Virus record (IMG/VR): IMGVR_UViG_3300020122_000353
Location: 1-48,839 of that record
Direction: 5' to 3' (one strand)
DNA from: a virus
Length of the DNA stretch: 48,839 nt
Within the stretch, counting starts at the first letter, position 1. Each line of letters begins with the position of its first letter. This document shows positions 1-48,839 of this stretch, piece after piece. A program made the position numbers and the translations under genes. The notes under the pieces are model-generated. The model had not been told where the DNA came from, did not search any database, and was given only the letters and a program-made list of their open reading frames with translations.

Positions 1-97
1 CGGACCTGTAGGCCCTGTCGCTCCGACCGGACCTGTAGGCCCTGTCGCTCCGACCGGACCTGTAGGCCCTGTCGCTCCGACCGGACCTGTAGGCCCT
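1..97 (-). repeat. 27-bp collagen-coding tandem repeat (left part)
   Basis: Three full and one partial perfect copies of a 27-bp unit (positions 1-27, 28-54, 55-81, 82-97). On the minus strand each unit encodes nine residues of Gly-X-Y collagen-like sequence. The array continues at 48775-48839. The copies are identical at DNA level, which suggests recent expansion, possible copy-number variation and possible assembly collapse. Confidence 0.95.
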
Positions 98-231
98 GGG
101 GCAGCCGGCGCTGGCGTGTGCCCGACACTTACACCCCAGACGGGGAAAGAAAACGTTTGAGCGGCGGCTCCACTAAACAAAAGCGGCCCCGTTAAGCTAA
201 CGATGGCCGCAACGGTGATGATTTTTTTCAT
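1..231 (-). CDS. Collagen-like exported protein, N-terminal part (wraps window end)
   Basis: N-terminal 77 codons of a gene that continues at 48774 going down to 48349. The start at 231 follows the stop of the upstream gene by 4 nt. It begins with a clear Sec signal peptide ([10 protein letters not shown], then a hydrophobic core ending SGAAAQ). A short Pro/Ala linker leads into Gly-X-Y repeats with a 9-residue unit GPTGPVGAT. Removing the 65-bp end overlap gives 657 nt and an intact frame, about 218 aa; joining the ends without removing it breaks the frame. Collagen-like phage proteins usually form trimeric fibres, but a signal peptide is unusual for a tail fibre, so an exported surface protein is equally likely. 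Repeat number may be under-counted by assembly. Confidence 0.85.
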
Positions 232-235
232 AGCC

Positions 236-1309
236 CTAGGTACATACGCTAGAGAAGGTAACCGTTCCTCCGCCCGCTATGGTAGCGACCGCGTTTTCTG
301 TGATGGTGTAATGGGTAGAATCTGGATAGGTAATGCTCGTTCCTACCAGGAGGATACCGCCCAGGGTCCCATTGCCTTGGGGGTTTGCCGTACAGCGCAT
401 GTTGGCAGCCGGTAAAGTGATAGAAGACGTTGTACAGCCGGTCCCACCCGCACCGATCGCACACGATGGATCGGATGCCGGGTGCCATGGGTAGGCAACA
501 ACGGCGTTCGACCCCTGCGCTGGGATTAGACCGCCCAGAAGATTCATGTTGTGTGCGACACCAATATCACCCGTCCCAACATCCGCACTATCAATACACA
601 CTTCCTTTTGTGAGTTGGAAGAAATTTCGAGTGACTGGCAACTCACCCCCGCTAAGGAATCTCCACTGAACCCCGTTAACTGCGTGGAATTTCCAAGCTC
701 GTTGAAAAAATTTGCGACGCCGTTATTGCCGACGACGGTGGAACCGAGCGCTATGTCATTAATAAACCCATTGTTCCAGGGGATTCCGCCGATGGCGACC
801 GTGGCACCAGACGTGACAGTCGCGCCAGCACCCATGGTGCTCTTAATCTGCCGAACAGTAACATTGTTCCCAGATATCCCGGTTACCGCACCTATAAACT
901 GCTGCAGACTCATACCTGATCCTGTGTTTATAACAAGAAATGAATCGACAAGCAGGAGGGCGGAATTCGCAACCGATATTACAACAGAGCCAAGAGGGCC
1001 TGTCGGTGTGTTAAAGTCTGCCGTTGTTGTTGTCGTCGCACCAGTCCCCCCTCCCCCGCCAGTGGCCCACGCCGGTAGACCACTTACCACCGTAAGAACC
1101 TGCCCGTTCGATCCAACCGGGAGGGAGGATAAAGCTCCATTTGTCGCGGCGAACAGCAAGTCACCGGCGCTCGTGCCGGTGAGAGAAGTCCCCCCCTGGT
1201 TAACCGGAACAGGGACAGATACACTCCCGTTGCCGACCGCGTTGACCGCTAACGCTGCGACGGGAAGCAGCGCGGCGGCAAAGGCGAATAATGAACGCTT
1301 GAACATCAT
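236..1309 (-). CDS. Exported fibre-like protein with signal peptide
   Basis: About 357 aa. Two adjacent ATGs (1309 and 1306) overlap the upstream stop. The N-terminus has a signal peptide ([20 protein letters not shown]). Residues about 35-85 carry the NQGGTSLTG / [12 protein letters not shown] / GLPAWA pattern common in phage tail-fibre and appendage proteins, followed by a poly-Gly/Thr hinge. The rest is a Gly/Ala/Thr/Ser-rich beta-type sequence with five Cys in the C-terminal half, which would fit disulfides in an exported protein. It lies in a run of four genes with signal peptides downstream of the capsid gene. The role as a fibre or surface adhesin is inferred. Confidence 0.75.
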
Positions 1310-2019
1310 AGTCCCGCGATCGATAAGTTTGAGGTCAACGCCCCTGAAAGTTTGTACGCTATTCCCACCACTGGGAATTTAATCAAAATGACCTGTCCAG
1401 CCCCAATTGTGATGGTTGACCCGTCACCATACAACAGGGTGCCGGCAGCACACGTTGCACCGGCATCATTGTAGATTTGAAGGAAAACTGATGTCGCCGG
1501 CCCGCTGTTGACTATCTCTATCCCACGACCGGCGGTTGCCTGTACATTCGTGCAGGCCGTAGCCGACGCAGACGTAAGAATGGTACCGCTCTGGAGATTC
1601 TCTTTGACGGTCAATGTCCCTTGCACAGCCGTTACAATGAGTCGTAGGTTCTTGACCGTGGACGATAGCCACCCGATGGCCCCCGTGCCCCCCGCATCTT
1701 GCGCAACGCCTGTGGCGGCTGTTCCATCCGTAGTAATCGGGAAGTTTGTATCCGTATCGGGCACAACGGATAAAGATGTAGCGCCGGTCCGCGCCCCGAG
1801 TGCGAACGCGGCTCCCCCCACCTGGTTCAGGTTAACGTTCTGCTCTGCGGCACCGGACGAGGAAACAACGTTCACATCCAATTGGCGGTGCCCACCGCTT
1901 GTCGTACACGACGGGAAGATGAGGAGGTCCGTACCACCAAACGGCCAACATACATAGTCCGCAGACGCCGGGGCAGCGAGCCCAAGGACGAACACTGCGG
2001 CGATAACGAGCCGCTTCAT
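1306..2019 (-). CDS. Predicted exported protein, unknown function
   Basis: 237 aa with a textbook Sec signal peptide (MKRLVIAAVFVLGLAAPASA, cleavage before DY). The mature part is rich in Thr, Gly, Ala and Ser, has several Cys (two close to the new N-terminus, four more later) and looks all-beta. The C-terminal segment resembles small virion decoration or cell-surface domains, but I recognise no family. It starts 2 nt after the upstream structural gene and its stop overlaps the next start, so it belongs to the late operon. It could be a virion protein exported for assembly or a host-surface modifier. Confidence 0.75.
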   Translation of the reverse strand: MKRLVIAAVFVLGLAAPASADYVCWPFGGTDLLIFPSCTTSGGHRQLDVNVVSSSGAAEQNVNLNQVGGAAFALGARTGATSLSVVPDTDTNFPITTDGTAATGVAQDAGGTGAIGWLSSTVKNLRLIVTAVQGTLTVKENLQSGTILTSASATACTNVQATAGRGIEIVNSGPATSVFLQIYNDAGATCAAGTLLYGDGSTITIGAGQVILIKFPVVGIAYKLSGALTSNLSIAGL

Positions 2020-2020
2020 C

Positions 2021-2992
2021 TTAAAAGTCCGTCCCGGCTACCCAGTATTGATTGTTCGCGGGCTGCTGCTGAACCGGAAGCACCGGTAGCATTGCCAAGG
2101 CAACTTGCAGGTTGGTGATTGACCCCACGGTAGCCGGTGTGACAACACGCAGGGTAAGTTTCGTCCCCGCTGCGTAGATAGCATCCGGCACTGAGGGTAT
2201 AAAGCGGAGCACACCGCCGCTTCCGACGGTCGGAGCCGCAAGAGCCGGCTGATTTGCGGGAGCACCGATTCCCGCTGTTGCCGTCAGCGCCACATCTGCG
2301 GCGAACAGCGTGTTGGCGGCGGCGGCAAAGCCGCTCGCTACAGATGCCCCGAGAGCCTGGGGCGTACCGGAAACGTCAGACTGATCCGAAGGAGGTTGCG
2401 TCGGCACGGAAGCATTTGTGCCGCCCGCAAGGGTAGCTCCGCCGGCCGTGTACGTCGTGGAAGTGTCCGTTGTCGAGACGACCAGGGTGATGGCGTTTCC
2501 AGCCGTTCCCGGCTTCACCGCCGTGAGTGTGATGACACCGGCGACGTTCGTAGCTGTGACGAGCGCGCTAACGGTCGCATTCGCATTGATCGCGGAAACG
2601 ACATGACCCGCGAGGATCGTAACGGTCGTGTCGCCGCCGACTTCTGTGTATACGACCGATGTGCCGTTGACAGTCGTTGTAACCGTTCCATCATGGTTCG
2701 GAACGTTAGCCAGCGTCGCCGTTTGCGACGCCTGTGCACCAGCGGTGTCGTACGCGCCTTCGCCTACGGCAATGTTGAACAGATGGCCGCCCGAGAGTTC
2801 ATCAATAGCGGTGAACGACGCGGCGACCAGCGGTATTTTTACTGCGTACGGGAGGGTGATGCGGGCTTGCACGGTTGCGTTAGCCACGCCCGCCCCTGGG
2901 GACACCGATGAAAAGCTGTGGAACTGGAGCGCGTCAAACCGGAACCCGTGGGGTTCACGGTTGATCGTACGCTTGACCGGAGGGTTTGCCAT
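2021..2992 (-). CDS. Structural protein next to capsid, with embedded beta domain
   Basis: 323 aa, immediately downstream (3 nt) of the major capsid gene. The N-terminal 60 residues and the C-terminal region (about 200-323) look like one beta-rich structural unit. Residues about 102-192 form a separate domain (VNGTSVVYTEVGGDTT ... INANATV ... AVKPGTAGNAITL) that recurs in the putative head-tail adaptor at 45968-47155. The position suggests a head decoration or completion protein; this is inferred from context only. Confidence 0.65.
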   Translation of the reverse strand: MANPPVKRTINREPHGFRFDALQFHSFSSVSPGAGVANATVQARITLPYAVKIPLVAASFTAIDELSGGHLFNIAVGEGAYDTAGAQASQTATLANVPNHDGTVTTTVNGTSVVYTEVGGDTTVTILAGHVVSAINANATVSALVTATNVAGVITLTAVKPGTAGNAITLVVSTTDTSTTYTAGGATLAGGTNASVPTQPPSDQSDVSGTPQALGASVASGFAAAANTLFAADVALTATAGIGAPANQPALAAPTVGSGGVLRFIPSVPDAIYAAGTKLTLRVVTPATVGSITNLQVALAMLPVLPVQQQPANNQYWVAGTDF

Positions 2993-2995
2993 GGT

Positions 2996-3970
2996 TTATG
3001 CACTCCCGCCGACGAGGCCTCTCCAGTTCGCGAACCCATGCGTTTCGCGGAAGCTGGAACGAATCGCGAAGTTGCCAGTCGGGTTGTCGTACCATGCGTG
3101 CGACTTGCCTCTCCACTTGAACCCGCATAGCAGGGAGTGAGTAGAGCCGCCATTCCGCCAGTCGCCAGGTCCGCAGGAGAGGAACCACGCGCTGGGCGAG
3201 TTGATGTACCGAACGACCATGAGGTCGTACAGGCCTTCGGCGGTGTTGGGTTGGTTCTCGTTGGAATACGGCGCCAACTTCGCGCCGGAAACTTCTTGGA
3301 TGGTTTTCGCCATTTGCGGGTTGCAAATGAGGTACTTACCAACACGGTAGTCAGGATTGCCGCGATCCGTGCGAAGCGTCGCGAGCAGGATTTCCGCTTG
3401 CCGCAACGTTTCCGGTAGGAACGGTGCATTCCCGAGGGAGTTGGAGAATGTTTGGCCCGTCACATTGAACGGTTGGGTCTGCGGCCCTGCGTCCGCGTTG
3501 ATTGCACCTAACGGATGGTTTGAGGCGCACAGTGGGAGGCCATCTGAGCCGGGCACCAAGTTCGAATAGGCATAGTTGAAGATGTCCCACATGATGTAGT
3601 CGAGCGTATACCGCTCACTGTTCGCCAACATGCGCGGAAGCATTCCGGCGAAGTTCAGCGGGTCTTCCGTCTGGGCTTCCTCGGAAACGTACGATTGAAG
3701 GCCCCACGTGCGGAACGTGAACTCAATCGGGATCAATTCACCGGGGGAGTCAGCTACAAACGCCGCGCCCTCAGCCGGCCGGGGCTGCATGAGACCTAGT
3801 TCATAGATCGGCATGACCTGCGCGATCGAACGAACCGGGTCAAACCCGACCGTGTTGAAGTACTTCGGGAACAGCGGAGCGACTTCGTTGCTCGCGTTGG
3901 TGAACGCGAACTCCATCGCTTTGGTTGTAGCGTTGTAGGAATCCCGAGTCGTAACGATCCCGTTAGCCAT
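2996..3970 (-). CDS. Major capsid protein (HK97-type fold, Mu gpT-like)
   Basis: 324 aa. The sequence resembles the Mu-type major head protein family: an N-terminal helix, a central segment RYTLDYIMWDIFNYAYS followed by DGLPLCASNHPLG, and a C-terminal part with DYRVGKYLICNP and a basic-aromatic end. It lies downstream of portal and scaffold genes in the normal head-gene order. The start ATG at 3970 follows the upstream stop by 3 nt. This should be the most abundant virion protein. Confidence 0.85.
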   Translation of the reverse strand: MANGIVTTRDSYNATTKAMEFAFTNASNEVAPLFPKYFNTVGFDPVRSIAQVMPIYELGLMQPRPAEGAAFVADSPGELIPIEFTFRTWGLQSYVSEEAQTEDPLNFAGMLPRMLANSERYTLDYIMWDIFNYAYSNLVPGSDGLPLCASNHPLGAINADAGPQTQPFNVTGQTFSNSLGNAPFLPETLRQAEILLATLRTDRGNPDYRVGKYLICNPQMAKTIQEVSGAKLAPYSNENQPNTAEGLYDLMVVRYINSPSAWFLSCGPGDWRNGGSTHSLLCGFKWRGKSHAWYDNPTGNFAIRSSFRETHGFANWRGLVGGSA

Positions 3971-3973
3971 GTC

Positions 3974-4912
3974 TTAGATCACTCCCGAAGAGAAGAAGCC
4001 GAGTACTTGACGGCCCGCGACGCCCACGCCGGGGATATTTACGCCACCCGAGCTGTTCGACGTGTCAATCAGGTCGAGCGCACTGGTGATTGTGAAAATT
4101 TTATTCGATTGACTCGTGTCAGCCACAAACTTGCCGCTCGCTGCATCAAGCAGGAGGCCGGCAGATGTGATGTTCGCGTAGAACGGCTGCACGAGACTTA
4201 GAACCACCGGTTGATTAGCCGTCAACTTCGCCACGAGGACGCCAAAGTTGCCCGGATCGCCGATCGGCGGAGGATTGGCGGTCACGCCGAGGGGGTTGCG
4301 GTTGTATCCAGCGGTACTCGACCCACCGACTCCCGTCGCCCACACAGCATCCGACCCGTGCAGGGCGATGCCGACGATGTTTGCGTTGTCGTTTGTGGCG
4401 CATTGGTTGACGCCTTGGTAGTTCGACAGTGTAGCCGGGGTATCGGCGTTCGAGCCGAAGTTCGTTGACGCCGACTGTTGTGCTTCCGTTTGGGGAAGGA
4501 GGCCGATGTAGGTCGCAACGCCGGTCGAGTTGGCGGGGGAACCGGCGCTGGAGACATTAATGCGCGGGGTCGTACCGGCCGCACAGCTAAACACGTATTC
4601 GGTAGAGGCCAGGGATTCGATGGAGCCCGCACCGACGTAGGTTAAAATAATGTAGTACGTCTGTGCTACCGCTCCCGACGTTGCTTTTGCCGTAATCGTC
4701 ACCGGGGAGCCGGCAACGTTCGGCATAATCGGCCCCGCTGCGGTCGCGATTGAACCGTTTGGATTAGGATTGACAATCGAGCCGGTCGTTACCAGCTTCA
4801 AAAAGTCTCCGGCCTTGAACGCGGCATTTTGTGCCTTCAAGTACATAGCCGGGGTCGGCCAGTTGATACCGGGGGTCCCAAACAACCGGGGCATTACATA
4901 CGGCACGGCCAT
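3974..4912 (-). CDS. Structural protein, possible capsid decoration/fibre-like
   Basis: 312 aa, beta-rich, with many Gly, Ser, Thr and Asn. The N-terminus (MPRLFGTPGINWPTP) is followed by Ig-like stretches such as ITAKATSGAVAQTYYIILTYVG. It is the first gene after the terminator at about 4970-5001 and directly precedes the capsid gene, so it probably starts a separate capsid transcript. AGGAGC 9 nt upstream is a good ribosome site. No family recognised; decoration or head-stabilising protein is an inference from position. Confidence 0.65.
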   Translation of the reverse strand: MAVPYVMPRLFGTPGINWPTPAMYLKAQNAAFKAGDFLKLVTTGSIVNPNPNGSIATAAGPIMPNVAGSPVTITAKATSGAVAQTYYIILTYVGAGSIESLASTEYVFSCAAGTTPRINVSSAGSPANSTGVATYIGLLPQTEAQQSASTNFGSNADTPATLSNYQGVNQCATNDNANIVGIALHGSDAVWATGVGGSSTAGYNRNPLGVTANPPPIGDPGNFGVLVAKLTANQPVVLSLVQPFYANITSAGLLLDAASGKFVADTSQSNKIFTITSALDLIDTSNSSGGVNIPGVGVAGRQVLGFFSSGVI

Positions 4913-4941
4913 TAGACTTTGCTCCTATACGACATAGGCCA

Positions 4942-4970
4942 AGTGTACTACGTAGAGGAGTATCCTGCAA
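4942..4970 (-). promoter_or_regulatory. Candidate sigma70-like promoter for capsid genes
   Basis: On the minus strand TTGCAG (4970-4965), a 17-nt spacer and TACACT (4947-4942) lie just downstream of a strong terminator and 30 nt upstream of the start at 4912. The match to consensus is modest, so the call rests mainly on position. Confidence 0.3.
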
Positions 4971-5001
4971 GAGAAAAGCCCCACCAGGGTCGGTGGGGCT
5001 T
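4970..5001 (-). terminator. Rho-independent terminator before capsid genes
   Basis: Minus-strand hairpin AAGCCCCACC / GGTGGGGCTT (arms 5001-4992 and 4985-4976, 6-nt loop) followed by TTTTCTCTT. It would end or attenuate transcripts from the portal/scaffold genes before the capsid block. Confidence 0.8.
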
Positions 5002-5009
5002 ACTCGGAA

Positions 5010-5106
5010 CGGCACTCCCGCCTCGAACGGGCTCAGATGAGGTCGGTTACATCGCAGTACTTACGAGATTCGCCAAAGACCTGTAGCAGTCCAACACTGC
5101 GTGCCG
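5010..5106 (-). ncRNA. Cloverleaf-like structured RNA (tRNA-like, doubtful)
   Basis: 97 nt on the minus strand between the gene ending at 5122 and the terminator at 5001. The ends pair (CGGCAC with GTGCCG). A D-arm-like hairpin follows (GCAG, loop TGTTGGA, CTGC), then AGGTC can pair with GACCT across a long loop, and a T-arm-like hairpin CCCG-TTCGAGG-CGGG sits near the 3' end. The anticodon arm is not canonical (loop about 33 nt) and position 8 does not fit, so it is not a normal tRNA. It may be a degenerate tRNA, an intron-bearing tRNA or an unrelated structured RNA. Confidence 0.3.
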
Positions 5107-5121
5107 AAAGTGCGTTAGGGG

Positions 5122-5769
5122 TCATCCCCTCTTTTCATTTTTAACGGTTATTGCGGTTCTGGTTTTACCGGCGATCGACGCCACGTTCCCATGATCGTCG
5201 GTCGTACGGCAGACCGTGTTCTCGAAGTCCTCGTTACGGGCAAGGGTCCATTCGACCCAGCCGGGAGCCTTTTCGTAGGAGAACGCGGGATCGAGGATTT
5301 CGCAGAGAATCTGCGATCCGTAGGTCACATACTGCTCACCGTCACTAGCCTCCAAGAAGGAAACCTTCGCATGGGGCGATTTACGGTCAATCTCGCCGCC
5401 CGTGACGTACCGAATGCGCTCGCTGGCCCGCAGGCTAGCCGTTTCAATATCCCGGCGCGCTGAGCAGGTGGCATGCTCCATGCGCACAAGCCACACGTAG
5501 CGTGGGCCCGTATGTGTGCCGGCCACCACGTTGGAGTCAAACTCGAATGGTGGTTTGGCTTCGCGAATAATACATTCCGGGTTTGACTGTACCAGCGAGT
5601 CCACCGACCCAGGGTACGTCGGCATCACGCCGTTGGCTCGCTTGCGCACCGCCGATGAACCGGGTAGGGTAATCCATTTTCCGGGGTTCGCTCGCACGGC
5701 CGCATCTGTGGTCGCCGCTTGGCGGAGTCGCCCAGCCTGTGGGTCTGTCCGAATATCAAAATCACTCAT
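5122..5769 (-). CDS. Conserved hypothetical protein in head region
   Basis: 215 aa, mixed alpha/beta, soluble, no signal peptide or membrane segment. It overlaps the upstream scaffold-like gene by 4 nt (ATGA) and ends shortly before the structured RNA and terminator. It contains several Trp and Cys (for example WVEWTLARNEDFENTVC). Its position between scaffold and capsid suggests a head-assembly or minor structural role; no family recognised. Confidence 0.65.
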   Translation of the reverse strand: MSDFDIRTDPQAGRLRQAATTDAAVRANPGKWITLPGSSAVRKRANGVMPTYPGSVDSLVQSNPECIIREAKPPFEFDSNVVAGTHTGPRYVWLVRMEHATCSARRDIETASLRASERIRYVTGGEIDRKSPHAKVSFLEASDGEQYVTYGSQILCEILDPAFSYEKAPGWVEWTLARNEDFENTVCRTTDDHGNVASIAGKTRTAITVKNEKRG

Positions 5770-6470
5770 TGGGTGGCCTCAATCTCTTTCAGTTGCTCCG
5801 GCGTGAGCTTATATCCATCGCGCATACGTTCAAGCCATGGCGCGAGTTTCTTGTCTCCCCCGGCCGGGGAACTTAGAGACGATCCCGAGGGGGTGAGGAG
5901 GGGGTCCGGTTTGCGTGAAGCCTCTTCTTTGGCCCGAGCGGCAAAGGCCACACCCTTGGCAGCGTTCCACCTGAGAATAAGTTCGGCCGAGCGGCTTTCC
6001 TCATTCATCACCGTAAGAGGCGTCAAGTCTAAGCCGCGTATGATCTTGTCAAACTCCGGGGAAATAACCCGGAAATCCTCAGAGGACTCAGCGGCTTGCA
6101 TCCGATTTCGGAAATCTGAAACCAGAAGTCTGGCATTTGTCTCTTGGTACGGCTTAGCGGCCGCTTCGAAGCGCATTTGCGCATGGCGCGCGCCGAGTTC
6201 CGACATCGTGCGTCCGTACGCAGCGGGGTCGGCGATTGAAAGCTCCGCTAATCTGTCCTGCTGCTCCTTCGGCAGGAGGTCAATCGGGTTTGCCGGGACA
6301 TGTGGCTGCTGCGTCTGCGGCGTGCGCTGCACGTATCCGGGTATAACCTCGGCGATGGCGCCCTTCAGAGCAGCTGTTAGGGTATCAACGGTGATCGTCG
6401 GGGCGGGGGACGCAGGGGCACCAGCAACCGGCTTCCCCTCAGTGTCTACGCGTGGTGCTTCTTCAGGCAT
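5766..6470 (-). CDS. Putative capsid scaffold protein
   Basis: 234 aa, highly charged and predicted mostly helical, with a Pro/Ala-rich disordered N-terminus and a basic, Leu/Glu-rich C-terminus (ERMRDGYKLTPEQLKEIEATQ region). It lies directly after the portal gene and upstream of the capsid gene, the standard scaffold position. C-terminal helical ends of scaffolds usually bind capsid protein. Identification is from position and composition, not from a strong motif. Confidence 0.6.
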   Translation of the reverse strand: MPEEAPRVDTEGKPVAGAPASPAPTITVDTLTAALKGAIAEVIPGYVQRTPQTQQPHVPANPIDLLPKEQQDRLAELSIADPAAYGRTMSELGARHAQMRFEAAAKPYQETNARLLVSDFRNRMQAAESSEDFRVISPEFDKIIRGLDLTPLTVMNEESRSAELILRWNAAKGVAFAARAKEEASRKPDPLLTPSGSSLSSPAGGDKKLAPWLERMRDGYKLTPEQLKEIEATQ

Positions 6471-6473
6471 AGG

Positions 6474-8441
6474 TTACCTTTTCTTCTGAGGTTGCCCGCC
6501 ACCCTGCAACTGTTGCAGAGCCTGCGCGGCGGCCATCTGTTGCATAAATTGGACAGCATCCTCCGGGGTTCCTATCAACTGCTGCACATTTCTCAGGCCG
6601 CGCTGCTCAACCAGGGTCTTGATCCACTCGTACGACAGTTTGGGGTTCTGCTGAATGTACGGAACCGACATGGCAAGCTGGAATAGAGCCATCATCTCGT
6701 TATTGCGGGAAGTAGCGTCGATCGGGTCCGTGCTCCCTGCAACCGTTATGGTGTAGTCCTGCATAAGCATTTCAGGCGTCACCGTGAATACCTGGGCCTG
6801 TCCGCCGCCTTGCATGAGCACCGTTTCGGGGGTGCCCATGTACTGCCGGTTGAGCTGATGGTTAAAGTTGACGACCTGGTCCATAGCTCCACGAAAATGC
6901 GCGGCGATAAGACTTGTGCGTATGCTGGCGGACATCTGCCGCTGCCTGATCTCCGTTGCCGGGCGGCGTCCAGAGGACTGCCCGCCCAGGGATAGAGCAT
7001 CCTGCCCCGTGTATTCATTCCCATACTGCTTGAATAACTGCTCTTCTTGGTAGGACTGCACGGGGACATCACCGAGGTCGAACATCACCATGTCACCGTC
7101 CGTGTTCGACGTATTTTCCACCTCGTACGTGGCATTTGGCCGGTATGCCCCCTGGCCCTTGGCATTAAGAACCGGAGACCCCTTACGGATTTTCACTCCT
7201 GGGGCCATCTTAAGCGAAAGCTGATCGTTGCGGGCCTTGTTGTTGGCGTCGATGCTTTGCTGAACGCCAGCGAGGCGTTCAATCAGGCTGTACCCATACG
7301 CCTCGGCCACGCGCGGAAACGGCGTGAATAGGAAAAACGGCCGGATGCCGGACGAGTAGTTGTACGGCATGAAGCCGAGCAGGCGTTGATTGGCCCATGA
7401 TAACCAGAAGACGTTTTCCTCCGGTATACCGTCGCCGTTCATATCGTACTGTCGGCTATGGATACGCCACACCTTGAGAGGACCGCGATTCTTGAAGAAC
7501 TCTGAGGTCAACGGACCCTGGCCGGGGCCTATATCGAGTTGCCGAGAGGCCTGCTTATCATAGTTGCCCTGCGGGTCACGGGCGACGTCAGTTTGACCTA
7601 GCGTCACGTACTGAAGTGCGCGCTCGCACTCCATAGAATCGAAGAACCCTTTCCGGCAGCGAGCATCGAGGTCCGTTTCGTACAGCCACTCCACACGCAT
7701 AACGGCCGCCGCATCTTCGATCGACCGCGCCTCGTTGGGAACGAGGTAGAATTCTTTGAGCGGCACGACAGTGTACTGCGCATAATCCTTGCGGTAGATG
7801 TCCATGTCTTGCGTCTCGTACGTCACGATCGGCTTGCCGGACTCATCAATAATAGGCTCCCCGGTTGCGGGGTTCATGGCCGGGACAGGGACCTGCACTT
7901 CGCGGCGTACGCGTTCACGCGCCCACATCTGCTCCAGCACGCCCGTGCCATCACGGAGGCCGGCCTGGAGCCACTCTTCGTACTTGTCGAAATACGCTTT
8001 GCCGTCAGCGCGTCGTCTGCGGGCCTCGGCATTGTAGAACGCCTCCACCACGCCTTGGGATTCGCACGCTTGAGGCGTGTTCCCCGACGCAAGGAAAAGG
8101 CGCCCGTGCGACGTGACTTCACCAAGCACGCGGGCGACGAGGTTCTCAAGCTGGGAAGACGTATAGGGCAGGCGAATATTGGAAGCTCCGGGCCATGGGA
8201 ATTCTCCCGCTGCCTCGGACGCTATGAGGTCGTACGTATCAGCGTAGCTCTGGAGGTTCGTGTTGAACGCCTGACGCGCCCCTGTTATAGAATTGACCGT
8301 GTTGTACAGGTCAATTGAGAGCGCCGTCCATTGGCGCTCAGAGAGCTTTGACGGGATGCCCGTATCAAAAGAAACATTCGCGCTATCCGGCTGGATCGAA
8401 TGTTCCGGGGCGTTAAGGGGCAGCCTCGTGGGCTGGTCCAC
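6474..8441 (-). CDS. Portal protein
   Basis: 655 aa, within the size range of podovirus portal proteins (P22 type is about 725 aa). Typical portal features are visible: an N-terminal segment with SQLENLVARVLGEV, long alternating helices and strands in the middle, a segment around ARNDQLSLKMAPGVKIRKG, and a Gln-rich C-terminal helix (FMQQMAAAQALQQLQGG) like a barrel or crown. It starts with GTG at 8441, 3 nt after the upstream stop, and lies between TerL and scaffold genes. It forms the dodecameric DNA channel at the capsid vertex. Confidence 0.85.
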   Translation of the reverse strand: MDQPTRLPLNAPEHSIQPDSANVSFDTGIPSKLSERQWTALSIDLYNTVNSITGARQAFNTNLQSYADTYDLIASEAAGEFPWPGASNIRLPYTSSQLENLVARVLGEVTSHGRLFLASGNTPQACESQGVVEAFYNAEARRRRADGKAYFDKYEEWLQAGLRDGTGVLEQMWARERVRREVQVPVPAMNPATGEPIIDESGKPIVTYETQDMDIYRKDYAQYTVVPLKEFYLVPNEARSIEDAAAVMRVEWLYETDLDARCRKGFFDSMECERALQYVTLGQTDVARDPQGNYDKQASRQLDIGPGQGPLTSEFFKNRGPLKVWRIHSRQYDMNGDGIPEENVFWLSWANQRLLGFMPYNYSSGIRPFFLFTPFPRVAEAYGYSLIERLAGVQQSIDANNKARNDQLSLKMAPGVKIRKGSPVLNAKGQGAYRPNATYEVENTSNTDGDMVMFDLGDVPVQSYQEEQLFKQYGNEYTGQDALSLGGQSSGRRPATEIRQRQMSASIRTSLIAAHFRGAMDQVVNFNHQLNRQYMGTPETVLMQGGGQAQVFTVTPEMLMQDYTITVAGSTDPIDATSRNNEMMALFQLAMSVPYIQQNPKLSYEWIKTLVEQRGLRNVQQLIGTPEDAVQFMQQMAAAQALQQLQGGGQPQKKR

Positions 8442-8444
8442 GGA

Positions 8445-8627
8445 CTACTTTCCCTTCTTAACAGCTTGCTTTGCGGCCCAAAGAGCCCGCTTACGCACGC
8501 TTTTTTCGTGCATTTGCTCTTCCTTATCACGCTCTCCAGGTTCATAATAGTGTGGTCTGGTGGTCTCCCCTGGCATGGGCACGGGGGTGGGAAACTCAGA
8601 CTTCGGGGACGACCCAAAAAGAGACAT
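8445..8627 (-). CDS. Small basic hypothetical protein
   Basis: 60 aa with a Pro-rich N-terminal half (SSPKSEFPTPVPMPGE) and a basic helical C-terminus (KSVRKRALWAAKQAVKKGK). Tightly packed between two neighbours (3-nt gaps) in the packaging/head operon. Possibly a small head or DNA-binding accessory; no family recognised. Confidence 0.6.
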   Translation of the reverse strand: MSLFGSSPKSEFPTPVPMPGETTRPHYYEPGERDKEEQMHEKSVRKRALWAAKQAVKKGK

Positions 8628-8630
8628 GGG

Positions 8631-8930
8631 CTAGTACCCTTTCTTAGACTTTTTGCCCTTGCCGCCAACTGAACTCGGAATTTTCCCCATTTTGAGCGAC
8701 GGAGACATTGAGGATTTTTCCTTCGGAGCCGAACCCTTAGCCATTTTTGGCGCGCCCTTAGCAGGAGCTTTCTTCGGGGTTGAAGCCATCACGTTCTCTT
8801 TACCGTGCACGGGCTTTTTGCCCAAGAGTTCTTTACCCTTAATGGCCGGCGCACTCGCATGGCCGGGGGACGGAAGTTTTCCGCCAGGTTTACGGCCGCG
8901 CTGCGTCTTCATAGAACTTTTGCTGGTCAT
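8631..8930 (-). CDS. Lys/Pro/Ala-rich low-complexity basic protein
   Basis: 99 aa, about a quarter Lys plus Arg, with Pro-Ala-Lys repeats and KGKKSKKGY at the end. It looks intrinsically disordered and histone-like and may bind packaged or unpackaged DNA. It lies between TerL and portal. Function is inferred from composition only. Confidence 0.6.
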   Translation of the reverse strand: MTSKSSMKTQRGRKPGGKLPSPGHASAPAIKGKELLGKKPVHGKENVMASTPKKAPAKGAPKMAKGSAPKEKSSMSPSLKMGKIPSSVGGKGKKSKKGY

Positions 8931-8931
8931 G

Positions 8932-9123
8932 TTATTGCCCCATCAGGTCACAAAGGTGTTTACGATCCTTCTCCCCGCTGCGCGGTGCCCCCTGCTGGTT
9001 CATATGGGAACCGAGGGACTCCGATTTCTCGGCATGGGGGGCTTCTCCCTGGTTCATAAATGAATTCAGCGTCTTTGGGCGCTCCGTGAGGCGGCCCTGG
9101 TTGGGAAGGATTTTATCGGCCAT
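8932..9123 (-). CDS. Small hypothetical protein with internal repeat
   Basis: 63 aa from ATG 9123. It contains an imperfect duplication: NSFMNQGEAPHAEKSESL and GSHMNQQGAPRSGEKDRK. Hydrophilic, no motif recognised. It sits 19 nt downstream of the TerL stop and 1 nt before the next start. Confidence 0.55.
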   Translation of the reverse strand: MADKILPNQGRLTERPKTLNSFMNQGEAPHAEKSESLGSHMNQQGAPRSGEKDRKHLCDLMGQ

Positions 9124-9142
9124 AGTACACCTACTATACCCC

Positions 9143-10873
9143 CTACAAACCCATGAGTCCAGCGCCACGTCGAGTGGGCTCGTGTGATACCACGTCGAGA
9201 CCCAAGTATGACCGCTGGGCCTCATCAATGTTTAGTCCTTCGGACTCGAACTCACGCCGCTCCTGCGCGGCCTCAATCTCTTCAATGGGCGTCGCCGCTA
9301 TCGCGGCAAGCTCGCCTTCGTACGCGCGGGCCATGGAAAAGGCGTCAATAACGTCGTCCTTATTGTCGATAAGGTACGGGTACTTTACAAGTTGCTGCAC
9401 AAGCTTATGCGTATCCTCGCGATTGATGAAGACGCGGCCGGCGCGGAGCACGGGTTCCAGAGCTTCGATCTGGGCGGCTTTTGAGTTCATGCCACGCGGG
9501 GCGAGTCGGGGGTCTTCCAGTATCCGGCGGCGGTCTTGCCGTGGGTTGAACCCCACCACCCGCGTTTGTAGCCCAACATCGTGAAGAGCTGCCTCAAGTA
9601 GGGGGGCGCTCATATCCGCGTTTTCTTGCGCTATAAGCTCAGGGCGATACTTCAACGAAAGGTTTACGATAAATTGCAGGCGGTCGGTTGGCAACTTCTT
9701 AACACCAAATGCCGCTAGGACCCACCAGTTTCCATCCCGATCAAAGCCGATCACCACGATGCCCGTCTCATCAGAACGCGGCCCGACTGTGGGGGCCGGG
9801 TCAATGAGGATGCATGTCCGTAGCGACAGGGATTCGCCGAACCGGAACTTCAGTTCACGGTTCTCTGGGGTGTCTAACAGTCGAAGATTACCGTAGGGCC
9901 CCCCGACAAACTCCCCATCGAAATACCGTATATACGCAAGGGTGAAGATATTCTCGCCCTCGGCGCGGCATTCGTTCAGGATGAGTGAGGAGAACATCTT
10001 CGCCGTCAGTCGCTTACGATACGCTTCGATCTCGCCCTCGGGAAGAATTTTCGGGAACCTGGCCTTATTTTGCTCGTTATACGCGCCCCATATGATCTTG
10101 TGCCACATGGGCGGGTCCCCCGCCATGATGCGCTTCTCGTCCTCCTCAATGATCCAACCATAGACGTCATTATCTCCCCAACGGGTGCCGATGACGAGGA
10201 GTGAGGCATGCTCCTCCATGATTGGGATAAACGTCAGAATCTTCGCTCGCGCGTCTTCCATGATGTCCGGGGACTCGAAGTTCACCTCGTGGACAAGGTC
10301 ATCGCAGATCACCATGTCTAAATGGGCGCCGTTCTTAGAAGAATCGAGTCCAGACGTATCAATTGTCGGCTCATTGAAGGGTATGCTACGCCCACCGCGT
10401 GTGATGTACTCCTTCGTCCACTCAACGTACTTGCCGCGTGGCTCACCACATACATCTTTGTACGTGGGATTCTGCTCCATCGCGTCGCACACGCCGCGCA
10501 GGGAGTTCTTGGCATCCTTGATCGTAGCGCGGCAGAGGAGGGAGCGGAAATCGGGGTCGATCTCAACCGCGAAGGTGAGAAGGGCTTTCACAAATGACGT
10601 TTTGCGCGTTTTGCGCGACATGAGAAGCATCACGAAAAGTCGCTTGTCACTACTCAGGGACGTCGGTAGACGGGTTCGACCGTTATCTTCCCGCCAACGC
10701 CGTATGTTGGGCGTATCAGGGAGGGAGGCTTCTAGATTATCCGCTACCACTTCGTACGGGTCCGGCGTAAGTTCCGGCCCACCGCACATCTGCGTGATCT
10801 GCAAGAAATGCCAAAAAGACCGGAAGAGGTATTTTTTCTTGTTAGCTCTAGCGTACGATACAAAATCACCCAC
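9143..10873 (-). CDS. terL: Terminase large subunit (TerL)
   Basis: 576 aa packaging ATPase-nuclease. The ATPase domain has a deviant Walker A (SRKTRKTS, residues 86-93, K91), Walker B with DD at 191-192 (MVICDD) and the coupling motif IGTRW (228-232). The RNase H-fold nuclease has D358 (LIDPAP), D368 (RSDETG) and the terminal acidic motif DDVIDAF (506-512). GTG start at 10873 overlaps the upstream stop. Missing Walker A glycines with retained KT/S is known in TerL families. Confidence 0.9.
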   Translation of the reverse strand: MGDFVSYARANKKKYLFRSFWHFLQITQMCGGPELTPDPYEVVADNLEASLPDTPNIRRWREDNGRTRLPTSLSSDKRLFVMLLMSRKTRKTSFVKALLTFAVEIDPDFRSLLCRATIKDAKNSLRGVCDAMEQNPTYKDVCGEPRGKYVEWTKEYITRGGRSIPFNEPTIDTSGLDSSKNGAHLDMVICDDLVHEVNFESPDIMEDARAKILTFIPIMEEHASLLVIGTRWGDNDVYGWIIEEDEKRIMAGDPPMWHKIIWGAYNEQNKARFPKILPEGEIEAYRKRLTAKMFSSLILNECRAEGENIFTLAYIRYFDGEFVGGPYGNLRLLDTPENRELKFRFGESLSLRTCILIDPAPTVGPRSDETGIVVIGFDRDGNWWVLAAFGVKKLPTDRLQFIVNLSLKYRPELIAQENADMSAPLLEAALHDVGLQTRVVGFNPRQDRRRILEDPRLAPRGMNSKAAQIEALEPVLRAGRVFINREDTHKLVQQLVKYPYLIDNKDDVIDAFSMARAYEGELAAIAATPIEEIEAAQERREFESEGLNIDEAQRSYLGLDVVSHEPTRRGAGLMGL

Positions 10874-11060
10874 GCGGCATCTGCGCTTCGGCCTCGTCGG
10901 CGTAAACTAATAAGTCTTGGGCCGCTTCTCGGATCGTTCGTGGGCAGAACACGCCGGAGTTATCGGTGCCGTCGGAAAACCTAATGCCCACACGTACGGT
11001 GCCATGATCTACCTCATAGTAGAGAACACATTTGCCGTCAGGGAGTGGCGCGTCCTTCAT
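10866..11060 (-). CDS. Small hypothetical protein upstream of TerL
   Basis: 64 aa from ATG 11060, which overlaps the upstream stop (ATATGA). Predicted beta-rich N-terminus (KCVLYYEVDHGTVRVGIRF) and a helical acidic C-terminus. It overlaps the TerL start by 8 nt, so translation is probably coupled to TerL. No family recognised. Confidence 0.6.
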   Translation of the reverse strand: MKDAPLPDGKCVLYYEVDHGTVRVGIRFSDGTDNSGVFCPRTIREAAQDLLVYADEAEAQMPRG

Positions 11061-11269
11061 ATACCACCATTGATAACAAACGCCCGAGAGTCGTCTATAG
11101 CCTTGCGCCGAAGGATAACATCCTGCGCCGTTATGCTGTTTTGCGGAAAGCTCCTGTTCCAATCCCCAACGTCCGCTAAAGTTTCGAACTGAACGCGTCC
11201 CATGGCGCCCACTTGTAGGGCGCACCGCTCAATAAGGTTGAATCGTCTGCGATCTTCGCTAATGTCCAT
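11057..11269 (-). CDS. Small hypothetical protein, packaging region
   Basis: 70 aa from ATG 11269, overlapping the end of the upstream gene by 11 nt. Charged N-terminus (MDISEDRRRFNLIERCALQ), otherwise no clear motif. Retained because it fills the space between two coupled genes without a gap. Confidence 0.55.
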   Translation of the reverse strand: MDISEDRRRFNLIERCALQVGAMGRVQFETLADVGDWNRSFPQNSITAQDVILRRKAIDDSRAFVINGGI

Positions 11270-11942
11270 CAGAAAGAGCCTTTCTACCGGACAGCTCGTC
11301 AAATTCCGACTCCGTAAGCATCTCGCGAGCCATTTGGAAAAATTGTCGAATCTCATCTTTTGACGGGAGCTGTGTGACATTCTTTAGTTGTTTCTTCCCG
11401 TCGGCTATCGAATCCCGCAAAGCGCGGCGCTCGCGGCGCTGCATATCTATTTTCTTTTGCGTCGTACGATCCGACAGGAAGCGCAGGGATGCGTCAAGGA
11501 GAAGTTTTTCGGTCTTTATGCGGTCATCATATTCATCGAAGTTTTCCCCGTTGGCCGCACGCTTATCTAATTCTTCAATCTTCGCAACGGCAAGGGAAGC
11601 TATCCGCTCTTCCGCCTCGGCACGCTTTCGGTACTCCACCTTGTCCAATAAAAATCTGACGGAGTCCTCGTCATACATACCCTGTGCGGCTATGCGAACG
11701 GTCGCTTCCCTTAAACATGACTCGGCCATGTTTAAGCTTATGACATACGCTTTAACAACGAGGTCATGCGGCGAATGTTCCCCTTGTTCTCCGCGTTTCG
11801 TACGGAGAATATCGTAGGCAGCGCAAAAGCGGGCCCCTTCTAGGGTGCCGCGCCAAGGACCATGTACATACTCGTCTTGATCTTCCGGGCGTACCGAAGT
11901 GCTCCACCATCTTTCGAACACTTCCTCGGTAAGATCGAGCAT
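11259..11942 (-). CDS. Helical protein, possible terminase small subunit
   Basis: 227 aa, strongly helical and charged, with a long coiled-coil-like middle (KRAEAEERIASLAVAKIEELDKRA region) and a basic segment RRERRALRDS. It lies two small genes upstream of TerL, where the DNA-recognising small subunit is usually encoded. No HTH is obvious at the N-terminus, so the call is positional. Confidence 0.45.
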   Translation of the reverse strand: MLDLTEEVFERWWSTSVRPEDQDEYVHGPWRGTLEGARFCAAYDILRTKRGEQGEHSPHDLVVKAYVISLNMAESCLREATVRIAAQGMYDEDSVRFLLDKVEYRKRAEAEERIASLAVAKIEELDKRAANGENFDEYDDRIKTEKLLLDASLRFLSDRTTQKKIDMQRRERRALRDSIADGKKQLKNVTQLPSKDEIRQFFQMAREMLTESEFDELSGRKALSDGH

Positions 11943-11944
11943 AA

Positions 11945-12148
11945 CTACACCTTTTTGGAGGCTTTCTTCGCTTTTTTGTTGGTGAGTTTGTTGGATTGAC
12001 CGCTTTGTTTAAGGCCGATGGCAATTTCCTGGGCGCGGGTGCGGTCCTTGTGATGTGGCCCAGCCTTAAGATCATGCATGGCGGCGGCCATGACTTTTTG
12101 CTTCTTGGCCTTCGGGGATTTCTTACTCGCAGGCTTTGGTAGAGGCAT
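11945..12148 (-). CDS. Lys-rich small protein (DUF6496-like)
   Basis: 67 aa from ATG 12148. The pattern KQKVMAAAMHDLKAG ... RAQEIAIGLKQSG followed by a very basic tail (KKAKKASKKV) resembles small Lys-rich proteins grouped as DUF6496, common in phages. Probably nucleic-acid binding; function unknown. Confidence 0.55.
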   Translation of the reverse strand: MPLPKPASKKSPKAKKQKVMAAAMHDLKAGPHHKDRTRAQEIAIGLKQSGQSNKLTNKKAKKASKKV

Positions 12149-12150
12149 GA

Positions 12151-12372
12151 TTATTTGCCCTTCTGAGAAGCAACGTACTTCTTCCACTCGCCAGGGTCCA
12201 TGCCGACCTTCTTAGGACGATCAATACCGAAGGCCTTCCTCGTACCAGCGTAAAAGTTTTGTAGGCCACGACCGAGGTTGCCAATCTTGTCGTTAAGGTC
12301 TGACTTGTCTTTGGCGATACCGCCCCCGCCGAAATCCTTCTTAACTTCGGAAACAAATTCGTCTTCAGCCAC
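12151..12372 (-). CDS. Small hypothetical protein
   Basis: 73 aa starting with GTG 12372, preceded by a strong ribosome site (GGAGGTGA). A Gly-rich patch (FGGGGIAKDK) is followed by a basic C-terminus. 2 nt before the next gene. No family recognised. Confidence 0.6.
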   Translation of the reverse strand: MAEDEFVSEVKKDFGGGGIAKDKSDLNDKIGNLGRGLQNFYAGTRKAFGIDRPKKVGMDPGEWKKYVASQKGK

Positions 12373-12523
12373 GACTCACCTCCATCAAGCGCGGATGATT
12401 TATGTCCCACTCTAAACGGCGGCGCCTCTCTTGGGGGGAAACGTTACCCGCTACTAAACGAGCTAAGAAACATTCATGCGCGCGCAGCGCAACGGAAATC
12501 CACGTTGTTGCAGAATTATCCAC
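12365..12523 (-). CDS. Small basic ORF filling an intercistronic gap
   Basis: 52 aa, GTG start at 12523 overlapping the upstream stop and TGA overlapping the next GTG. Arg-rich centre (PQERRRRLEWDINHP). Coupling at both ends and absence of any other candidate in the gap argue that it is real, but there is no homology support. Confidence 0.45.
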   Translation of the reverse strand: MDNSATTWISVALRAHECFLARLVAGNVSPQERRRRLEWDINHPRLMEVSRG

Positions 12524-12755
12524 CGAAATTCTCCTTCATGAATTTCTGTCCGCCCTTTTCAGCGAGACCACGCACGTCCTCAGCCTGGAGTGAGGACCCA
12601 CCGCGTTCCGCCTTGGTCTTCTTCGCCATGATCTTTCCGTACATCTCAGGGTCTTCTTTTTGCGCGTACTCACGCTGGGCGGAATAGTACCGCTTTTGGT
12701 AGTCGGCGCGAGACTCGCCCGCTTTGCGCGTAGGTGCCCAGTTCGGCTGTGCCAT
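12516..12755 (-). CDS. Small charged hypothetical protein
   Basis: 79 aa from ATG 12755. Hydrophilic, Lys/Glu/Tyr-rich and probably helical (SRADYQKRYYSAQREYAQKE), ending NFGG. Neighbours are small lysis-region genes. No family recognised. Confidence 0.6.
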   Translation of the reverse strand: MAQPNWAPTRKAGESRADYQKRYYSAQREYAQKEDPEMYGKIMAKKTKAERGGSSLQAEDVRGLAEKGGQKFMKENFGG

Positions 12756-12757
12756 GG

Positions 12758-12850
12758 CTATCGTAACTCCCAAAGCTTGGCGAATAGAAGCGCCGGTGGG
12801 ATTATAAAAATGGCCGCTAGCCCAAAAATCACCGCGTCGACGTACCACAT
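12758..12850 (-). CDS. 30-aa single-pass membrane peptide
   Basis: M-WYVDAVIFGLAAIFIIPPA-LLFAKLWELR: nearly the whole peptide is one transmembrane helix with a basic end. It starts 4 nt after the upstream stop and ends 2 nt before the next start. Its place a few genes after the lysozyme suggests a lysis accessory (small holin or spanin-like), which is inferred. Confidence 0.5.
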   Translation of the reverse strand: MWYVDAVIFGLAAIFIIPPALLFAKLWELR

Positions 12851-12854
12851 CGGT

Positions 12855-13265
12855 CTACAATCCCAACTGTTGGGCAACCGTACCGCCCGCCACAACCGCA
12901 ACCACATGGACGTCAAGCTCACGACCTCCGACCTTGAGCAGAGCGCGCCCAAGCGCCAAGGCCTGGCCACTCTCAAGGTTAGAGATTGCAGACGTTATGT
13001 TCGCCGCGTCTTTCAGGATAGATTCAATGGCGGAGTCAGCCTGCGTAATACCTGTGCCGCCTGGCAGCGAAGCGGCCAGGGCCGCGAAGTCGGCAACGAC
13101 CTGAGGCACGGACAACGGGGTCGCCTTCACGGTCTGCTCAATAGCCGAGATAACCGGAGGCGCTGAGGCGATCACGTTCAAAAGCGGGGAAGGGATCGCT
13201 ACACCGGCGTTGCTGAGAGCTTCGGCTGCCAAGGCAGCGTTACTTACAATCTGGAAAACATTCAC
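12855..13265 (-). CDS. Ala/Val-rich hypothetical protein in lysis region
   Basis: 136 aa, rich in Ala, Val, Ser and Leu, predicted helical with amphipathic or weakly hydrophobic stretches, no strong signal peptide. Overlaps the upstream stop by 4 nt. It could be a membrane-associated lysis factor or a virion protein; no family recognised. Confidence 0.55.
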   Translation of the reverse strand: MNVFQIVSNAALAAEALSNAGVAIPSPLLNVIASAPPVISAIEQTVKATPLSVPQVVADFAALAASLPGGTGITQADSAIESILKDAANITSAISNLESGQALALGRALLKVGGRELDVHVVAVVAGGTVAQQLGL

Positions 13266-13600
13266 GGTTTTGACTCCGGCGGGGTAAAAGGGGATGGTGT
13301 CACTATAGCACCTGTGTACAGGTGGCTGCTAGCGCCGGCCGATACAACTGCCGTACCATGCATATTGCCTGAATCAATGCTGCTGAATACAGCGGTTTGG
13401 GCCGGGGCGTCGTTAGAAGGAGACCCAAGAATTCGAAGAACCTGGCCACCCACAAGTCCCGTGATCGACAGCGCAGCGAGCACGTTATGGGCATGCGGTC
13501 CTATGACCACGACCAGCGCGGCTTGGAACCCTTGGTCGGCGGCTAACGCCGAAACCCCCACAAGCGTGGAAACTATCGCGGCTGCATCTAACTTATGCAC
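13262..13600 (-). CDS. Putative holin-like membrane protein
   Basis: 112 aa with GTG start at 13600 overlapping the upstream stop. Two hydrophobic stretches (IVSTLVGVSALAADQGF and AALVVVIGP ... LAALSITGLVGG) are followed by a Thr/Ser/Pro-rich hydrophilic tail. The two-helix layout and position two genes after the lysozyme fit a class II holin. An upstream ATG would add a segment that reads as another frame of the previous gene. Confidence 0.45.
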   Translation of the reverse strand: MHKLDAAAIVSTLVGVSALAADQGFQAALVVVIGPHAHNVLAALSITGLVGGQVLRILGSPSNDAPAQTAVFSSIDSGNMHGTAVVSAGASSHLYTGAIVTPSPFTPPESKP

Positions 13601-13862
13601 GGGTTTCCTCCTTGGGTGCTTCTTGGGTGGAACCGCCGCTTGGAGCACCTGACAAGTGCCCATGCAGGGCGGCAAAAAGCTCACCGATCACTGCGCGAGC
13701 CACAGACGCGATAAACTCCGGGGAGGCTGCAACCACAGCGGCGGCGGGGACCTGAACGGTTGAACCGTCTGGCTGCGGAAGCGTAACCGCAGAAAGTTGT
13801 CGGGCCTGACTTTTACCGATTATGGGAATAATGTTGCCACCTGGTATCTGAGCTTCCATCAT
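13593..13862 (-). CDS. Hypothetical protein between lysozyme and holin candidate
   Basis: 89 aa. Beta-like N-terminus (QLSAVTLPQPDGSTVQVPA), an amphipathic helix (SPEFIASVARAVIGELFAAL) and a disordered acidic tail. Coupled to both neighbours by overlaps. Function unknown. Confidence 0.55.
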   Translation of the reverse strand: MMEAQIPGGNIIPIIGKSQARQLSAVTLPQPDGSTVQVPAAAVVAASPEFIASVARAVIGELFAALHGHLSGAPSGGSTQEAPKEETRA

Positions 13863-14452
13863 CAGCCTCCTAGAATATCGGACCCGTCACCGTACGGGCT
13901 ACAAAAAAGAGAAGTTCGCATCATAGCTTCGTCGCGCAGCGCGCGATTACCCACTTGCCGCGCCCAAAGTGATTCAGCCAAGGCGTTAGCCACGACGCCA
14001 AACCAGTTGTGTGCGCCCGTGTCGTCTCCGCTGTTCTTTAATCCCTGGGCCTTAGCTATGGCGGCACGGGTGTTTACAAACCCCAGCCAACCCCGCTGCC
14101 CCAAGTTGTACTCCAAGTCAACAACAACGACCTGACGGGCGGGGGCCAAAGAATAAAAAATGCCGGTCGGCAGGGAGGCGGATGCGGCCTGTATGTAGCT
14201 CGGCAGAATCCGATCGAACAGCTTATCTGAAACGTCTTGCGTAATCGATGCATGCTCATCTAGCACGGCATTTGGATTCGGGCAGCCGGCGGCGGCTAGG
14301 TCGGCGCATACCTCGTCCCGGTCGGCTTTCTGTAAATTGTACCCCTTCCCAACCGTCCAAAATCCCATCGTATCCTGGTATGGGGTGAGACGGTCACCTT
14401 CGTTGATGCCGATGCGCCGGACAATTTCATGGAGCGTATCAGGTGTTATCAT
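13862..14452 (-). CDS. Endolysin, T4-type lysozyme (GH24)
   Basis: 196 aa from ATG 14452. The GH24 catalytic triad is visible as E18, D27 and T33 in INEGDRLTPYQDTMGFWTVG, with the T4 lysozyme spacing (E+9 D, +6 T). A later NLGQRGWLGF segment is also typical of the family. No signal peptide, so release should need a holin; candidates lie downstream. The longer start at 14500 overlaps the preceding gene too far. Confidence 0.9.
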   Translation of the reverse strand: MITPDTLHEIVRRIGINEGDRLTPYQDTMGFWTVGKGYNLQKADRDEVCADLAAAGCPNPNAVLDEHASITQDVSDKLFDRILPSYIQAASASLPTGIFYSLAPARQVVVVDLEYNLGQRGWLGFVNTRAAIAKAQGLKNSGDDTGAHNWFGVVANALAESLWARQVGNRALRDEAMMRTSLFCSPYGDGSDILGG

Positions 14453-14777
14453 CCCAACCCTCAAGCTTTCCGAACAACTTGTCTTCATGCACAACCGCAA
14501 CGCGCACGTCTCTACCGCTGATAATCACGTTGTACCAGTCGTACGCCATAAAGGGGAAAATGACCACGTCTCCGACCTGGACATCAACGCATGATGGATG
14601 GGTCTTGAGCACGCGTGCATGAGACGGGTAGAGTCCTTGGTTGAATGGCACATACAAGCCGTTTATTTGGTGCGCGTCTTGGTCCTCGTCCTCGCCGCCA
14701 AGAAATGGGTGAATGAGACACTCACGTGGGCGTAGGGGGAGCAGCGGATCGATGTCATATGGAGATGCGGCTATCAC
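14439..14777 (-). CDS. Cpn10/GroES-like protein (divergent)
   Basis: 112 aa. The layout is that of a co-chaperonin barrel: LLPLRPRECLIHP start, a mobile-loop-like region with INGLYVP, then ARVLKTHPSCVDVQVGDVV, IFPFMAYDWYNVI and a final VVHEDKLFGKLEGW. This is closer to divergent phage Cpn10 such as T4 gp31 than to bacterial GroES. It would cap host GroEL to fold capsid protein. A second, more typical GroES lies at 42878-43204. Overlaps the lysozyme start by 14 nt. Confidence 0.6.
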   Translation of the reverse strand: MIAASPYDIDPLLPLRPRECLIHPFLGGEDEDQDAHQINGLYVPFNQGLYPSHARVLKTHPSCVDVQVGDVVIFPFMAYDWYNVIISGRDVRVAVVHEDKLFGKLEGWDDNT

Positions 14778-15043
14778 GGCATATCCCTCAGGTAAGCCGT
14801 TGATCCGTCTTTATGCATAGCGGGCATCTTTTTATTTTGCACGTACGATTTAAGGGCTTGCGCGTCGCACGCGGGCGCAATAAGTGCGTACGTGTTGGCG
14901 TTCGTTCTAACCGTACACCGTAGATACATGCCCCCATTGGGGGGCTCTACCCATGCGGCGGCACGGGCCCACTTCAGTGTTTCTCCGGCTGGTACAAAAG
15001 GAGTCAGCCCACGCGTAAACTCCTCCTCCACGTGAGCGATCAT
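14774..15043 (-). CDS. Small hypothetical protein
   Basis: 89 aa, ATG 15043 overlapping the upstream stop (ATATGA). Mixed alpha/beta with KWARAAAWVEPPNGGMYLRC in the middle. Coupled at both ends. No family recognised. Confidence 0.6.
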   Translation of the reverse strand: MIAHVEEEFTRGLTPFVPAGETLKWARAAAWVEPPNGGMYLRCTVRTNANTYALIAPACDAQALKSYVQNKKMPAMHKDGSTAYLRDMP

Positions 15044-15597
15044 ATCGGCTCCTCGTCAAAGTCCGGCTCGTCGCTCTGCGGCGGATCACTGTACAAGACG
15101 TCTGGGGGCGTGATGGTAGCTCCGCTTGGGAAGACCAGCGCCATATTACCCCGCTTCTTTGGGGCATCATCAAAGACGGTCTCAACCGACCGTGTAACAA
15201 CATCTTGTGACCGTGGTTGATACTGCTGCCGAAGCATAGGGTTTGCCGGCGGCCGAGGGTCAAACACAACAGGCATGGAGGGCCGATGCGTCACCGGATC
15301 AACATACGTTTCCTTGGGAACCCAACGGCCGGAATTCGCCGGGTCGAGGTCTGACTCTGAGCCCCACTTCTTGACGTACTCTAGTCCCTTTGTCAGAAGT
15401 GTCCGTAACGCTTCGGACACCGTACAGTCCCACTTCTCGGCGTACTCGATCACTTGTTCGTACTCACGCAACTTTAGCGTAAGGAGCATCTTCTTCTTGG
15501 CCTGTGATCGTAGCATGAGCTGCTTGTCACGCTCGAGAAGATCGGTGATTGTCGTCGGTTTGTTAGTTTTCGTCTTTGGAATGCGTGGCGAACTCAT
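15040..15597 (-). CDS. Ribbon-helix-helix-like DNA-binding protein
   Basis: 185 aa. Residues about 38-78 (MLLTLKLREYEQVIEYAEKW, then SEALRTLLTKGLEYVKK) have the strand-helix-helix pattern of RHH regulators. The remainder is Pro-rich and acidic, apparently disordered. Might regulate late transcription or act as a packaging accessory. Inference from pattern only. Confidence 0.5.
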   Translation of the reverse strand: MSSPRIPKTKTNKPTTITDLLERDKQLMLRSQAKKKMLLTLKLREYEQVIEYAEKWDCTVSEALRTLLTKGLEYVKKWGSESDLDPANSGRWVPKETYVDPVTHRPSMPVVFDPRPPANPMLRQQYQPRSQDVVTRSVETVFDDAPKKRGNMALVFPSGATITPPDVLYSDPPQSDEPDFDEEPI

Positions 15598-15740
15598 ATT
15601 TTGCCCCCGCTAAAGAACGCGATGATGGCCGCGAATACCGCTACGCCAACCACAATGCCGAGCGGGCTACGGCTCGTGCACAGTTGCACGCCCAAAATAG
15701 CGCCGCCGATAAACACAAACGTTGCCAAAAAAGTTATCAT
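15594..15740 (-). CDS. 48-aa two-TM membrane peptide (pinholin-like candidate)
   Basis: ATG at 15740 overlaps the upstream stop (ATGA). Two transmembrane helices, about residues 2-20 (ITFLATFVFIGGAILGVQL) and 28-43 (GIVVGVAVFAAIIAFF), with a short loop and a GGKI tail. Size and topology resemble pinholins or small two-TM accessory proteins. It is three genes before the lysozyme. Confidence 0.5.
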   Translation of the reverse strand: MITFLATFVFIGGAILGVQLCTSRSPLGIVVGVAVFAAIIAFFSGGKI

Positions 15741-16078
15741 GACAAATCCTCTCGCGGAACACTCGGTATTTCTTTCGCGCTGATCGCCGCCTCTACGCGC
15801 ACCGCTGGGGCAAAGCCGATAGACACGAGATACCCCGGATACCTTTCCGGCGTATCGGGTACCCGCTGCCTCTCGGAAACAACTTGGCGGAACATTGGGT
15901 CTTTCCAATCGGTGGCCGTGTGCACCCAGCACGTAACAATGTCTTGCACAAGACGCGCTCTACTCACACGGCGAAGCAACCTACTGTGCACGTTCATAGC
16001 ATCGGCAAGGACGCGGGGCAGTTGTATGGAGAACGTTACGAGGTCCGCTCCCGCATCGCCTTTGTTTGGTGTGCTCAT
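15737..16078 (-). CDS. Hypothetical protein, possible RHH regulator
   Basis: 113 aa. The N-terminal half (VTFSIQLPRVLADAMNVHSR, then RARLVQDIVTCWV) fits a strand followed by two helices, as in Arc/MetJ-like proteins, though weakly. Overlaps both neighbours by 4 nt. Function unknown. Confidence 0.5.
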   Translation of the reverse strand: MSTPNKGDAGADLVTFSIQLPRVLADAMNVHSRLLRRVSRARLVQDIVTCWVHTATDWKDPMFRQVVSERQRVPDTPERYPGYLVSIGFAPAVRVEAAISAKEIPSVPREDLS

Positions 16079-16371
16079 AATGATTTCTTCCGATCACTAT
16101 CCCGGCGAATAACGTCGATCGTCGTGGCCCATGGAGTAGGTATCGCGTTCACGTCTGCTGCGATGTAGCCGTCATCCGCAGGCCGATCATCCGTCGCGGC
16201 AAGGACAATTTTTTCATCGTTCTTGACGATGAGATACCCAACGGTGCGGCGTGTTGCGAGCGGGTACTTCTCCGCGCCCTCCATGGTCAACTGCCCTGAA
16301 GGACCGACCGCATCAAGCCACGTCACCTCGACGAGGTCCCATTTTTTCGGCTGCGGTTTACGCTGGGCCAT
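16075..16371 (-). CDS. Small hypothetical protein, probable beta-barrel
   Basis: 98 aa. After a basic N-terminus (MAQRKPQPKKW) comes a beta-rich core: DLVEVTWLDA ... TRRTVGYLIVKNDEKIVLAA. This pattern is common in small phage proteins of unknown function. Overlaps the upstream gene by 14 nt. Confidence 0.6.
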   Translation of the reverse strand: MAQRKPQPKKWDLVEVTWLDAVGPSGQLTMEGAEKYPLATRRTVGYLIVKNDEKIVLAATDDRPADDGYIAADVNAIPTPWATTIDVIRRDSDRKKSL

Positions 16372-17692
16372 TGAGCCAATCCTCCGAAACGCCGTTTCCG
16401 TTAAATTCTACGCCCATAAACCGTGCCCGCCCATCCGTTATGTAGACGGGGTACGTTTGGTAATGCGGGTCGCCGTCAACGTACTCCACAACAGTAATAC
16501 CCTGAATCCAGTCGGTGCGCCCACGATCGGACGGCACGCGCGTTACATGCAGGCTTTCCAAGTCGTAGTTCTTTTCCACAGAACACAGGCACCCGGTGTC
16601 TACCGTAAAATATTCCTTACGATCTCGGCCATGGATGACACTGGGGGTGACGGATTGCTTGTGCAAGTGACCGTGGACCACATGCCCAGCGAACTCGCGC
16701 TGCTTGGGAGGGGCGTGCATGGCGAAGTATCCTGGAAGGAATTCAATCTCACCACCTGGGTATTGTCCCGAAAACTTGATGCCCAATTCAGCGTATCGCA
16801 GGAGGAATGGCTCACTGAACACGGGCCATTCTTCTCCGTGTTCATCGGGGGCTTTAGCCCGCGTAAGGTACATAGCCTCTCGGTTATGTTCAAGAACAAA
16901 CTTTTCAGGGCGTAGCGCATGATTACTCCCAATCTCCCAAAACTCGCACCCTTGCGTCGCAGCGGCGATGAGGCGTCCCTTCCACTCGTATCCGGCCTGC
17001 ACGGACTGCTGGGTCACGCCAAAGTACTCCGGGTGTTTCATGTACCGCGAGAAGATCGGCCAGTCCATCCAGTCGCCGATACCGATAACCTTTGTCGGAG
17101 CAAGGTGTGCGATGATCTGCCGACATACCTCGATCGCTCGCGGATCGTGCGTCGGGGTGAGGGCTTGGGTCTTGGGGTTGCGGAGATACCCGATCTGCGC
17201 ATCTGACACGATGACGACATATTTTGTATCATGCGAAAGTGCACCGTACGGGTTATACATAAACGACGTTGGAGTCGCAGGCTGAATGAGCGGGAACTTC
17301 GGCGTTTCCGGAGCGAACTCGATCGACTTCGCGTAGAGTCCATGCTCTTCCCACTCACCTTCCTTATTCTTGATACCGCCGCCCCATTCGGATAAGCGCG
17401 CCTTACGAATGGACCCTATAGCGTCCGGCTTGACGGATGAATTGTCCAACAGCTCTTGCAGGCGATTTTTACGTTCATTTGACTGCTCCAAGAGACGCTG
17501 GGCTTTCTCCCCGGCGTGATCGCGACAGCCGCGCACCTTAATGGTGCCGATACGGTCGCGGACCGTGGATGCAGGAATCTTCAAGATGCGCGCGACGGCC
17601 GCTGACGACTCGCCGTTGGCGAGGTACATGTCAAACATCTCCTGGTCGGAGACCGCCGGTATGGCACCGTGGTACTTCTGTGGTTTACCCAT
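16358..17692 (-). CDS. HTH-containing metallophosphoesterase
   Basis: 444 aa. Residues about 15-50 form a helix-turn-helix (SDQEMFDMYLANGESSAAVA, then ILKIPASTVRDRI), similar to small-terminase or resolvase HTHs. Residues 155-360 are a calcineurin-like phosphoesterase: D164-A-Q166, GD207xxD210, SN257H258 and H340-GHLH344. The first metal motif reads D-x-Q instead of D-x-H. It is the first gene of the leftward late unit. Known HTH-phosphoesterase phage proteins are thought to act on nucleic acids; the role here is not shown. Confidence 0.8.
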   Translation of the reverse strand: MGKPQKYHGAIPAVSDQEMFDMYLANGESSAAVARILKIPASTVRDRIGTIKVRGCRDHAGEKAQRLLEQSNERKNRLQELLDNSSVKPDAIGSIRKARLSEWGGGIKNKEGEWEEHGLYAKSIEFAPETPKFPLIQPATPTSFMYNPYGALSHDTKYVVIVSDAQIGYLRNPKTQALTPTHDPRAIEVCRQIIAHLAPTKVIGIGDWMDWPIFSRYMKHPEYFGVTQQSVQAGYEWKGRLIAAATQGCEFWEIGSNHALRPEKFVLEHNREAMYLTRAKAPDEHGEEWPVFSEPFLLRYAELGIKFSGQYPGGEIEFLPGYFAMHAPPKQREFAGHVVHGHLHKQSVTPSVIHGRDRKEYFTVDTGCLCSVEKNYDLESLHVTRVPSDRGRTDWIQGITVVEYVDGDPHYQTYPVYITDGRARFMGVEFNGNGVSEDWLNGPA

Positions 17693-17762
17693 GCTCGAAC
17701 TCTACCATGGTGACATGATTCGTGAAATGGGCCCTTCGACCCTCCTCCCATTCGTTGACCGG

Positions 17763-17777
17763 TGATATGGTGGACAC
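17763..17777 (+). promoter_or_regulatory. Extended -10 promoter giving near-leaderless start
   Basis: TGATATGGT (17763-17771) is an extended -10 element ending 6 nt before the ATG at 17778, so +1 would fall at or next to the start codon. The same layout, CGGTGATATACT then 6 nt then ATG, is found on the minus strand at 36928. A weak GGTGG could also serve as ribosome site. Confidence 0.35.
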
Positions 17778-18035
17778 ATGCCGTACATCAAAAAAGAACT
17801 CCGTGCTTCCATTGGGACACCGGCCGCGTACGCCGGCACCGAGGCGCTCACGCCGGGTGAGCTGAACTACGCGGTAACGAAAGTGGTCTGCGGGTACCTC
17901 ACGGCGCACGGCGTTTCCTACCAACGGATAAGTGAAGCTATAAGCGCGCTCGAGTGTGCCAAAATGGAACTCTACCGGCGCGTGGCAGCACCCTATGAAG
18001 ACAAAAAATGTGCCGAGAACGGAGAGGTATTTTGA
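17778..18035 (+). CDS. Conserved phage protein, DUF6899-like
   Basis: 85 aa. Strongly resembles a small conserved phage family by the pattern GELNYAVTKVVCGYL ... YQRISEAISALECAKMELYR ... PYEDKKCAENGEVF. The family has no established function. It is the first gene of the rightward early arm. Confidence 0.75.
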   Translation: MPYIKKELRASIGTPAAYAGTEALTPGELNYAVTKVVCGYLTAHGVSYQRISEAISALECAKMELYRRVAAPYEDKKCAENGEVF

Positions 18036-18256
18036 GCCCCGCAGAGAGAATAGAAAAAGCCCAAACATACATTCGAGACGCTATCACTGACCTACGCTCC
18101 GAGCCGCCGGCGAACGATGTCTGTGCGCTCGTGAACGCCTTCGCCGAATCACACCTTGCCGTCGTGTCGGCGATTCTTGACGGCGATGTGGAAAGAGGCT
18201 TGGGTCTTTTGTCGAACTTCGACATAGCCTACCAAATGCTGAGGCCAAACCGATGA
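18032..18256 (+). CDS. Small helical hypothetical protein
   Basis: 74 aa with TTG start at 18032 overlapping the upstream stop (TTGA). All-helical with two likely helices (RIEKAQTYIRDAITDL and VNAFAESHLAVVSAIL). The longer ORF start reads back through the upstream gene in another frame. Confidence 0.55.
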   Translation: MSPAERIEKAQTYIRDAITDLRSEPPANDVCALVNAFAESHLAVVSAILDGDVERGLGLLSNFDIAYQMLRPNR

Positions 18257-18363
18257 CACATGAGATGTCGTACTTTCCATTCATAACTGTAGCTATCGTC
18301 ATGTGCGCTCTGCGCATTCTCGCATGGTTGGTGGAATGGGCGGAAGCCGAGTTCCGACAATGA
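18253..18363 (+). CDS. 36-aa single-TM peptide
   Basis: ATG overlaps the upstream stop and TGA overlaps the next ATG. One transmembrane segment (FITVAIVMCALRILAWLV) and an acidic-basic C-terminus (EWAEAEFRQ). Coupling at both ends supports translation. Function unknown. Confidence 0.5.
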   Translation: MTHEMSYFPFITVAIVMCALRILAWLVEWAEAEFRQ

Positions 18364-18689
18364 GAGTCTACATCGCCGGTCCAATGTCCGGTCTGCCGGG
18401 GTTGAACTTTCCCGCCTTCGACGCGGCGGCCGAGCGCATGCGGGCGTTGGGGCATACCCCCGTTAACCCCGCCGACTTCGATCGTCTACTTTGGCCTGAC
18501 CACGATTTCTCGGCGGGCTGCCCGCCTCCAAAGTTCAACTACGTTGGAACCCTGCGCAGCGATCTCCATCTCCTCGACACCTGCGATGCTATCTACTTCC
18601 TACCGGGGTCCGAGAACTCCGTCGGTGCCACGCTTGAACGCGCATGGGCTGCCGCCCTTCACCTTCCCGAAATAAAGGACGTGCAATGA
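18360..18689 (+). CDS. DUF4406 protein (nucleoside deoxyribosyltransferase-like)
   Basis: 109 aa from ATG 18360. MRVYIAGPMSGLPGLNFPAF, AERMRALGHTPVNPADFD and a later LDTCDAIYFLPGSENSVG, ATLERAWA match DUF4406, a fold related to nucleoside 2-deoxyribosyltransferases and often found in phages. Likely nucleotide salvage or nucleotide sensing. Followed by dNMP kinase with ATGA coupling, consistent with a nucleotide role. Confidence 0.8.
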   Translation: MRVYIAGPMSGLPGLNFPAFDAAAERMRALGHTPVNPADFDRLLWPDHDFSAGCPPPKFNYVGTLRSDLHLLDTCDAIYFLPGSENSVGATLERAWAAALHLPEIKDVQ

Positions 18690-19270
18690 TCCACATTCCT
18701 GAAACCCACCGTCTTGTCCTCGTGAGCATACGCGGTCCCATGGGCAGCGGTAAAACGACAGCGGCGGAAATACTCTGCCGTGAACACGGGTTCACACGGT
18801 TGTCATTCGCCACGCCCCTCAAGAAGATAGTGGAGCGTATAACGCCGGACGGCAAGATAGACAAGGCGCGTGATCGCGCCCTCCTCCAATTCCTCGGGAC
18901 GGAATATTTCCGCACGATCGACCCGGACTTCTGGGTCAAGCAGTGGGTCAAGGCCGTTGCCGAACGCCTCGAACTGACCATGGGTGAATGTCGCATCGTC
19001 GTGGATGACTGTCGGTTTGCCAACGAAGTGGAAGCCGTGCAACGCCTTAAAGGGCATCAAGCGTACCTCGACGTGAAGCCCCAATTCCGCCTCAACCGCC
19101 TCGCTGCCCGTGACGGCGTCGTCGCAGAGGGGATAGAGGGTCACGCTTCAGAATCCGACCTCGGCTCTGATGGATGCCTGATCATCGACAACAATGGTTC
19201 CACACGTCAACTCGCGTACCACCTCAACGTGTTTACCGCGTTCGCCGCTGCGTTCTCTGAACACCACTGA
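18686..19270 (+). CDS. Deoxynucleoside monophosphate kinase
   Basis: 194 aa from ATG 18686. P-loop GPMGSGKTTA (17-26), LSFATPLKKIVERI, the segment FRTIDPDFWVKQWV and IVVDDCRFANEVEAV match the T4 gp1-type dNMP kinase family. It phosphorylates dNMPs for phage DNA synthesis. Upstream ATG at 18644 lies inside the preceding gene and is not favoured. Confidence 0.85.
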   Translation: MIHIPETHRLVLVSIRGPMGSGKTTAAEILCREHGFTRLSFATPLKKIVERITPDGKIDKARDRALLQFLGTEYFRTIDPDFWVKQWVKAVAERLELTMGECRIVVDDCRFANEVEAVQRLKGHQAYLDVKPQFRLNRLAARDGVVAEGIEGHASESDLGSDGCLIIDNNGSTRQLAYHLNVFTAFAAAFSEHH

Positions 19271-19278
19271 TCACACGA

Positions 19279-19348
19279 TGGCGCGGTCTGAGAGAATCGA
19301 ACTCTCCTGGCGGGTTTTGGAGACCTGCCCGCTCCCAGAGCAGACCGT
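19279..19348 (-). tRNA. tRNA-Trp (CCA anticodon) with shortened D-arm
   Basis: Minus-strand tRNA: acceptor ACGGTCT / AGACCGC (six of seven pairs, A1 opposite C72), D-arm GCTC-TGG-GAGC with only a 3-nt loop, anticodon loop CTCCAAA inside GGTCTCCAAAACC (the tRNA-Trp core), T-arm GAGAG-TTCGATT-CTCTC, discriminator G and encoded CCA. It is 67 nt without CCA, about 6 nt shorter than usual, all missing from the D region. It lies antisense to the rightward operon, between the dNMP kinase and the gene at 19544. Confidence 0.75.
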
Positions 19349-19364
19349 ACGCTTGAGCATAACA

Positions 19365-19486
19365 GGAGGGCCCCCGTTGTTTGTCTGCCACGTGGGGGGC
19401 CCTCCCCACTTCGGTACGGCTACGAAGTTCCCTCCCATCGAACCCGACAGAGGCGGAGGACGGCCCCGCGCGAACTGTCTCTTCGC
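19365..19486 (-). ncRNA. Hairpin-rich leader upstream of tRNA-Trp
   Basis: Three inverted repeats lie between the promoter-like site at 19503-19532 and the tRNA: 11-bp arms GGAGGGCCCCC / GGGGGCCCTCC (19365-19375, 19395-19405), ACTTCG / CGAAGT (19408-19413, 19423-19428) and GCGAA / TTCGC (19470-19474, 19482-19486). In a minus-strand transcript they would fold before the tRNA. No credible gene is here. Could be tRNA processing signals or a small RNA. Confidence 0.35.
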
Positions 19487-19502
19487 AGAGGCGGGACAAT
19501 TT

Positions 19503-19532
19503 ATTATACGCGATGAAGTCAAGCGTACACAA
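19503..19532 (-). promoter_or_regulatory. Candidate promoter for tRNA-Trp transcript
   Basis: Minus strand TTGTGT (19532-19527), 18-nt spacer, perfect TATAAT (19508-19503). The same TTGTGT -35 appears in the candidate promoter at 19977. It points toward the tRNA and away from the gene at 19544. Confidence 0.45.
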
Positions 19533-19543
19533 CGAGAGGTAAT

Positions 19544-19732
19544 ATGCCAAACCCAGAGCTGGTACAGAAAGCCCTACGGGCCAAACAAATACACGCGACG
19601 AAAAACGACGAGGCCGTTAATCGTGTCATTGCCCACCAGGTCGCTGCCTCGCTGCGTATGGAGGGGATAAAGACTACGGCCCGTGAGATACTACAACTCG
19701 TTTTCAAAGTTCAAAAAATTGACCCGGACTAG
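19544..19732 (+). CDS. Small basic helical protein
   Basis: 62 aa. GAGAGGTAAT just upstream is a reasonable ribosome site. Helical and basic (VQKALRAKQIHATKNDEAVN) with an HTH-like C-terminal half (KTTAREILQLVFKVQ). No family recognised. Confidence 0.6.
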   Translation: MPNPELVQKALRAKQIHATKNDEAVNRVIAHQVAASLRMEGIKTTAREILQLVFKVQKIDPD

Positions 19733-19801
19733 GGAGGGTGTGCCCCCAAATATCGCTCCCTCCCCCTGGGGTACATGCCTACCGGGCGTGGGGTCTGGGA
19801 C

Positions 19802-19815
19802 AGAACATGTGTTCT
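19802..19815. promoter_or_regulatory. LexA-like operator (GAAC-N4-GTTC)
   Basis: AGAACATGTGTTCT: inverted arms AGAACA / TGTTCT and a fit to the GAACRNRYGTTC SOS box of Gram-positive-type LexA. A second copy with the same flanking A and T is at 20925-20938. Confidence 0.45.
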
Positions 19816-19952
19816 CTAAACTTTACACAATCAAGGCTCGAAATGCGGCCCTAGGAGGCGGCGTAGCGTCCGCGCCCATAGTATAGTACCCCCTGAAGCC
19901 AGGCTCCCTGACGGGCCGTATTCGCGTTGGAAGGATTTCTTTACTCTCCCTT

Positions 19953-19969
19953 TACACGAAACCACTAAA
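19953..19969 (+). repeat. Shared upstream motif, copy 1
   Basis: TACACGAAACCACTAAA. A near-identical 17-mer (TACACGAAACCACGAAA) occurs at 23054-23070. Both lie in intergenic DNA ahead of rightward genes, so a regulatory or replication-protein site is possible. Confidence 0.5.
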
Positions 19970-19976
19970 CAACTAC

Positions 19977-20005
19977 TTGTGTGCTGCCGATCACTGAAGT
20001 ATAAG
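19977..20005 (+). promoter_or_regulatory. Candidate early promoter
   Basis: TTGTGT (19977-19982), 17-nt spacer, TATAAG (20000-20005), 18 nt before the gene at 20024, which has a good ribosome site (AAGGAGAT). Confidence 0.5.
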
Positions 20006-20023
20006 GGACACAAGGAGATCGAC

Positions 20024-20179
20024 ATGACATACGAACAGACGGCTACAGAGACAGTGACCCGGGACGCGGCGGCGAGAGAGATCGCAGCACATGGTCAATC
20101 ATTTGAGGAGTTCACAGCCGAACTAGGTGACCGCCCTCTTTACCGCGCCGCAGTCGTTTTGACATGGTTGGGGTACTGA
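20024..20179 (+). CDS. Small acidic hypothetical protein
   Basis: 51 aa from ATG 20024 behind AAGGAGAT. Acidic and helical (TRDAAAREIAAHGQSFEEFT), ending VVLTWLGY. First of a run of mini-genes. No family recognised. Confidence 0.6.
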   Translation: MTYEQTATETVTRDAAAREIAAHGQSFEEFTAELGDRPLYRAAVVLTWLGY

Positions 20180-20180
20180 C

Positions 20181-20273
20181 ATGAAGCACCTATGCGTAAC
20201 ACTCGCCCGCTACGTGGCAGCTAGCGTCGGTATGGCGCACCGGGCGGAGGCGCTTGATAGCGCGGGGCTGTAG
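20181..20273 (+). CDS. 30-aa peptide ORF
   Basis: Starts 1 nt after the upstream stop. MKHLCVTLARYVAASVGMAH resembles a short amphipathic helix. No separate ribosome site; would rely on coupling. Weakly supported. Confidence 0.35.
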   Translation: MKHLCVTLARYVAASVGMAHRAEALDSAGL

Positions 20274-20275
20274 CC

Positions 20276-20365
20276 ATGGCACATCCCGCACTTCCGCTAA
20301 TATTTGCGGTGTTGACGTACATCGTTGCTATGTTAGTCGGCATTTACACTGGGTGGGTACATTGA
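20276..20365 (+). CDS. 29-aa single-TM peptide
   Basis: MAHPALPLIFAVLTYIVAML-VGIYTGWVH is almost entirely one membrane helix. It begins 2 nt after the previous stop and ends before the ribosome site of the next gene. Possible membrane micro-protein. Confidence 0.4.
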   Translation: MAHPALPLIFAVLTYIVAMLVGIYTGWVH

Positions 20366-20381
20366 TCGAAGGAGACTGACC

Positions 20382-20600
20382 ATGGAACTATCAACCAGCC
20401 TCACCACGACAGACCGCATGGGGCGCACATTGGAACAAACGCTGCAAGTATGTGGGGAGTTATTCGACAACGCCGGAAGTAACCAATATCCCTGCGCTCG
20501 TAGGGACGACCGTATGATCGCGTATGTCTCACGCCGCGCGATCGGTCATCCGCTGGACTCAGACGAGCTGCCTTGCTTCTCTTGCATATATAGCCGCTAA
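20382..20600 (+). CDS. Small Cys-containing hypothetical protein
   Basis: 72 aa with GAAGGAGACT upstream. Four Cys, the last two as CFSC near the C-terminus, possibly metal binding. No family recognised. Confidence 0.6.
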   Translation: MELSTSLTTTDRMGRTLEQTLQVCGELFDNAGSNQYPCARRDDRMIAYVSRRAIGHPLDSDELPCFSCIYSR

Positions 20601-20610
20601 GGAGATCATT

Positions 20611-20778
20611 ATGTTCACATCCAAACTCACCAAGACTATCCGCGCGATCGACGCGCCGCGCACGGTGCGCGAAGAGGAAGCCCGCTGCATCGCGGCCCTC
20701 TACCAACGATCCGCGATCTACCAAGCGCTGCTCCGCATCCCGACGAAGCCCGTGTACGCCGAGCGGTGGGCGAGGTAA
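20611..20778 (+). CDS. Small basic hypothetical protein
   Basis: 55 aa from ATG 20611 behind AAGGAGATC. Helical, with basic and acidic residues mixed (SKLTKTIRAIDAPRTVREEE). The upstream extension overlaps the previous gene in another frame and is not used. Ends before a terminator. Confidence 0.6.
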   Translation: MFTSKLTKTIRAIDAPRTVREEEARCIAALYQRSAIYQALLRIPTKPVYAERWAR

Positions 20779-20831
20779 TTGCGAACGATTAGCGTATATT
20801 TTCGTCGAAATAAGCCTCCACAAGGCGTTTT

Positions 20832-20866
20832 AGGGCTCTCGGATGTACTGGGAGCCCTTCTATTTT
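20832..20866 (+). terminator. Rho-independent terminator
   Basis: AGGGCTC / GAGCCCT stem (20832-20838, 20852-20858), 13-nt loop, followed by TCTATTTT. It would end the mini-gene transcript starting near 20010. Confidence 0.7.
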
Positions 20867-20891
20867 CAGGAATTATTTGCAATAAATGCGA

Positions 20892-20920
20892 ATGACTAGC
20901 ACTTTACCCCTATATATAGT
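20892..20920 (+). promoter_or_regulatory. Candidate promoter overlapping a LexA-like box
   Basis: ATGACT (20892-20897), 17-nt spacer, TATAGT (20915-20920). The box at 20925-20938 begins 4 nt later and would cover +1, a classic repressor position. Serves the genes from 21036 onward. Confidence 0.4.
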
Positions 20921-20924
20921 AGGC

Positions 20925-20938
20925 AGAACATACGTTCT
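20925..20938. promoter_or_regulatory. LexA-like operator (GAAC-N4-GTTC), second copy
   Basis: AGAACATACGTTCT fits GAACRNRYGTTC and shares the outer A/T with the copy at 19802. It sits immediately after a -10-like TATAGT. Confidence 0.5.
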
Positions 20939-21035
20939 CACACTTCCATTTCTCGTTGATTCTTTACCTAGTCTTTACAAATTAACCAATCCACGAGTCA
21001 ACGAATATGCAATAATGATGGCGAGGAGAACAGTC

Positions 21036-21290
21036 ATGAGCATTTGGCAGGAGGCGGACGACCTCGATACACCGGAAGCATACGTGAGCATATCGGACGG
21101 CGCGCGTACCCACTGCGCACGCGTTGCCGACTTGATCTTGCCGGTCGGTGCCGATGAGACGACGATCTGCGACGCCGCTGCCGAAGACTACGCAGAGGGG
21201 TACGTCGGCAGAAAAATCAGTGTAGAAGTGACGCTCTACAGGAATAACGAAGTTATTGACTGCGTGTACCGTATGGTATCGCCGTCGTGA
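21036..21290 (+). CDS. Small acidic hypothetical protein
   Basis: 84 aa from ATG 21036 behind GAGGAGAA; the longer ORF would include the promoter and operator region. Mixed alpha/beta, acidic centre (DETTICDAAAEDYAEGYVG). No family recognised. Confidence 0.6.
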   Translation: MSIWQEADDLDTPEAYVSISDGARTHCARVADLILPVGADETTICDAAAEDYAEGYVGRKISVEVTLYRNNEVIDCVYRMVSPS

Positions 21291-21348
21291 CGGGGCCAGG
21301 TAGTAAGCTTTGCTTAACAACTGCGCTCGTGATGCGGGCTGCATAGCG

Positions 21349-21561
21349 ATGAGTACATATAAGAGCCCGGCGAAGAAGGCGCGCACCATACTATTGGCGC
21401 AGTACCTCGCGGACCGGCCGGAGCCGAAACGGGCCGTCATGGCGTTTCGTCCGCTGAGAGCGCCGAAATGCGATGCGTGTGGACTGGCGACCAAGCCGAC
21501 ATGGGGAGTAAGACGGTGTCGGTGCGGCAGGGTGAAGCGTAACGAAGGAGAAGGATCATGA
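21349..21561 (+). CDS. Small basic zinc-ribbon-like protein
   Basis: 70 aa from ATG 21349 (an in-frame TTG at 21310 is the alternative). Two Cys pairs, CDACG and CRCG, suggest a zinc ribbon; the rest is basic. Overlaps the next gene by 4 nt. Confidence 0.5.
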   Translation: MSTYKSPAKKARTILLAQYLADRPEPKRAVMAFRPLRAPKCDACGLATKPTWGVRRCRCGRVKRNEGEGS

Positions 21562-21875
21562 TGTACAAAGCGATCACAACGAAATATCTCGGGCCAACAC
21601 AGAGGCGCCCAGGCCGTATTGTAGCCGTCACGAGCCATCACAAGGAACGTAAATCCGTGACGGTGTCATGGGACCACGCAATATCGAGCGAGCTTAATCA
21701 TCGGAGTGCGGCGTATATGCTCGCCGACAAACTCAGTTGGTACGATAAAAACTGGGGCTTTATCTACGGTTGTCTTTTGCCCGGATCAAAGCCGCCTGTG
21801 CACGTGTGGGTTTTTGTCCCCCATGCTGAGGCGACAGAACACATATTCGCGGGGAGGGAAGATTCATGTGTATGA
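21558..21875 (+). CDS. Hypothetical protein
   Basis: 105 aa with tandem ATGATG behind AAGGAGAAGG. Beta-rich (GRIVAVTSHHKERKSVTVSW) with a hydrophobic, aromatic middle. No family recognised. Confidence 0.6.
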   Translation: MMYKAITTKYLGPTQRRPGRIVAVTSHHKERKSVTVSWDHAISSELNHRSAAYMLADKLSWYDKNWGFIYGCLLPGSKPPVHVWVFVPHAEATEHIFAGREDSCV

Positions 21876-22006
21876 TTTCGTCTTTCTTGCTTGGTATGTG
21901 GGAATGGCGGTCCGATCTCACCACGCACGCGGAAGACATGCTGGCGTACGATTGGGGTAGGGAAATAATGCACCGCGTAACGTTTCGACGTTGGGACTCC
22001 ATCTAG
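21866..22006 (+). CDS. 46-aa Trp-rich small protein
   Basis: ATG 21866 overlaps the upstream gene's end and lies behind GGGGAGGGA. Trp/Met-rich (FLLGMWEWRSDLTTH, YDWGREIMHR). Short and without a known family, but ribosome site and packing support it. Confidence 0.5.
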   Translation: MCMISSFLLGMWEWRSDLTTHAEDMLAYDWGREIMHRVTFRRWDSI

Positions 22007-22033
22007 GTTTATGCCGCGTGTAAAGGAGAAATC

Positions 22034-22261
22034 ATGTTGGTAATAGGACGGAAAATCGGCCAAAGATTCCGCATCGGACAGGCGTGGGTGATGGTCACAT
22101 CGGTCGATGCGGATGGAACGGTGCGCCTTGGGGTAGAAGCGCCGAGGAGCGTAGCGGTGTGGCGTGAAGAAATCGATAGGGGTCAGGGGGCGAACGACAG
22201 GAGCCGTTGGGACTCTGGGAGTGGCTGTGCGGAGTGCATGGGAAAGAAGACAGCGCTATGA
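22034..22261 (+). CDS. csrA: CsrA-family RNA-binding translational regulator
   Basis: 75 aa. The first 48 residues align directly with CsrA/RsmA: MLVIGRKIGQ start, RIG, VRLGVEAP and VAVWREEI. The RNA-contact residues R6, V42 and R44 occupy their usual positions. Residues 49-75 are a C-terminal extension with CAEC. CsrA dimers bind GGA motifs in RNA hairpins, often over ribosome sites. A phage copy could shift host or phage translation. Preceded by AAGGAGAA, itself a possible target. Confidence 0.85.
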   Translation: MLVIGRKIGQRFRIGQAWVMVTSVDADGTVRLGVEAPRSVAVWREEIDRGQGANDRSRWDSGSGCAECMGKKTAL

Positions 22262-22434
22262 CACGACATGAGCAAGAACTTATAGCCGATGTGCTATACC
22301 TGACCGATAATAACCCGCTCGTACCCTCCGTAAAAATCGAGAAAGTTTGTGCGGCTTTGGCCGCTGCGCACGAGCGCGAGGCAGAGATACGCGCGATTCT
22401 CGCTCGTGGGCCAAAGGAGGCGTGTAATGATTGA
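22258..22434 (+). CDS. Small helical hypothetical protein
   Basis: 58 aa from ATG 22258 with ATGA overlap with csrA. Helical (EQELIADVLYL; IEKVCAALAAAHEREAEIR). No family recognised; coupling to csrA suggests co-expression. Confidence 0.55.
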   Translation: MTRHEQELIADVLYLTDNNPLVPSVKIEKVCAALAAAHEREAEIRAILARGPKEACND

Positions 22435-22714
22435 CCATTTAGGATATTGCGCCACGTGCGGGCGCGACGTGTTTGGACCGGCGAGCTGCCCATCACGGGG
22501 GTCGTTTCATCCATTCGGCGTATGCGCGGCATGCGATCCCGATAGGTGGATGCGCAGAGCGGGGTATAGCTGGGCTGCCGGGGTCGGCAGAGGCATGCCG
22601 CCATATGAGATCGTGGCAAGGCGGAAAACCATCCTTGGACGGGATGTTTGGCTGTATTTTTTAGAGCGTGGCGAAGAATCCATTTGTCATGGATATTTGG
22701 AGGTGAAGTCATGA
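22427..22714 (+). CDS. Zinc-finger-like small protein
   Basis: 95 aa from ATG 22427 behind AAAGGAGG. Two Cys pairs, CATC (8-11) and CAAC, spaced by about 30 residues, suggest a zinc-binding N-terminal half. The C-terminal half is a short beta region (ILGRDVWLYFLERGEES). No family recognised. Confidence 0.6.
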   Translation: MIDHLGYCATCGRDVFGPASCPSRGSFHPFGVCAACDPDRWMRRAGYSWAAGVGRGMPPYEIVARRKTILGRDVWLYFLERGEESICHGYLEVKS

Positions 22715-22884
22715 CCCACAAAGAGATGCTGCAACTAATGCTTCGACATGCAGCCATCCCCATGACCGATCATGAAGACGGCTCAATCTCCACTGAGCGC
22801 ATGGCCTTTAGCGATCGAATCCAGTTTTGGTTCAACGCTCACGGCGACCTAGAGGTAATGATGCATGCTGATAGGGTTGAATAG
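22711..22884 (+). CDS. Small hypothetical protein
   Basis: 57 aa from ATG 22711 (TGGAGGTGAA upstream, ATGA overlap). Helix (HKEMLQLMLRHAAIP) then a beta hairpin. Last gene before the AT-rich intergenic region. Confidence 0.55.
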   Translation: MTHKEMLQLMLRHAAIPMTDHEDGSISTERMAFSDRIQFWFNAHGDLEVMMHADRVE

Positions 22885-23080
22885 TACCAGGGGGATGTAA
22901 ATGGTTGCATGCCACGGCTGTTAAACGCTAAAAGCTTACTTACCATACACGGTCCGTAAACTTTTTGTAAAATCATACAATATTTGGTCCAAAAGGACCT
23001 ATTTTGGACTTGGCGGCGGGCCTACACTCAGAAAAAGACGCCGGGTCGGCATATACACGAAACCACGAAAGGGCACTCTT
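22885..23080 (+). other. AT-rich intergenic region with alternative hairpins
   Basis: 196 nt with no credible gene. Contains GTAAA repeats, GGTCC-AAAA-GGACC (22986-22999) and an overlapping alternative stem TCCAAAA-N7-TTTTGGA (22988-22994, 23002-23008), plus the shared motif at 23054-23070. Lies just ahead of the replication genes: an origin, attenuator or promoter region are all possible. Confidence 0.5.
23054..23070 (+). repeat. Shared upstream motif, copy 2
   Basis: TACACGAAACCACGAAA, differing from the copy at 19953-19969 at one base. It sits 10 nt before the GTG start at 23081. Confidence 0.5.
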
Positions 23081-23272
23081 GTGAACAGTGGACCATGGCC
23101 TGTACCCATCCCGGGGGCGGAATACGTTAAGCGCGCAGTCTGGCCGGAACTCAAGTACTTAAGCGACAACTGGCCGTCACTGCGAGGGCTGGTTTGCGAA
23201 CGAATGGCAGAACTGACGCCCAAAGACGGTAGCTTTGGTGTCGTACGTGCCGGACGGGGGATGTATTGGTAA
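23081..23272 (+). CDS. Small hypothetical protein
   Basis: 63 aa, GTG start behind AAAGGG. Trp/Pro-rich N-terminus (GPWPVPIPGAEYVKRAVWPE). No family recognised. Confidence 0.5.
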   Translation: MNSGPWPVPIPGAEYVKRAVWPELKYLSDNWPSLRGLVCERMAELTPKDGSFGVVRAGRGMYW

Positions 23273-23273
23273 A

Positions 23274-23351
23274 ATGCGCGAATACATACCGGATTTACCC
23301 GCCGACAAACATTTGTACAATTGCCCTTTGGGCAAAGGAGGACCCACATGA
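23274..23351 (+). CDS. 25-aa leader-peptide-like ORF
   Basis: Starts 1 nt after the previous stop and overlaps the next ATG (ATGA). Its last codons run through the hairpin TTGCCC-TTT-GGGCAA and the AGGAGG ribosome site of the next gene, so its translation could open that site. Confidence 0.4.
   Translation: MREYIPDLPADKHLYNCPLGKGGPT
23321..23341 (+). promoter_or_regulatory. Hairpin abutting the ribosome site of the 23348 gene
   Basis: TTGCCC (23321-23326), loop TTT, GGGCAA (23330-23335), immediately followed by AGGAGG (23336-23341). Could regulate initiation by coupling or protein binding; the GGA next to a stem is also a CsrA-type context. Confidence 0.35.
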
Positions 23352-23851
23352 TCGCGTACCACGGAGACCACGCTGTCAAAGACGGCATACTCGCACAGTT
23401 ACAAGCACACCACGATGCTGATGAGATCATAAAGGGGGTTTATTGGCAGAGAGGTAAAGGCTGCGCCGTAGGCTGCACCATTCACTCGGGTGAGCACGCG
23501 GAGTACGAACCTCGTTTCGGTATTCCACAGACCCTCGCACGCCTGGAGGACACAATATTCGAAGGCTTGCCAAACGAGATTGCTAAGGGGTGGCCGCTAC
23601 GCTTCATGCGCGCCATTAAACCTGGCGCCGACCTTTCTCTCATACAGTGGCAGTTTTTACACTGGCTCATGACGGATGAAAATGTGAACCCTGGCATCAA
23701 CCATCCGAGCGTGAAAGACGCTGTGGCGCAATTAGCTACTCTACTAGCCGCGTGTAGTAAGGGCGATCCCATCGGAGAAGAGGCGGCGCGGTCGGCGGCG
23801 GCGTACGTGAAAATGGCAGAAAAGCTGGTCGAGTTCCTGGAATCCGCCTAG
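23348..23851 (+). CDS. Conserved hypothetical protein
   Basis: 167 aa from ATG 23348 with AGGAGG upstream. The pattern MIAYHGD ... GVYWQRGKGCAVGCTIHSGE ... RLEDTIFEGLPNEIAKG ... GADLSLIQWQFLHWL resembles a conserved protein found in many phages and bacteria without assigned function. The two Cys in the GKGCAVGC motif may be functional. Confidence 0.7.
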   Translation: MIAYHGDHAVKDGILAQLQAHHDADEIIKGVYWQRGKGCAVGCTIHSGEHAEYEPRFGIPQTLARLEDTIFEGLPNEIAKGWPLRFMRAIKPGADLSLIQWQFLHWLMTDENVNPGINHPSVKDAVAQLATLLAACSKGDPIGEEAARSAAAYVKMAEKLVEFLESA

Positions 23852-23854
23852 GCT

Positions 23855-25381
23855 ATGTCATTTCCTCCGGGGAGTTACCTGTTCCAGCTAAAGGACGACT
23901 CCAAGGAGCCTGCGGTTCCACGTGCACATCTTATGGCTGTACCTGACGACCAATTTGTGCAGGTTGGGCAAAACGTCGGAATTGCGCTCAAGGTAAAGGG
24001 CGTCACACAGTTCATCTGTGCTGACCTCGATCGCCCCAATGCGGAATTGGAAGCGAAGTTGACGGCTGAAGGAACGTGGTCGCAGGCGACGCCGCACGCG
24101 CGGCATTGGCTGTTCCTCCCGCCGCCGGGGTTCCGAGGCTCTAATAGCAAGCTGCCGATGGGCAGCGGGGACCTCAAGAGCGACGGCTATATCGTCGCTC
24201 CGGGTTCACATGTTGTCTGTGACGGCTCGCGCCACGCGGATGGGCGGGCGTGCGGAAAGACCGACTACGTCCATGACGGACCAGACGAACTCAAACCCGC
24301 GCCGCCGTGGCTGCTTGACCTATTTGTAAAGCATGACGCAAAAAATCCGGTCGAGGAAACCAGTGGGATCGCCAAGGGCAACCACGACAACTTTCTTTTC
24401 GGGGTTGCGCGCTACGTGCGCCAAGAGTGGGGCCTCTCTGAGGCAGCCGTGCAGAAAATGCTCGTAAAAGGCCCTAGAACGGTCTTAGAGGGCGAGAATC
24501 CCAACGACCCGTACACAGAGTCATCCATGCGGCGGATCGCGCACAGCGCGGCTTCCAAAGCTCCGTTAGAGCCGACGGTAAAACTTTCACCGGCCGGTGT
24601 AACCTCCGCTTTTGAAATACCAATGGTGGGGGAGCCCATCCGGTGGTGGGTTTTCGGCTTCGTCCCCCGTGGGCGTTATATCGGGCTCTACGGTCCAGGG
24701 GGTGCGGGTAAGACGACGTGGGGGGCTTGGCTAGCTGCCCAGGTGACACAGAAAGCTCCATTTCTTTACGTGGGGGTTGAAGAGGACGGAACAGAGTTTG
24801 TGCCAAAGGCACGGCTTGCCGGCGCGGTCGCAGCAAACCTTTACAGTCTCGACGATCCTATGACGTACACTTTCCCACGCGACGCAGGTCGCCTGGAGGA
24901 AATGATCGCAGCGATGGGCGTGGGGGTTGTGTATTTTGACAGCATCTACAACCATTTTAGCGCCGATGAAGGGTTGATGGTGTCCGAGCGTACGCGAAAG
25001 ATACTTAGCTCGCTTGACTTGGTCGCTAGGAAGACAAAGTGTACAATTATCGGCGTTTTTAATGTTAAACGGGATGGCACATTCAGTGGGTCCGAAGAGA
25101 TGCGGAGCGTTCCGCGTGTCCTTCTGCGGGCGCGGCGTTTGAAAGACCGTCCGCTTAGAATCCGCGTGGAAAAATCCAATCTCGATAACACAGGTACGGT
25201 TATGCAGTTTGGCGTGCGCTCCGTGCCGCTCGCGGACGTGGATACCGGCGAGGTCCAGCTCGTGGAGGACGCGGGGGGAGTTTTGCGTCCGTATGATATT
25301 AGAGTCGCCGAACGTATTGTCGATATTAGCGAAGAGGATGCGGATGTAGACGAATCAGTATTCCCTGAGACACACCCCTGA
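23855..25381 (+). CDS. PrimPol-ATPase fusion: primase-helicase
   Basis: 508 aa. Residues about 35-150 match the bifunctional primase-polymerase domain: QNVGIALKVKG, CADLDRP (D57, D59), TPHARHWLF and DGYIVAPGSHV. Residues about 265-470 are a RecA-like helicase ATPase of the RepA/AAA_25 type: Walker A GPGGAGKTTW (280-289) and Walker B VVYFDSIYNH (D362). It would prime and unwind at the phage fork. A stem spans its stop codon. Confidence 0.8.
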   Translation: MSFPPGSYLFQLKDDSKEPAVPRAHLMAVPDDQFVQVGQNVGIALKVKGVTQFICADLDRPNAELEAKLTAEGTWSQATPHARHWLFLPPPGFRGSNSKLPMGSGDLKSDGYIVAPGSHVVCDGSRHADGRACGKTDYVHDGPDELKPAPPWLLDLFVKHDAKNPVEETSGIAKGNHDNFLFGVARYVRQEWGLSEAAVQKMLVKGPRTVLEGENPNDPYTESSMRRIAHSAASKAPLEPTVKLSPAGVTSAFEIPMVGEPIRWWVFGFVPRGRYIGLYGPGGAGKTTWGAWLAAQVTQKAPFLYVGVEEDGTEFVPKARLAGAVAANLYSLDDPMTYTFPRDAGRLEEMIAAMGVGVVYFDSIYNHFSADEGLMVSERTRKILSSLDLVARKTKCTIIGVFNVKRDGTFSGSEEMRSVPRVLLRARRLKDRPLRIRVEKSNLDNTGTVMQFGVRSVPLADVDTGEVQLVEDAGGVLRPYDIRVAERIVDISEEDADVDESVFPETHP

Positions 25382-25389
25382 GGGGGTGT
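25372..25389 (+). other. Hairpin over stop codon of primase-helicase
   Basis: ACACCCC (25372-25378) and GGGGTGT (25383-25389) flank the TGA stop. No T-run follows, so it is an mRNA stem rather than a typical terminator; it may protect the 3' end or slow downstream initiation. Confidence 0.4.
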
Positions 25390-25463
25390 CAGGGTATGGC
25401 TATTACTACTCCTACGGAGTAGGACCGAGGCCTATAGGTAACGAATCAACCAAACGAGGACAT

Positions 25464-25865
25464 ATGAAACTTCAGGTTATGATTAGCGCCGTTGTCGATA
25501 AGGCTATAGCATCAGATAACCCGATCTGGGGCAAGCGGCTGGCCTCCATGTTGGAAAACCAAGCGAAGATATTACGGCTTCGTTACGGCGGAAGTACGAA
25601 GAAAGAACGCATCCCTCTTGGTCAGGGATACATACCCGCCACAGGACCGCTGCAGGTTAAACGTGCGCACGAGGGGGCCGCTAAAAACCCGCGCATAACG
25701 GCCGAAGAACTCGCGACGCTCGTTTGTGTCGATGTAACCACAGCCCGAAGAGCTGTGCGATGGGCTCAGGCTGTACGATACGTTAGCGACCCGACACGGG
25801 ACCGCGTCACGGGGCTCCTCAAGCAGGGGGCTCATACCAGTGAGATCGACGTATGGATGCGGTAA
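25464..25865 (+). CDS. Hypothetical protein with HTH-like C-terminus
   Basis: 133 aa from ATG 25464 (GAGG upstream). Basic and mostly helical. Residues about 75-105 (RITAEELATLVCVDVTTARR, then AVRWAQAV) look like a winged-HTH recognition region. Overlaps the helicase start by 13 nt. Possibly a DNA-binding replication accessory. Confidence 0.55.
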   Translation: MKLQVMISAVVDKAIASDNPIWGKRLASMLENQAKILRLRYGGSTKKERIPLGQGYIPATGPLQVKRAHEGAAKNPRITAEELATLVCVDVTTARRAVRWAQAVRYVSDPTRDRVTGLLKQGAHTSEIDVWMR

Positions 25866-27241
25866 CCCTACGATCGTGGCAGGCGCGTGAGGTCACAACG
25901 AACGCTCGCACGCTCCGCCGCGCGATGCTGTGTGATCCGCGCACCGGGAAGACGCTCGCCTGCATAGCATCGTATCTCCAAAGCGGATTTACGCGTGAGA
26001 ATACGATGGTTGTGTCCCCTGTGTCCTTTGCCGCGTCATGGGCCCAACAGTTAGAGGACGCCATACAAACGCCGGTGCTCCGGGGATACGAGCTTTCTAC
26101 GGCGGTGCTCTATAAGAAACTTCAAGCGGGTCGCGCGGTGGGAAAAAAATGTGTCTGTGTCCTAACGTACGGGCAGATTTGGCGAAGCACCCCGAAATGC
26201 CGATTCAAAGAAGAACTACGGAAATGGAAATGGACGGCTCTCATCCTTGATGAACTTCACCGGATCGCTTCTCCATCGTCACGCCAAGCACGGACCGCCC
26301 GGCTGTTAGCTTGGGATGCAACATGGGTGCGCGGCCTTACCGGCACGCCGGTACCCTCGCACTACGGCAACCTGTGGGGTCAAATGACCGCGATCGACAA
26401 AGAGAAGTGGGGGACGTCATTCGGCGAGTTCGCAAAGCGCGAACTTGTTATGGACTCGTTGTACCCTTCGCGTGTTGTCGGCGTACAAAACGAAGAGCGC
26501 CTTCTTCATATGGTTCGCGAAGATGCGTGTATTGTTACGCGTAAAGAAGTATTTGGAGCGGATAAGTGGGAGTACGTTGTTCGACATGTAGACCTGCCTA
26601 AGAAAGCGCGCGAGCTTTACAACAAGCTCGCAAAAGAATGGGTCGCTGAACAAGACGGCGCGGCCGTCGTAGCAGACCACGCCCTGACGCGCCTTGTTCG
26701 GTTTCAGCAGATAACGAGCGGCTTTGTCAGCTCTGAGGACGGCGTAGCGCGTAGTATCCATGAGCAAAAAATTGAGGCTGTGGTTGATGATCTATCGGAG
26801 ATTGCGGCACAGGGGGAAAAAGTCATTTTGTTCCATCGCTTTCGTTGGGAACATGCGGCATACCAGGCAGCATTGGGAAAGATTCGTGGTCTTAAAGTCT
26901 TTGCTATAGATGGGTCTACGAACGCATTGGAACGCATCCAGATCGCAGAAGGATTTAATAAACATAGAGGCCCGGCTGTTGTTGTTGCACAGATTCAGGC
27001 GGCGAGCGAGGCGTTATCGTTTGCGGAAGCCCAACATGCATTCTTTGTCAGTACAAATTTTAGCCTGAAGGATAATCTCCAAGCACGCGATCGTGTTTTC
27101 AAGCCGGGGGAACCCCGTGTCGTTACGCACTTCATTGTGCGGCATTCCGTAGATGAGTTCATCCATCGTAAAATTTCGGAAAAGGTGCCGCTGCACCAGG
27201 CCATAATGGGATGCGCGTTGAACGACGTTTTAGGAGTGTGA
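25853..27241 (+). CDS. SNF2-type DNA helicase/translocase
   Basis: 462 aa superfamily 2 enzyme. Motif I CDPRTGKT (27-34), motif II ILDELH (131-136), motif III LTGTPVPS, motif V/VI region QARDRVFKPGE. Two RecA lobes with no extra domains, compact like other phage SNF2-like helicases. Probably assists replication or recombination. Confidence 0.85.
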   Translation: MDAVTLRSWQAREVTTNARTLRRAMLCDPRTGKTLACIASYLQSGFTRENTMVVSPVSFAASWAQQLEDAIQTPVLRGYELSTAVLYKKLQAGRAVGKKCVCVLTYGQIWRSTPKCRFKEELRKWKWTALILDELHRIASPSSRQARTARLLAWDATWVRGLTGTPVPSHYGNLWGQMTAIDKEKWGTSFGEFAKRELVMDSLYPSRVVGVQNEERLLHMVREDACIVTRKEVFGADKWEYVVRHVDLPKKARELYNKLAKEWVAEQDGAAVVADHALTRLVRFQQITSGFVSSEDGVARSIHEQKIEAVVDDLSEIAAQGEKVILFHRFRWEHAAYQAALGKIRGLKVFAIDGSTNALERIQIAEGFNKHRGPAVVVAQIQAASEALSFAEAQHAFFVSTNFSLKDNLQARDRVFKPGEPRVVTHFIVRHSVDEFIHRKISEKVPLHQAIMGCALNDVLGV

Positions 27242-27243
27242 AC

Positions 27244-27462
27244 ATGAACGGTAAACGCATAAAAGAAATACTATCCACATTTTGGATTTGCGTTGTGGAC
27301 GAAAGCCTGCGGAAGTACATATTTGAACCTCCGGTAAAGGGCACGGGGTATATAACGGCGGTGTTTTGTCGAGCGGCGTCTCACCCAGCGGGCATGACTT
27401 GGTATTCTAACGGAATGGAACCCGATTACACATGCAAAGGGTGCGGGGATAACTGCGGGTGA
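27244..27462 (+). CDS. Small Cys-rich hypothetical protein
   Basis: 72 aa from ATG 27244 (TAGGAGTG upstream). C-terminal CKGCGDNCG suggests metal binding. Overlaps the start of the polymerase gene by 4 nt (GTGA). Confidence 0.55.
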   Translation: MNGKRIKEILSTFWICVVDESLRKYIFEPPVKGTGYITAVFCRAASHPAGMTWYSNGMEPDYTCKGCGDNCG

Positions 27463-29747
27463 TTTGCCCCGACTGTCGTGCGTGCCCATTGTGGGAGAAC
27501 GCGCAAAATGTGGGGATAGGCGGGCGCGGTGCTGTTCACCCGGAATTTTTGATCGTGGGGCAGAATCCAGGATCGCAGGAGGATTGGGAAGGCCGCGCGT
27601 TCATCGGACCGAGCGGAAAACTTCTCACCGCGATGCTCCGCGATGCGGGCTATGACCTCAAGAGCGTTCGTGTTACAAACGCAGTCCGCTGCCTGACGCC
27701 CAAAAACAGACCGCCGGAACCAAAGGAGATTGAAGCGTGCCGACAACACCTTATAGCGGAGATACAAGAATGCAAACCCTCTGTGATTATTGCATTAGGC
27801 GACATTGCATTGAGAGCATTGTGCCGGACTTCGGGTATGCGAGACAAACGGGGGAAAAACTTCCCGCTTCACGAGTCAATGCACTATACATGCAGCGTTT
27901 ATCCTATGTATCATCCTGCGTATATACTCAGGTATCCGCAAGCCCGTGCGACCGTTGTGGCAGACCTGCGGAAAGTGCGCGACCGAACTATTACCGAGGA
28001 GACGGTGCAGTGGGAATGGTACAAACCGGAAAGGACGGATAAGGTTTATGCCGTGGACATCGAGACGGACTTTGACTGGGAAACCAAGACGGGCGGAGAA
28101 AATATCGTTCAAGTGGCCGTCGCCTCTAGCACCGATGGGTGCCTTGTTTCGCGTGCTGAATGGCCAACCCTTATGGCTGAAGTATCAAAGGGGCAAGTTG
28201 TTGGTCATAACTCGTGGTGGTTTGATTGTCAGAAAGTTAGAGCCGCTGGTGTGCATATGCCTTGGGGACGAGATACACTGGTTCTAGCTTACCTTATGGA
28301 CGAAACACAACCGCTCGGGCTTGAGGCTTTGAGCGTAAAATACCTAGGTGTGAAAGGGTGGAAAGATGAAGGTCACAACAATGCGAAGGACCCTGTTAAG
28401 TTCGCTCTGTACAACGCACGGGATGCTTGTTACACACTTCGCCTGCATGACTACTTCCTTGCGAACCTTGGTGCCAATCGTGCGGGCGTCCCGCGCGTTA
28501 GAATATCGGATGAAATCCTACTACCGGCCAAACTAGCCCTAGACGAATGCACGCGGCGCGGCAACTTCGTGAACCTCGCGGCTGTGGAAGAGACCGAAGC
28601 CCGCTGCCTAGCCATCGCGGACGAAAAGGTGAAACAATTAAGGGAAATAGCTGACGACGGCGCGTATGCTGAAGCTAACCTATGGAATTTTGAAAAGACG
28701 CGCAATCTTAATCCTAATTCTCCACTTGAGGTGGGGCGTTGGATGGAGCTGCACGGGATGTTCTTGCCCCGCACGCAAACAGGCGTACCACAAACGGATA
28801 AGGCCGCGCTCTCGCTGTACCGGGGCAACCCGTTTGTAGATGCCCTGGAAGAGTACCGCGCGGCGGGTAAGCAGCTTTCAACGTACGTCAAGCCATACAA
28901 AGCGGCGGCGCAGAACGCGGACGGTAGGATTCATCCGGAATACACCATCGTCCGCACCGTCGTCGGGCGCACGAGTTGTAAGAGCCCAAACCTGCAAAAC
29001 CTGCCGCGCGAGCTAAAGAACTTCATCTCTGCGCCGCCGGGTAAGGTGCTGGTCTCAGCCGACTATAGCGCCCTGCACATTCGTCTGTTTGCGTGGGTGG
29101 CCCAAGAGCCGCGAATGTTGGCTGAGTACGCAAAGGACCCGCACTGGGACCCGCATTTGTTTTTCGCGAAGTCCTTTTACGCCAAGGACGAGATATCCAA
29201 GCAGGAGCGACAGATTGCTAAGTCGGCAAACTTTTCGCAGCTCTACCTGGGGACGGGAGAAACGCTCCAAGATTATGCCTCAAAGGTGGGCCTCAAACTT
29301 GATTTAGGTCTGTGTCACCAAACGCATTTGGGGTGGCACGGAGTGTTCATTGGAGCGAAGCCGTTTTACGGCCGCGTGGAGCGCGAACTGCGTGAGAAGG
29401 GATACGTGGAGACGGCGGTGGGGCGGCGCAGGCACTTCGGTGATGTCTCGTTGATGAACCGCCAATCGTTCAACGCGGCGCTTCGCGAAGCGGTGAATTT
29501 TCATGTGCTTGGGCTTGAGCCGGACATAGCTCTTCCAGGGCTCTCTGCATGTCACAAAGCGGGGCTGCCGGTGTGCGGCTTTATCCATGATAGCGTTTTG
29601 CTGGAGTTTGATTCGGAGAAGGAGTACCTAGAGAACAAGGGACTAATAGCCCAATGCATGTGCGAAGCGCCCGTGTTACTGTTAAAGGAGAGGTTTGGTG
29701 TGGATATGAATGTTCCTCTGGTCATAGAGTTTGAGGTGAAGAAGTGA
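27459..29747 (+). CDS. Family 4 UDG-like domain fused to family A DNA polymerase
   Basis: 762 aa, GTG start. Residues 1-170 resemble family 4 uracil-DNA glycosylases, as in phage SPO1 polymerase: CRACPLW, GQNPGSQED (34-42, with Q35 where family 4 has Glu), TNAVRC, NRPPEPKEIEAC and YHPAYILR; Cys pairs fit a 4Fe-4S site. Next is a DEDDy 3'-5' exonuclease (AVDIETD; GHNSWWFD; YNARDACYTL). The polymerase has DYSALHIRL (D535, H540 in place of Glu), R584/K588/F592/Y596, and GFIHDS (D711, S712 in place of Glu). Confidence 0.9.
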   Translation: MICPDCRACPLWENAQNVGIGGRGAVHPEFLIVGQNPGSQEDWEGRAFIGPSGKLLTAMLRDAGYDLKSVRVTNAVRCLTPKNRPPEPKEIEACRQHLIAEIQECKPSVIIALGDIALRALCRTSGMRDKRGKNFPLHESMHYTCSVYPMYHPAYILRYPQARATVVADLRKVRDRTITEETVQWEWYKPERTDKVYAVDIETDFDWETKTGGENIVQVAVASSTDGCLVSRAEWPTLMAEVSKGQVVGHNSWWFDCQKVRAAGVHMPWGRDTLVLAYLMDETQPLGLEALSVKYLGVKGWKDEGHNNAKDPVKFALYNARDACYTLRLHDYFLANLGANRAGVPRVRISDEILLPAKLALDECTRRGNFVNLAAVEETEARCLAIADEKVKQLREIADDGAYAEANLWNFEKTRNLNPNSPLEVGRWMELHGMFLPRTQTGVPQTDKAALSLYRGNPFVDALEEYRAAGKQLSTYVKPYKAAAQNADGRIHPEYTIVRTVVGRTSCKSPNLQNLPRELKNFISAPPGKVLVSADYSALHIRLFAWVAQEPRMLAEYAKDPHWDPHLFFAKSFYAKDEISKQERQIAKSANFSQLYLGTGETLQDYASKVGLKLDLGLCHQTHLGWHGVFIGAKPFYGRVERELREKGYVETAVGRRRHFGDVSLMNRQSFNAALREAVNFHVLGLEPDIALPGLSACHKAGLPVCGFIHDSVLLEFDSEKEYLENKGLIAQCMCEAPVLLLKERFGVDMNVPLVIEFEVKK

Positions 29748-29881
29748 TATATTCGGTTGGCGAGCGTGTCTGTGCTGTATGTCATCGCAAGTTTATGGAT
29801 CGTAACGACCCAAATGAAAATATTTTTAGAGCGAGAATTTGTTCTGTTTGTTTGGACAAGAAGACGCCTGGTGGGCCGTGA
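29744..29881 (+). CDS. 45-aa zinc-ribbon protein
   Basis: GTG start overlapping the polymerase stop (GTGA); TGA overlaps the next GTG. Two CxxC pairs, CAVC and CSVC, about 20 residues apart make a likely zinc ribbon. Probably a nucleic-acid-binding accessory of the replication module. Confidence 0.6.
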   Translation: MIYSVGERVCAVCHRKFMDRNDPNENIFRARICSVCLDKKTPGGP

Positions 29882-30792
29882 AATTCACACCACGTAAGCC
29901 GCTCATTCTGTCGTCAAGCGCGCTCAGTGCGTTCAAACGATGCCCTAAGTCGTTTGAGCTTCAATACGTTCGGGGCTTTCAAACCGAAACGAATCGTGCG
30001 GTTGAAGAGGGCGCATCCTTCCACGAGATCATAGCGAAGGCCGCATTAGGTGTACCACAGGAAAAACTCATTGCGGATTACGTGGGACAGCCTATGCTCC
30101 CCGTTGCCCTAGGGTACCTAAAACATAAAGGTATTAGGGGCGTTACTTTAGCAGTAGAACAGCCCCTTTATACAAAAATTCTTCCGAGCGTCTGGATTCG
30201 CACGACGTTCGACCGTGTGTATAATTTGCTGCCCGACAGCTCGCCTACGATCCTGGACTACAAGACGTTCTCCAACGCGCCGAACTTGGACGTGGAATTG
30301 AACTTTCAATGCAAGCTCTACTGTGTGCTCACAATGGAACATTTCGGCCTTGAAAACCCGCCGCGTTTTGAGTTTGAGTACGTACGCCGCACCCCGCCGT
30401 TCATCGAGAAGGACAAAAAGGGCGGTGTGTGGACGCCGGATGACTGCTACAAGACATGGCCTATTTACATATCCTCGCGCGAGGCGGCGGTCCTCAAGGC
30501 AGAGTTGTTGGCCGACTGCGAACGCATACTTCATACCTTGAAGACATGGGAGCCGGGAGACCCAAGGTTTTCCCGCACGGCGCTTACAACAAGCGGCTGG
30601 TCGGCGTTCTCCTGTGGTACATGTTTCGTACGAGAACTTTGCAAAGCCGAGGCGTCTACGGGCAGGTTGTCGGCGGCACAGATTGAAGCAAACACCACGG
30701 GCATAGGGGTTTTCCCGCCGCCGCTCCCTAAAGGGGCAAATGGAAAAACGTCGTACCTAGCAACAGTTGAAGAAAGCGAGAGTTTGAGATGA
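29878..30792 (+). CDS. PD-(D/E)XK exonuclease, RecB/Cas4-like
   Basis: 304 aa with GTG start at 29878. LSSSALSAFKRCPKSFELQY at the N-terminus, EGASFHEIIA, the nuclease core ILDYKTF and later QCKLYCVLT, and C-terminal Cys (CGTCFVRELC) match PDDEXK_1 nucleases with a possible Fe-S cluster. In recombination modules it resects ends for the recombinase. Followed by Sak4-like ATPase and SSB genes. Confidence 0.8.
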   Translation: MKFTPRKPLILSSSALSAFKRCPKSFELQYVRGFQTETNRAVEEGASFHEIIAKAALGVPQEKLIADYVGQPMLPVALGYLKHKGIRGVTLAVEQPLYTKILPSVWIRTTFDRVYNLLPDSSPTILDYKTFSNAPNLDVELNFQCKLYCVLTMEHFGLENPPRFEFEYVRRTPPFIEKDKKGGVWTPDDCYKTWPIYISSREAAVLKAELLADCERILHTLKTWEPGDPRFSRTALTTSGWSAFSCGTCFVRELCKAEASTGRLSAAQIEANTTGIGVFPPPLPKGANGKTSYLATVEESESLR

Positions 30793-30959
30793 CGATTTCC
30801 GAGTTGGAGGCGCAGTTGCTAGAATTGCGAAAATACGTAGGTGATGCAATCGTGAAGCAATGCGTAGTTGTGGACGGCGTGCAACATTGCGCCCTAGCAC
30901 GAGTCGCCATGGCCAGTTACAATGTAGACGGAAGTGTTGCGGGAGTAATGCTTCAATGA
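30789..30959 (+). CDS. 56-aa small protein
   Basis: ATG overlaps the nuclease stop and TGA overlaps the start of the ATPase (ATGA at both ends). N-terminal helix (ISELEAQLLELRKYVGDAIV), then a beta-like part with two Cys. No family recognised; the overlaps support expression and fix the ATPase start at 30956. Confidence 0.55.
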   Translation: MTISELEAQLLELRKYVGDAIVKQCVVVDGVQHCALARVAMASYNVDGSVAGVMLQ

Positions 30960-31780
30960 TTTATCACTTAGACTGTGATCTTAAGGGACTCCCGTACCAA
31001 TACCGGGACATCGCGTCAGAGGGCACGCGACTCAAAACATTTAAGCTCGCTACGTACCAAGAGTACGAAGCGTGTTGCGACACCCTTGCCGAGCAGGTGA
31101 CCCCCAATGATTTCGTCGTTGTGGATACGCTATCGCAGCTCGTTGAGGCAACGCTTGAGTACCTGCGTGAGCGTGCTATGGCGGCTAATGGCATCGTGCG
31201 TGCCTCGGACGCTATAGAGCTGTTTGAAAAGGTATCAGCGTTTGGGCGTGATTATAAGGATTCCAAGGGACTCATAATGCAGAAGATCAAGAACCTCTCG
31301 GCGCGGGGGGCTCGCATTCTTCTTAACGTCCACCAGAAGTCCGCGTACATGGATTCTGATCGCGCGGCCATTGTATCCACCTTTAAGGGCATTCCTATGG
31401 ACGCCGTGAAGATGATAACACCAAGTCTGAACAACCAGCTTTTTGAGATCGTCAACGCCCGCGCGACAGATATCTACCGCCTCTCGCGCTATAACGAAGA
31501 CGTTATAGATGAAGCGGGTAACATGACGATCCCGTACGGCACGCGGCTTCTGCATTTGTCCGAGAATCCCAACGACGTTATAAAGTCCAGCGCACCGCCG
31601 GATAAAATTGCGTCTTTGCGGGCCGGGATGTTAAACCCCACATTACCGAAACTTTACGCCCTTATCGGCGGAAAGCCGGAGATGATGGTCGTATATAGTC
31701 CACCTGGAGTCGGAAAAACAACGTTTGCCCTTAGTTCGCTGAAACTCGCTGCGAAAACGGAGAACTCTGATGAAGTATAA
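30956..31780 (+). CDS. Circularly permuted Sak4-like RecA-fold ATPase
   Basis: 274 aa from ATG 30956. It has the parts of a Sak4/AAA_24 recombinase in the wrong order. The protein begins with the strand that normally follows Walker A (MIYHLDCDLKGLPYQYRD), then Walker B FVVVDT (D57) and sensor LLNVHQKS (122-129). Walker A (PPGVGKTTF, 249-257) lies at the C-terminus, followed only by ALSSLKLAAKTENSDEV. C- and N-termini abut in the normal fold (SDEV + MIYHLD). Neighbouring nuclease and SSB genes support an annealing/strand-exchange role. Confidence 0.8.
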   Translation: MIYHLDCDLKGLPYQYRDIASEGTRLKTFKLATYQEYEACCDTLAEQVTPNDFVVVDTLSQLVEATLEYLRERAMAANGIVRASDAIELFEKVSAFGRDYKDSKGLIMQKIKNLSARGARILLNVHQKSAYMDSDRAAIVSTFKGIPMDAVKMITPSLNNQLFEIVNARATDIYRLSRYNEDVIDEAGNMTIPYGTRLLHLSENPNDVIKSSAPPDKIASLRAGMLNPTLPKLYALIGGKPEMMVVYSPPGVGKTTFALSSLKLAAKTENSDEV

Positions 31781-31886
31781 GCTAACAGGGGAATTTAAGA
31801 TAAATGCGTTTGGGATTAATGACGTGTCAGATGAAGCGCTCTTCGCGGAATTAGCGCACCGTATGTCTAAGGGAGAAAAACAATGA
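31770..31886 (+). CDS. 38-aa small protein
   Basis: ATG lies inside the end of the ATPase gene (overlap 11 nt) and TGA overlaps the next ATG. MKYKLTGEFKINAFGINDVS then an acidic helix. Likely a coupled mini-gene; no family recognised. Confidence 0.45.
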   Translation: MKYKLTGEFKINAFGINDVSDEALFAELAHRMSKGEKQ

Positions 31887-32443
31887 GTAGTTATGTAGAC
31901 GAGCACGGGAATATCAAGGTTGATGAAATCTCATCCGGCTTCGAGCGCGTTCCGCTTGGCGTGTACAACGCCGTGTTGGCGGCCGTCGCTATGCAGGAGC
32001 CGAAAGCCCCCGGTAAGGGTGAAACGCTGGTTGTTACATGGCGTATCCTTGAAGGCCCCCACGCCGGAGAATCACTGTACGTATACTATGACTTCACCGT
32101 GTACGAACAAGAGGGCAAGAAGCCGTTGATACGTGGAGTCGGCGACCTTCTCAAGGACTTCGCCGCCGCTGGGGTTCCCTTCGACCCCAAAAAAGAAGTG
32201 CTCTCCCAGAGCTGCACGAAGAACGCTAAGTTATTCACCACAAAGCTCAAGAATGTGCCGGTCCGTCTGAACATCTCTGAGCGGGCTGGGAAAGACAAAG
32301 TTACAGGGCAGCAAAAGTTGTACCGCAACACGCGTATCTTGGAAGCCCTGCCCAAGAAATCTCCGGCCGCATCGACACCCGTAGCGGCAGCGGTTGTCTC
32401 CGAGTCAACAGGCTCGGAAGATAGCGCAGACTACCTTGATTAG
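31883..32443 (+). CDS. Single-stranded DNA-binding protein, DUF669-like
   Basis: 186 aa. The OB-like core (LGVYNAVLAAVAMQEPKAPG, LVVTWRILEGPHAGESLYVY, VPVRLNISERAG) followed by a disordered Ala/Ser/Pro linker and an acidic tail (SEDSADYLD) fits phage DUF669 ssDNA-binding proteins. Next to the Sak4-like ATPase, as in other recombination modules. Confidence 0.75.
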   Translation: MSSYVDEHGNIKVDEISSGFERVPLGVYNAVLAAVAMQEPKAPGKGETLVVTWRILEGPHAGESLYVYYDFTVYEQEGKKPLIRGVGDLLKDFAAAGVPFDPKKEVLSQSCTKNAKLFTTKLKNVPVRLNISERAGKDKVTGQQKLYRNTRILEALPKKSPAASTPVAAAVVSESTGSEDSADYLD

Positions 32444-32618
32444 GTTTGTGTCGCAAAAAAGACTAAACACATGTGCGGCGTTGGCGGAGTTTGAAGCGGC
32501 TGTTTTTAGGCTCCTAGCGTCGTTACCCCCAGAGCTACTGGAGACAAAAGAAGTTAGAGACGCGGGCAGTGCGCATGATAGACTTCTTTTGACGGCCGCC
32601 GCTGAGGTGGTAGTATGA
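32436..32618 (+). CDS. Small hypothetical protein
   Basis: 60 aa with TTG start overlapping the SSB stop (GTG at 32448 is an alternative); the ATG at 32394 lies inside the SSB gene. Helical (CAALAEFEAAVFRLLASL). Coupled to the nuclease start (ATGA). Confidence 0.45.
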   Translation: MIRFVSQKRLNTCAALAEFEAAVFRLLASLPPELLETKEVRDAGSAHDRLLLTAAAEVVV

Positions 32619-32977
32619 ATGAGAAAGCGTTTGTCGCTAAGGCGAAAAAACGCTTAGAGGCAGAGGTTGGTGGTCTCTGGATCACCTTCCCCCGCACGCG
32701 GTTTGCGCGGTCCGGAGTGAGCGACTTACTTGGTTGTGTAAACGGACGATTCGTGGCGCTGGAATTTAAGAAGCCGGATCACAGCAACCACTACGGCGTA
32801 ACTCCCACGCAAGAAAAATTCTTAATTGCCGCTACCGAGAACGGCGGCCTCGCGCTTACCGTTTGTTGCGAAGATGATTTGGAAAATGTCGTATGGGCCC
32901 TTACTGTCGGGTCTCATACTCAATATCACGGCGCCGCTTCTGCGACGTCGGCATCTCGAAGTGTGACCCAAAAATAA
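32615..32977 (+). CDS. VRR-NUC nuclease (Holliday-junction resolvase-like)
   Basis: 120 aa. Core signature GVSDLLGCVNGRFVALEFKK with D, E and K in PD-(D/E)XK order, then TPTQEKFLIA, matches VRR-NUC. Likely resolves branched DNA before packaging. Its 3' end overlaps the convergent gene by 77 nt and no terminator is visible. Confidence 0.8.
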   Translation: MNEKAFVAKAKKRLEAEVGGLWITFPRTRFARSGVSDLLGCVNGRFVALEFKKPDHSNHYGVTPTQEKFLIAATENGGLALTVCCEDDLENVVWALTVGSHTQYHGAASATSASRSVTQK

Positions 32978-35621
32978 GGTTGAGGGCGTCGTTCATCTGA
33001 GAAAGTCCTGGGGGCTCGCGGTATGTGAGCCCTTGTTTTTGTAGCCACTCCGCCGCGCCTGGAATGGCTTTAAGTGCGGGCACAATCTCTTGCCACGCCG
33101 GTATGTATCCCTCTCCGGCTTGTTTGGCCTCTTGGATCGGCGATTTGCCTTCGAATATAGTTTTCAGGGCGGCGGACACGAGCGGCCCAATTGTTGCGGG
33201 AGAAGTAAGGTAGTCGCCGGGCTTGAACACCATACGTGCGGCGTCTTCTACCGGGCCGCCGTAGTGGAATGTGCCTGGTTGGCCCTCACGGTGAAGTTCT
33301 TGGTTCACGTCTTCCGATGCGCGGGCGCGGGCCTCCACACGTTGCGGGGCGCGGGTAGCCGCGCGGGCGACGGCTCGCGGGGTTATAGACGTACGGAACG
33401 CGACGAACGGCCCGCCGAGCGCCTGGAGTGCGGCCGTGAAGCGACTGATGTTGCGGTAATCTCCGAGGTCATCACGTATGCGCTGCGCTTTATCGTATTC
33501 AGAGGACAAATCGCCCGCCGATTCTCCTAGCTCTTTATCCAACTGGTCGAGTCTCGCCTGGCGATACCCAAGTTCCATCCGTTGCAGTAGCTTCTGCTGC
33601 CCCAGCTTGTTCGCGATGTACGTAATGGGGCCTTGCGCGTCCCGCAAGTAATCTATAGATACGCCCATGCCCTTCAGCCGAGTTAGCTGGCTGTCCGAGA
33701 GGCCCTTAGCCGCGTACGCGAGACCTTTTCCAAAAGCCTCCGGGCCTCCCGCTAGTTCCGCCAAGTCTCCGACGTTCTTGAGCCCGTGGGGCAGGGGGTT
33801 GAGCTGGATGCCGCCGCGCGCCAAGCGCCGTGAGGTTTCCGTCCACCCCGGGATATCGTACCGCTTCGGGGAGTGGTCGAGCTGCCGTACGATCGCATCG
33901 ACGTTTTCAGCCGACGCAGGGATGCGTGAGCCGCCGTATTGCAAGAGGTAGTTTTTGGTGTCCGCGTCAGTCATGCGTTGGCGTAGGACGTTCCGGCCGA
34001 GTTTCCATCGATTGAGGATACGTTCGTACATATCCTCATGGACCTGCTCGTCCGGCCTTGCGTGCTTCTCAAAGCCCGCGAATTCCTGTTTTTTCTTCTC
34101 GCCGTACCCCTGGAACAGTTCCATGTCGGCGTACGACTTGGGCGGCTTTGGGCTTATTAACGTTACATAATCTTTGCGCGGGTCGTACTTTACGAGGCCC
34201 AACGGTTGGGGGAACTTTTCGCGGTCTTCATGGGTCGGCTGAAACCCGAATCGCGAATCGGATTCCACTTTGGCCCGCATATCCGGTGTTCCATAGCGCC
34301 ACGCTTCGCGCATGGATTCTTGCCGTACCTCGGGGGGAAGGTCGGCAAACGTCTTAGCGTTACGAATCTGAGACTCGTATTTGCGTGCCATGTCGTTTTG
34401 CCGCTGCCCCTCCTCGCGCATGAGGTCGATGTTCTTTTCCTCAATGCTGAGGCGTGCGGCTTTCCCATGCTCGTCCAGGAACGGATCAAGGCCTGGGCGC
34501 GTTGCGAAAACTTTGTGCATGAACGGTTGGATGAGACCCTCGTGGTACTCTTTGGCAGCTTTTGCTGCGTTCGTGAGGCCGGGGACCTTAGAACCGACCG
34601 CCTCCGCACTCTTCGCCGCAAGCTCCCACGCGCTACGTGCGGTATTCGCCATCTTCGCCTCGCCGATCAACGGGACGTAGGTCAGCGGGTCGGTGATAGC
34701 CTGGGCGGCAAATACCTTGCCGACCCTGCCAAGGAATTGCTCATTGTGCGTCGGATGACCAACCGCGTGCATAATCTCGTCACTAAGTTTGCCCACGAGG
34801 CCCGCTCCTTCCCCGACAGTTTCCGCCGCCTGATGGACACCGGGCAGAGCTTCTGTGCGTTGTTCAAGAGCCACTTGCCGCTGCTCATCAAATGGTGTCA
34901 CGGTGGCCCCAATGTCGCCGGTTAGGGCTCCGGCTACCGCGCGTTGCGGCGCTCCCAGAACGGCGTTGATCCCTCCCATAACGTTCGTACCTGCCATGAG
35001 AGCGCCATGAACAAGCCCCTCTATGGGGTTTAATCCGGCTGCTTGTTGGGGCGTTGGTGGTACGTGAGGAGGCGCACTTTTACCGATATCGGGGGGCGCA
35101 TGTTTTACCGCCACGGGGGCATCCCAGCCCGGCGGGGGAGTCGTCTGCGGCCCTGCGGTTGCCTGCACATACGCGCGCGTCTCGGCTATATTGGGTACGT
35201 TTCCTCCCGCTGCGTCTACCGCTCCCGGGCCGGCATTGTACGCCGCTGCCGCGAGGCGTTGGTCACCCTTGTATCGTTTGAGCTGCTGCCCAAGGTACTT
35301 AAGACCGGCGTTGATATTTTGTTCGGGGTTCGTAATGTCATTCCCGACGCCCATCTCCTTGAACGTGGCGGGCAGGAGCTGATAGATACCGCGAGCACCC
35401 GCGCTTGACGTGGCGGTCGTTGGATCGGGCGTACCGCCGCTTTCGCGCCCGCGAATACGCTGCGCGAAGTCCTCCGGTACACCGTACTGTTTGGCGTACT
35501 TGGCTATGATAGCGTTGGTGTTATCTTGCGGGGGAGTAGCGGCATTCCACCCAGGGGGTGGAGACGATTGCGCAATGGGTGCGGCTGAATCCCACCCCGG
35601 CGGGGGCGTACTTTCCGGCAC
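32901..35621 (-). CDS. Virion lytic transglycosylase / ejection protein
   Basis: 906 aa. The N-terminus has PPPGW repeats (three copies), then residues about 35-150 form an SLT transglycosylase: catalytic E60 in RGRESGG, GARGIYQLLPATF, NAGLKYL, AAYNAGPGAV. The remaining 750 residues are helical and charged, with a Gly/Ala segment near 200-235 that may insert in membrane. This is the layout of T7 gp16-like or other internal ejection proteins: cut peptidoglycan and form the DNA conduit. Last gene of the late unit. Confidence 0.8.
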   Translation of the reverse strand: MPESTPPPGWDSAAPIAQSSPPPGWNAATPPQDNTNAIIAKYAKQYGVPEDFAQRIRGRESGGTPDPTTATSSAGARGIYQLLPATFKEMGVGNDITNPEQNINAGLKYLGQQLKRYKGDQRLAAAAYNAGPGAVDAAGGNVPNIAETRAYVQATAGPQTTPPPGWDAPVAVKHAPPDIGKSAPPHVPPTPQQAAGLNPIEGLVHGALMAGTNVMGGINAVLGAPQRAVAGALTGDIGATVTPFDEQRQVALEQRTEALPGVHQAAETVGEGAGLVGKLSDEIMHAVGHPTHNEQFLGRVGKVFAAQAITDPLTYVPLIGEAKMANTARSAWELAAKSAEAVGSKVPGLTNAAKAAKEYHEGLIQPFMHKVFATRPGLDPFLDEHGKAARLSIEEKNIDLMREEGQRQNDMARKYESQIRNAKTFADLPPEVRQESMREAWRYGTPDMRAKVESDSRFGFQPTHEDREKFPQPLGLVKYDPRKDYVTLISPKPPKSYADMELFQGYGEKKKQEFAGFEKHARPDEQVHEDMYERILNRWKLGRNVLRQRMTDADTKNYLLQYGGSRIPASAENVDAIVRQLDHSPKRYDIPGWTETSRRLARGGIQLNPLPHGLKNVGDLAELAGGPEAFGKGLAYAAKGLSDSQLTRLKGMGVSIDYLRDAQGPITYIANKLGQQKLLQRMELGYRQARLDQLDKELGESAGDLSSEYDKAQRIRDDLGDYRNISRFTAALQALGGPFVAFRTSITPRAVARAATRAPQRVEARARASEDVNQELHREGQPGTFHYGGPVEDAARMVFKPGDYLTSPATIGPLVSAALKTIFEGKSPIQEAKQAGEGYIPAWQEIVPALKAIPGAAEWLQKQGLTYREPPGLSQMNDALNLIFGSHFEMPTSQKRRRDIEYETRQ

Positions 35622-35623
35622 GG

Positions 35624-36928
35624 CTAGGGCACCTGTGCGTATGTGCCGTCAGAATATTTGACCCACGTCGCGCCGCCTATCGTCCGCCGCTCTAGTTCAT
35701 GCTTCTCGCCACTCCCGAAGCCGGAAGGTGTAGCCCCGGCTGCTCCGGTCTGCGCGCGTATCATTCCCGCCTGCGCGGAAGAGGCCTGTTGCACCGCCGC
35801 TCCGGCCATGGGGGTTAGGGTATTTATTTGATCTTTGAGCGCGTCGATTCGGCTTTGAATGTCCGCCGGTACCGGCTGGAATGCCGCTGTGTACCCGCGC
35901 GCGACATTTTCGAGTGAATCGAGGCCGCTTTGTGCCTGACCAAGCTGCGTTTGCAGAAACTTGCCGTACTTCAATAGCCCCGCTGCGCCGGTTGGCCCTT
36001 GCATTTGTGCGTACACTTGGAGACGTTGTTGCGCTACGTTAAGGTTTCCCAACGTGGATTTGTTCTGCACGTCCCACCGCGCAAGCTGCCCCTGGGTCCT
36101 AGTATCAAGGTCGCTCACGCGCCGAGCTTCTAAACCTGTACGTACCTGTTGGTCCGCTAACTTACCCCGATAATACTGGGCCAGTCCCTGCTTGTACCGA
36201 ATCTCCTCTTCGGGCTTCAGGATGCCGCTTAGGAGGAGTTTTTGGGTTTCTAAACCAGCCCGTTGGTCCATTGCTTGTTGTAGCGTTGGGTCGTTTATAA
36301 GCTGCGAAGGGTCAAAACCGGCCTTCTTAAGAATAGGAGCGTACATTTTAACAAGGGCGGCGAAGCCCTCGGGCCCGGCACTCGCCGGGTCGCCAACCTT
36401 TAGCATCTCTTGTCGCAGACCGGTTAGCACATTTGATACCTCGCCAGCCGTAACAGGGAGGGAGGCATCCTGGGAGAGGAAGCTTTTCGGCGTGCCCATA
36501 ATGCGTTGGGCCGTCATTATGGTAGACCTTTGCTCAGGGTCTTTCGAGGCGTAGAAGTCTAATTCTTGCGGGGTCAATTCCCCAAATTGTTTCCCAGGTA
36601 TAAGAGCGTTAACGTCAAGACGTTGACCCTGGTCATCTTTGACGATCGGGGCGGGGAGACCACGCCGCTTGTAAATATCCGTGACGGCCTTAAGCGCCCC
36701 TGGGTGCGTTGCATATGCACTGTTCGCCTGTGCCATCTGCGCGATCTGGGCAAGGCGCTTATCGTCCAATTCGGATAGTTGCGTTTGCGTCTGTTCCCGC
36801 GAAAGTTGTTGTTGCTGCATGGTATCCGGCATTTGGCCGATCGCTTGGCCGATCTGACCAAGCGGAGACATCATACCCTGCGTAGCGGGAGCAATGGGCG
36901 CTAGGACGCCGATCTGCGGAACTGCCAT
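35624..36928 (-). CDS. Coiled-coil internal virion / ejection protein
   Basis: 434 aa, Gln-rich and helical with long coiled-coil stretches (QQQQLSREQTQTQLSELDD; LQMY-type heptads in the middle) and an Ala/Gln-rich C-terminus. No enzyme motif. Placed between the ATP-grasp gene and the transglycosylase protein, like partners of P22/T7 ejection complexes. It starts right after its own promoter-like site, with no good ribosome site. Function inferred. Confidence 0.6.
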   Translation of the reverse strand: MAVPQIGVLAPIAPATQGMMSPLGQIGQAIGQMPDTMQQQQLSREQTQTQLSELDDKRLAQIAQMAQANSAYATHPGALKAVTDIYKRRGLPAPIVKDDQGQRLDVNALIPGKQFGELTPQELDFYASKDPEQRSTIMTAQRIMGTPKSFLSQDASLPVTAGEVSNVLTGLRQEMLKVGDPASAGPEGFAALVKMYAPILKKAGFDPSQLINDPTLQQAMDQRAGLETQKLLLSGILKPEEEIRYKQGLAQYYRGKLADQQVRTGLEARRVSDLDTRTQGQLARWDVQNKSTLGNLNVAQQRLQVYAQMQGPTGAAGLLKYGKFLQTQLGQAQSGLDSLENVARGYTAAFQPVPADIQSRIDALKDQINTLTPMAGAAVQQASSAQAGMIRAQTGAAGATPSGFGSGEKHELERRTIGGATWVKYSDGTYAQVP

Positions 36929-36934
36929 GTCGTA

Positions 36935-36946
36935 AGTATATCACCG
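36935..36946 (-). promoter_or_regulatory. Extended -10 promoter giving near-leaderless start
   Basis: Minus strand CGGTGATATACT (36946-36935): TG plus TATACT, ending 6 nt before ATG 36928. Same spacing and left half (CGGTGATAT) as the site before 17778. It lies just downstream of a terminator. Confidence 0.45.
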
Positions 36947-36950
36947 CATG

Positions 36951-36991
36951 ATAAAAACGACAGCCCACCTCGGCATGTCACCGGGTGGGCT
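36951..36991 (-). terminator. Hairpin terminator after the ATP-grasp gene
   Basis: Minus strand AGCCCACC / GGTGGGCT (36991-36984 and 36969-36962), 14-nt loop, then GTCG and TTTTTAT. The T-run begins 4 nt after the stem, so termination may be partial. About 100 nt of spacer separate it from the upstream stop at 37092; I see no gene in that spacer, only a GTGCC / GGCAC stem. Confidence 0.65.
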
Positions 36992-37091
36992 CGCCCCGTA
37001 CGTTCGGAAGATCGACAGATGTTCCTCGAGCGGTTCACTTGCGTTCAGCGTTGTCGTTGGAGGGTGCCCTGCGACTAGGCACAGTCAGAGT

Positions 37092-38420
37092 CTAGCGTAT
37101 TCCGGGGTGAAGTTCAAATCCAAACTCTAGGACTTTCTTCCCATCCTCTACGATACGATCATAGCCGTCCGTTCGAAATCCCAACCCGGCCACATCGTCA
37201 CGCAGCGCATACGCCGCATCCAAGGCCTCCTCCGAGGCTTTCGCGAGGCTTTCAGACTGTCCGTAGGCTACACCGAGCGATCCCGTAGGAGAGGCGCTTT
37301 CTAATTCTTCCTCGCCCCGGCACATATTAGTACCGATGAAGCCGCCGGACCACAGGGATTCCACCTCCGGGAACGTCTTGCCGCGCGCCGAGTCCTTGTG
37401 GCCGCTGCCAATGTTGTCGTTCGGGAAAGGGTTTACGTATAGGTGCACAGCATACCCGAGGTCAGTGCTGGGGGCAGCCGGTTCCCCGCCGGTTGCTATG
37501 TCCCACAGGTGACGCCCAAGGTCGGGCAGGAGACGCATAGAAGCCATCTCGGAGTAGTACCCCAGGCGCGGCGTCCACTCGAGGAAGTACGCACGCCCGT
37601 TCGGGGACGCAATCACGTTCACGTCGTAGAGACCAGGCGGGGCCTGGTGACGGCGAAACCCTAGCGCAAGGTGTTCCCAGCGCAGGGCCTCGGCTATCTT
37701 CGGGCGGTCTTCTTGGTAGAACCAAACGGCGTTAAATGCGCAACCTGTCGCTGATCCTAAGTCATTATTCAGGAGCGCCTTATGTTCAATTGTACCCTCG
37801 TACGGGCCAACCCACCGTTGCCCATTCCACCAACGGGCTGTACTAAGGGCAACTCCCTCCATCTTTTCCTGAACGACCCATTGTCCCGCTCCGCCAATCC
37901 GCTTCTTCAGGGCCGCTGCACGCTTGGCTAGGTGTTCCCCGGATACAGCTTTAGATGTCGCGTCCTTATCCACATCTGGACTGTCGGGCTTTAAGTACGT
38001 TTCAACCGGCCCCAACGACGGCGCCCACGCGATCACTTCGTCCAGGGAAGAAAACTCCTGGTACGGCGGGGAATCCATCCCAAATTCATCCGCGAAGTCT
38101 TGTCCAAACGAGCGGTCTCCTTCAAGCTTGTCCATGAACGAGCCGCCGCCGATGGTGGGCAGACCCCAACGACGCGCTTGGTCGGCGAGTTCTCCCATGC
38201 CGGTGAAATCAAAAACCGCGAGCGTGGGTTCCCCAGCCGTAGCGCTGGCTTTCGCCTCCGCTAAAAGTTCCGGCCATGACCCTATCTTTGGGACCAAGCC
38301 GTTTCCGACGCGCTTATGTGGCGTCTCTTTGATGTACATACGTACGGTATGGCCTTCGTCCTGGAGGCGCAACGCCCACGAGAGCGATTCCCCCCACCGC
38401 GAGGCGTACGCGACGAACAC
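37092..38420 (-). CDS. ATP-grasp enzyme, PurD-like
   Basis: 442 aa, GTG start 1 nt after the upstream stop. An N-terminal Rossmann-like domain (MFVAYASRWGESLSWALRLQ), the segment GGGSFMDKLEGDRSFGQDFA resembling the PurD LEGSKaFaK motif, the lysine-bearing VETYLKPDSPD, the acidic strand GQWVVQEKMEGVALS, IEHKALLNNDLGSATGC and metal-site-like YFLEWTPRLGYYSEM fit a phosphoribosylamine-glycine ligase-like ATP-grasp. Substrate unknown. It lies between two ejection-protein genes, not in a nucleotide cluster, so purine synthesis is doubtful; a peptide/amide ligase is possible. Confidence 0.7.
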   Translation of the reverse strand: MFVAYASRWGESLSWALRLQDEGHTVRMYIKETPHKRVGNGLVPKIGSWPELLAEAKASATAGEPTLAVFDFTGMGELADQARRWGLPTIGGGSFMDKLEGDRSFGQDFADEFGMDSPPYQEFSSLDEVIAWAPSLGPVETYLKPDSPDVDKDATSKAVSGEHLAKRAAALKKRIGGAGQWVVQEKMEGVALSTARWWNGQRWVGPYEGTIEHKALLNNDLGSATGCAFNAVWFYQEDRPKIAEALRWEHLALGFRRHQAPPGLYDVNVIASPNGRAYFLEWTPRLGYYSEMASMRLLPDLGRHLWDIATGGEPAAPSTDLGYAVHLYVNPFPNDNIGSGHKDSARGKTFPEVESLWSGGFIGTNMCRGEEELESASPTGSLGVAYGQSESLAKASEEALDAAYALRDDVAGLGFRTDGYDRIVEDGKKVLEFGFELHPGIR

Positions 38421-38421
38421 G

Positions 38422-39552
38422 CTATCTCTGCTGCGGGCCGAGCGCCCCGATACGCGATTGATACGACATGCCGGGGTTGGTCATCTCCGACCCCGTAAGA
38501 CCGTTGAAGCCCCCCGTGTTGGGGTTCTGCGCGCCGCCAAGTCCGCCGTACATACCCTGCCCCTGCGGTGTGCGGAAGTTGAGGCTCGGAGTCGGCGTAA
38601 AGCCGCCCAGGCCGCCAAATGTTTGTGCGTTACTTGGGGTCTGAGAAAATGACGTAGGACTTGGTACCTGTGGGAACTGGAAGCCTAATCCCATTTGCTG
38701 CTGCCCGCTCATGGCGTTGTTTATTTGCCCCTGCATAGGGTTAGCCGACGTGACGGCGCCTGTCGGCCCCACTGACCCCGGCCGTTGTGCGTTCTTTCCG
38801 CCCAGGCTTCCAGCAGCGTTACCGACACCGCCAAGCGCGCTCGTGAACGGGTTACCGATCGCCTGGGCGTTAGACGCTGCCTGAGAGCCTTGCTGGCCGA
38901 ACATGTTGGCTAACTGCCCAAATGAGCCCAGGCCAGACTGGAGCAAACTACCCCCCTGCCCGAACAAACCTTCCAGGGCGGAAAGGATGCCACCCTGCTG
39001 CTGATTTTGCAGCCCGGCAAGACTTGCAGATAGGCCCCCTGCGGATTGTAGGGCACCAAGTCTGTTCTGTGCTCCTTGGGCGCCGAGTTGGATCGCCGCG
39101 TTTTGTGCACCCTGAGCGTTTTGACCGAGGAGGTTCTCAAACAGGTTATTTTGGTTAGCCACACCCCCGGAGGTCCCGCGCAGGGTGTTGATCACGCTTT
39201 CACCACCCTGCCCAAGGGTATTGGTTAGCGCATTCATCTGTTCCGGTGCGAGGCCTTGGTAGTTCTGAAGTGCGCTTATACCTTGGCCCACATTACCAAA
39301 AAATGGGTTTGATGGCGCACCATACTGGCCCATAAGCGTGTTGGTAAGGCTCTGCGAGCTTGGCCCAACGCCCCCCTGGCCGAAATAGTTTTGCAGGAGG
39401 CCGTTGAGCACCCCCTGCTCGGCGCCGACAACCTGCCCTTGACTTTGAGCGGCCTGCTGCGCGGCGGCGTTTGCTGCCTTTTGGGCATTCTTACCGGAAT
39501 TTGCCCCGACGAGCGATCCGACGCCGGACGCAATTGGGGCAGCGGCCCCCAT
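38422..39552 (-). CDS. Gly/Gln/Asn-rich internal virion protein
   Basis: 376 aa, dominated by Gly, Gln, Asn, Ala and Ser; N-terminal helix (KNAQKAANAAAQQAAQSQGQ) and repeated LGQ/LGG-type patches, Pro-rich C-terminal part. Resembles low-complexity ejection proteins of P22-like phages (gp7 type). Location in the ejection block supports this. Function is inferred. Confidence 0.6.
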   Translation of the reverse strand: MGAAAPIASGVGSLVGANSGKNAQKAANAAAQQAAQSQGQVVGAEQGVLNGLLQNYFGQGGVGPSSQSLTNTLMGQYGAPSNPFFGNVGQGISALQNYQGLAPEQMNALTNTLGQGGESVINTLRGTSGGVANQNNLFENLLGQNAQGAQNAAIQLGAQGAQNRLGALQSAGGLSASLAGLQNQQQGGILSALEGLFGQGGSLLQSGLGSFGQLANMFGQQGSQAASNAQAIGNPFTSALGGVGNAAGSLGGKNAQRPGSVGPTGAVTSANPMQGQINNAMSGQQQMGLGFQFPQVPSPTSFSQTPSNAQTFGGLGGFTPTPSLNFRTPQGQGMYGGLGGAQNPNTGGFNGLTGSEMTNPGMSYQSRIGALGPQQR

Positions 39553-39557
39553 TAAAA

Positions 39558-39589
39558 TTTACCAACCATTTACATATTATATTGGTAAA
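39558..39589 (-). other. Inverted repeat between coupled late genes
   Basis: TTTACCAA and TTGGTAAA (39558-39565, 39582-39589) enclose an AT-rich loop that on the minus strand contains TATAAT, followed by TTTTAATG at the next start. May be a weak terminator, RNase site or internal promoter. The ribosome site of the next gene overlaps the stem (GGTTGG). Confidence 0.4.
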
Positions 39590-39977
39590 CCAGGTGCGTA
39601 GCAATGTCACCGAACGTGCGTTCTATGGCCCGGTTCATTGGTTCGTTTTCTATGCGGCTCATAACCACAAGCGAAAGTTTGCGCGCATCAGCGGTGAGCT
39701 TAATCTCTTCGATTGCTACATATGCGGCTAACTTGCCCCACCGTCCCGGCCACGTGTAAAAATCAGATACATTGAACTTTCCGTTCGGCTCCTGCGCAAC
39801 GCCGAACACGCAGTAAACTTGGTCTCCCCGAGCAATGCCGATCCAGACTTGTCCCTGCGGCTGTGTATTCTCCGGGTAGCCAAGCTCCTTGAGGTGTCTG
39901 GCAAAAAACAGCCGTACTATCGGTCCATCTCCGGGGAGCAGTATTGCTCTAAAGCCATATTTTTCAGCTAGGGTCAT
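39570..39977 (-). CDS. GNAT-fold-like protein (T7 gp13-type candidate)
   Basis: 135 aa from ATG 39977 (overlap with the upstream gene). The strand-helix order GQVWIGIARGDQVYCVFGVA, VSDFYTWPGRWGKLAAYVAI, LSLVVMSRIENEPMNRAIER, FGDIA is typical of GNAT acetyltransferases. A GNAT-fold virion/assembly factor exists in T7 (gp13), and this gene lies just before the ejection genes, but enzymatic activity is uncertain. Confidence 0.55.
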   Translation of the reverse strand: MTLAEKYGFRAILLPGDGPIVRLFFARHLKELGYPENTQPQGQVWIGIARGDQVYCVFGVAQEPNGKFNVSDFYTWPGRWGKLAAYVAIEEIKLTADARKLSLVVMSRIENEPMNRAIERTFGDIATHLVYQYNM

Positions 39978-40254
39978 AATCCCCCCTTGCAGCGCGAGCA
40001 AGTATTTGGGCGTGGCACCACAGTGGTGCATCAATTGGAAGACCGCCGACGGGCGCGCACCAGCATGCGAGAACTTTTCCAGCGAGTTCGTTCTTGGCCG
40101 CAGATATAAGTTCTGGCGTGGCGTGCAAGTAGTCGAGGTACCGCTGCAGTGCTTCGTGCCGACCAAAGACCTTCGCAGAGTAGGGGTTTCCCCATTTTGT
40201 TGGGCGACCAACGTAGACGTCGTACGAATCACGTTTATAGTGGACAATGTTCAT
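39964..40254 (-). CDS. DUF4326 protein
   Basis: 96 aa. YDVYVGRPTKWGNPYSAKVF, then LAGKVLACWCAP and WCHAQILARAA match DUF4326, a small family of unknown function with conserved Cys/His (CWCAP...CH). It is a non-structural-looking enzyme or binding domain placed inside the tail/ejection operon. Overlaps both neighbours. Confidence 0.8.
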   Translation of the reverse strand: MNIVHYKRDSYDVYVGRPTKWGNPYSAKVFGRHEALQRYLDYLHATPELISAAKNELAGKVLACWCAPVGGLPIDAPLWCHAQILARAARGDYDPS

Positions 40255-40772
40255 ACAATGGATTTTCCGTAGAGCACGGCTTGCACCGTGAGGAGCGCGG
40301 TGACGGGATTGGGATTCGTCCCCGTTAGGTAGCCAATCATGGATATATTGAGGGCAGGGCCTGTGTACGTTGTTCCCGGAGAAAGAACGAACTGGGACGC
40401 GCTAGACGCAGAGGGAGTGATAGCGGTGCCTGATGCCCACTGCATGAGTATTTGTGGTACACCGAGCAGCCAGTTTGTCGCATTTTGTGCTAAGGAAACG
40501 TGACATGTAACGACCCCAAGATCAGACGGTTTGAGAATGACCGGCGACGGCCACCCCAAGGCAATTGGCACGATTATTACAGCCGTAGAAGTCGCGCCGG
40601 GCGCACCGCTCGGAAACGTTATGGGAGCCGTTGTGGTGAAAATGCCGGAAACCTGCCACGGGGGGACTCCATATGAATTGGCCGCCGGAGGGCCGGAAGC
40701 AGTCGATGGCAGGTTGTAGAAGGCCTTCTGGCCTGGCGTAAACGACTTTGGGACAGTATTCGACTGGCTCAT
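40251..40772 (-). CDS. Small beta-rich tail/structural protein
   Basis: 173 aa, Pro/Gly-rich N-terminus and beta-rich core (STAVIIVPIALGWPSPVILK; ALNISMIGYLTGT). Between the nozzle protein and DUF4326. Probably a minor tail or virion protein; no family recognised. Confidence 0.55.
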   Translation of the reverse strand: MSQSNTVPKSFTPGQKAFYNLPSTASGPPAANSYGVPPWQVSGIFTTTAPITFPSGAPGATSTAVIIVPIALGWPSPVILKPSDLGVVTCHVSLAQNATNWLLGVPQILMQWASGTAITPSASSASQFVLSPGTTYTGPALNISMIGYLTGTNPNPVTALLTVQAVLYGKSIV

Positions 40773-42760
40773 ACGTCATTCGGAGCCGGCACGAGGTTAA
40801 TTCGCGTTGTACCGTACGCTTCGACCGCCCACACCTGCGCCGGTGGTATGAACGAGGGACTAACAACGGTATTAAACGAGACGGAAAGACCTGCCAGGTA
40901 GCCGCACATACGATCTGCATCCACATCAATTATATGTGTTGTGAACCCATTTCCCAGGTTGAACACTTTCGTATCCGTATTACCATCCACAGTCAGAACA
41001 ACCGTTGCCGATAATCCCGGCTGTACGGGGGCTGTAATGAGCAAATGGGTAAATGACATCTGGGAGCCAAGGGACTGATCGTCGGCGGGTCCGGGCGATC
41101 CGCTGCTCCGTAGTGGACGGGTCCATGCCACATTTTGTGGGGCACCCAAGTCTAAGTCTCCTCCGGAGAACCACTGGTCAATAAAGTTGGAATTGGGCCT
41201 TACAGCCAAAACCTCTCCAGAATCCGCTGTAGTAGACCCGAAAACCACGGGGTTACTAACCGTTGATACCGCAGCCGGATTTGCAGCGTAAGGTAAGGGC
41301 CCCACCCACTCACCTGCCGAAGTATTATAACCAAAGGTTTGGCCCAAGACGGGGAAGGATAGCCAGTAAGTATGATGGCTATAAAATCCAACAGCACCCG
41401 TAATATCCGCATCGGTCAAAGCCTCCAGTGTTGCACGTATGCACTCGCTTAAGTAGACGAGCTGACTTCCGTCGGTGAGGTTCACCGTACGATCGCTCGC
41501 TAGGAAGAAACACGCGGTTCCTGTGTCCGTGGGTGCGACAATTATGCTGTTCGGCGACCGGCTGCCTTTGTTAAAGAACGGCTGGGCAACAAAGTTCGTT
41601 TGGTCCGTACCGTAGATAATGTGCATGGACTTTGATTTGAAGAGAATAGCAACAGACGATAACGACACACCGCGTACGGGCCAGTCGCCATATTGGGCCA
41701 CGTAGTTCGTGTTACCGCTCGGCGTGTCGGAGTTTCCGACGAGCATCACATTTCCGCCGTTTTGAATCGGTTGGCTGTTGAATTCCCATGGTCGGCCCGC
41801 GTTGGAGAACCATAATTGGCATTGCGGCTGGTTATTCGTCGATGCGTTTTGGACAACGAGAAAATTCCACGTGCGCTCCTGGTGCCGAAATATCGCACCA
41901 AGATTTGTCGCGGCCACAGGGGGGGCGTCTCGGTTAAACACCAACGTTGCGTTGCCCGCGATCGACGCGTCTGTTGCGTTATCGGTGTACGTCACGTTCG
42001 TTGTAAGATTTGTGAGCAGATACCATATACCGGTAAGTGAGCTTTGGCGGTAGACGTTTGTCGTGTACGTCGCGCCGTCAGCCATGCTTCCCGCGAACGT
42101 TCCTGTTATCTGTGCGGCATTGGAGCCGTTAGAAACGATAGAGTACGTTGAAAGCGGGTTACTGCCCGGACCGGTTGGCGAAGTCTCCTGCGAGAATCCA
42201 CCGTTGGGGGAAATAACGAGCTGCGTGAAGGCGTAGTAGTACGTTGCGGCGGGGAGAACTCCGGCTACGGCGTTGACGGCATAGCTTTGCACCGTACCAT
42301 TGGGCGCAGGGTAGTGCCATAGATAGGTCTGTGTCGGATTTGCGGCACTGTATTGGTGCCCCGCGTTGTCATATATGACGTTTCCGAACTGTACGGCCTG
42401 GCTAAAGAAAGTTGCGTCCGTCGCTCCGCCGAAGTTCAATAGTATCTGACTTCCGGCGAGCGGATCGTACATGAACCGCGAGAAGTTCGTCGAGAGCTTT
42501 GTTACCCCAACCACCTGCTGATTATTTGGGGCGGGTGTGTACGCCGCGATGTTCTGAATCGTCGAACCAATACCCCCGACCGTTATATTCGCGAGATTCG
42601 TGCGCCCCCGCGCCGCCACGAGAGCCAAGGGCAGGCGGTAGGGGTCCGCCGCTGTACCCATAGAGGCTCGTCCCGGCTGAATATCAATGCCGGCCGATAG
42701 GGTATCTATACCCTTAAACGGCTGAAGAGAGATCAGGTTGCGGAGACGTTCGCTTGCCAC
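40769..42760 (-). CDS. Tail nozzle / DNA-stabilisation protein
   Basis: 663 aa starting with GTG. Beta-rich throughout with propeller-like repeats (for example RTWNFLVVQNASTNNQPQCQ, SSVAILFKSKSMHIIYGTD, AVGFYSHHTYWLSFPV). N-terminus RNLISLQPFKGIDT is like tail tubular or gp10-type proteins of podoviruses. Size and location fit the nozzle or P22 gp10-like plug that closes the portal. Confidence 0.65.
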   Translation of the reverse strand: MASERLRNLISLQPFKGIDTLSAGIDIQPGRASMGTAADPYRLPLALVAARGRTNLANITVGGIGSTIQNIAAYTPAPNNQQVVGVTKLSTNFSRFMYDPLAGSQILLNFGGATDATFFSQAVQFGNVIYDNAGHQYSAANPTQTYLWHYPAPNGTVQSYAVNAVAGVLPAATYYYAFTQLVISPNGGFSQETSPTGPGSNPLSTYSIVSNGSNAAQITGTFAGSMADGATYTTNVYRQSSLTGIWYLLTNLTTNVTYTDNATDASIAGNATLVFNRDAPPVAATNLGAIFRHQERTWNFLVVQNASTNNQPQCQLWFSNAGRPWEFNSQPIQNGGNVMLVGNSDTPSGNTNYVAQYGDWPVRGVSLSSVAILFKSKSMHIIYGTDQTNFVAQPFFNKGSRSPNSIIVAPTDTGTACFFLASDRTVNLTDGSQLVYLSECIRATLEALTDADITGAVGFYSHHTYWLSFPVLGQTFGYNTSAGEWVGPLPYAANPAAVSTVSNPVVFGSTTADSGEVLAVRPNSNFIDQWFSGGDLDLGAPQNVAWTRPLRSSGSPGPADDQSLGSQMSFTHLLITAPVQPGLSATVVLTVDGNTDTKVFNLGNGFTTHIIDVDADRMCGYLAGLSVSFNTVVSPSFIPPAQVWAVEAYGTTRINLVPAPNDV

Positions 42761-42900
42761 TAGTCACCCCAGCAAAGAAGCGGACCACTGTCGACGTCCC
42801 AGCTAACGACCGGCGCGTGTTCGACAGGAATTTGGCACTCAGCACAGGGCATTGCGTGGGATATGCCGTGCGTACAGCTAGTCGGAGACGAGTTTTCCAT
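42760..42900 (-). CDS. 46-aa zinc-knuckle-like protein
   Basis: ATG 42900 lies inside the GroES stop region; TAG overlaps the GTG of the nozzle gene. C9, H11, H15, C19, C22 in SCTHGISHAMPCAEC resemble a metal-binding knuckle. Filling the gap between two coupled genes supports it. Confidence 0.5.
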   Translation of the reverse strand: MENSSPTSCTHGISHAMPCAECQIPVEHAPVVSWDVDSGPLLCWGD

Positions 42901-43204
42901 GAATCGCACTTTCCGGTAAGCAGAGGTAGTGGTTGCCGTCGATGGGTATGTTTACGCCTTCGTACTTCGAATATATCACCGTGTCTCCCTCAGCGGATTC
43001 CATTGGCTCGCGCAAAACGAAAGGTTTGTACGGCGGCGCATCAAACCCGTGAAACCCAGAAAATTTCCCCGCCCCCACAGCCACGACGCGCCCTTGGTTG
43101 GGCTTTTCCGTGTGGGCAGCGGACAGGATGATACCTCCCGCGCTTTTTTCTGGGACCTTTTCCGGATCAATCAAAACTTTGTTCCCAAACGGTACGAACT
43201 TCAT
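42878..43204 (-). CDS. groES: Co-chaperonin GroES (Cpn10)
   Basis: 108 aa from ATG 43204 (ATGA overlap; an ATG at 43216 adds four residues). KFVPFGNKVLIDPEKVPEKS, AGGIILSAAHTEKPNQGRVV, AVGAGK and the C-terminal DTVIYSKYEGVNIPIDGNHY, LCLPESAIHGKL match GroES closely, including the mobile-loop GGI. It would work with host GroEL to fold phage structural proteins. Unusual position between tail genes. Confidence 0.9.
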   Translation of the reverse strand: MKFVPFGNKVLIDPEKVPEKSAGGIILSAAHTEKPNQGRVVAVGAGKFSGFHGFDAPPYKPFVLREPMESAEGDTVIYSKYEGVNIPIDGNHYLCLPESAIHGKLVSD

Positions 43205-44199
43205 AGCATAAACCATTCTTCGTCAGCGACGCGGCGTCGGGCCCCCTGTGAGGACCACAGAATCTCAACAACCACTTGTGATATTCGTGCATTCGTCGTG
43301 TCCTGCCCTAGCACCTCCATGGCAAATTGTGAAACCCGTGGTGGAAGCGGAACGATAAGCTCGACGACCCACTGAGAAACCCGCGCGAACGCTGTGTCCT
43401 GCGACACCAACTCAACCGCCTCTTGAGAAACGTGGGCGTTGGCGGTGTCTTGCCCGACGGTTTCTACGGCTACCTGGGATACCTGCGCGTTCGCGGTGTC
43501 CTGGGAGATTATCTCGGCCACGTCCTGGGAAATAAGGGCGTACGGAGACGAACTGCTCAGTATGACCAGTGCCGCAAGGTTATTAGTATCGCTCGGCGAC
43601 CCAGTCCATGCGGCTTGTGCGGTCACATTTTGCGGTGTGGCGGCTGTGGCGGGTCCCTGTTGGACCTCAAGTTGCGCGTATTGCCCACCGGTGTTGTTTA
43701 GGTTGGCAACTTCGGTCCAGCCACCCTGGGCGGCCACAGTTGCGGCATCGCGCGCGGCAAAAAATCCGTACGGGAGGTCACCCGTTGTTGGCGCCCAAGA
43801 TGTGGGCGAGTTACCTACAACCTGATTTGTCCCAAACGTGGAGAACCCGAGAAGTGTGGGTATGACTGAATTGGCGCCCGAAGCTTCGACGTAAAATGCC
43901 GATGCGAACGTGCTGCCCGAGAAATTTACCGTCGCGGATTGAAGCCCGGCTATTGTCCCCGTAAGGCGGTAAAACGCAATAATTACGTTTCCTTCCATCA
44001 GGTTAGCTTGAAGCGCCAAACCCCCGGAAACCGAAGATATTGTTACGTTCGACCCGCCGCCTACGGGGTTGGCGTCCCACGCAACGCCGAGCAGGAGGGT
44101 GTTGCCGTTTGTCGGTGCCACGCCGAGCGTGACCGTCTTCGACGCGGACAGGGAACCGCCTGTGGCGAATGTAGCGGATTGTACAGGTGTAACGGCCAT
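43201..44199 (-). CDS. Structural protein with C-terminal SQ repeats
   Basis: 332 aa. N-terminal two thirds are a beta domain (TFATGGSLSASKTVTLGVAP; NTLLLGVAWDANPVGGG) similar to phage tail/appendage domains. Residues 221-316 are six copies of a 17-residue unit of the type ISQDTANAQVSQVAVETV. Such repeats in virion proteins often build rigid beta or trimer stalks. Followed by groES. Confidence 0.65.
   Translation of the reverse strand: MAVTPVQSATFATGGSLSASKTVTLGVAPTNGNTLLLGVAWDANPVGGGSNVTISSVSGGLALQANLMEGNVIIAFYRLTGTIAGLQSATVNFSGSTFASAFYVEASGANSVIPTLLGFSTFGTNQVVGNSPTSWAPTTGDLPYGFFAARDAATVAAQGGWTEVANLNNTGGQYAQLEVQQGPATAATPQNVTAQAAWTGSPSDTNNLAALVILSSSSPYALISQDVAEIISQDTANAQVSQVAVETVGQDTANAHVSQEAVELVSQDTAFARVSQWVVELIVPLPPRVSQFAMEVLGQDTTNARISQVVVEILWSSQGARRRVADEEWFML
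43252..43539 (-). repeat. 51-bp tandem repeat (17 aa) in tail protein gene
   Basis: Six imperfect units encoding SQ-x-x-x-E-x-x-x-QDTA-x-A-x-V; SQ dipeptides at residues 224, 241, 258, 275, 290 and 307 (spacing 17,17,17,15,17). The DNA copies have diverged more than the collagen array. Confidence 0.8.
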
Positions 44200-44208
44200 A
44201 TCAGCCTA

Positions 44209-45222
44209 TTACGAAATTAGTTTGATACAGCCCTGCCTGGAAGCAAGGTTGGCAGCCACCCATGCCGCGCTCGTTACTGGGTCTGTGTCAAGTTGGCGTA
44301 GGATATATGTGTAGGTCGTATTAAGCGATGTTCCCGCGTCGTAGAACTCGTTTGTTCCGTCCCCTATGCCCAACGACACAACACGCGACGGCGTATCGTC
44401 CTTACGCGCGTACGCTGACAACTGCACGGCCTTCACCGTTTGGATGTTTGATATGGCGGTGAGCGTGTAACAGTCCTCCGTACCCGGTGTAGCGGTGTAG
44501 ACGTACGACGCATCCCCGTCCGGCGGAACGTCGTTGACAGCGGTCCAGTTGCCCGCCCCTGTGCCCCCCTGCCTCGTCCAGCCGTCCACGCGGCCGTTAC
44601 CGGCTGGGTAGAGGGGGAATACTTTTATGTCCCCAAAGAACGTGTTATTCGGAGCGGTGGTATTCAACACATAAATATCGTCGTAGAAGTTATTTGAATT
44701 GTTTGCCGGCCCAACCGATGTACAACCGTTACCGTTGGCAGCCGTGTTGATCGACGCTTGGACGAGAACGTTCACCCCATTTAGACGAATCGTTGCCGAT
44801 CCGGTTCCACCGTTGGAGAACGTAATCTGCGCTTCAACGTACGCCCATGTCTGCGGACTGACGAGGCCCGCAGAAGAAAAGTATGTCTGTGCGGTCCCTA
44901 CACCGAACGACATTTGACCCGTCGCAGTAAACCCAACGTTGCAGAGGAGTGTACCGAGGTTGTCGTAAAACCCGAACATAGTGTCGTTTGAGAGGGCAAC
45001 TCCGTTGAAGTACCAAGCCGTGCCTATAATAAGGGTCGTGTACGGCGCCCCCGTAAGTCCCTTCTGAAGAGACATGCCGCCGCCGGCGCAGTTAAGGTAT
45101 TGACCGTATCCGATCCGCCCAGGGCCGGCCAAGGACGTTCTCCCCCCTGGGTTAGAGGTCCACTTCGTGAGAAGTTGGGAGGCGTTGAGGGTGTCGAACC
45201 CATCGGCGAAGACTAAAGCCAT
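44209..45222 (-). CDS. Lectin-like (LamG/ConA-fold) virion protein
   Basis: 337 aa. MALVFADGFDTLN start, TTLIIGTAWYFNGV, TMFGFYDNLGTLLCNVGF and later TWAYVEAQITFSNGGTGSAT, IRLNGVNVLV fit a concanavalin-like jelly roll used by phage adsorption proteins. A second region (220-330) is beta-rich. Likely a tail spike or capsid fibre that binds sugars. Confidence 0.65.
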   Translation of the reverse strand: MALVFADGFDTLNASQLLTKWTSNPGGRTSLAGPGRIGYGQYLNCAGGGMSLQKGLTGAPYTTLIIGTAWYFNGVALSNDTMFGFYDNLGTLLCNVGFTATGQMSFGVGTAQTYFSSAGLVSPQTWAYVEAQITFSNGGTGSATIRLNGVNVLVQASINTAANGNGCTSVGPANNSNNFYDDIYVLNTTAPNNTFFGDIKVFPLYPAGNGRVDGWTRQGGTGAGNWTAVNDVPPDGDASYVYTATPGTEDCYTLTAISNIQTVKAVQLSAYARKDDTPSRVVSLGIGDGTNEFYDAGTSLNTTYTYILRQLDTDPVTSAAWVAANLASRQGCIKLIS

Positions 45223-45234
45223 CGTTTTACCTTA

Positions 45235-45897
45235 TCAGTTAGTTTCACGTAGGTCGACGTACGCCGAGAACCCGGCCGCATTCGCCCCAAGTTGGGGGTA
45301 GTACAATTTTAGCTTATCCCCGCTATTCACGGTAGTCTGTGATATGACCGCCGGCCTGACCGTTGGTTCATACAACCCGGACGTGATCGACACGGGAGAT
45401 GTGTTCAAAAAGCCGACGTTTGAGAACACCCCCGTTCCCGTCGAACGCGCCACCTGCATCGACGTTGTGCCGGAAACGGCTGGGGTTTCAACCCGCAGGA
45501 AAATGTCCACGACAGTCCAGGTTATAGAAACAAGCGTCGGCATCTCGGAAGGGTCGTACGGAACGACCTTTACCACAGAGTCATACCCGGTGCCGAACGG
45601 TGTGAAGTCAGCCGAGGACATCCAAAGGCGTACAGCTCGGCCGCCGAATTTTGTGTACACGAGCACGCCGGCGGCGTTCTTACGAAGCACATATAATGCG
45701 CCTGGTACGCCGCCCGTACCCAATATGTAGAATAATGACCCTTCAAGGCTGGCGACCGGTGTGGGGAGCGTTGTGACAATCTGGTACTGCTGCCCCGGGG
45801 GCGTGATGGTGGTGTTCTCGTTAAAAGAAAAATCAGTCCCTTGCCATTGGCTAGAGTTTTGGACAAATGGAACATCACCGGGCTGCCAATTACCCAT
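45235..45897 (-). CDS. Structural protein, unknown
   Basis: 220 aa, beta-rich (SLEGSLFYILGTGGVPGALY; STGTGVFSNVGFLNTSP). Located between the adaptor and lectin-like genes. Likely tail or virion appendage. Overlaps a possible micro-ORF. Confidence 0.6.
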   Translation of the reverse strand: MGNWQPGDVPFVQNSSQWQGTDFSFNENTTITPPGQQYQIVTTLPTPVASLEGSLFYILGTGGVPGALYVLRKNAAGVLVYTKFGGRAVRLWMSSADFTPFGTGYDSVVKVVPYDPSEMPTLVSITWTVVDIFLRVETPAVSGTTSMQVARSTGTGVFSNVGFLNTSPVSITSGLYEPTVRPAVISQTTVNSGDKLKLYYPQLGANAAGFSAYVDLRETN

Positions 45898-45961
45898 CAG
45901 TCATCATCCGCTTGTGATTCTCCTGAAGGATCGTCGATAAAACCCCCTGAACCGTCATCAT
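45890..45961 (-). CDS. 23-aa micro-ORF
   Basis: ATGATG at 45961 follows the adaptor stop and TAA overlaps the next start (GATGGGTAA). Fills the 70-nt gap exactly, which suggests a coupling peptide, but there is no other support. Confidence 0.3.
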   Translation of the reverse strand: MMTVQGVLSTILQENHKRMMTDG

Positions 45962-45967
45962 CGGGCC

Positions 45968-47155
45968 CTAGCAGTCCCATACGTTACCGCTGCGGCGCCC
46001 GCCAACCTGGAAGAATTGGCGCACCTGCGGGCCGGGGATAGGAGCCGGGTCATCAAGACCGTACTGCCGCATCCACGTATGGAGTGTGCCTATTTCCGCG
46101 TTGTAGCGTTGCGCTGCTGTTTGGTACTGCTGCTGCGCCCGGTCGGAATCATTGGCCGCCCATGCAGTGCGCGCTGCGCCCCAACAAATGGCGGCTTTGA
46201 AATTACTAGGAACGATTATCTGATCGGTCAAGTTGGCGAGCGTTGTGGGGACACGCACGCAATCCACGACGAGCGTTTGCCCACCCGTTGGCGCGGGAAC
46301 AATGCCCAACGAACCGCCGCGCCGATAGAAGCGAGAACGTTGGCCGAAATAGAAGGGGGAATTCGTCGGGGACATTTCATTGAGGAAGGGGGCCGTCAGG
46401 GGAGTGGTAATCGTAGGGGTTTGCGGGTTGGTCGAGAACCACGCGGGCGCACCGACACCGACACGGCCCGGGGGCCCGCCATTGCCGTCTGCGGCCCCGC
46501 CCGTGAACAGCGCACCAGACGCGACGTAGGTCTCTGTCGCTCCCCCGCTCACGGACACGGAGAGCGTGATCTCATTGCCCTCAGGGCCAGGAGTAACAGC
46601 CTGCAGGTCTATTTGCCCGGCTGTGACATCAGCCAGGGCTGATGCAATAAGTTTGACGGTGGAGTTGGCGTTTATCGCGGCGGCAATACTCGCGGCGAGC
46701 GTGGAAAGACCGCCCGTCACATCTGACGCAAGCACGGTGTATGCCACGCCCGTACCGGCGATCGTCGTTGTGAGAATGTCGCCGGCTGTGATTTCGTCGC
46801 TGACCGTGGTTGTGGCTCTCGCGGCCACTGGAGCAAGGGGGGCCCCTTGGCCAGACTGATCATCGTGAAGAATTTGACGTCCTTCCAGGGTATCTATATT
46901 GCCGTATGTCTCCACGATTCTCCGACCATTGAGATACACGCGGTCGATGCGGTGGACCTCCGGAAGGGGGAACTCTTGCTGGTTGTTAATGTTCGACCAA
47001 ACGAGGCGCGTCTGCGGGAAGTAGATCGCTGCGACAAGGTCCTTCACTTCCTGGTCAATCAACGTAATGAGGTTCGCGTCATTCCAGCGCGTAACGGAGC
47101 CGCCTGGCGTCGCGAGTAGGATACGAAGGTAGTCCCGACATTCTTGGACGAGCAC
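45968..47155 (-). CDS. Head-tail adaptor with inserted beta domain
   Basis: 395 aa. The flanks look like a phage adaptor (gp6/DUF6682-like): ECRDYLRILLATPGGSVTRW, NDANLITLIDQEVKDLVAA at the start and LVVDCVRVPTTLANLTDQII, FKAAICWGAARTAWAANDSD, RAQQQYQTAAQRYNAEI at the end. Residues about 121-222 are an extra beta domain (ITAGDILTTTIAGTGVAYTV ... INANSTVKLI ... GPEGNEITLSV) shared with the protein at 2021-2992. Confidence 0.7.
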   Translation of the reverse strand: MLVQECRDYLRILLATPGGSVTRWNDANLITLIDQEVKDLVAAIYFPQTRLVWSNINNQQEFPLPEVHRIDRVYLNGRRIVETYGNIDTLEGRQILHDDQSGQGAPLAPVAARATTTVSDEITAGDILTTTIAGTGVAYTVLASDVTGGLSTLAASIAAAINANSTVKLIASALADVTAGQIDLQAVTPGPEGNEITLSVSVSGGATETYVASGALFTGGAADGNGGPPGRVGVGAPAWFSTNPQTPTITTPLTAPFLNEMSPTNSPFYFGQRSRFYRRGGSLGIVPAPTGGQTLVVDCVRVPTTLANLTDQIIVPSNFKAAICWGAARTAWAANDSDRAQQQYQTAAQRYNAEIGTLHTWMRQYGLDDPAPIPGPQVRQFFQVGGRRSGNVWDC

Positions 47156-47158
47156 GGT

Positions 47159-47341
47159 CTAGTGTCCTAACGTAGCGGCAGAAGCGACGGAGGCAAACTT
47201 CTGAAGCATAGCGACAAACGCCGGGTGTTGTGATCCGACCAGTCCGAGGAGCGCCCATAGCATTTTGCCCTGAATGCCGACAGTCGATTCCAGCTTATCC
47301 ATACGATCCGACAGGGACCAGTGACTACGCGGCCCCGGCAC
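47159..47341 (-). CDS. Small helical protein
   Basis: 60 aa. Basic N-terminus (MPGPRSHWSLSDRMDKLEST) and a hydrophobic/amphipathic C-terminal helix (MLWALLGLVGSQHPAFVAML). Possibly membrane-associated. 3-nt gap to the adaptor. Confidence 0.5.
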   Translation of the reverse strand: MPGPRSHWSLSDRMDKLESTVGIQGKMLWALLGLVGSQHPAFVAMLQKFASVASAATLGH

Positions 47342-47342
47342 G

Positions 47343-47840
47343 CTAGGCCACCCCGAACATCAGGACGTTGCAGTTGGCCGTTGGCGCTCCGATCGCCGTG
47401 AGAACGGCGCGGTATGCTACAAACGGGGATTTACTGAGGAGGAGTTTCACTCCACCGGAAACAAGCGGGTTGGCGATGCCCCCCGTGCCCCCCTGCTCGG
47501 ACGGTCCCGGAACCGGGTCCCAATCCGTGGCTGGGATGAGCGTCGTATTCCCTCGCAGGGAGACGTAGGGTATGATGCCGGGCTGCGTATCTGATGCGGT
47601 AAGGAGCGTCGGCGAGAGCGTGCAGAAAATCTGCACAGTGTACCCCGCCGCCGTTGCGCCTGCCCCAACGAGCTGGAAGGCAATTTCCTTAAATCCGATC
47701 GTCTCAAACCCCACGGCCCCGGAATCATTACCCGCGTTGCCGTACCCAGCCTGCGGCGTAGCGTTCGCCGTAGAGCTTGGGTTGAGGCGGAGAATAGTTA
47801 CGCCGCCCTCTTGACCAAATCGTACTAGCTGGCTTCCCAT
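47343..47840 (-). CDS. Hypothetical structural protein
   Basis: 165 aa, beta-rich, Gly/Ala/Thr-rich (FKEIAFQLVGAGATAAGYTV; GVKLLLSKSPFVAYRAVLTA). No signal peptide. Located between the exported-protein genes and the adaptor. Likely virion component. Confidence 0.55.
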   Translation of the reverse strand: MGSQLVRFGQEGGVTILRLNPSSTANATPQAGYGNAGNDSGAVGFETIGFKEIAFQLVGAGATAAGYTVQIFCTLSPTLLTASDTQPGIIPYVSLRGNTTLIPATDWDPVPGPSEQGGTGGIANPLVSGGVKLLLSKSPFVAYRAVLTAIGAPTANCNVLMFGVA

Positions 47841-47875
47841 AGGACCATTGTACTATTTTTGCGCATTGGGGGGAA

Positions 47876-48313
47876 CTAACGCGCCTTGTCGAGTTTCCAT
47901 ACCTTCGGGTATTCTTTTGCCGCTACACGAGCTACCCCGTTGCAAACGGCCAATTCGGACTCAGGAAAATCGGTGCGGCAGACGCCGGAGATGATGGACA
48001 CCGCTATTTCCATTTGCCCAAAAGCTCCACTGAGCTTAGCCGTATGCATGGCGATGGATGTTTCAACCCGTGTCATGGCCTCCATCAGCTCATAGTGGTA
48101 CGCATCCCGCTCCCGATTGTGCCTCGCCGCGATGCGCGCCCATTCGTCGGCAGCGGCAAGACACTGGTCGGCTGCGTTGTCGGCCGTATCATGCTGAAAG
48201 GCGTAGTCACAGGCGGCGTCTGTTATCGGACGTTCCGCCGCCTGAAACGGTGTTTCTGCATGGCGAGCCCCTAAGAGGGCCACGGCTAGTAGGGGCACGA
48301 GCAAAGTCTTCAT
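47876..48313 (-). CDS. Exported Cys-containing protein
   Basis: 145 aa. Signal peptide MKTLLVPLLAVALLGARHA; mature part helical with four Cys (DAACDYAF, ADQCLAAADE, SGVCRTDF, AVCNGVA), suggesting two disulfides in the periplasm or outside. No lipobox. Resembles small periplasmic helical proteins such as lysozyme-inhibitor-like families, but weakly. Last of four consecutive genes with signal peptides. Confidence 0.65.
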   Translation of the reverse strand: MKTLLVPLLAVALLGARHAETPFQAAERPITDAACDYAFQHDTADNAADQCLAAADEWARIAARHNRERDAYHYELMEAMTRVETSIAMHTAKLSGAFGQMEIAVSIISGVCRTDFPESELAVCNGVARVAAKEYPKVWKLDKAR

Positions 48314-48348
48314 ACCGAAGACTACGACGGGCGCAGGACAGGAGCCTT

Positions 48349-48839
48349 CTAGATCGGGTATGCCTCCTCAATGCAGAAACCGGAGGCCGTGTCCCCCGTT
48401 GTACCCGCTTTGAATTGACAGGTGAAAGAAACTGTTGTGCTGTTCGCGTATTGAGCTTCATACACAACAACCGGTGTCCGCGCCGAGTTAAACGCCCCCG
48501 CCAGTTGGTTCACCGGCGAGCCGTTGCATACCGCTGCATCAGAGGCATCAACGCTACCCACGGCGTTCGTACCAGCGGCGGTTCCCATAATACATGGGAA
48601 GGCGTTGGCAAGCGTACCTGCTAAGGATGGCTGGAACGTAACCATGACAATCCATGCCCCTGTTGGTCCGAGAGACACACCGGTCGTTAAACTCAGCGAA
48701 GCCATGGTAACATACGATCCGTTTGTAAGTGCCGCGCTAGAGAACGACACACTATTGATTTTGGGGTAAACCGTCGGACCTGTAGGCCCTGTCGCTCCGA
48801 CCGGACCTGTAGGCCCTGTCGCTCCGACCGGACCTGTAG
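48349..48839 (-). CDS. Collagen-like exported protein, C-terminal part (wraps window end)
   Basis: Continuation of the gene that starts at 231. After the Gly-X-Y repeats and a short linker (GPTVYPKINSVSFSSAAL) comes a domain of about 130 aa, beta-rich with five Cys (for example NAFPCIMGT, VSFTCQFKAGTTG, GFCIEEAYPI) that resembles trimeric head domains of collagen-like proteins. Together about 218 aa: signal peptide, linker, collagen repeat, globular head. Confidence 0.8.
   Translation of the reverse strand, partial: TGPVGATGPTGPVGATGPTGPTVYPKINSVSFSSAALTNGSYVTMASLSLTTGVSLGPTGAWIVMVTFQPSLAGTLANAFPCIMGTAAGTNAVGSVDASDAAVCNGSPVNQLAGAFNSARTPVVVYEAQYANSTTVSFTCQFKAGTTGDTASGFCIEEAYPI
48775..48839 (-). 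repeat. 27-bp collagen-coding repeat (right part) = 65-bp terminal overlap
   Basis: Identical to 1-65 of the window: two and a partial copy of the 27-bp unit. This is most likely the overlap left by closing a circular assembly graph rather than a biological terminal repeat, since it lies inside a coding repeat. Confidence 0.85.

Follow-up and report, generated by a model that had tools for sequence, protein, structure and literature searches.

A circularly permuted Sak4-like ATPase in a conserved operon of a phage lineage

Sak4 (phrog_124, AAA_24), described in phage HK620 and in Staphylococcus phage 52A (structure 8RC5), is built on a RecA core that lacks the C-terminal domain of RecA itself, with Walker A and Walker B motifs, a sensor residue and the lysine of a KxR motif, and its gene lies beside those of an exonuclease and an SSB with an acidic tail. 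The HK620 protein binds ssDNA and carries out ATP-dependent annealing, which is stimulated by its SSB through the last six SSB residues (PMC5928155). The ATP-gamma-S of 8RC5 sits at the interface of two successive protomers, with Lys41, Thr42 and Tyr216 on one side and Lys229, Arg231 and His232 on the other (PMC11846896). Sak and Sak4 are reported to be needed for staphylococcal phage replication (PMC5499656). The same core fold is found in the RAD51 paralogues, RAD51, RadA and RecA, which follow the canonical order, carry extra N- or C-terminal domains and are unpermuted. Few biological machines are as highly conserved as the RecA-family recombinases, and the position of their P-loop near the start of the chain is regarded as fixed.

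Natural circular permutation is known from other proteins. RsgA (YjeQ) and RbgA (YlqF) are naturally permuted P-loop NTPases with the P-loop late in the domain (PMC6912228); however, they are TRAFAC GTPases of ribosome assembly, and their NKxD (G4) motif is absent from the protein described here. Circularly permuted phage DNA methylases (PMC7824862) likewise represent the natural permutation of a phage DNA enzyme, but they are methyltransferases and not P-loop ATPases. The term "circularly permuted" in PMC10853773 also refers to methylases. No description bringing together Sak4 and circular permutation was found in the open-access papers searched, and a broader search of these papers found no circular permutation of RecA-type recombinases.

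The protein analysed here shares with Sak4 the RecA core, both Walker motifs, the sensor, the KxR lysine and the gene setting. It differs in that its chain is rotated by one beta–alpha unit, which leaves Walker A C-terminal, in that the segment before beta1 is gone, and in that the KxR arginine is mostly lost. Since the profile, motifs, fold and setting are those of Sak4 while the canonical order of Walker A before Walker B is not found, it is regarded as a permuted variant derived from Sak4.

Chain order of the permuted gene

The stretch of DNA analysed (the window) comprises 48,839 nucleotides, positions 1 to 48,839 of IMG/VR record IMGVR_UViG_3300020122_000353. The gene for the circularly permuted Sak4-like ATPase occupies positions 30956–31780 of the plus strand, on which all of its elements lie, and encodes 274 aa followed by a stop codon. 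The ORF coordinates bear out the gene ends given in a preliminary description, a start within an ATGA overlap at 30956 and a stop within a coupled mini-gene: the gene begins in the overlap with a 56-aa ORF (30789–30959, plus strand), which encodes no P-loop, and its TAA (31778–31780) lies inside a 38-aa ORF (31770–31886, plus strand). The frame is open throughout.

The N-terminus of the protein reads MIYHLDCDLKG and aligns with canonical PLLHLDIREKG. Its strand IYHLD (residues 2–6; 30959–30973), modelled as strand E2–6, corresponds to beta2, which comes after alpha1 in canonical Sak4 and is the first element here. Walker B (VVVDT, with D57) follows, its strand FVVVD spanning residues 53–57 (31112–31126; strand E53–57 in the model), and then H126–Q127, the sensor residue H126 being encoded at 31331–31333. 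Residues 200–239 make up the old C-terminal part, with the KxR loop and the last helix ([ND]PTLPKL). Within it, K210 (31583–31585) aligns with the lysine of the canonical KxR motif and is lysine in all six permuted proteins and in 75% of canonical ones, while the segment NPTLPKL (residues 227–233; 31634–31654), comparable to canonical C-termini such as NPDYNVL and DPTYDKL, is also kept in all six. The joint of the old C-terminus to the old N-terminus falls at about residues 238–242 (31667–31681). Beyond it stand the relocated beta1, P-loop and alpha1 (residues 243–273; 31682–31774), modelled as strand E243–248 and helices 254–258 and 260–273, with Walker A (SPPGVGKTT) at residues 248–256 (31697–31723); the C-terminal end reads VVYSPPGVGKTTFALSSLKLAAK...SDEV.

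This is the order of elements given in the preliminary description, from MIYHLDCDLKG through D57, HQ and Walker A to SDEV. The linker, by contrast, had been placed at residues 200–235, whereas the rotation optimum sets the joint near residue 240. A split gene with its N-terminus encoded upstream was rejected: the open frame upstream of the gene, followed back to 30860, contains no P-loop, and in a related contig (L146) a stop codon immediately precedes the start codon, so that a P-loop cannot precede the gene there.

Profile searches, relatives and structural model

The unrotated protein matches Pfam AAA_24 above the cut-off, with residues 33–154 aligned to profile positions 47–146 and the P-loop left at the C-terminus. 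After rotation there is a single AAA_24 match (profile 3–142; 42.2 bits versus 38.1 unrotated) and a single phrog_124 match over 42–227. The E-value for phrog_124 is 3.9e-8 for the window protein and 2e-14 to 1e-17 for the other five permuted proteins. An HMM built from 138 canonical Sak4 proteins, and from no permuted ones, aligns with each permuted protein in two separate pieces whose order is swapped. When the best single-domain score was taken at every fourth rotation, the window protein had its optimum at residue 240, rising from 34.1 to 56.5 bits (HMM 60–293), and the other five had theirs at the homologous cut (rotations 220–232); six canonical controls scored best at or close to zero rotation. 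Rotation, suggested as a check in the preliminary description, thus fuses the two swapped pieces into one match. The alignment of rotated with canonical Sak4 proteins gave no usable conserved stretch.

These searches bear on the possibility of a chimera, in which a truncated Sak4 without its own P-loop would later have been given the P-loop segment of another ATPase, such as the primase–helicase of the same operon. The C-terminal segment does match AAA_25 and DnaB-like profiles weakly too. However, it scores best with canonical Sak4 P-loops (at most 37 bits, against 19 bits for the window primase–helicase, a margin inflated by the fact that the top Sak4 proteins had been fetched by their P-loop motif), and in each of the six proteins the canonical HMM runs on over the joint virtually without gap or overlap, which makes a chimeric origin improbable.

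The same permuted protein is encoded in five further IMG/VR contigs (L064, L146, L147, L148 and L157), where it is 26–32% identical to the window protein, collinear with it and equipped with Walker A near the stop codon. L064 was found through a DNA polymerase alignment (polymerases 41% identical), and the gene in its Sak4 slot matches the window protein end to end without rotation (E 3e-31). A DNA pattern covering the joint and P-loop retrieved L064 a second time together with L146, L147 and L148; these four IMG/VR contigs are all permuted. L157 was recovered by a final profile scan. All six members are metagenomic contigs, and their number is at least six, as the joint pattern has fixed spacing and near records may be missed. 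Single-protein scans of IMG/VR with Sak4, polymerase and nuclease gave no matches; tblastn with the permuted proteins, unrotated, found none in 50,697 phage records either, and no relative among cultured phages came to light. Applied to 84,980 bacterial and archaeal genomes, the joint pattern returned unrelated proteins only. All 54 contigs with the motif YxPPGVGKTTFA encode canonical proteins. Separately, a canonical Sak4 in L134 (5327–6245) apparently occupies two overlapping frames, one of 88 aa that includes the P-loop and one of 265 aa for the remainder, through a frameshift, a sequencing error or true gene splitting.

The preliminary description had proposed structure prediction and had named a Walker A lying outside the fold as evidence against permutation. 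The AlphaFold2 model obtained is confident and has the P-loop strand within the fold: residues 243–248 form a strand by DSSP, and block mean pLDDT is 90–98 over residues 241–270. The whole 274-aa model, a RecA-core fold without extra domains, has a mean pLDDT of 91.2 and a pTM of 0.88, figures that rest on an alignment whose canonical rows were entered as two parts, which was counted against the best explanation given below. This alignment comprised the six permuted and 51 canonical proteins, the latter split into separate back and front parts, with the P-loop aligned in all 51 canonical rows; with the single sequence, pLDDT was 36.

The best solved match by VIA-align was 8RC5, the phage 52A Sak4 (Z 14.7, rmsd 2.2 over 165 residues), followed by RAD51-type proteins (Z 9–10); over the RAD51 paralogues, RAD51, RadA and RecA, Z is about 8.5–9.9. 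Model residues 1–239 pair with 8RC5 chain residues 50–257. The unmatched ends, model residues 240–274 and 8RC5 before residue 50, should be the same beta1–P-loop–alpha1 unit at opposite ends of the chain, and the DSSP strand and local confidence suggest that this unit would superpose in space on the canonical one. The Foldseek TM values against 8RC5 (0.49/0.60) are as expected for a sequential alignment of a permuted chain.

Operon setting and origin

The conserved operon order is helicases, UDG–PolA, PD-(D/E)XK nuclease, permuted Sak4, SSB and VRR-type nuclease. In the window, all of these genes lie on the plus strand. The primase–helicase, with its own AAA_25 domain (23855–25381), and the SNF2-type helicase (25853–27241) are followed by a UDG-family domain fused to a family A DNA polymerase (27459–29747). 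The UDG-family domain is N-terminal (PF03167, E 2e-29), and the alignment with related phage polymerases spans it too. A PD-(D/E)XK (Cas4/RecB-like) exonuclease (29881–30792) stands immediately upstream, followed by the 56-aa ORF. Downstream, the 38-aa ORF leads into the gene of an SSB-like protein (DUF669; 31883–32443) with the acidic tail EDSADYLD, a candidate for the cognate SSB, and then comes an endonuclease-like protein (32615–32977; phrog_93), read here as VRR-type and conserved across the group.

In four of the five other genomes the polymerase is 41–47% identical to that of the window; no UDG–polymerase was seen in the stretch of G002 (L164, 13–2488), where, unlike in the other genomes, the nuclease gene comes next after that of the SNF2 helicase and no polymerase gene intervenes. 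The nuclease was recognised in all five, the SSB-like gene directly follows the Sak4 gene in all five, and the primase–helicase, SNF2 helicase, SSB-like and VRR-type genes keep the same order wherever the stretch examined covers them. In L164, L165 and L167 the permuted gene escaped a greedy gene caller, and its place there is known from other searches. The SSB-like neighbours of the permuted Sak4 genes have acidic C-terminal tails. Outside the operon, in the structural gene block, the window encodes an ATP-grasp-like protein (37092–38420, minus strand; weak PF01071 match below the cut-off); similar N-termini in the matching block of L163, L164, L165, L166 and L167 make it look conserved group-wide.

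Canonical Sak4 genes are present in about 70 related IMG/VR contigs gathered by a polymerase scan, and the exonuclease holds the same place in canonical-Sak4 phages. In phages ctfzr933, PMBT14, Opt-155 and Lebethron, the polymerase, the Cas4-like nuclease and a canonical Sak4 come in this order, and the SSB position after them is taken by a hypothetical gene. Given the matching nuclease neighbour and operon slot, the permuted protein occupies the place of canonical Sak4. A second complete Sak4, which according to the preliminary description would have spoken against its claim, was searched for and not found in any of the six permuted records. RecT and ERF are absent from these records, and RecA matches in them are below the cut-off only, those of the window falling in the primase–helicase.

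The permuted genomes form one clade in the polymerase tree (five rows, SH-aLRT 100). A tree built from rotated permuted proteins and canonical Sak4 likewise unites the permuted ones in a single clade (six rows, 100/100, stem 1.95), whose exact neighbour is uncertain owing to long branches. Since the entire RecA superfamily has the canonical order, the permuted order is derived; this evidence points to a single gain within the phage lineage studied. The simplest route, and a plausible origin, would be a tandem duplication in frame, after which the front of the first copy and the back of the second were lost; truncation of both copies would give exactly such a nearly linker-free joint. No DNA-level trace of duplication was found around the permuted gene, where repeats of 14–18 nt look like chance, and no tandem-duplication intermediate was found.

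Active site, expected function and meaning

At about 30% identity, the six permuted proteins all retain the GKT of Walker A, D57, H126 and K210. D57 is also invariant in the 51 canonical proteins, and the sensor position, histidine in every permuted protein, is histidine or glutamine in 92% of canonical ones. Its position makes K210 the expected counterpart of Lys229 in 8RC5, a residue that extends to the ATP of the neighbouring protomer. The KxR arginine, present in 98% of canonical Sak4 proteins, is kept in two of the six. Residue 212, at this position, is R, H or S in the permuted clade (two each). Walker A opens with S or A in three of the six, and with S in the window protein. Judging by these residues, the use of ATP may be altered.

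Loss of the trans arginine in four of the six and the serine at the start of the window Walker A would suit a folded protein devoid of ATPase and annealase activity, a structural or regulatory derivative. Against this stand the four conserved features at such low identity, the retention of the operon partners and the fact that the permuted protein is the only recombinase found in the six records, and such an inactive derivative is very unlikely. An assembly error, inversion or decaying gene, conceivable for a metagenomic contig, is in effect refuted by the same order in five other contigs of diverged sequence and by the open frame.

The best explanation, with a probability of about 0.86, is a naturally permuted Sak4 whose RecA core has its new chain ends between alpha1 and beta2, with next to no linker separating the old C-terminal helix from beta1, and which is predicted to work as an ATP-dependent ssDNA-annealing recombinase in a clade of single origin. 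The permutation itself, as claimed in the preliminary description, is supported by the rotation test with its controls, the five orthologues, the operon slot and the confident model. As to activity, the conserved GKT, D57, H126 and K210, together with the acidic SSB tails, lead us to expect the same job as that of canonical Sak4. ATP would be bound where the C-terminal P-loop of one protomer meets K210 of its neighbour, and the protein would assemble on ssDNA as canonical Sak4 does. The neighbouring acidic-tailed SSB would recruit it, a proposal that fits the SSB dependence of HK620 Sak4 (PMC5928155), and it would anneal the ssDNA made by the adjacent exonuclease.

A more far-reaching proposal is that the protein represents the first described case of natural circular permutation within the RecA/Rad51 superfamily and that protomer joining is altered as well, with the segment before beta1 replaced by the joint and the trans arginine mostly lost. 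This could lead to a different assembly or ATP turnover, for example a ring or short oligomer mainly binding ATP; taken as a whole, this proposal is tentative and rather doubtful.

A RecA-type core with its ends moved in a conserved, lineage-wide manner is surprising. Such a conserved rotated member is a natural test of the chain connections needed by the recombinase fold and filament. Ordinary profile annotation splits or under-scores proteins of this kind, and more of them may hide in viral data. With its predicted activity, the permuted Sak4 would provide recombineering with a compact annealase whose ends can be moved.

Follow-up and report, generated by a model that had tools for sequence, protein, structure and literature searches.

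The product of the gene at nt 37092-38420 is probably an active carboxylate-amine ligase of the ATP-grasp type, from a family of PurD paralogues, predicted to join a small acid to an amine other than phosphoribosylamine (PRA) late in infection, and not a GAR synthetase. The window, that is, the whole stretch of DNA analysed (48,839 nt, IMG/VR virus record IMGVR_UViG_3300020122_000353), comes from a phage and carries genes for an SU10-type portal and adaptor, a terminase, and a fusion of uracil-DNA glycosylase (UDG) with DNA polymerase A. Comparisons of structure and sequence make it a well supported reading that the ligase has a PurD-like fold and yet is not PurD. The superfamily is an ordinary one and the fold is recognisable; within it, the family is a widespread and distinct phage branch.

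37092-38420, minus strand: PurD-like (non-GARS) ATP-grasp ligase gene with a GTG start, identified by open reading frame, homology, structure model and fold

The gene is an open frame at exactly these coordinates and specifies 442 aa. A preliminary description, made from the sequence alone, had proposed a PurD-like ATP-grasp enzyme here, and this proved to be a real gene, with PurD-type sequence matches and full-length homologues in hundreds of contigs, which exclude a chance resemblance. The sequence matches of the window protein point weakly to PurD. PurD chains in the PDB match it down to E 4e-7, the NCBIfam purD model gives E 4e-9 and 35.6 bits against a curated cut-off of 288 (TIGR00877, 288 bits), Pfam GARS_A scores 23.7 bits, under its threshold of 27, and a PHROGs search returned no match.

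An AlphaFold model built on 68 sequences has a mean pLDDT of 92.3, and the top 15 Foldseek matches of this model in the PDB are all PurD. With VIA-align, the PurD of A. aeolicus (2yw2) aligns with a Z of 34.5 over 400 residues, so that the three-domain PurD fold is present; PurK is the next enzyme (Z 25), and PurK and PurT together span Z 22.5-25. The protein has no Pfam match to RimK or D-Ala-D-Ala ligase, and neither appears among the 50 fold matches listed, although they could rank lower. The Foldseek viral library contained distant ATP-grasp matches only (best TM 0.44). Together with the fold, the retained E100, K144, K214, E281 and R285 place the protein in the ATP-grasp superfamily.

The active site of PurD is known to use K103, K143, E185, E192 and K214 as ATP ligands, D212, R287 and E292 for glycine, and E100 for Mg (PMC8880213). 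These positions were followed through a residue table of 62 distinct viral, 43 cellular and 5 true PurD rows, from which the following sites of the window ligase are taken.

38112-38123, minus strand: E100-R103, with the Mg/ATP Glu kept and Arg at PurD Lys103 in every member examined
37779-37787, minus strand: E212-H-K214, with Glu at the glycine ligand Asp212 and Lys214 kept
37740-37742, minus strand: C227, in the counterpart of the PurD loop GPNTGGMG
37617-37625, minus strand: D266-x-N268, nearly invariant in the family
37551-37580, minus strand: E281-x-T283-x-R285-L-G287-Y288-Y-S290, in place of PurD E-x-N-x-R-F-G-D-P-E

E100, K143 (K144 here), K214 and R287 (R285 here) are kept in all 62 viral rows and in the window ligase. 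The same rows are equally uniform in their losses: Lys103 has become Arg and Asp212 Glu, the Asp of GDPE is replaced by Tyr, Trp, Val or Phe and its Glu is gone, the N-terminal GGREHAL loop is lost, and E-x-N reads E-x-T. Of the PurD signature the window ligase retains the Arg of RFGDPE, while Asp212 and both acidic residues of GDPE are missing, the latter replaced by Tyr (Asp) and Ser (Glu). The 43 cellular rows show the same changes, bar one or two exceptions at single sites. D266 is found in 61 of 62 viral and 41 of 43 cellular rows, and the D-x-N pair (266/268) is absent from the five PurDs. Position 227 is Cys in the window ligase and in 51 of the 62 viral rows; the remaining 11 viral rows have Glu, and the cellular ones either Glu or Asp.

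A single-sequence viral scan with the window ligase found no relatives, and only one annotated phage record was seen to carry one, MW202796 (ct2os315). This relative shows 24.6% identity in the tblastn match, has the full length and can be aligned from one end to the other. Its gene (nt 42140-43471; L002:20001-21332) is unannotated in the GenBank record. An alignment of these two sequences led to 12 loci, and a ten-row alignment drawn from them was used for a wider search, which placed the family in at least 492 viral contigs and at 246 genome loci; 80 of each were kept. The genome loci are mostly from haloarchaea, Patescibacteria and DPANN archaea. Fusion was considered for very long cellular ORFs (L147, L094) and rejected, because their extra length comes from GC-rich frames that stay open upstream. 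In about ten relatives, of 520-535 aa, the ligase is followed by a fused HAD-like DxDGT domain at the C-terminus (for example L005:4382-4708 and the C-terminus of L004), with weak Pfam support.

In a tree of 111 rows, the five true PurDs form one separate branch (support 100), the window ligase groups with 51 viral rows (support 100), and most cellular rows make up a separate group (support 89), within which fall the Halorubrum and Haloferax loci recovered here. The window ligase sits on a long branch (1.91), which leaves its exact neighbour unsure; it also differs in a few places from the consensus of the family (Gly147 to Ser, Gly229 to Phe), and these two features together make a reduced activity of this particular member possible. 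Nine cellular genomes were tested: five hold a true PurD (387-500 bits) as well as a second copy (about 97-122 bits), and the other four have the weak-type copy only. The neighbourhoods of the cellular paralogue in haloarchaea gave no functional clue. In Patescibacteria, an LPG_synthase_C-like aminoacyltransferase lies close to it in three loci (L098:7026-7928, L168 and L163) and a SET-domain gene in two, in each case too few to use.

The surroundings of the gene in the window are as follows.

38422-39552, minus strand: Gly/Gln-rich protein of 376 aa, the upstream gene, whose stop lies one base before the ligase GTG
36953-36995, minus strand: terminator-like hairpin and T-run (-25.9 kcal/mol, z -2.8), 3' of the ligase gene
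35624-36928, minus strand: Gln-rich protein of 434 aa, a possible internal or ejection protein, downstream of the ligase
32901-35621, minus strand: protein of 906 aa with an N-terminal SLT transglycosylase domain (Pfam, PHROG), a probable ejection protein

The position of the ligase between a Gly/Gln-rich internal protein and two ejection proteins, as first described, stands in part. The upstream protein is indeed rich in these residues (G 19.9%, Q 13.6%), with no family match in Pfam or PHROGs, and the 906-aa protein fits an ejection role (SLT transglycosylase, E 7e-22; PHROG match 'internal virion protein with endolysin domain'); the 434-aa protein gave no informative match in either database. 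A terminator directly after the ligase gene is borne out by the strong hairpin and T-run, whereas the new promoter said to follow it was not found by a sigma-70 scan, which in total returned hits at chance level. A search of viral contigs for relatives of three window neighbours (the 434-aa, SLT and 337-aa proteins) found none. Elsewhere in the window, nt 27459-29747 encode the uracil-DNA glycosylase domain fused to a family A DNA polymerase, and the proteins of cluster c13 in several relatives have an N-terminus that is likewise UDG-like. A DUF4326 ORF (nt 39964-40254, E 4e-18) overlaps the start of the frame at nt 39570-40247, which therefore probably starts further in; a GNAT-like reading of nt 39570-39977 was dropped, since neither Pfam nor a profile comparison with the GNAT cluster c72 gave a match. 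A tRNA-Trp gene is located at nt 19279-19348.

Members of the family repeatedly lie in late modules. A virion or lysis gene was identified within four genes of the ligase in 43 of the 62 distinct viral rows, and no neighbour was identified in the other 19; an SU10-type portal was detected in 34 of 46 viral records that carry the family. The orders seen in the late block include head genes, lysin, ligase and virion protein; an ejection transglycosylase followed by the ligase; a very large internal protein followed by the ligase; terminase, ligase and portal; and an SU10 adaptor followed by the ligase. A peptidoglycan-hydrolase type lies directly upstream of the ligase in 23 of 60 rows, against 4.1 expected under random order, a comparison that counts related loci as independent and whose significance should not be taken at face value. 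These hydrolases belong to five non-homologous clusters, of M15, LAS-motif (c31), Tlde1 and lysozyme-like types, c31 being assigned to the LAS-type peptidases solely by the motif H-x6-D...H-x-H. A profile comparison of the M15-type cluster c12 with c31 found no link.

ATP-grasp enzymes convert a carboxylate to an acyl phosphate and then pass the acyl group to an amine. The phage ligase would activate a small carboxylic acid, probably an amino acid, in this way, since Arg285 and an acid at position 212 are kept; the pairing of glycine with PRA is unlikely because Glu292 and the GREH loop are lost, and the acyl group may instead be joined to a different amine late in infection. The most likely class of target, on weak support, is a cell-envelope peptide or precursor or a lysis or ejection protein, in view of how often a peptidoglycan-hydrolase gene adjoins that of the ligase. 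Gene context favours peptidoglycan and lysis slightly over one particular virion protein, although some members adjoin terminase, portal or adaptor genes. Late carboxylate-amine ligation with an envelope or virion target is the best reading, and the modification of a virion protein or surface compound, as originally suggested for this gene, is possible. A bolder version seems distinctly unlikely: in a large group of uncultivated phages, the phage-specific clade marked by C227 would catalyse, late in infection, a form of amide ligation not described before, with a peptidoglycan peptide, its precursor or the lysis machinery as the target.

The ligase might alternatively make or edit a small metabolite or a modified nucleotide through a phosphorylated intermediate, with no relation to the envelope. 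This is conceivable though rather improbable: folds of the GARS, PurK and PurT kind bind small ribotides, and some of the 520-535 aa members have the HAD-like DxDGT tail (weak Pfam support), but that fused domain is confined to a minority and a nucleotide-metabolism neighbour is not consistently near the ligase. Tagging of a specific virion or ejection protein with an amino acid or a short tag, in the manner of RimK, is suggested by the place of the window ligase between the Gly/Gln-rich protein and the probable ejection proteins, and by several relatives (L009-L013, L017) in which it directly follows putative internal virion proteins of 1386-1744 aa. No partner protein is common to the roughly seven gene orders, however, in which terminase, portal or adaptor is sometimes adjacent, and the closest fold kin (PurD, PurK and PurT) act on small molecules, so we regard such tagging as unlikely. 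Membership of the phiEco32/LUZ24-type amidoligase cluster, which would remodel the host surface, is very improbable. Phages of that type pair their ATP-grasp gene with Amidoligase_2 and GATase genes (PMC3890496), and both partners do occur about 9 kb from the ligase in L084, the nearest tree neighbour of the window, yet they are absent from the window itself and from 45 of the 46 viral records. The Amidoligase_2 and GATase_6 genes of L084 (record G051) are located at nt 22776-24133.

A genuine PurD, encoded as an auxiliary metabolic gene with which the phage would raise purine production in the infected cell, is the least probable reading of all: the fold is of GARS type and 65 of 68 family members match GARS_A in Pfam, so that pipelines would call them PurD, but the score is below the curated cut-off in each of the 46 family-bearing viral records, GREH and GDPE are lost and Asp212 is Glu in every viral row, and cells with the sister copy also have a true PurD in five of nine cases tested. 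None of these 46 records holds a PurD-grade gene anywhere (0 of 46 over the cut-off) or purM, and the one weak purF match, on a stretch where GATase_6 overlaps, was not accepted. The early doubt about purine synthesis is accordingly upheld, as a clear GARS with its PRA and glycine residues kept, which would have spoken against it, is not what was found (35.6 bits, GREH and GDPE lost); the idea of a morphon carrying a metabolic gene, in the purine sense, is unlikely, given the lack of purM and of an accepted purF.

The preferred reading, a late carboxylate-amine ligase distinct from GAR synthetase, has consequences for annotation. Pfam recognises the family as GARS, yet it fails the tests for PurD, and it is likely to be misreported as viral PurD; some of the 'purD' metabolic genes called in viruses may belong to it. 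Viruses have been claimed to carry or enrich PurD/GART-type genes (PMC11360552, PMC12043954, PMC11097641), and the genes behind these claims deserve a second look for the GDPE and GREH motifs. With a good model, invariant residues and a cellular sister group in Patescibacteria and haloarchaea, the family is also a tractable object of study.

Compared with known systems, the ligase shares with PurD/GARS (EC 6.3.4.13) the whole-chain fold, the core ATP-grasp residues, the HK of DHK and the RxG of RFGDPE. It differs in the lost GREH loop, in Arg for Lys103 and Glu for Asp212, in motifs of the GYxA and GYPT types in place of GDPE, in E-x-T for E-x-N, and in the new D-x-N. PurK and PurT have the same three-part ATP-grasp layout but are clearly further away in fold than PurD. 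The phiEco32/LUZ24-type cluster likewise includes a phage-encoded ATP-grasp protein, for which a role at the host surface has been suggested (PMC10580990); its member in UFV-P2, however, has 291 aa and is part of an early module (PMC3890496). Also related are the 'extra' PurD-like proteins of haloarchaea, Hlac_1553 and rrnAC0307, which were judged in 2011 not to be GARS, a conserved Asp being lost (PMC3261824). Compared by their published description (PMC3261824), they resemble the ligase in two ways, since RLGDPE has lost its Asp and the loop at the N-terminus is divergent, and the family studied here shows the marks of such a non-GARS paralogue: the GDPE Asp is lost, the N-terminal loop is divergent, and cellular members occur beside a true PurD in five of the nine genomes tested. 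Unlike the phage ligase, the haloarchaeal paralogues are chromosomal, with no virion genes among the conserved neighbours seen, and carry Glu at position 227.
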